This document shows positions 1 to 25,613 of a stretch of 25,613 nucleotides of DNA, piece by piece. The notes beneath the pieces were generated by a model. It did no database searches and was not told the origin of the DNA. It was given only the letters and a program-made list of their open reading frames with translations. The first letter of the stretch is position 1; each line of letters begins with the position of its first letter. Both the position numbers and the translations under genes were made by a program. The DNA is from a virus: positions 1 to 25,613 of IMG/VR virus record IMGVR_UViG_3300047476_000762; one strand, 5' to 3'.

Positions 1-2
1 GC

Positions 3-1154
3 AGTACAGGATTTGATGCAATTTTTGATGACGGCCCTGGCAAAGGCGGCGGCAAATTTGCTAACATGATGTCAAAGATGGGCAAGATGGGCAGCATGTT
101 AGTCACTGGTGCAAAGTTTCTTGGTCCAATTGCGGCCATTGCAGGCGCTGGTTATTCTGGTTTTCAAGGTTATCAAAATACCGCAGCAAATTTTGATCTA
201 AAAGAAGGCCAAGAAGCAACCACAGGGCAAAAAGTGTCTTCTACGCTAGCAGGCGCATTATCTGGATTATCATTTGGATTGATTGACGAAAAACAACTGG
301 CACAAGGTCTTCAAAATCTCAATCTAAAGGCGCAGGAAATGTGGTCTAACATGAGTGCTGGCATAGCCAAGAAATGGGAAGATGTAAGCAGTTGGGCCAA
401 AAAATCCACAAATGAATTCTTAGCAGCTCATCCTAAATTGGCAGAAGTGATTGGCAAGTTTCCTAAAAGTTTTGATGAGGCAGGCAAACTGGCTAAAAAT
501 CTATTGTCAGACACTCAAGCCAAGTTTAAATCAGAGTTTCCTAAATTGTATGCCAACCTAGAAAGCACTTTTAAAACTGTTGGTAACTTTACCAGTGGAT
601 TAATGGACAGTGTGAGTAACAAATGGAACGAAGCTAAAAGTTATCTAGCTCAAAAATTAGGTTGGAAAGATCAACAACAACCGGCCACAGCCAACGTGGC
701 AAGACCTGCTGCACCAACTACCACTTCTACAACACCAGCGGCAACAACATTTAATGAAACTGACAAAAAAAATATTCAAAGCTGGGCAAATGGTGTTAGT
801 GCTGGCCAATACACATTGGCACAAGTGCCTGCGGTGTATCGCGATGAAGTTAGCAAGCTGATAAAGAGCAAACCAACTGCTGGAACTCCTACCACTGCAC
901 AACCAGGAACATCAACACCACCGCGTGTGGCCTTGGGTAGTTTACCTGCTAAACAAGGACTAACTGCTGCAGAAAAAGCTGCGGCCATGGAAACTGTGGC
1001 TGTGAATACCAAGTACACCAACGACCTATTGATTGCTAGCCAAAGAAATGTTGAACAACTGCAAAAGCTCATGTTACAACGTTTAGAAGCCATTGTGAGT
1101 GCAACCGAAGCTGCTGCTGGTTACGGCAAAAAGACTGCACGAAACACTTCTTAA
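3..1154 (+). CDS. C-terminal part of a large virion protein, probably tail tape measure (5' end off the window)
   Basis: The reading frame is open from base 3 with no stop, so the ATG at 66 is probably internal and the true start lies upstream. The visible 383 residues begin with a Gly/Lys-rich stretch, then a hydrophobic Ala/Gly segment (LGPIAAIAGAG) and a second one (STLAGALSGLSFGL) of the kind found in tape measure proteins. A long helical, Lys/Ala-rich region follows, then two Pro/Thr/Ala linkers (around 700-765 and 880-940) and a helical C-terminus. A tape measure would set tail length and be injected at infection. The next gene is the portal, 29 bases downstream. T4 has the tail tube gene gp19 before gp20, so the order differs here. 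There are no catalytic motifs. The gene itself is firm. The tape-measure name is inference, and another long internal virion protein is possible. Confidence 0.5.
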   Translation, partial: STGFDAIFDDGPGKGGGKFANMMSKMGKMGSMLVTGAKFLGPIAAIAGAGYSGFQGYQNTAANFDLKEGQEATTGQKVSSTLAGALSGLSFGLIDEKQLAQGLQNLNLKAQEMWSNMSAGIAKKWEDVSSWAKKSTNEFLAAHPKLAEVIGKFPKSFDEAGKLAKNLLSDTQAKFKSEFPKLYANLESTFKTVGNFTSGLMDSVSNKWNEAKSYLAQKLGWKDQQQPATANVARPAAPTTTSTTPAATTFNETDKKNIQSWANGVSAGQYTLAQVPAVYRDEVSKLIKSKPTAGTPTTAQPGTSTPPRVALGSLPAKQGLTAAEKAAAMETVAVNTKYTNDLLIASQRNVEQLQKLMLQRLEAIVSATEAAAGYGKKTARNTS

Positions 1155-1162
1155 AGTAAATA
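1155..1162 (+). promoter_or_regulatory. Candidate T4-type late promoter (AGTAAATA) for the portal gene
   Basis: AGTAAATA shares the TAAATA core of the T4 late consensus TATAAATA. It ends 21 bases before the portal ATG and begins immediately after the upstream stop codon. It is followed by CAC, as are the candidate boxes at 2887 and 22348. Confidence 0.45.
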
Positions 1163-1183
1163 CACAACAGAGAAAGCATTCAC

Positions 1184-2878
1184 ATGACCTGGCGCAAATA
1201 TTTCAAAGGCGTAAATCTTCCGCAAACAGCAAGTCCAATTTCAGGACGCATGGCCGAGCCTGGCTATCGTAACTGGCAGAGTAACCTACCAGAAGTGTAC
1301 ATTGGACATCCAAATCGTATTGAAAGATACAATCAATACGAACAAATGGACATGGATTCTGAAGTAAATGCTGCACTGGATATCATTTCAGAATTTAGTA
1401 CACAGATTGATGAAGATAGTAATTTGCCTTTTGATCTGCATTTTAAAGAATCTCCTACTGACAACGAAATCAAGATTATAAAAGAACAACTGCAACAGTG
1501 GGTGAATCTAAACGAACTGAACAAGAGAATATTTAAAATATTCAGAAATACTATCAAGTACGGTGACCAAGTGTTTATTCGCGATCCAGAAACATTCAAA
1601 CTGTTTTGGGTGGAAATGAGCAAGATTACCAAGATTATTGTGAACGAAAGCGAAGGCAAGGAACCTGAGCAGTACGTACTAAAAGATCTAAATCCAAACT
1701 TTCAAAATCTCAGCGCCACACAAGTTGCAGCCACAGACACTTATATCAACCATCCACAAGTAGGCGGTCCCAGTGGCAGCTATATACAGCCTAATGCTCC
1801 GTTTGCCGGAGGAAGTAGATTCAGTCGTGCGCAAAATGAGTATGCGATCAATGCGGAACACATTGTGCATCTAAGTCTAACCGAAGGGTTGGATGTGTAC
1901 TGGCCATTTGGCAGCAGTGTGCTAGAAAACGTGTTCAAGGTATTCAAGCAAAAAGAATTACTAGAAGACGCGATTATTATCTATCGTGTGCAACGTGCTC
2001 CGGAGCGTAGAATTTTCAAGATTGACGTGGGCAACATGCCCAGTCACATGGCCATGGCGTTTGTAGAGCGTATCAAGAACGAAGTGCATCAACGTCGTAT
2101 TCCTACCAGCACAGGCGGTGGTGCTAGCATGATGGACGCCACTTATAATCCACTAAGTCAAAACGAAGATTACTTTTTTCCTGTAACAGCAGACGGCAGA
2201 GGTAGCGAAGTTACAACACTAGCAGGTGGACAGAACCTAGGCGAAATCACAGACCTGCACTTCTTTACCAACAAGCTGTTCCGTGGTCTACGTATTCCTA
2301 GCTCATATCTGCCCACCGGACTAGATGATGGCGCAGCTGGCGCATTCACTGATGGTAAAGTGGGTACAGCACTGATTCAAGAATGGCGCTTTAATCAGTA
2401 CTGTATGAGATTACAAAACAGCATCTCTAATTATTTGGACAAAGAGTTTAAATTATTCATGAGGTGGCGTGGTGTAAACATTGACAATCAACTGTTTAGT
2501 TTGGTATTCTACCCTCCGCAAAACTTTGCACAGTATCGCCAGGCAGAAGTAGATATTGCACGTATTAACACATTCACTCAGCTAGAACAGTATCCTTACA
2601 TGAGCAAGCGTTTCTTGATGACTCGCTTCTTGGGACTAAGCGAAGCTGAAATGGCAGAAAATGAACGTATGTGGGCCGAGGAGCAGGGCGATGTAGATGC
2701 AGCACCGGCGGATCCAGCAGGACTGCGCAGCGTGGGTGTGAGTCCAGGCAGCATACAAGGCGATATGGAAACGCTAGCACCACCAGCAGAAGGAGCAGAA
2801 GGCGCCGGGCCTGTGCCCGATCTTGGAGCAGCTAGCCCAATAGCAGGTGCTCCTGGAGCACCTGCACCAGCAATTTAA
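1184..2878 (+). CDS. 20: Portal vertex protein, gp20-like
   Basis: This 564-residue protein matches the T4 gp20 portal family, which forms the dodecameric ring through which DNA is packaged and on which the prohead core starts. Visible hallmarks are MDMDSEVNAALDIISEF near residue 55, YGDQVFIRDPE near 127, a central helical region with VQRAPERRIFKIDVGN around 270, and QEWRFNQYCMRLQ plus FYPPQNFAQYRQAE near 400-455. T4 gp20 has 524 residues. The excess here is a roughly 60-residue Ala/Pro/Gly-rich C-terminal tail (from about 503) that looks disordered. The start has only a weak GAGAAAG ribosome site at 1171. The gene opens the head module and is followed 23 bases later by a gp67-like gene. Identification is secure from motifs, length and gene order. 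Confidence 0.95.
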   Translation: MTWRKYFKGVNLPQTASPISGRMAEPGYRNWQSNLPEVYIGHPNRIERYNQYEQMDMDSEVNAALDIISEFSTQIDEDSNLPFDLHFKESPTDNEIKIIKEQLQQWVNLNELNKRIFKIFRNTIKYGDQVFIRDPETFKLFWVEMSKITKIIVNESEGKEPEQYVLKDLNPNFQNLSATQVAATDTYINHPQVGGPSGSYIQPNAPFAGGSRFSRAQNEYAINAEHIVHLSLTEGLDVYWPFGSSVLENVFKVFKQKELLEDAIIIYRVQRAPERRIFKIDVGNMPSHMAMAFVERIKNEVHQRRIPTSTGGGASMMDATYNPLSQNEDYFFPVTADGRGSEVTTLAGGQNLGEITDLHFFTNKLFRGLRIPSSYLPTGLDDGAAGAFTDGKVGTALIQEWRFNQYCMRLQNSISNYLDKEFKLFMRWRGVNIDNQLFSLVFYPPQNFAQYRQAEVDIARINTFTQLEQYPYMSKRFLMTRFLGLSEAEMAENERMWAEEQGDVDAAPADPAGLRSVGVSPGSIQGDMETLAPPAEGAEGAGPVPDLGAASPIAGAPGAPAPAI

Positions 2879-2886
2879 TCATTTGG

Positions 2887-2894
2887 ATTAAATA
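2887..2894 (+). promoter_or_regulatory. Candidate late promoter (ATTAAATA) almost touching the next start
   Basis: ATTAAATACACTA shares 11 bases (TAAATACACTA) with the box before the 765-residue fibre gene at 22348. It ends only 7 bases before the ATG at 2902. If it works with T4 spacing, the transcript would start at about the start codon. Confidence 0.4.
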
Positions 2895-2901
2895 CACTAC
2901 T

Positions 2902-3138
2902 ATGAACATATTTGAGCTATTTGATTCAGAAACCACAGGACGTTATACAGAAAAGCAGGACGATTCTGTGATGAAACTTAAGGATCTACGCAAAACCAGA
3001 TTGAGCCTTGAACAGATCAATCGCATGCGCATAATGAACGATGTGCGCAAAGTAGAACACGAAGAAAAACTAAAAAAAGTCAAAAAACAGTACAAAGCAT
3101 CCTCTGCTGAAACCCCTGCTGCCCCGGGCGGCATATAA
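2902..3138 (+). CDS. 67: Small prohead core protein, gp67-like
   Basis: This 78-residue highly charged protein lies between portal and protease, where T4 has gene 67 (80 residues), an internal prohead core component digested by gp21. The sequence has an N-terminal MNIFELFDSE, then QDDSVMKLKDLRKTRLSLEQINRMRIMNDVRKVE, a helical Lys/Arg-rich stretch, and a short Ala/Pro/Gly tail. The RKTRLxLxQINxxRxMNDVR pattern is one I associate with the same position in T4-like cyanophages. No Shine-Dalgarno sequence precedes the ATG, and only 23 bases separate it from the portal stop. An internal ATG at 2971 has a better AGGA site but would remove the conserved-looking N-terminus. Assignment rests on position, size and composition. 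Confidence 0.65.
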   Translation: MNIFELFDSETTGRYTEKQDDSVMKLKDLRKTRLSLEQINRMRIMNDVRKVEHEEKLKKVKKQYKASSAETPAAPGGI

Positions 3139-3141
3139 TTG

Positions 3142-3161
3142 TACGTCAAAATACGTCAAAA
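3142..3161 (+). repeat. Tandem 10-base direct repeat in the gp67-gp68 gap
   Basis: TACGTCAAAA occurs twice head to tail (3142-3151 and 3152-3161) in the 93-base gap between the two small core genes. No function is known to me. It may be a binding site or slippage product. Confidence 0.7.
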
Positions 3162-3194
3162 AACACCGATATTGTACCAAATATTTGTAGATTA

Positions 3195-3209
3195 TGTAAA
3201 TAATTTACA
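3195..3209 (+). promoter_or_regulatory. Perfect inverted repeat overlapping a TGTAAATA late-promoter-like box
   Basis: TGTAAAT-A-ATTTACA is a perfect 7-base inverted repeat with a one-base centre. Its left arm contains TGTAAATA (3195-3202), ending 29 bases before the ATG at 3232. The one-base centre is too small for a good RNA hairpin, so it looks more like a symmetric protein site combined with a late promoter. Confidence 0.4.
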
Positions 3210-3220
3210 AGCCATATTAT

Positions 3221-3226
3221 GAGGAG
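3221..3226 (+). promoter_or_regulatory. Ribosome binding site of the acidic core gene
   Basis: GAGGAG ends 5 bases before the ATG at 3232, supporting that start over downstream ATGs. Confidence 0.6.
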
Positions 3227-3231
3227 TTCCT

Positions 3232-4146
3232 ATGAACAAGTATGAAAAGTTAATTGAATATATCGTTAATGATGAGCAAGATAAAGCCCGTGCTCTGTTT
3301 CACGATATCGTAGTAGAAAAAAGCCGCGGTATTTACGAAAGCCTGATGGACGAAGAGCAGTACGACGAAGGCATGGGCGGAAATGCTGTTGAAGACATGG
3401 TAGATGAAGTTTCTGCTGACGAAGAAGGCATGCAAGAAGCTGAAGACGACATGGACGACATGGACGGCGACGAAATTGGTACCGACGATGATGACATGGG
3501 CGACATGCCAGACATGGGCGGTGATGACGAAGGCGATCTAGAAGATCGCGTGATGGATCTTGAATCTGCACTAGACGAGCTCAAAGCTGAATTTGATGCC
3601 ATGATGGCAGACGAAGGCGGCGAAGACATGGGCGGCATGGACGATATGGACATGGGTAGTGATGATGATGAGGACATGCAGATGAACAGCATGTTTGAAG
3701 CTGAAGAGGACGACAAAGAAGAAGACGAGGAAGAAGACGAAGAAGACATGTCAGAATCACGTCGTAATCGTTCCGCAGCTGATCAAATTCGCGAGTACGT
3801 TGAAAAAGTCAGCGATGGTCACGGTGCTGAGAAAAAAGGTGGTGCTGAAGGACATGAAGTTGGCAAAGGTGGTAGTGTGAGCGTGAATAAAAATCACATT
3901 GTAGCCGGCAAAAACGACATGGGCGGTACAGCAGCTAATATCGTTAAAGGTGGTAGCGAGCAGGCGCCAGACGGTACAAGTCCAAAAGGTAAAGTTGGCG
4001 GATTTGTAAAAAAGGGTCCTGATTTAATCGGCGACGTAGAAAACCGCGTGAACAGTAAGACCAAAGGCTACACTAACAAGCAAAGCGCAAGCAAAGGCGA
4101 AGATGGTGGTGTAAACAAGACCAGTATTGAATCTGGTGGCAAGTAA
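3232..4146 (+). CDS. 68: Acidic prohead core protein, gp68-like position
   Basis: This 304-residue protein begins MNKYEKLIEYIVNDEQDKARALFHDIVVEKSR, a pattern I associate with gp68-like prohead core proteins of T4-like phages (T4 gp68 has 141 residues). Such proteins fill the prohead core and are cut up by gp21. Three regions are visible: a helical N-terminus (1-45); a very acidic Asp/Glu/Met/Gly-rich middle (about 45-175) with repeated DDM, DMGD and EDEE runs and one helical patch (LEDRVMDLESALDELKAEFD); and a basic, Gly/Lys/Asn-rich C-terminal half (about 180-304) containing AGKNDMGGTAANIVKGG. It sits between the gp67-like gene and the protease gene, with only 14 bases to the latter. The extra length comes from the low-complexity middle and tail. 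The core role is inferred from position and N-terminus. Confidence 0.65.
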   Translation: MNKYEKLIEYIVNDEQDKARALFHDIVVEKSRGIYESLMDEEQYDEGMGGNAVEDMVDEVSADEEGMQEAEDDMDDMDGDEIGTDDDDMGDMPDMGGDDEGDLEDRVMDLESALDELKAEFDAMMADEGGEDMGGMDDMDMGSDDDEDMQMNSMFEAEEDDKEEDEEEDEEDMSESRRNRSAADQIREYVEKVSDGHGAEKKGGAEGHEVGKGGSVSVNKNHIVAGKNDMGGTAANIVKGGSEQAPDGTSPKGKVGGFVKKGPDLIGDVENRVNSKTKGYTNKQSASKGEDGGVNKTSIESGGK

Positions 4147-4160
4147 TATAGGCGCAAAAT

Positions 4161-4799
4161 ATGGCTTTGTACCTAAGAGAAAACCTTACGTTTGATGCAG
4201 CCCGGTTAGAAGTATTAACCGAGGAAGCATCAGACGGCAAAGGTAAAAATCTTTATCTGAAAGGGATATGCATTGAGGGTGGCGTAAAAAATGCCAACCA
4301 GCGTGTATATCCTATCTCAGAGATTCAAAAAGCTGTTAGCCAAATTAACGAGCAAATTAAGACAGGTCACAGTGTGCTGGGCGAAGTAGATCATCCAGAC
4401 GACCTAAAGATCAATCTTGACCGCGTAAGCCATATGATCACAGATATGTGGATGGATGGACACGCTGGTTATGGCAAACTAAAAATCCTACCAACTCCAA
4501 TGGGCAACTTGGTTAAAACCATGTTAGAGAGCGGAGTCAAGCTAGGCGTAAGTTCACGTGGGTCAGGCAATGTGAACGAAGGTTCTGGTCAGGTAAGCGA
4601 TTTTGAAATTATTACTGTTGACGTGGTAGCACAACCGTCAGCACCAAATGCGTATCCAAAAGCAATCTACGAAGGTCTCATGAACATGCGTCATGGACAT
4701 CGTGCTTTGGAAATTGCAGGCGAAGCTGGTGAGAATCAGCGTGTGCAAAAGTATTTGAAAGAGCAGGTAACTCGCTTGATCAAAGACTTGAAAATATAG
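4161..4799 (+). CDS. 21: Prohead core protease, gp21-like
   Basis: This is a 212-residue protein, the same length as T4 gp21, the serine protease that activates inside the prohead, cleaves the scaffold and core proteins, trims the capsid protein and finally destroys itself. The catalytic candidates of the family are visible: GEVDHP with His78, and GVSSRG with Ser131/Ser132. These are followed by the conserved FEIITVDVVAQPSAP strand (148-162), where the Asp may complete the site. NANQRVYP (44-51) is another family signature. LTEEA at residues 19-23 resembles a T4 cleavage site (hydrophobic-x-Glu) and could be an autoprocessing point. The start follows a modest AGG at 4150. The gp22 start is 11 bases past its stop, so the two are probably co-translated. 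Confidence 0.95.
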   Translation: MALYLRENLTFDAARLEVLTEEASDGKGKNLYLKGICIEGGVKNANQRVYPISEIQKAVSQINEQIKTGHSVLGEVDHPDDLKINLDRVSHMITDMWMDGHAGYGKLKILPTPMGNLVKTMLESGVKLGVSSRGSGNVNEGSGQVSDFEIITVDVVAQPSAPNAYPKAIYEGLMNMRHGHRALEIAGEAGENQRVQKYLKEQVTRLIKDLKI

Positions 4800-4806
4800 G
4801 AGAAGG
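4798..4806 (+). promoter_or_regulatory. Strong ribosome binding site for gp22, overlapping the gp21 stop codon
   Basis: AGGAGAAGG begins inside the gp21 stop codon (4797-4799) and ends 3 bases before the gp22 ATG. The identical 9-mer is used before gp23, consistent with high and matched output of scaffold and shell protein. Confidence 0.7.
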
Positions 4807-4809
4807 TAA

Positions 4810-5910
4810 ATGTTTGATGCCATCAAACCATTGTTAGACGCAGGCATTATCAACGAGGATACCCGCACCGCTATCAATGAAGCTTGGGAAACCAAGCTAG
4901 TTGAAGCTCGTGAAAGTATTCGCGCTGAATTGCGTGAGGAATTTGCTCAACGGTATGAGCATGATAAAAGTGTAATGGTTGATGCTCTAGACACCATGGT
5001 TACCGAAGCTTTATCTGCAGAAATTAAAGAATTTGCAGATGAAAAACAAGCTCTAGCTGAAGATCGTGTGAAATTCAAACGTCACATGACCGAAAGTGCA
5101 GGCAAGTTTGATCAGTTCATGATTGGCAAACTTGCCGAGGAAATCAAAGAGCTACGTGAAGATCGCAAACAATATCAAAACTCTATCAAGAGTCTAGAAC
5201 AGTTTGTGGTTAAAGCACTAGCAGAAGAGATCCAAGAGTTTGAACAAGATAAAAAAGCAGTGGTTGAAGCTCGCGTTCGTTTAGTACAAGAAGGCAAGCA
5301 GAAACTGGCTGAACTACAACAACAATTTGTTCAGCGTAGCGCACGTCTTGTGAAAGAAGCTGTGTCAACCAACCTTGAAACTGAGTTAACTCAGCTAAAG
5401 GAGGACATCCAAGTGGCTCGTGAGAACATGTTTGGACGTCGTCTATTTGAAGCGTTCGCTAGCGAATTTGCTGTTACTCATCTAAATGAGAACAAAGAAG
5501 TTGCTAAAATGAAAGCTGAACTAGATCGTAAAGAGCAACAGCTACAAGAAGCAATCTCTAAGGTAGAAAAAACTGCTATCTTGGTTGAGAGCAAAGAAAA
5601 AGAAATCAAGATTATCAGAGAATCACAAGATCGCAAGGTCAAACTGAACGAACTAGTGAAACCTCTGAATGAAGAGAAGAGCACCATTATGCGTGAACTT
5701 CTTGAAAATGTGCAGACTGATAAATTACAGGCTGCATTTGAAAAGTATCTTCCAGCTGTACTGAACAACACTTCAGTTAAGAAGTCAGCTGCTAAAGCTG
5801 TAATTACTGAAGGTACTGTAGTAACTGGAGATAAGGCTGCTAAGGTCAGCGCACCGATTGAAGACGTTAACAACGTGATTGAGATCAAGCGTTTAGCAGG
5901 GCTTAATTAA
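4810..5910 (+). CDS. 22: Prohead scaffold (core) protein, gp22-like
   Basis: This 366-residue protein lies directly between the protease and the capsid gene, the T4 gene 22 position. gp22 is the main internal scaffold on which the shell assembles and is degraded by gp21 before packaging. The sequence is almost entirely charged helix with heptad-like spacing, predicting coiled coils from about residue 20 to 290. It holds a recurring unit of the type IGKLAEEIKELREDRKQ (about 105) and VKALAEEIQEFEQDKKA (about 135). MFGRRLFEAFASEFAVTHLNE (about 207-228) is a family-like landmark. Many hydrophobic-x-Glu tripeptides (LAE, LSAE, LRE) could serve as gp21 cleavage points. It is longer than T4 gp22 (269 residues), probably through extra coiled-coil repeats. 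The C-terminus ends NNVIEIKRLAGLN. Confidence 0.9.
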   Translation: MFDAIKPLLDAGIINEDTRTAINEAWETKLVEARESIRAELREEFAQRYEHDKSVMVDALDTMVTEALSAEIKEFADEKQALAEDRVKFKRHMTESAGKFDQFMIGKLAEEIKELREDRKQYQNSIKSLEQFVVKALAEEIQEFEQDKKAVVEARVRLVQEGKQKLAELQQQFVQRSARLVKEAVSTNLETELTQLKEDIQVARENMFGRRLFEAFASEFAVTHLNENKEVAKMKAELDRKEQQLQEAISKVEKTAILVESKEKEIKIIRESQDRKVKLNELVKPLNEEKSTIMRELLENVQTDKLQAAFEKYLPAVLNNTSVKKSAAKAVITEGTVVTGDKAAKVSAPIEDVNNVIEIKRLAGLN

Positions 5911-5921
5911 TAACCCTAAAC

Positions 5922-5930
5922 AGGAGAAGG
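5922..5930 (+). promoter_or_regulatory. Strong ribosome binding site for the major capsid gene
   Basis: AGGAGAAGG lies 7 bases before the ATG at 5938 and fixes that start. I see no TAAATA box in the 27-base gap from the gp22 stop, so gp23 appears to depend on upstream transcription. Confidence 0.7.
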
Positions 5931-5937
5931 AAATAAA

Positions 5938-7131
5938 ATGACAAGCGCACTACTAGAAAGCCGTTGGGGCGAAACCAAAGAAGCCCTGTTAGAAGGCTTA
6001 AACGGTTCCAAGAGAACCACAATGGGTGTAATCCTAGAGAACACTCGCAAGTATCTGGCAGAAAGTGCAACAGCAGGAGCAACTGCTGCCAGCAATGTAG
6101 CAACATTAAACCGTGTGATTCTTCCAGTGATTCGCCGTGTAATGCCAACAGTTATCGCTAACGAGATTGTTGGTGTTCAGCCGATGACTGGTCCAGTTGC
6201 ACAAATCCACACACTACGTGTTCGTTATGCTGATAGCCAAGCTTCTGGTTCTGGCGATCTAGCAACCGGTACCACAGCAGGTGAAGAAGCTCTAAGCCCA
6301 TTCAAGATTGCTGTTGGTTATTCTGGTGCTACTAGCACAGCAAACACAGGCGGTCGCCCAAGCAGCACCAGCACACTTGAAGGTGTAGCAGGTAACCGTA
6401 TCAACGTGCAAATCATGAAACAAGTAGTTGAAGCCAAGTCACGCAAGCTAAGTGCTCGCTGGACATTTGAAGCTGCACAAGATGCACAAGCCATGCATGG
6501 CCTGGACATTGAAGCAGAAATCATGGCTGCACTAGCACAAGAAATCACTGTTGAGATTGACCAGGAAATTCTGGGCAGCCTACGCAGTCTTGCTGCTACA
6601 GAAGAAACATTTGATCAAAGTACCGTAAGTGGTACAGCTACATTTGTTGGTGACGAGCATGCTGCACTAGCTGTTCTTATCAACCGTGTTGCTAACAAGA
6701 TCGCAAGCCGCACACGTCGTGGCGCTGGTAACTGGGCAGTTGTAAGTCCAGCTACACTAACAGTACTGCAAAGCGCAACAACCAGCGCATTTGCACGTAC
6801 CACAGAAGGCACATTTGAAGCTCCTACAAACACCAAGTTTGTTGGTACTTTGAACGGTGCAATGCGTGTGTATGTTGACAGCTATGCTGGCGACAGCCAA
6901 GCTGTTCTAGTAGGTTATAAGGGTAGCAGTGAAGCTGATGCAGCCGCATTCTACTGCCCATATGTTCCTCTAATGAGTTCTGGCGTTGTGCTGGATCCAT
7001 CAACATTTGAACCAGTCGTGGGCTTTATGACACGTTATGGTTATGTTGAATTGACCAACACTGCATCTTCTCTGGGTAACGCAGCAGATTACCTGGGCGA
7101 GATCAGCGTAAGCAACCTCAGCTTCCAATAA
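5938..7131 (+). CDS. 23: Major capsid protein, gp23-like
   Basis: This 397-residue T4-type HK97-fold shell protein has the family signature VILPVIRRVMPTVIANEIVG (about 60-79), followed by VQPMTGPVAQIHTLRVRYA. The Glu-rich helix with RWTFEAAQDAQAMHGLDIEAE (about 175-195) and the C-terminal FMTRYGYVELTN block are also present. A gp21 processing site is likely at Leu40-Ala41-Glu42 before SATAGATAASN, which would remove a 42-residue propeptide (T4 gp23 loses 65 residues). T4 gp23 has 521 residues. The shortage is greatest in the region matching the T4 insertion domain, so this shell protein probably lacks most of it, as in other distant T4-like phages. It is the last gene of the head unit and is followed by a strong terminator. 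Confidence 0.96.
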   Translation: MTSALLESRWGETKEALLEGLNGSKRTTMGVILENTRKYLAESATAGATAASNVATLNRVILPVIRRVMPTVIANEIVGVQPMTGPVAQIHTLRVRYADSQASGSGDLATGTTAGEEALSPFKIAVGYSGATSTANTGGRPSSTSTLEGVAGNRINVQIMKQVVEAKSRKLSARWTFEAAQDAQAMHGLDIEAEIMAALAQEITVEIDQEILGSLRSLAATEETFDQSTVSGTATFVGDEHAALAVLINRVANKIASRTRRGAGNWAVVSPATLTVLQSATTSAFARTTEGTFEAPTNTKFVGTLNGAMRVYVDSYAGDSQAVLVGYKGSSEADAAAFYCPYVPLMSSGVVLDPSTFEPVVGFMTRYGYVELTNTASSLGNAADYLGEISVSNLSFQ

Positions 7132-7154
7132 TTCCACTCGGGATGGGAAACATT

Positions 7155-7177
7155 AAACCGCCGCAAGGCGGTTTTTT
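7155..7177 (+). terminator. Intrinsic terminator after the capsid gene
   Basis: AAACCGCC and GGCGGTTT form an 8-base stem around a GCAA loop, followed by a T run to 7177. It lies 24 bases after the gp23 stop and ends the head transcription unit. Confidence 0.9.
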
Positions 7178-7183
7178 GTTGAT

Positions 7184-7213
7184 CAAAAAAATACCTGGGT
7201 CGCCCCAGGTATT
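7184..7213 (-). terminator. Hairpin with the T tract on the minus strand: reverse-facing terminator
   Basis: AATACCTGGG (7190-7199) and CCCAGGTATT (7204-7213) form a perfect 10-base stem with a 4-base loop. The adjacent homopolymer is a run of A before the stem (7184-7191) and nothing T-rich follows it. It is therefore an intrinsic terminator only when read on the minus strand, although no minus-strand gene is visible here. Confidence 0.65.
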
Positions 7214-7224
7214 GAACTAAACAG

Positions 7225-7244
7225 GATGCTGTCTGACTAGCATC
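7225..7244. other. Third hairpin in the gp23 downstream gap
   Basis: GATGCT and AGCATC pair as a 6-base stem with an 8-base loop (GTCTGACT). No T tract follows. It could be an RNA-processing or stabilising element. I could not fit it into a tRNA fold. Confidence 0.45.
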
Positions 7245-7287
7245 AAGTGTTATTATATAGTCACTGCAAGTAGAAAGCAAACTTTAT

Positions 7288-7295
7288 GATAAATA
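7288..7295 (+). promoter_or_regulatory. Candidate late promoter (GATAAATA) for the 225-residue protein
   Basis: It has seven of eight bases of TATAAATA and lies downstream of three hairpins. It is 86 bases before the ATG at 7382, far longer than the 7-32 bases at the other candidate boxes, leaving a long 5' leader. Confidence 0.5.
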
Positions 7296-7300
7296 ATTTT

Positions 7301-7359
7301 GTTCTAATCATTTGAGCCTCAATAGAGGACTTTGCGGCACCCACCGCGAGGCCTAGAAC
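7301..7359 (+). promoter_or_regulatory. Possible structured 5' leader
   Basis: GTTCTA (7301-7306) pairs with TAGAAC (7354-7359) and would enclose two small hairpins: CCTC-AATA-GAGG (7317-7328) and GCGG-CACCCA-CCGC (7334-7347). The arrangement is a three-way junction ending 8 bases before the AAGGAGA ribosome site (7368-7374). The pairings are read by eye. No riboswitch class is recognised. Confidence 0.4.
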
Positions 7360-7381
7360 GCCATAACAAGGAGATAAACAA

Positions 7382-8059
7382 ATGGGACGTCCACTTAACA
7401 AAAGATATATTAATCCACTGGGTACAGGGCCCGGCGGCGAAGGTGTAACAATCACATCTGGTAATGCAGTTGCAACATTCAGTGCTGTTGGCAGCGGATA
7501 CTATGCAGCCAATGTAAGCGCGACTGTGAGCGCACCAGACCTAACAAACGGCACAACTGCAACCATCGGCACAGTATACTTGCACGCCAACGGTGCAATC
7601 AAAGCATTAGGAGTCACATCGGCTGGATCAGGTTATACTGCTGATCCAACAGTAACATTCTTTGGTGCAAACAGTGGAGCAGCCGCAGCCACAGTAGCAA
7701 TTGATGCAGCTACTACCAGTGCCAACGCTATCCTGGCCAACTGCTTTTTCACAACAGGCAGTGTTGGAGTACTAACAGCAGACATCGTAAAAGCACGTGG
7801 TGCTCGCACATTTGTGTGCAAAACTGGTTCAACTGTTGAAACATTAAAACTAATCACAAGTCCAAATGCCAATCCATATGCAGGTGGACAAATGACTATC
7901 ACAGCCACATTTGCTGATGCTAGCACATTCAACGTGGCTAAAATCACAAACCGCAAGGTATACAGTTCAACTGGGCAAAGCTACAAATGGACATTGACCA
8001 CCGGCGCAGAAGCCAATGTATCGGCAACTGATATTACCGTGGTTGTTTCTAGTCTGTAA
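7382..8059 (+). CDS. Virion protein of unknown function, MGRPLNKRY type
   Basis: This 225-residue protein starts MGRPLNKRYI, a beginning I have seen on small proteins next to capsid genes in aquatic T4-like phages. It has a clear AAGGAGA site 7 bases before the ATG. Residues about 20-110 are Ala/Thr/Gly-rich beta sequence carrying a GSGY...PTVTF unit (SAGSGYTADPTVTFFGAN), a repeat type common in phage surface proteins. GSGYYAAN at about 38 looks like a degenerate first copy. Residues about 130-225 form a second domain beginning DIVKARGARTFVCKTG. The gene stands alone between two terminators with its own promoter and leader, as expected of a separately regulated, abundant structural protein such as a head decoration or fibre-associated protein. 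That role is inference; no enzyme motif is present. Confidence 0.6.
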   Translation: MGRPLNKRYINPLGTGPGGEGVTITSGNAVATFSAVGSGYYAANVSATVSAPDLTNGTTATIGTVYLHANGAIKALGVTSAGSGYTADPTVTFFGANSGAAAATVAIDAATTSANAILANCFFTTGSVGVLTADIVKARGARTFVCKTGSTVETLKLITSPNANPYAGGQMTITATFADASTFNVAKITNRKVYSSTGQSYKWTLTTGAEANVSATDITVVVSSL

Positions 8060-8077
8060 TTTTAATTGCTGTAAGAT

Positions 8078-8107
8078 AAGAAAAGAGGGTTCGCCCTCTT
8101 TTCTTTT
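8078..8107 (+). terminator. Intrinsic terminator with UUCG loop
   Basis: AAGAAAAGAGGG and CCCTCTTTTCTT form a perfect 12-base stem around TTCG, followed by TT. It starts 18 bases after the stop of the 225-residue protein. The A/T-rich stem base gives it weaker terminator character on the minus strand too. Confidence 0.9.
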
Positions 8108-8121
8108 GAGCACGTAAATCG

Positions 8122-8129
8122 TATAAATA
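8122..8129 (+). promoter_or_regulatory. Late promoter, exact T4 consensus TATAAATA
   Basis: This is an exact TATAAATA directly after the UUCG terminator, ending 20 bases before the ATG at 8150. It is one of two perfect matches in the window and probably starts the transcript for genes 8150-9569. Confidence 0.75.
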
Positions 8130-8149
8130 AAGCAAATGGTAAATTTCCT

Positions 8150-8794
8150 ATGAGTATCATAAAAAACGCCAGCGGTCCTTATGTGATTCGCACAATAAAT
8201 GCTTCAGATCCTATTATTTTGGATTCTGGTAATGTAATCATCAATGGTAATTTGTTTGCACGAGGCAGTTCAACCACAATCAGTACCACAAACACAGACA
8301 TTTATGATAATACAATTACTTTGAATAAAGGTGTTACTGGTGCTCCTATTTTAAATGCTGGTATTAGCGTGGTGCGAGGTACCAGCCCAAATGTTGAGGT
8401 ACGCTGGAACGAAGGCACACAAAATTGGCAAATCACCAATGATGGTAGTGTCTATTACGATGTAGTGGCAACCACTACAGGAAATACCAGACTTGTAGAC
8501 GACTTGAATCCTCAGCTAGGGGCCAATCTTAACACTGCCAATTTTGCAATTAGAAACAATGACGGAAATTTAGTATATGTTGACCCAACTGATGCTCTGC
8601 GCATAGATGGAAACATTCAAATCAAAAAAGTTGCGAACTTCCCTACTCCGTCTGTTGTGGACAATTATAATGTGTTAGTCTCATCAAATGTTGGAACCGG
8701 TGGCACCGGTTTATATATCACCAACGATGAAGGAATTACCAATCAAGAACTCATTAGTAAATCTAGGGCAGTGGTTTACAGTATAATATTTTAA
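8150..8794 (+). CDS. Tail-fibre-type virion protein with one shared fibre module
   Basis: This 214-residue, Asn/Thr/Gly-rich, beta-strand protein has no signal peptide or enzyme motif. Residues about 29-98 hold the module INGNLFARGSSTTIS...IYDNTITLNKG...NAGISVVRG...VRWNE...W. I know this module from fibre and structural proteins of aquatic T4-like phages, and it recurs here in the 1431- and 765-residue proteins. The second half (about 105-214) includes LNPQLGANLNTANFAI and ends with a hydrophobic strand. There is no Shine-Dalgarno sequence before the ATG (AAATTTCCT), unusual among its neighbours. It lies first in a unit with the 103- and 149-residue genes, with gaps of 11 and 2 bases. A role in a fibre or its attachment is inferred. 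Confidence 0.6.
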   Translation: MSIIKNASGPYVIRTINASDPIILDSGNVIINGNLFARGSSTTISTTNTDIYDNTITLNKGVTGAPILNAGISVVRGTSPNVEVRWNEGTQNWQITNDGSVYYDVVATTTGNTRLVDDLNPQLGANLNTANFAIRNNDGNLVYVDPTDALRIDGNIQIKKVANFPTPSVVDNYNVLVSSNVGTGGTGLYITNDEGITNQELISKSRAVVYSIIF

Positions 8795-8805
8795 GGTAAC
8801 AGTTT

Positions 8806-9117
8806 ATGTCAATTTTTAATTCAACGTTAGTAGATTCAGTAGCCAGTTCTATTTACACGTCAGCTGGCAATAGTGCTGTTACCACAGCATATCTTTGTAA
8901 TAAAACCCCAAACGCAGTGATTGTGAATGTGTTTGTTGTGGCATCAGGATCTGTGGCCAGCGGCGATAACATTATCTATAGTAATCTAAGTATCGCAGGT
9001 TATGATACCTATGTGATGGAATCAGAAAGATTGTTGTTCAACAATGGTGATTTTATTTCGGCAAACAGCAGTGTGGCAAGTGCAGTGGTTGCCACAACTA
9101 GTTATACAGGTATCTAA
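8806..9117 (+). CDS. Small beta-sandwich virion protein
   Basis: This 103-residue protein is dominated by short hydrophobic strands (TTAYLCNKTPNAVIVNVFVVAS, then IIYSNLSIAGYDTYVMESERLLFNNGDFISA), and ends ATTSYTGI. The pattern of a valine-rich strand pair, a GDNIIYSN-like turn and a LLFNNGD segment is one I associate with small structural proteins next to fibre genes in marine and freshwater T4-like phages. The start has AAGG at 8793, overlapping the previous stop. The next gene begins two bases after its stop, which suggests coupled translation. The exact place in the virion is unknown. Confidence 0.55.
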   Translation: MSIFNSTLVDSVASSIYTSAGNSAVTTAYLCNKTPNAVIVNVFVVASGSVASGDNIIYSNLSIAGYDTYVMESERLLFNNGDFISANSSVASAVVATTSYTGI

Positions 9118-9119
9118 AC

Positions 9120-9569
9120 ATGGGAAGATTTTTAAAAAATCGCGAAATAGAAAGTCAAGGCTACTCAACTAGAATGCCGTTTGGGCCAACTGCGCTTAGA
9201 ACAGGTACACCAGTTAATGGTCTATTTAGATTTAATACAGATACCACTCGGGTAGAAGTATACTATAATTCAACTTGGAACACCATAGCCAAGGTGGGGG
9301 CGAGTGAAATTGTCAAGGACAGTCAAGGAGCTGCTTCACCTGGAGCCAATCTTGAAGCAGCAGATGGATTTAGAACCACTTTTACCATGAGCAAGAGCTA
9401 TGCTGCTGGATTGGAAACACAAGTGCTTATCTATGTAGGCAACATTTTTCAAAATCCAGGCGTGGCCTATACATTTAATGGCACTACCACTGTTACATTT
9501 ACCAGTCCGCCACCGCTAGGACAAACCATAATCATTCTGCACAATTTGCCAAGTACAGACACCATTTGA
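9120..9569 (+). CDS. Small fibre protein with RFN/W and beta modules
   Basis: This 149-residue protein starts MGRFLKNREIESQGYSTRMPFGP. Residues about 27-60 form the module TPVNGLFRFNTDTTRVEVYYNSTWNTIAKVG. Residues about 81-145 form TTFTMSK...VLIYVGNIFQNPGVAYTFNGTTTVTFTSPPPLGQTIIILH. The same pair of modules appears near the C-terminus of the 630-residue protein (about 405-510) and of the 1431-residue protein (about 1167-1281), but here it makes up nearly the whole protein. Such small stand-alone copies may cap or join fibres; that is inference. The start codon lies two bases after the previous stop and relies on an AGG within the upstream gene. Confidence 0.6.
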   Translation: MGRFLKNREIESQGYSTRMPFGPTALRTGTPVNGLFRFNTDTTRVEVYYNSTWNTIAKVGASEIVKDSQGAASPGANLEAADGFRTTFTMSKSYAAGLETQVLIYVGNIFQNPGVAYTFNGTTTVTFTSPPPLGQTIIILHNLPSTDTI

Positions 9570-9574
9570 TAGCC

Positions 9575-9582
9575 AATAAATA
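9575..9582 (+). promoter_or_regulatory. Candidate late promoter (AATAAATA)
   Basis: It differs from TATAAATA at the first base and ends 18 bases before the ATG at 9601. An AGGAG ribosome site follows at 9590-9594. Confidence 0.6.
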
Positions 9583-9600
9583 ATCTTGTAGGAGAGCACA

Positions 9601-11493
9601 ATGGCTATTGGACGAGTTGCTGGACCCATGTTACTTTCAACTCTGGATCGTCAAGGAGTTGATCTAAACTTTGTAACAGATCCGGGCACTGGCACACAAA
9701 CACTGGTATATTTAGATTTTAGTAACTTCCGTATGGGAGTGAATACCAGCGCCACAACTGAACGATTAACAGTAGAAGGTAATATCAGTGTAAATGCCTA
9801 TATAAAGACCAGCGCAGTTAATCAACCGCTGTATCTAGAAGCCAACGGAACTGGGCAAACCATAATTGCCAACGTCAATGTAGTAAAAGGAAATATCAAT
9901 GCCACGGACATTGGTACCACTATTCCATCAACCGCACAATTTACCATTGCTAACACCACAGGCAAATTAACTGCTAATACGCTCCAAGCTCAAAATCTTA
10001 CTCCTGGACGCATTGTTTTTAGCGATGGCACCGGACTTAACGACGATCCTGATCTATTGTTCTTTACCGGCAATAACACATTCTATGCCACAAGTATTGA
10101 AAGTGCTGGTACCGTTGGTTATGCCAACTTGAATATTACCGGAGAATTCATTTACAACTTTGGCGCACCTGCTAGTGTGCCTTATTTTACAGCCAACAGC
10201 ATGTTGTATGTGAGTCCAGGTATAAGATTTTTTGAAGGCAATTCGGTATTTCGTGCAAATAATGTACAAATAGCATCACAGCCAATTAATCGTGTGCTTT
10301 ATACTAGCGCCTCAAACGCAGCAGTTACTTCATCTGCATTGTTGTATGACGGATCTACTTTTACATCTTCAGGTATTACACGACTTGGTGGCATTCAATT
10401 CACCAGTCAAACCATATCAGGAGTTGGAGTAGATACTGATATAATTATAAGTCCTGATGGATTGGGCACTGTAAGTGTAAACAATCATAGAATATCAAAT
10501 ATTGATACTCCAGTAAATGGTGCAGATGCAGCTACCAAACAGTATGTTGACGATCGTGTGGTTATTTCCAATACCAATAGGATTTTCCAGGCGTCTAGTC
10601 AAGTGATTGTGCAAGATAATGGACTAGGCACAGCTAATGTGGCTATTACTGTGAACAACACTCAGATAGCGAGATTTACTGACACCTTTGCTTTTATTGG
10701 CGATCTTTCCATATATGATAACATAGTGAACAGTTCAGCAGGAGAAATTATACTAAATCCTGCATTGCAAAATAGAATTAGAGTAGATGCCACATCTTCT
10801 TTGCTGGTACCAGTTGGACTAACAGCAGAACGTCCGCCTATACCAGAGACAGGAGATCTGCGCTTCAACAGCGAACTAGGCACAATTGAATGGTATACTG
10901 GTACAGAATGGGATAATGCTACTGCTGCTAACACTGTGTCTAGTCAAATTGTTATTCCTAACGGAATAGATAACACATTCACACTGGACCAAGGTGCTAC
11001 CACAGACACAATTCTAGTGAGTATCAATGGTGTTATACAGGCACCTAGCAGTGCTTACTCCGTCGCAGGTACCACACTTACTTTAACCGAAGTGCCCTTG
11101 TCTACAGACATTATTGAAGTACGATTTTTAGCGGCAGGCATAGCGTTTGCATCAAATCCCATATTCATCAATTCAACATATACCAACGTGACCACAGGCG
11201 GAACCACTGTGGATATCTTTAGTATTGCACAATATCGTTCAGCAGTATATGATTTCACTGTAAAAAATGCCACCACAACACAGTACCAAGTGGGGGAAAT
11301 ATATCTAGTTCACAACAACATATCTGGCAATGTACAAGCCGCGACCAAAACTAGAATTGGCACTCAAACAGATCTGGTTACCTGGAGCGTGACCATAGAT
11401 GGCTTGGGTGTGGTTAGACTGGTAGCAACTGCTGTCAGCGGCTCCGGCACTACACAGGTCAAGCTGGGCAGAACCTATTTCAACGATCAGTAA
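9601..11493 (+). CDS. Modular tail-fibre-type virion protein (630 residues)
   Basis: This beta-rich Asn/Thr/Ser/Gly protein starts MAIGRVAGPMLLSTLDRQGVDLNFVTD. Residues about 30-290 are repetitive strands with GNI/GNN motifs. Residues about 295-318 contain ISNIDTPVNGADAATKQYVDD, the ATKxYVD motif seen in many phage fibre proteins. Residues about 401-435 hold the module RPPIPETGDLRFNSELGTIEWYTGTEW, and about 456-510 hold the module TFTLDQ...ILVSINGVIQAPSSAYSV. The C-terminal domain (about 537-630) has DIFSIAQYRSAVYDF and EIYLVHN, and matches the end of the 1431-residue protein. It is preceded by its own late promoter and an AGGAG site 6 bases before the ATG. No terminator is obvious after it. 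A fibre or baseplate-appendage role is inferred from modules only; the receptor is unknown. Confidence 0.65.
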   Translation: MAIGRVAGPMLLSTLDRQGVDLNFVTDPGTGTQTLVYLDFSNFRMGVNTSATTERLTVEGNISVNAYIKTSAVNQPLYLEANGTGQTIIANVNVVKGNINATDIGTTIPSTAQFTIANTTGKLTANTLQAQNLTPGRIVFSDGTGLNDDPDLLFFTGNNTFYATSIESAGTVGYANLNITGEFIYNFGAPASVPYFTANSMLYVSPGIRFFEGNSVFRANNVQIASQPINRVLYTSASNAAVTSSALLYDGSTFTSSGITRLGGIQFTSQTISGVGVDTDIIISPDGLGTVSVNNHRISNIDTPVNGADAATKQYVDDRVVISNTNRIFQASSQVIVQDNGLGTANVAITVNNTQIARFTDTFAFIGDLSIYDNIVNSSAGEIILNPALQNRIRVDATSSLLVPVGLTAERPPIPETGDLRFNSELGTIEWYTGTEWDNATAANTVSSQIVIPNGIDNTFTLDQGATTDTILVSINGVIQAPSSAYSVAGTTLTLTEVPLSTDIIEVRFLAAGIAFASNPIFINSTYTNVTTGGTTVDIFSIAQYRSAVYDFTVKNATTTQYQVGEIYLVHNNISGNVQAATKTRIGTQTDLVTWSVTIDGLGVVRLVATAVSGSGTTQVKLGRTYFNDQ

Positions 11494-11543
11494 ACTGCGT
11501 ACATTGCGATTTTTATCTGTAGAGTTGTAGAATCCAAAATCTC

Positions 11544-11551
11544 GCTAAATA
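11544..11551 (+). promoter_or_regulatory. Candidate late promoter (GCTAAATA)
   Basis: A TAAATA core in the 90-base gap, ending 32 bases before the ATG at 11584. The sequence TAAATAGTTAAA is shared with the exact promoter at 16086. An AGGAG ribosome site lies at 11571-11575. Confidence 0.45.
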
Positions 11552-11583
11552 GTTAAAATTGAGTCCTTTCAGGAGCTAGGTTC

Positions 11584-14500
11584 ATGGCCGTTACCAGAAT
11601 AAAAAACAATCAGATCACTGATGCAACCATATTTGCAAACGAAAAAATTGCAGCTCAAACCATTGTGGGCACGCTGTTTAACCCCAATGTTACCATTGCG
11701 TCTAACATCACAATCAACGGAAATCTCAGCGTTTCCGGTACTACTCAAACAATCAACAGCGTAAACACACTGATCAATGATCCGTTGGTGATTTTTAACA
11801 ACGGGTATGTGGGTTCTCCAAGTTATGATGTAGGTGTGCTGGTAAACAGAAATCTAAATCCAATAAATGCAGCCTGGATCTGGCGCGAAGCCAACGTGGG
11901 TTTTGCAGGTGTACTAACATCAGAAACTGGTACAACTACCGGCAGTATCAACAATACTACCTATGCAAACTTGATTATTGGTAATACCATAATTGACGCT
12001 TATAGTGTGAACAGTGTGAATGTAGATACAGGTGCATTTCAAGTACGCGGTGGCGCTGGTATTTCTGCTAACCTTAACGTGGGAGGCACAGGCAGTCAAT
12101 TTGGTGCTACTGGTGGGCTCACTGCTATTGACAGTAATGTTCCAGTCTTACAGATTACACAACTGGGCAGCACACGTTATGGTTTCATGATTACTGATAC
12201 CAATAATAATGGTGCTCTGGCTCTAAGAACAACCAGTGCCAAAGGTGCAGAAATTCACACCTTTGGTGGTACAAACAAAGATATCTATATTCAACCAGAT
12301 CGTTTAAAGAGCATCTGGTTGCCTGCAGGCAATGCAGCAGTATTAATTGACAATAATATCAACAGTACACTGGCCAACGTGGGTGCGTTGAATGTAACTG
12401 GGTCAGGCGGTATCTTTGTTGGCGGCAATTTGAATGTTGGAACCAGTGCCAGTTTTGAAAGCGGCCGCGTTTACATACAAGCCCCAACAACACAACCAAA
12501 TACCATTGCTCTAAGCTATGGTACTTTATACACCGGATTAGGCACAAATGTAACAGCAGTTGGCGGATCAATTGGACGTACCAGCATTGGCGATCGGTCA
12601 ACTGTGTTTGGTGCAGGTGCTGGCAATACTGCTCCAGGTACAGACAACACCTTGGTTGGTCATATGGCAGGTGGTTCTGTTTCTGGAACCAATAACCAAT
12701 TTTTTGGTACATTTGCAGGTAATGCGATCAGCACAGGCAGCTATAACGTTATCATTGGTTCATATGACGGTAACGTAATTGCTGATCAAAACAACCAAGT
12801 GGTTATTGCTGATGGTGCAGGTGCACCACGTATTCGTATTGATGCTGCGGGTAACACATTTGTTGTTAGCGGCGTAAACAGCACAACAGCCAATACTGGA
12901 GCATTCACTGTGCAAGGTGGCGCAGGCATTGGTGGCAACTTGAACATTGGTGGCGCACTTGGTGTGGCCAGTGCTCGTGTGATTCTTGACGCTACACAAA
13001 CTTCTATTGTTCTAGCAGGCAATACAGCGACCACATACCTAGCAGCAGACAGTGTGTTAATTGGTCAGAAGATTGGCAGCGGCACAATATTTGGTACCAA
13101 GTCCACGATTGTTGGCAGCGAAGCAAGCAACACAAATAACAATGCAACTGAGAACACATTGATTGGTTATCGTGCTGGTTACAGTGGCGCCGGTCAACAA
13201 ACAACTGCGATTGGTTCGCAAGCTGGTCTAAACTTGCTAAGTTCGGCTACTAATAACCAGTTGTTTGGTTACAATGCTGGTAGCCAAATAACCACTGGTG
13301 ATTATAATGTGGTGCTTGGTGCTAATACCATGACTGGTCTTGAGACTGTAAACAATAATATCTTGATCAGCGACGGTCAAGGTACTGGTCGTATTCAGGT
13401 CACAGACACTGGTGTAACCAAGATTTTTGCAACCACTCAGTCAGACAGTCCTGCAACAGGTGCATTGATTGTGTATGGCGGCATTGGAGTGGGCGGTAAC
13501 AGCTATGTGGGCGGTAACCTAACAGTACAAGGCAATTTGAGTGTGCTAGGTAACACAGTTACCATTGGTTCGCAAAACCTAACAGTGCAAGATTCAATTA
13601 TTGAGTTACACACGTTTGCTAACCTAGCACCGTTGACTGTGGATGACGGCCGTGACGTTGGTATAAGAACTCATTATTATAAAGGCACTGATCAGAACAG
13701 CTTCTTTGGATTTCAAAACAGCACTCAAAACTTTGTGTGGCTACAAAACAGCACAGAAGCCAGCGGTGTACACACAGGCACCTACGGTAATGTGCAGTTT
13801 GGTAGCCTGTGGCTAAGTAACACCACTGCCAGCGGTAGTCAAACATCAGGTGCACTGGTTGTAAAAGGTGGTATTGGCACTGGGGCACTCAGCTACTTGC
13901 ACAGTATTGTAGTTGACAACAGCATTAGTGCAACTGGCACAGATGCTGCAATTACCTTTAGCCCAACTGGCACCAGTGGATTGGTAACAATCAACCCAGC
14001 TGGTATAACTGGCAGTATCAACAACATGAACATTGGTACCAGTGCACCGGGCACTGGCTATTTCAAAGATCTATTTGTATTGGCCAGCACCACACCGCAA
14101 GGTCGTAATGTAGAATTTAGTGGCAATGGTTATGCTAATCTAAGCCCAACTGGTGCAGTTAAGATCAGTCCGCAGAGTTCCAATGGCCAAAGCAGCAACA
14201 TGGACAATGTGTACATTGGTAACACAACTCCTCGTCAGGCTACATTTACCAGTGCCAATGTTGATGCAGATTTTAAACTAACAAGTTTCACTGGTAACAG
14301 TGTATTGTTCATTGACAGTGCTGCTACCAGTAACCTGGCAATTACACAACGCAACGAAAACTTCAACTTCCAAGTTACTGCTAACACATTCAGTGGCTAC
14401 ATGTTGAGTGTGGGTGTAGCAGGTGACACACAAACTCCAACTGATACATTTAATATTCGTTATCAAGGTGATGCCTATAACCCACAAAGTACTATTGCTG

Positions 14501-15879
14501 CCAACACCATTGGACAAGCTCCAGGGTGGACAGTAAGTACCAGTCGTGGAACAGGTACAGCGCCTGCAAATGTTCAAACAGGTGACTTCAATGGTGTGTT
14601 TGGAGCATACGCTTACACCGGCGCAACTGCTGGATACAAAGAAACAGCAAGCTGGAGGTTTGTAGCTGATGGAACCGAAGCCGCGTCCAATGGAATTGGT
14701 GGCCAAGCGCAACTGTGGACCAAACGTGACGATGGCGCAAGCACACTGGCACTGCGAGTGGACGCTAACCAAATTGCCACATTCTATGGACAAGTGGCAA
14801 TTGCAAACAGTACAACCAGCAGCACCACCACAGAAGGCGCACTGTATGTGCAAGGTGGTACCAGCATTGGCGGAAACCTGAACGTAAGTCAAGGTGCAAG
14901 AATTAACGATCAGCAGAATGCTAACCGTGACTTCATAGTACGCGGTGGAAATGATGCCACCTTGATCTGGGCTAATACTAGAAGTGCATACAATCAGGTG
15001 CTGATTGGTAACAGTGCAGTTGGTGCTAATCTAGTCACAGGGGCAAAACTACAGATCAATAGTACAGACAGTTTGATGATACCAGTAGGTACCACTGCAC
15101 AGCGACCAGGTGCGGCTCAAGGCTATGGTTCTGCTACAGCAGGCATGATTAGATTCAACAGTCTAACAGCTGACTTAGAATATTACACAGGCACTCAATG
15201 GTACAGTCCGCAGACATCTGCACTTACCGTGGTAACCGACGATCAGTTTTCTGGTAACGGATCACAAACAGAATTTATTATCAGCCGTCCGGCTACTACT
15301 AACGGAACATTTATAACACTAAATGGTGTGGTGCAGCATCCAAGCGTGGCCTACAACACCTTCTCGGGAAATAGCACAGTGGTGTTTACTGAAGCACCAG
15401 CAGTAGGCGATGCAATTGACATTCGCACGGTCACGCTCACATCCGAAGTGGTTGGTCTAAGCGCACCGTTGGGTTATGTGACCGTGGTAACAGAAAACGA
15501 AAGTTTAAAGATTACCACAGGCGAAACACAAGCAAATGTGCGCTATGAATTTTTAAACGATGGTGCTTTGCTGTATCGTCCTGCCAATCTTGCAGTTGGA
15601 CAGAGTCAGACCATTGTGGACAGTTTTGACAAAACTCAAATTCGTAGTGCCAAATATGTTATAAGTGTAGAGCATTTTGGCGAATACGAAACCAGCGAAA
15701 TCATGGTATTACATGATGGCACAACTGCATATCGTACACAGTACAACAAAATATTCACAGGCAACGCAGGGCTGGGCAGTGTAACCGCAGCAGTAGTGGG
15801 TAGCAATGTGTATGTTTATTACACAGGTACCTATACCAGCAATTATGTGAAGTATAAAGCGGATTACATGGGTGTATAA
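11584..15879 (+). CDS. Large modular tail-fibre-type protein (1431 residues)
   Basis: This protein is built from recurring fibre modules. Residues about 44-105 hold the module NGNLSVSGTTQTINS...LINDPLVIFNNG. A TGAFxVxGGAGIxxNLNxGG joint recurs, in varied form, at about 149, 265, 438, 625, 755 and 1083. Two blocks of GNTxxGxxAG-type repeats, like the beta-roll of trimeric adhesins and phage fibres, lie at about 329-398 and 496-579. A second copy of the NLSVLGNTVTIGSQ module starts at about 650. Residues about 1167-1281 carry PVGTTAQRPG...MIRFNS...EYYTGTQW and the TLNGVVQHPSVAYN module. The C-terminal domain (about 1343-1431) has DSFDKTQIRSAKYVISV and EIMVLHDG. It probably assembles as a long trimeric fibre displayed on the virion; trimerisation and receptor binding are inferred. 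No enzyme motif is seen. Confidence 0.7.
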   Translation: MAVTRIKNNQITDATIFANEKIAAQTIVGTLFNPNVTIASNITINGNLSVSGTTQTINSVNTLINDPLVIFNNGYVGSPSYDVGVLVNRNLNPINAAWIWREANVGFAGVLTSETGTTTGSINNTTYANLIIGNTIIDAYSVNSVNVDTGAFQVRGGAGISANLNVGGTGSQFGATGGLTAIDSNVPVLQITQLGSTRYGFMITDTNNNGALALRTTSAKGAEIHTFGGTNKDIYIQPDRLKSIWLPAGNAAVLIDNNINSTLANVGALNVTGSGGIFVGGNLNVGTSASFESGRVYIQAPTTQPNTIALSYGTLYTGLGTNVTAVGGSIGRTSIGDRSTVFGAGAGNTAPGTDNTLVGHMAGGSVSGTNNQFFGTFAGNAISTGSYNVIIGSYDGNVIADQNNQVVIADGAGAPRIRIDAAGNTFVVSGVNSTTANTGAFTVQGGAGIGGNLNIGGALGVASARVILDATQTSIVLAGNTATTYLAADSVLIGQKIGSGTIFGTKSTIVGSEASNTNNNATENTLIGYRAGYSGAGQQTTAIGSQAGLNLLSSATNNQLFGYNAGSQITTGDYNVVLGANTMTGLETVNNNILISDGQGTGRIQVTDTGVTKIFATTQSDSPATGALIVYGGIGVGGNSYVGGNLTVQGNLSVLGNTVTIGSQNLTVQDSIIELHTFANLAPLTVDDGRDVGIRTHYYKGTDQNSFFGFQNSTQNFVWLQNSTEASGVHTGTYGNVQFGSLWLSNTTASGSQTSGALVVKGGIGTGALSYLHSIVVDNSISATGTDAAITFSPTGTSGLVTINPAGITGSINNMNIGTSAPGTGYFKDLFVLASTTPQGRNVEFSGNGYANLSPTGAVKISPQSSNGQSSNMDNVYIGNTTPRQATFTSANVDADFKLTSFTGNSVLFIDSAATSNLAITQRNENFNFQVTANTFSGYMLSVGVAGDTQTPTDTFNIRYQGDAYNPQSTIAANTIGQAPGWTVSTSRGTGTAPANVQTGDFNGVFGAYAYTGATAGYKETASWRFVADGTEAASNGIGGQAQLWTKRDDGASTLALRVDANQIATFYGQVAIANSTTSSTTTEGALYVQGGTSIGGNLNVSQGARINDQQNANRDFIVRGGNDATLIWANTRSAYNQVLIGNSAVGANLVTGAKLQINSTDSLMIPVGTTAQRPGAAQGYGSATAGMIRFNSLTADLEYYTGTQWYSPQTSALTVVTDDQFSGNGSQTEFIISRPATTNGTFITLNGVVQHPSVAYNTFSGNSTVVFTEAPAVGDAIDIRTVTLTSEVVGLSAPLGYVTVVTENESLKITTGETQANVRYEFLNDGALLYRPANLAVGQSQTIVDSFDKTQIRSAKYVISVEHFGEYETSEIMVLHDGTTAYRTQYNKIFTGNAGLGSVTAAVVGSNVYVYYTGTYTSNYVKYKADYMGV

Positions 15880-15887
15880 GGTAAATA
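15880..15887 (+). promoter_or_regulatory. Candidate late promoter (GGTAAATA)
   Basis: A TAAATA core immediately after the stop of the 1431-residue gene, ending 17 bases before the ATG at 15905. Two mismatches make it one of the weaker candidates. Confidence 0.35.
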
Positions 15888-15904
15888 AGGTATAGGAAAC
15901 ACAA

Positions 15905-16090
15905 ATGGCCAATTCATATTTTGAAGTTGATGTAGGAGTGAACGTTGGTGGCGTGAGCATCAACGGCACCACTGGCAATATAACCACTTCTGGAAACATA
16001 ATTCTAAACACAACCACTGTGAATTACAGTGCAAACAGCGTGACTCCAAAAAGCTATGTAGATAACATAGCGGTGGTTTTTGGAGTATAA
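15905..16090 (+). CDS. 61-residue fibre-associated protein with PKSYVD ending
   Basis: This short protein runs MANSYFEVDVGVNVGGVSINGTTGNIT, then repeated strands (ITTSGNIILNTTTVN), and closes with YSANSVTPKSYVDNIAVVFGV. That ending is closely echoed by the 69-residue protein at 24683 (YQANSAIPKSYSDVLSVTFGL), although their N-terminal halves differ. The PKSYVD core resembles the ATKxYVD motif of phage fibres. It lies alone between the two largest genes, after a weak TAGGA ribosome site. Its stop codon is inside the late promoter of the next gene. It could be a fibre tip, cap or assembly helper. Shared sequence with 24683 and tight packing support a real gene. Confidence 0.65.
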   Translation: MANSYFEVDVGVNVGGVSINGTTGNITTSGNIILNTTTVNYSANSVTPKSYVDNIAVVFGV

Positions 16091-16093
16091 ATA
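16086..16093 (+). promoter_or_regulatory. Late promoter, exact TATAAATA, overlapping a stop codon
   Basis: TATAAATA spans the last codons of the 61-residue gene; its TAA (16088-16090) is that gene's stop. The box ends 26 bases before the ATG of the 2056-residue gene, which has AAGG at 16107-16110. Confidence 0.7.
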
Positions 16094-16119
16094 GTTAAAT
16101 TACTACAAGGTAGACAAAG

Positions 16120-19100
16120 ATGGCAAGAAAATCAGTTAAAAATTATATTTTTACACCAGGCGCAGCAAATTCTGGAACAGTGGTAATTCCTGATCCTTAC
16201 AAACTTGGTGACATTCTAATGATCACAAACGTCACACGTAACACTGTGATTTACAATTTTGGTGATCCAACTAGAGGAGGCAGTATTGCGTATACCAACA
16301 ATACCAATGCTACTGCTACCAGTCCTGCAGGCACTGCTCTAAGTTCTGGTAAAACTATCTTTAGTAGTCTAAATAACGGATATACTACAGTTACCTTGAC
16401 ATTTGATACCAGCTCGCATAATGCTGCTGATGTGTTGCAAATCTTTGTTGAAAGCGACGAGTTAAAAATTCGTCCATATGATTTTGGTGTTGACGCTGTT
16501 GAGCGTATGAAAATCGCCGCACCACAGTCACTAATTGATGCGGACTTTGAATACGGTATGCAGCCAACCAAGTGGGTGAGTTTTGCATCCATGAATGACA
16601 TGCCTTGTACCTACGAACTGCCTGGTAGCGATTTAACGCTAGGCGGAAATTTGGGCAGTTATGCTACATTTGTCAGCGGTGGTCTCAATGCTGCTAGTAC
16701 CTTTATTTCTGGAACTCAACAGAACAATATTTGCTTCCAAAATCAGGGCTATGATGTGGCAGGAGCCACATTAACACAAAATGGTCCAAGAGCGATTCTC
16801 AATGGATACTACATGATAGTAGCCCAAGGACAAGCTGGACAGCCAAACTGCGCAGCAGGTACAACATCTATCACACACGATCTACCAGTGACAGTAAAAA
16901 CTGGTGGTATGTATCAGCGTACCTTTACTGTGGGCAATACCGCAGGGTGGAGTCCTGGTGATATTGCCTGCGTGGTTGAAATGCCAGGTGAAGGCGCAGA
17001 TGCAGCAGGTATCGGAGCAAAGGTTATTGGTACTGTGGCTACTACTGCTGTCACAGCCGGTGTGACCACTCTAGCAGCCAACGCTGCAATTTTAACTGCC
17101 AATGCTATTGTTTTGGTTGAAACAGCACAGTTTGGTGTATGGGAAGCCATGGCAGTGGCAGGCGGTACAACCACTACTGCAACAGTGGCACGTAACCTAT
17201 GGGGAACCAATAGTGCAAATGCAGCCATACCAATTGGCTCAAAGATTCGTATTCTAGCAGGGTCAACCACTTATGCTAATGCCAACGTTGAAACCATGCG
17301 TATTGACAGTGTGGATAGCTATAACCAGTTCACAGTAACACGTTCATGGTTTAACGTTAATGCCAGCCCAACGTTTGGTGCAAACTCAATTGTGTTCAAG
17401 GTTAACCACACAGCAAACTCAGCTGCTGTTATGGATGCAGCCAACATTGAAATTGTTCGTGCAACCACGGTGAATCCTCTACAATTAACTGGGCAAGTGA
17501 TTGAACGAGGCAGACTAGGTACTAGACCGCTGAGTGCCGCAGGCCCTGGTAGTCTAGTGGTCATGCTCACAGGTGCATTTGTAGCAGGAAACACTTCAGC
17601 ACAGTCAGTGGTATGTTATGTTCCTAACCACGAAATTGGGCTGGTTTCTAACTCCAACGTGGCCAACTGCTATGTGAGCACCTTGAACTTCAGTCAAGCT
17701 GTTACAGTAAGTAACATTGAAGGGGTATATTTTAACACTATCAACGACAGAAACTATGTAAGATATTATCCAAAAGTACAATTGAATCAACTACCAGGAC
17801 ACCAGTTGAATTCAAATGATCAACAGGCTGTATTACGTCGCGGCGGTATTTACACAGGTGCAAACATTGTGGTAGCCAACGTAACATCTAATGTGGGTTC
17901 TCCAAGTCTGGTGACTGTGAACACAGTTTATTCACATGGATTAACTCCTGGACAGGCTGTGCAAGTGATTCTAGGAACCGGTCCCCAAAGTACAGGACAG
18001 TTCGCCAACATTTACGAGGGCGGTACTGGACAGTTTGTAATCACCAGTACTCCTACTCCTAAGAGCTTTACTTACATAGGCAAACCCAATTTAATTATTC
18101 CTACTTTGCAAACCATTAACTCAGGTACTCCTTTTGTAGGATCCGAGCTGTTTGCCAACGTTACCATGTTCCCGACTGGACTGGTAAAACATCGTCCATT
18201 TGACGGTGGCAATAACATTGGTACAAACACACCAGCACACGGTTATGAAATGACACGTCAGACCAAGAAGTACTTCCGTTACCAATCTGGTAAAGGCACA
18301 ATGTTTACTTCTGGTACACAGTTTATGCCAACCTTCCAGATTGCCAATATTGTTGCAGCAGGAACTTCTATTGGTAGTGCTATTACAATTACCACAGAAA
18401 ATGAACATGGGCTACAGATTGGTGCAAATGTGCAACTGTTCGGAGTTAATTCATCTGGATATAACGCTTTTTATCGTGTGAACACTGTGACTAACAACAA
18501 CCAAGTGACAGTACTAGCCACCGATGTGCTAGGATCAGTAAATCCTAGCTTCACTCGCACAAGAACACAGGCCACTGATTATCAGGGCGTTACATATCCA
18601 CGATTGACCATTGTTAATTGGCACGGTAGCAAAGTGCGTTCTGGTATATTTGATGACGGTAACGGAGTATTCTATGAATACGATGGGTCTACATTCTACG
18701 CAGTAAAGCGCAGCAGTACCAATGATGTAGCAGGTCGTGCAACTGTAGCGGTAAACAGCAATCTCTTGATTGGAGATAAAGATTGCCGTTGGATTGATCA
18801 ACTGGCAACAGGCGATCAAATCGTGATCAAGGGCATGACACACACTATCACCGATGTAGTAACACAGAACATGATGTATATCACTCCGGTATATCGCGGG
18901 GTAGCTAATGCATTTGACACTCGCCTGTGCAGAATCAGTGAAGAGCGTACACCACAGCACGAGTTCAATCTAGACCGAATGGATGGAACTGGCCCAAGCG
19001 GTTACGTGATGGATCTCAAAAGAATGCAAATGATTGGCATTCAGTACACTTGGTACGGTGCTGGTTTTGTTGACTACATGATGCGCGGTATTGATGGTAA

Positions 19101-22100
19101 AATGCTCATGGCACATCGCAGTAAAGGCAACAACATCAATGACGAAGCCTACATGCGCACTGGTAACTTGCCAGCACGTTATCAGGCAGTTAACAAAGGT
19201 GCTCGTACCTGGACCAGTAAAGCAGTAACTCCTGATGCCACAGAAATACAACTGTATGATGTAAGCGAGTTTCCAGCAGCTAATGCTACCTATCCAGTGC
19301 ATGTACAAATTGATAATGAACTGATCAGCTACACTGGTGTATGGCAAGCAAACGGTAACATCACTGGACTATCGCGCGGCGCAACGCTGAGCAATTTTGT
19401 AATGAATGAGACACGAAGCTTATGGAAAGGTAGTAATGCTGGTGTAGCATGGAGTCCTCGTGGTATGCCAAGTAATGCACCTTGGGCAGCGCAAGCATTT
19501 AATCCACGTACAGGTACCTGGGTGGCAATTGCAGGATACAGCGCCGGCAGCCAAGTCACTGCATACAGTAAAGATGGACACAACTGGGTTGCCGGCGGAA
19601 ATCTGCCAAGCAGCAGCAATTGGTTTAACCTTGCATATGGTCAGCTGAATGGGATAGACACATTTGTGGCTATTTCTAATACCAACGGCACTGTGAGCGC
19701 ATACTCACAAGATGACGGGTTGACCTGGACTTCATTGTCCTTGCCTACCACTGCACAATGGTCAGGTCTGTCATACGGACTTGACCAAAACAATGTGCCA
19801 GTGTTTGTGGCTGTGTCAGGACTAGGAACTGTAAGCACTGCTACTGCTTATCTAAAAGTGATTGGTACAGGCTGGGTCGCAGGTGGTGCACTAACAGCTT
19901 CTCAGATGTGGACATCAGTGGCATTTGGTAAAACCACAGGCAATCTTACAGTTACAACTAACAATGTGAGTGCAAGAACCAACTACTTCTGTGCAGTTGG
20001 TGCCGGCGCCAACATGACTACCGCTACTACAATATTCAACTATAGTACAGATGGTGGTGTAACCTGGCTAGCAGGCGCACTGCAATCAGGTGGATACACC
20101 GATGTTGCATTTGGCAACAATACTTGGATTGCAATTGCTGGTGGATTGGGGGGCACAGCAGGCACAGTGGGCAGTTACATTCATGGCAATCCCGCAGTGG
20201 CAACCTGGGCAGCTACCACACTGCCGGCTACCCAAGGCTGGCGCAGCATTATTTGGGGCGAAATTTATGGTATGAACAACACCGCAGTGCCAAGTGTTGG
20301 ACAAGCAGGTCAATGGATGATTGTGAGCGATACCGCATCAACCACAACATTTGGATACATGACCAATCCACATAACCTTGGCCCAGGGGTAGCTCCAACT
20401 TGGCTAAGTGGTACACTAAACACAGCAGGCAGCTACACCAGCGTCTGCTGGGGCAAAGGCATGTTCACAACCTTGGCAAGTGCTCAATGGCAAGTGCCAA
20501 TCAGCGTGTTTGGTAACACATTTGCAACCAGCGAGCTTACAGCCGCAGGCAATTGGAGAGGACTGGCGCAAGGTGACGGTAATGTGGTGTCAGTTGGGTT
20601 CGGGCAAACAGTAGCACAGGTCAGTTACAATGGCGGTCGTACTTGGCAAGCATCAGGAACCATGGCCAGCAGTCAAAACTGGATCGCAGTTGCGTATGCT
20701 CCAGACATGGGACTTGGACAACGAGGAAGATTTGTTGCAGTTAGCAACACCAGCGGTACAACCGTACAATGGCAAGATGCAGTGAATCTAGGCGGATCCT
20801 GGAACACAGTGACCACAGGCGTGGCCAGTCAATCGTACACAGACGTCTGTGTAGTAAACCGAACCTTTGTGGTAGTTGGTACAACAGCCGTGAGCTTGTT
20901 CTCTGCCAACGGTGGCGTAGGTTTCAGTCAGGTAAACTTGCCAAGTAGCAGTAACTGGAGTGGGGTAGCAGGTGGCTTGTTCCCAATCTTCCAAGGTAAC
21001 ACTGGTAACGTTTGGATGGTAGCAGCAGTGAGCAGTACCAGCGGAACCACTGCTGCCTACAGTAATGTGCGTCCTGCAATTCAAGGACTAAGCTCAGCAC
21101 CAGACTCCGGTAACCAAGGACTGAATGTGGTTAGTTTGTGGGGTAGTGCAACGCTCCCAGCCACAGGCACATGGACCTGTATTGGGTATGGTTACAACAG
21201 CTATAGCAACACTGGCAGATTCATTGCTCTGGCAGCCAGCAGTACCAACTCAGCAATCAGTGTGGATGGTGGTAGAACCTGGACAGCAGGCGGCGCACTG
21301 CCAAGCAGCAGCTTATGGCAGCGTGTGGCTTATGGCTCCAATGGTATCTGGGTAGCTGTTGCTAATGATAGAAGCACTGTGGCAGCTTATAGTTTGGATC
21401 AAGGCGCGACCTGGGTGGCCAGTACATTGCCCACAGCATGTAACTGGACCAATGTGGTTTATCAAGATCGTCATCATCATTTCCTTGCTATATCCGGCGA
21501 TGCAACCAACGCCTCTGCAAATGTTTCTTTAAGTAGACCCACAGCAGGTATTGGCATGGAGCATACTGCAAATGCAGGTGTTAAGGTAGTGAGTGTAACT
21601 GCAAGTCCAGACTTGAATCACTGGGGTAGTGCTGTGATCATGGATGGTGGCTTTACAGTTGACCGCACATACACATTTACATACAACGTGACCAACTATC
21701 AAGTGGCATCAGTGGCAGGCGTACCACAAACCATGTTTATGATGAGACTGGCGCCAACTATTAGTAACTCCTTAACTGGAGAACTGGGCGGCAAAGAACT
21801 GATCAACCGTGCGCAGGTTCTATTACAGAGCATGTACATCAACGTTGGTTCAGCTGCTGCACGTTTCTTGGTACAAGGCGTTCTAAATCCAACCAACGTG
21901 TTAAGTGCAAACTGGAGACCGTTGAACGCAACTACAACGTTCTTACAGCCTAGCTTTACACAGTTTGTACCAAATGCACTAGCAGCTTCACCGGTTGGTG
22001 TGCGCCAAATAATCTTTGGTGCAAACACCACTGCAACTGGTATTCAAATTGGCGAAGGCGCAGCATCACATGCTGCAACTGGTGGCGAACAATTGTTCTC

Positions 22101-22290
22101 CATACCAGTTACACAGACCAACTCTGGTTACTTGGATCTAAGTCAAATTAAGGAAATCACCAGTATGGTGCTGCCAGGTATTGGCACATATCCAAATGGT
22201 AACGAAGTATTGGCAATTAACATTGTTCCAATTACAGCAGTTGCTTCAAACGTTGACATTCAGTTGACATTTATTGAATCACAAGCATAA
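16120..22290 (+). CDS. Giant virion protein (2056 residues) with an inserted Asp-box repeat domain
   Basis: The N-terminal part resembles large structural proteins I recall from aquatic T4-like phages: GDILMITNVTRNTVIYNF, then IRPYDFGVDAVERMKIAAPQ and SLIDADFEYGMQPTKW (about 122-152). QTKKYFRYQSGKG (714-726), TWYGAGFVDYMMRGIDGKM and NNINDEAYMRTGNLPARYQ (about 970-1027) are further backbone landmarks, ending at LSRGATLSNF (1084-1093). The backbone seems to resume at EHTANAGVKVVSV (1814) and DLNHWGSAVIMDGGF (about 1831), with RLAPTISN...LGGKELINRAQVLLQS after it. Between them, about 1111-1813, lie 14 propeller-like units with Asp boxes (SxDxGxxW) at residues 1150, 1196, 1309, 1502, 1714 and 1758. 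It probably sits on the virion surface and may bind host glycans; that is inference. A strong palindromic terminator follows. Confidence 0.75.
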   Translation: MARKSVKNYIFTPGAANSGTVVIPDPYKLGDILMITNVTRNTVIYNFGDPTRGGSIAYTNNTNATATSPAGTALSSGKTIFSSLNNGYTTVTLTFDTSSHNAADVLQIFVESDELKIRPYDFGVDAVERMKIAAPQSLIDADFEYGMQPTKWVSFASMNDMPCTYELPGSDLTLGGNLGSYATFVSGGLNAASTFISGTQQNNICFQNQGYDVAGATLTQNGPRAILNGYYMIVAQGQAGQPNCAAGTTSITHDLPVTVKTGGMYQRTFTVGNTAGWSPGDIACVVEMPGEGADAAGIGAKVIGTVATTAVTAGVTTLAANAAILTANAIVLVETAQFGVWEAMAVAGGTTTTATVARNLWGTNSANAAIPIGSKIRILAGSTTYANANVETMRIDSVDSYNQFTVTRSWFNVNASPTFGANSIVFKVNHTANSAAVMDAANIEIVRATTVNPLQLTGQVIERGRLGTRPLSAAGPGSLVVMLTGAFVAGNTSAQSVVCYVPNHEIGLVSNSNVANCYVSTLNFSQAVTVSNIEGVYFNTINDRNYVRYYPKVQLNQLPGHQLNSNDQQAVLRRGGIYTGANIVVANVTSNVGSPSLVTVNTVYSHGLTPGQAVQVILGTGPQSTGQFANIYEGGTGQFVITSTPTPKSFTYIGKPNLIIPTLQTINSGTPFVGSELFANVTMFPTGLVKHRPFDGGNNIGTNTPAHGYEMTRQTKKYFRYQSGKGTMFTSGTQFMPTFQIANIVAAGTSIGSAITITTENEHGLQIGANVQLFGVNSSGYNAFYRVNTVTNNNQVTVLATDVLGSVNPSFTRTRTQATDYQGVTYPRLTIVNWHGSKVRSGIFDDGNGVFYEYDGSTFYAVKRSSTNDVAGRATVAVNSNLLIGDKDCRWIDQLATGDQIVIKGMTHTITDVVTQNMMYITPVYRGVANAFDTRLCRISEERTPQHEFNLDRMDGTGPSGYVMDLKRMQMIGIQYTWYGAGFVDYMMRGIDGKMLMAHRSKGNNINDEAYMRTGNLPARYQAVNKGARTWTSKAVTPDATEIQLYDVSEFPAANATYPVHVQIDNELISYTGVWQANGNITGLSRGATLSNFVMNETRSLWKGSNAGVAWSPRGMPSNAPWAAQAFNPRTGTWVAIAGYSAGSQVTAYSKDGHNWVAGGNLPSSSNWFNLAYGQLNGIDTFVAISNTNGTVSAYSQDDGLTWTSLSLPTTAQWSGLSYGLDQNNVPVFVAVSGLGTVSTATAYLKVIGTGWVAGGALTASQMWTSVAFGKTTGNLTVTTNNVSARTNYFCAVGAGANMTTATTIFNYSTDGGVTWLAGALQSGGYTDVAFGNNTWIAIAGGLGGTAGTVGSYIHGNPAVATWAATTLPATQGWRSIIWGEIYGMNNTAVPSVGQAGQWMIVSDTASTTTFGYMTNPHNLGPGVAPTWLSGTLNTAGSYTSVCWGKGMFTTLASAQWQVPISVFGNTFATSELTAAGNWRGLAQGDGNVVSVGFGQTVAQVSYNGGRTWQASGTMASSQNWIAVAYAPDMGLGQRGRFVAVSNTSGTTVQWQDAVNLGGSWNTVTTGVASQSYTDVCVVNRTFVVVGTTAVSLFSANGGVGFSQVNLPSSSNWSGVAGGLFPIFQGNTGNVWMVAAVSSTSGTTAAYSNVRPAIQGLSSAPDSGNQGLNVVSLWGSATLPATGTWTCIGYGYNSYSNTGRFIALAASSTNSAISVDGGRTWTAGGALPSSSLWQRVAYGSNGIWVAVANDRSTVAAYSLDQGATWVASTLPTACNWTNVVYQDRHHHFLAISGDATNASANVSLSRPTAGIGMEHTANAGVKVVSVTASPDLNHWGSAVIMDGGFTVDRTYTFTYNVTNYQVASVAGVPQTMFMMRLAPTISNSLTGELGGKELINRAQVLLQSMYINVGSAAARFLVQGVLNPTNVLSANWRPLNATTTFLQPSFTQFVPNALAASPVGVRQIIFGANTTATGIQIGEGAASHAATGGEQLFSIPVTQTNSGYLDLSQIKEITSMVLPGIGTYPNGNEVLAINIVPITAVASNVDIQLTFIESQA
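19450..21558 (+). repeat. 14-unit Asp-box/propeller-like repeat region inside the giant gene
   Basis: Each unit of roughly 40-65 residues has the form LPsssnW-x-x-vaYG, then a hydrophobic strand (FVAVS), then SxDxGxtW. Clear LP...W starts are at NLPSSSNW (twice), SLPTTAQW, TLPATQGW, TLPATGTW, ALPSSSLW and TLPTACNW, with more diverged copies between. The first unit is preceded by AWSPRG and the last lacks its closing W strand, the pattern of a ring closed by joining first and last strands. Fourteen units fit two seven-bladed propellers. The blade count is inferred. Confidence 0.65.
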
Positions 22291-22305
22291 AGCAATTGAA
22301 AGAAC

Positions 22306-22331
22306 AAAAAAGGGCCCTAGGGCCCTTTTTT
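22306..22331. terminator. Perfect palindromic, bidirectional-type terminator
   Basis: AAAAAAGGGCCC and GGGCCCTTTTTT flank a central TA, giving a 26-base perfect palindrome with T tracts on both strands. It starts 16 bases after the stop of the 2056-residue gene and ends that unit. Confidence 0.9.
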
Positions 22332-22347
22332 GTTATCTAGCTTTACC

Positions 22348-22355
22348 CATAAATA
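22348..22355 (+). promoter_or_regulatory. Late promoter (CATAAATA) for the C1q-like fibre gene
   Basis: It has seven of eight consensus bases, lies just after the palindromic terminator and ends 20 bases before the ATG at 22376. The following CACTA is shared with the box at 2887. Confidence 0.65.
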
Positions 22356-22375
22356 CACTATAATCTGAGATTGTA

Positions 22376-24673
22376 ATGGCACTAACTAGACCACGTTATA
22401 GCAACATTGTTGATACAGACTACAAGGCCAGCTGTAGAGTAGTAACAACTACCAATATCACACTATCCGGTGGTTCTCCAAGCACCTACGATGGTGTAAG
22501 CCTACTGGTTGGAGATAGAATACTGGTAGCAGGACAAGCCACTGGTAGTCAAAACGGAATCTACATTGTTCAAACAGTGGGCACAGGCAGCAATGGAACC
22601 TGGGCACGAAGTTTTGATGCCAACAACGGCGAACGATTAACCGCGGGATTACAAACCAATATTTCAGAAGGCACCTATGCCGGGAAAAACTGGCGTTTAA
22701 CCACTCCAGATCCGATCACAGTAGGAAGTACCAATTTAACTTTTGTAGAATCTGCAACAGTCGCAGCAGGTATCAATCGTAATATTCAGTTTAACAACTC
22801 TAACGAAATTGCCGGCGCTGACGCTCTAAACTATTTTAGTGCCAATACTTCTTTGATTGCAGCAGGTAATATTTTTGCCACAACCATCTATACCAATCAG
22901 TTAAAATGGGAAGCAAACAATCAACCTGTGACCTTGACTGGTAATGTTAATCCTACCATATATGTGAGTAACACAGCAGTCTCAACTGCTATGACCAAAG
23001 TTGATACTTTGCCTGCCGCTGGTAACACCTATATACGATGGAATATTGTTGCCAAAGATCAAGTGAACAACAGATACCGATTTGTTACTGTTGAATCTGT
23101 AAACGACACAGCAAATGTCTACTATAATGAATATAGTAGTGTTAAATCAAACAGCATGTTTGAGGTTGCAGAATTTACCAGCAATATTACCAGCGGTAAT
23201 ATCAACTTATGGGCCACAGGTGATAGTGCCACTGTGTATGTTAATTTTCAACGTACCATGTTGGGTGCCTACGCACCAACCGGATACATAAACAACTTTG
23301 GCCCCATTGGGCCTGCAGGCAGCATAGCCGAAACCAGCAGTAACATTGTTACCACTGCTACCAGTGCAGCAACCAGCACCACCACAGGAGCATTACAGGT
23401 AGCAGGAGGTGCTGGTATTGCAGGCAATATCTATGTTGGTGAGAATGCAGTTGTTGGTACAGACTTAACTGTTCTAGGTAATCTTAGTGTATTAGGAGAA
23501 GTTACTACTTTTAACACTGCTACCCTTACAGTTGAAGATTTAAGCATTTCATTAGCAAACGGTGCAGCCACTTCTGGTGCTGCTAACGGTGCCGGCATTA
23601 GTGTAAGTGGACCAGCAGGTGCTCAAATCAGCTATTTCAGTTCCAGCGACGCCTGGAATTTAAACAAAAACACCAGAGTCACAGCATTGTACACAGGCAG
23701 CGGTATTTTTTGGACCGGTAACAGTGCAGTGGTTAGAACTGGTATTCAGTATACTACTAGTGTCACTGCACCTACAGGTGCCAACTACGGGGACAAATGG
23801 TACGACACCACTACAGACATATTGTATGAATGGCAAACCAGCGATGGAGTAAATGGCTTCTGGGTAGATGTAGGCAGTTTGGCCATCACAACCAATTCAA
23901 ACACATTGACTGCCAATACTATTATTTCTACTGGTAATGTGGTGTTAGGTGGCAATCTTCTGCTCACTAACGGTTACGCAAATATCACTTATACACCAAG
24001 TACAACAGTTGGCGCAGGAATACGATTATTTGCAGCCAATACTCAAGGCGGTACAGGTTACGCTGATTTTTTACAAGTAACTAATGTTTCCGGCGGAGCC
24101 ACTAACCCAAACAAATCATTCCGCCTGAACAGCACCGGTTTCTTAGAAATCGTCAACAGTGCATACACAGCAACTTTACTCAGTTTAAGTGATGTTGGAG
24201 TATTGAGTGCAAATAGTGGGATTCAAGTTAACGGCAAACAAGCAGTGAATGGGCCTGCGTTTAGAGCATATCCTTCAGGGTCACAAACAATCACCAGTGG
24301 TAGCTTACAAAAGGTTACTTTTGGTTCAGAATCATTTGACACAGATGGGTGCTTTGCATCCAGTCGTTTCACACCCACAGTGGAAGGGTATTACCAGCTG
24401 AATGCAACGGTTCGTTTAGATGGTGCCAACGGCACTGGTGAGTGCATGATTGTGTTGTACAAGAATGGATCAGAGTATGCTCGTGGCTGGAACAGTTCAG
24501 GCACACAGTTTGCTGCCAGTTTCTGGAGCATGACAGTAACGGATATTGCCTATGCTAACGGCACTAGTGATTATTTTGAAATTTACATTCAACAGACCAG
24601 CGGTGTCAGTCTGACCACAACAGCCTTTCAAAACATCTCATATTTCAGTGGTTGCATGATTAGAGGCGCATAA
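22376..24673 (+). CDS. Tail fibre with C1q-like C-terminal head (765 residues)
   Basis: Residues about 12-128 form a module common in phage tail proteins: YKASCRVVTTTNITLSGG...DGVSLLVGDRILVAGQATGSQNGIYIV...WRLTTPDPITVGSTNLTFVE. A short collagen-like GPIGPAG lies at 309-315. A TGALQVAGGAGIAGN joint starts at 337, and the DLTVLGNLSVLGEVTTFN...LTVEDLSISLANG module spans about 363-433. APTGANYGDKWYDTTTDILYEW lies at about 465-487. Residues about 626-765 (GPAFRAYPSGSQTI...VTFGSESFDTDGCF...GYYQLNATVRL...IVLYKNGSEYARGW...YFEIYIQQTSG) match the C1q/TNF-like jelly-roll pattern, which forms trimeric heads. This suggests a trimeric receptor-binding fibre. A weak GAG before the ATG is the only ribosome site. 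It is co-directional with the 69-residue gene, with a 9-base gap. Confidence 0.75.
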   Translation: MALTRPRYSNIVDTDYKASCRVVTTTNITLSGGSPSTYDGVSLLVGDRILVAGQATGSQNGIYIVQTVGTGSNGTWARSFDANNGERLTAGLQTNISEGTYAGKNWRLTTPDPITVGSTNLTFVESATVAAGINRNIQFNNSNEIAGADALNYFSANTSLIAAGNIFATTIYTNQLKWEANNQPVTLTGNVNPTIYVSNTAVSTAMTKVDTLPAAGNTYIRWNIVAKDQVNNRYRFVTVESVNDTANVYYNEYSSVKSNSMFEVAEFTSNITSGNINLWATGDSATVYVNFQRTMLGAYAPTGYINNFGPIGPAGSIAETSSNIVTTATSAATSTTTGALQVAGGAGIAGNIYVGENAVVGTDLTVLGNLSVLGEVTTFNTATLTVEDLSISLANGAATSGAANGAGISVSGPAGAQISYFSSSDAWNLNKNTRVTALYTGSGIFWTGNSAVVRTGIQYTTSVTAPTGANYGDKWYDTTTDILYEWQTSDGVNGFWVDVGSLAITTNSNTLTANTIISTGNVVLGGNLLLTNGYANITYTPSTTVGAGIRLFAANTQGGTGYADFLQVTNVSGGATNPNKSFRLNSTGFLEIVNSAYTATLLSLSDVGVLSANSGIQVNGKQAVNGPAFRAYPSGSQTITSGSLQKVTFGSESFDTDGCFASSRFTPTVEGYYQLNATVRLDGANGTGECMIVLYKNGSEYARGWNSSGTQFAASFWSMTVTDIAYANGTSDYFEIYIQQTSGVSLTTTAFQNISYFSGCMIRGA

Positions 24674-24682
24674 GGAACAATA

Positions 24683-24892
24683 ATGTCATTTCCAACTTCA
24701 CCAACTAACGGGCAACAGGCCACAGTAAACGGAATTACTTATGTGTATGTAAGTACCAAGAATGCTTGGAACAGACAAACAGGTTCGTTCTCAGTAATTG
24801 GAGACATTACACTGGCTAACGTTTCTTATCAGGCAAACTCGGCTATTCCAAAAAGTTACAGTGATGTTTTAAGTGTGACATTTGGGTTATAG
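24683..24892 (+). CDS. 69-residue fibre-associated protein with PKSY ending
   Basis: The N-terminal part FPTSPTNGQQATVNGITYVYVSTKNAWNRQTGS is a module found in many aquatic phage fibre genes; it resembles the GDxWYDTTTDxLYEW unit inside the preceding fibre. The last 21 residues (YQANSAIPKSYSDVLSVTFGL) align without gaps to the end of the 61-residue protein at 15905. An AAGGA site overlaps the previous stop, so translation is probably coupled to the C1q-like fibre. It may be a small partner of that fibre; this is inferred from location only. Confidence 0.65.
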   Translation: MSFPTSPTNGQQATVNGITYVYVSTKNAWNRQTGSFSVIGDITLANVSYQANSAIPKSYSDVLSVTFGL

Positions 24893-24901
24893 GAAAATAA
24901 A

Positions 24902-25613
24902 ATGCAAAAATTAAAAAAACTTTACAGAGCAGAATATAACGGAGAAACCATGACCACTGCTTCTACTTGGAGCGGAAGTCGCTGGGAGTATACACAAGAG
25001 TTTATTCCTAACGCTATCAGCAATCAACATATTTCTCGTAGAGCTGTGATAATTGGTAACGGTAACAGTAGAAAAAACTATGAGTTAAATTTACTGAAAA
25101 ATCATAGAGCTGGTATACTAGGTGCCCTAGCAGTACAAACTTATGGATGTAATGCACTATATAGAGATTTTGCTCCTACGTTTCTTGTAAGCACCGGGAC
25201 AAATATTAGTGAAGAAATAGCAGATAGCAATTACTGCGAAGACAACATTGTGTATGCAAATGCAGAAGTTGTAGCTGCACACCCACAAAAATTTTACCTG
25301 GTGCCACAAGACATACATTATGATGCTGGTGCACTGGCAGTATACTTGGCCTGTTTTGATGGACACAAGCAGATTTATCTTCTGGGGTTTGACAACTGGA
25401 CCGGTAACGGCGATAACAGTAACATGTATGTTGATACTAATTCATATGGCTCTAGAAATCAAGAACCAGCACACAATCTTTGGACAACCACGTTAAAACA
25501 TGTTATGGAAGCCTATGATGAAGTTCAGTTCACTAGAGTCATGCCCACATCAGGTTGGTGGTGTCCTGATGCTTGGAAAAACTGTTTGAATTTTAGACAA
25601 ATTACTTACAAGG
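24902..25613 (+). CDS. Putative Rossmann-like sugar-modifying protein (3' end off the window)
   Basis: A frame starting at the ATG at 24902 stays open for 237 codons to the window edge, with AGGA at 24891-24894 before it. Unlike its neighbours it is not Thr/Asn/Gly-repeat sequence. After a 45-residue N-terminus comes RRAVIIGNGNSRKNYEL (about 46-62), a strand followed by a Gly-rich turn. Then come TYGCNALYRDFAPTFLVS (80-97), FYLVPQDIHYDAG, and LACFDGHKQIYLLGFDNW (149-166). The IGNGxS, GCNALYRDF and IYLLGFD trio resembles a phage protein family I associate loosely with DUF115/Maf-type glycosyltransferase-like folds. It could modify virion or host surface sugars next to the fibre genes. The function is weakly supported; the gene is firm. 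Confidence 0.45.
   Translation, partial: MQKLKKLYRAEYNGETMTTASTWSGSRWEYTQEFIPNAISNQHISRRAVIIGNGNSRKNYELNLLKNHRAGILGALAVQTYGCNALYRDFAPTFLVSTGTNISEEIADSNYCEDNIVYANAEVVAAHPQKFYLVPQDIHYDAGALAVYLACFDGHKQIYLLGFDNWTGNGDNSNMYVDTNSYGSRNQEPAHNLWTTTLKHVMEAYDEVQFTRVMPTSGWWCPDAWKNCLNFRQITYK

Follow-up and report, generated by a model that had tools for sequence, protein, structure and literature searches.

The locus raises the question of how some 700 residues of Asp-box repeats came to lie within a conserved phage virion protein, what they fold into and what they contribute there. It is addressed here in the window, which is the whole 25.6-kb IMG/VR record analysed. The account favoured, with a confidence somewhat better than even, joins the once-only insertion of a double Asp-box propeller into a virion protein loop with a nested arrangement of the two rings and a binding role.

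The virion protein gene and its genomic setting

The repeats are carried by a virion structural protein gene at 16120–22290 (plus strand), which is open throughout in one frame and encodes 2056 residues. Residues 1–1104 of the product match the PHROGs profile of the virion structural family phrog_5838 (E 1.3e-194), and the protein consists of a backbone of this family with an inserted block. The N-terminal backbone (residues 1–1103, 16120–19428, plus strand) terminates in a small motif, NELISYTG...NITGLSRGATLSNF, common to block-less homologues, and the C-terminal backbone (residues 1813–2056, 21556–22287, plus strand), reading HTANAGVKVVSV...NHWGSAVIMDGGF...IESQA, also aligns with homologues. 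The backbone aligns across the insertion with phrog_5838 proteins, namely those of S-CAM1 (about 38% identical) and AG-345-P14, both without the propeller block, and those of T4-like gene cluster 863 in Syn1 and S-PM2.

The window, which derives from an uncultured giant T4-like phage, also has genes for a portal, a protease and a major head protein, and the block gene is flanked by other large structural or fibre-like genes. The major head protein (5938–7131) displays 66–70% identity to those of T4-like jumbo phages (Sinorhizobium phage Phosso, Vibrio phage 2.275.O), while the nearest full relative, L002, lies on a 355-kb contig. The first-pass annotation had assigned the backbone family to aquatic T4-like phages. 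This agrees with the cyanophage-type relatives of the 2056-residue backbone but is incomplete, given the jumbo-type head protein and the 355-kb contig. Read from these relatives, the phage would be of mixed ancestry, with a jumbo T4-like head gene on one side and cyanophage-type fibre-like genes on the other.

Two further reading frames of the window are recorded here. A very acidic, Asp/Glu/Met-rich ORF of 304 residues (3232–4146), with no match in PHROGs, is located between the portal and head protease genes, the position occupied in T4 by prohead core proteins. Downstream of the block gene, the ORF at 24902–25612 (17461–18192 in L002) begins with RAVIIGNG.SRKNYEL and gives a weak PHROG match to the alpha-2,3-sialyltransferase family (E 0.013). 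Pelagibacter phages provide its sole phage relatives found, its L002 homologue has no match in Pfam or among PDB sequences, and the product is possibly glycosyltransferase-like.

Boundaries of the insertion and empty-site relatives

The block boundaries were set by alignment with block-less relatives. The gap in this alignment is clean and extends from a TRGAT...RS motif to an HTANAGV motif, which places the block at about residues 1104–1812 (19429–21555, plus strand) as an in-frame segment of about 709 residues comprising 14 propeller repeat units. The flanks near residues 1093 and 1814 that had been proposed earlier are correct, and the aligned interval lies within a few codons of the 19430–21561 then given. 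An alignment-based IMG/VR scan retained 80 backbone relatives. The anchors on either side of the site are only 1–26 residues apart in 79 block-less loci, made up of 77 of these IMG/VR contigs, where both anchors share a reading frame, with S-CAM1 and AG-345-P14, in contrast to 718–767 residues in the clade of the window. In cyanophage S-CAM1 and the marine virus AG-345-P14, which align on both sides of the block, the anchors are separated by 16 residues; at the insertion site, S-PM2 and a Manatee Spring phage carry different stretches, of 183 and 147 residues, respectively. The block is found in frame at the identical site in the separate contigs L002, L005, L006, L007, L023, L025 and L125, with a partial copy in L024, and this recurrence rules out an assembly chimera.

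By these alignments, the block of about 700 residues was inserted at a short loop that almost every related phage leaves unoccupied. The earlier proposal of a block inserted into a conserved structural backbone is therefore borne out, as the homologues do not all contain it as part of one domain: 79 loci are without it and one clade has it. No short direct or inverted repeats mark the block junction, the only repeats found being scattered inside the block. The phrog_5838-type backbone core measures about 271–287 residues and is constant in nearly all homologues, the length variation of the family being located mainly upstream, where a pair of conserved motifs is separated by 199–1173 residues, as well as close to the C-terminus. 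Proteins of the backbone family in L011, L077, L103 and other homologues range from 953 to more than 3400 residues and are variable at other points. Such variation suggests further swappable domains in the family.

Repeat units and predicted ring arrangement

Four exact S-x-D-x-G-x-x-W Asp boxes are present in the protein, at residues 1196, 1309, 1714 and 1758, every one of them within the block. They correspond to SQDDGLTW (19705–19728), STDGGVTW (20044–20067), SVDGGRTW (21259–21282) and SLDQGATW (21391–21414), all on the plus strand, whereas 2000 shuffles of the 2056-residue protein contain a mean of 0.012 exact boxes and a maximum of 1. The set is completed by SYNGGRTW (20623–20646, plus strand), in which Asn replaces Asp as permitted by the published consensus (PMC2716378), and by one short variant, and the boxes hold a fixed place in the repeat. 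The Pfam BNR profile scores above its curated cut-off with the whole protein (28 versus 27 bits) and reaches 32.5 bits with the block alone; the Asp-box repeats noticed in the first pass are well founded on both measures. A repeat model built solely from two other phage propellers, those of L027 and Xanthomonas phage XacN1, matches the window protein with an E of 9.9e-9 through scoring matches in the block, the best of 200 block shuffles reaching 3.7 bits and nothing notable appearing in S-CAM1 or L030.

The 14 units contain 40–72 residues each, the last being truncated, and resemble one another with a mean z of 4.1, a backbone control giving 0.9. Autocorrelation across the block reveals no clear single period, as expected from units of such variable length. 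Unit 14 is without a fourth strand, and the 16 residues that open the block resemble one in sequence pattern. The N-terminal segment NAGVAWSPRGMPSNAP (19435–19482, plus strand) may complete the blade of unit 14 and close the ring against it. An origin of the block by tandem duplication of a 7-unit ring was considered and rejected, as there is no 7-unit offset signal (p 0.79).

An AlphaFold2 model of residues 930–2056, obtained from a shallow alignment, displays pLDDT values of 70–93 for most of the block and an overall pTM of 0.48, the backbone preceding the insertion being poorly predicted. The block is predicted to fold as an Asp-box beta-propeller with four-stranded blades. The top structural matches to the model are single 7-bladed rings, with Z of about 28–32.5 over some 285 residues at 2.3–2.9 Å and the best at Z 32.5, 285 residues and 2.3 Å. 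The fifty matches listed, mostly single 7-bladed rings, all cover both block ends (model 175–883), a range that marks the first and last aligned residues only and that the N-terminal strand together with units 8–14 would fit too. Both ends of the block are predicted to lie in one ring. Units 5–11 (residues 1326–1684, 20095–21171, plus strand) also form a ring when folded alone with AlphaFold2 (pLDDT 75, pTM 0.77), for which Foldseek gives the 7-bladed YCF48 as top match (E 3.5e-9). VIA-align ranks 8-bladed rings (Z 26.8, 2.8 Å) slightly ahead of 7-bladed ones (Z 24.4, 3.0 Å), the matches Rsa4, cytochrome cd1, Fbw7 and Tako8 being judged 8-bladed partly from their entry titles. All eight contiguous choices of inner ring were compared by how far similarity within rings exceeds similarity between them. 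Units 5–11, picked for folding ahead of this similarity-partition test, score best by a modest margin, and the division into units 1–7 and 8–14 scores worst. An inner ring of units 5–11 is the best reading of these data; the exact partition is tentative, and the inner ring may have seven or eight blades.

In a nested 7+7 arrangement, the inner ring B of units 5–11 would be placed between the blades of an outer ring A, to which units 1–4 (residues 1122–1325, 19483–20094, plus strand) would contribute the first part and units 12–14 (residues 1685–1812, 21172–21555, plus strand) the second, the whole lying inside the virion protein. This arrangement is proposed tentatively, with a little less than an even chance. 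The same insertion could instead carry its rings in tandem, units 1–7 followed by units 8–14, nesting then being an artefact of a model with a shallow alignment and a low pTM. Such a tandem 7+7 Asp-box arrangement is known from GH74 hydrolases (PMC2716378), and Foldseek places a GH74 enzyme, 6p2l, at the top for the whole 930–2056 model (E 1e-14). However, the reach of all fifty listed matches to both block ends and the similarity partition, poorest for the tandem division and best for units 5–11, argue against it and leave tandem rings somewhat unlikely. The propeller fold anticipated from the Asp boxes is reproduced by structure prediction, and the insertion of a propeller stands; what had been described as one domain consists of 14 units apparently organised in two rings, which may well be nested.

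History, role and significance of the block

In a tree of 88 backbones the seven block carriers form one clade (SH-aLRT 99) nested among block-less relatives, with L030 and L032, both block-less, as its sisters. The block state changes once on the tree, none of 500 shuffles being as low, and L125, found after the tree, holds the block at the same place. One gain suffices because the carriers form a single nested clade, and on this tree it is a far simpler explanation of the data than repeated loss. Blocks of the main group are 59–86% identical to that of the window, against 79–94% for the flanking backbone, and in the outlier L025 the values are 43% and 66–69%. The dN/dS ratios of block and backbone in two close pairs, 0.102 versus 0.047–0.070 and 0.231 versus 0.097–0.153, with dS near saturation in one pair, indicate that the block is still under purifying selection. 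Its rate of change is roughly double that of the backbone; this would suit a part that faces the host, although relaxed constraint could also be the cause.

Base composition was examined as a sign of foreign origin and discarded. GC is 0.49–0.51 in the block versus 0.44–0.47, but third-position GC is not consistently higher in the relatives; the excess thus follows amino-acid make-up, and composition is no evidence for recent transfer. One tblastn scan of genome contigs reveals no cellular relative of the block, and no second copy is found in the 355-kb relative. Searched against PDB sequences, the block profile yields nothing at E < 0.01, and PHROGs holds no significant family for the block.

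In the mechanism proposed, a double Asp-box beta-propeller of 14 units would have entered the short loop once, in frame, in the common ancestor of a single phage clade, whose members would have inherited it thereafter. The N-terminal segment of the block would supply the outer strand missing from the last unit, and an outer ring of units 1–4 and 12–14 would enclose the second ring of units 5–11. With its ends together in one ring, the block could occupy the loop and leave the backbone undisturbed. The loop is presumably exposed on the virion surface, where the block would display a binding surface for a cell-surface polymer or protein, acting as an adhesive and not as an enzyme. That the block is an added binding surface is probable: it is located in a virion protein, most relatives lack it and it evolves faster than the backbone, all of which is consistent with such a role.

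Other explanations concern both the origin and the role of the block. An ancestral block lost from every other lineage would agree with the segments that come and go elsewhere in the backbone family, as its length changes display, but it needs many independent precise losses where the tree is satisfied by one gain, and is very improbable. A mere structural spacer, or an intra-virion protein–protein contact without host binding, has a precedent in the structural propeller of the phage SU10 nozzle protein (PMC9509320); the lack of the block in most relatives and its faster change relative to the backbone speak against this role, which is unlikely. A glycan-cleaving enzyme on the virion, either sialidase-like or a GH74-like depolymerase, is more doubtful still. 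Asp-box propellers of known structure are mostly glycosidases, the rest being Vps10 receptors and a handful of other proteins (PMC2716378), GH74 is the nearest solved fold to the whole model, and a GH74-like catalytic Asp pair may be present among the four invariant Asp of seven homologues (D1152, D1180, D1222 and D1553, the first within the short Asp box). In contrast, the RIP motif is absent from all seven blocks examined, arginine amounts to only 0.9–2.6% of the block, and the seven homologues share only three invariant Arg and no invariant Glu. The propellers of GH33 and GH58 sialidases are 6-bladed (PMC2716378); 7- and 8-bladed rings head the match lists of the block. The missing RIP motif and the few arginines make a sialidase unlikely and favour binding over cleavage.

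The binding propeller favoured here can be set beside known systems. GH74 xyloglucanases likewise contain two rings of Asp-box blades, 7-bladed each. Their rings are in tandem (PMC2716378), whereas one ring of the block seems to use both block ends, and no sign of catalysis is seen. YCF48, a photosystem assembly factor, is a single 7-bladed ring of Asp-box type and matches units 5–11 with a TM of about 0.5–0.67 at about 15% identity. L026, L027 and L028 are collagen-repeat, fibre-like phage proteins with a propeller run of about seven units. Together with XacN1 ORF384 they share the motif W..VAYG...FVAVA...S.DG..W and 25–37% identity over part of the block; their propellers comprise about seven units in one run and are carried by other kinds of protein and not by this backbone. 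Vibrio phages VP2 and OVC8 similarly carry BNR/Asp-box repeats in a virion protein, although the carrier protein is different. T4 Hoc and similar Ig-decorated proteins also combine a conserved virion anchor with variable surface domains (PMC10385173), which are Ig-like in contrast to the propellers of the block.

Proteins of this backbone family are already known, as are virion proteins of other phages with Asp-box propellers; the combination of the two, the precise once-only insertion and the putative nesting are probably new. A literature search covering few subscription journals found neither a description of this propeller-bearing protein nor a published 14-bladed propeller. The nesting, if true, falls outside the four types of organisation described for Asp-box propellers (PMC2716378), and nested rings would extend the range of architectures in a fold family that has been studied in depth. 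The locus is a clean example of how a single, exactly defined loop of a phage virion protein can take up a foreign domain of very large size, and the empty-site relatives permit direct comparison. Such relatives and a precise single insertion make the acquisition of new phage surface functions testable through one block.
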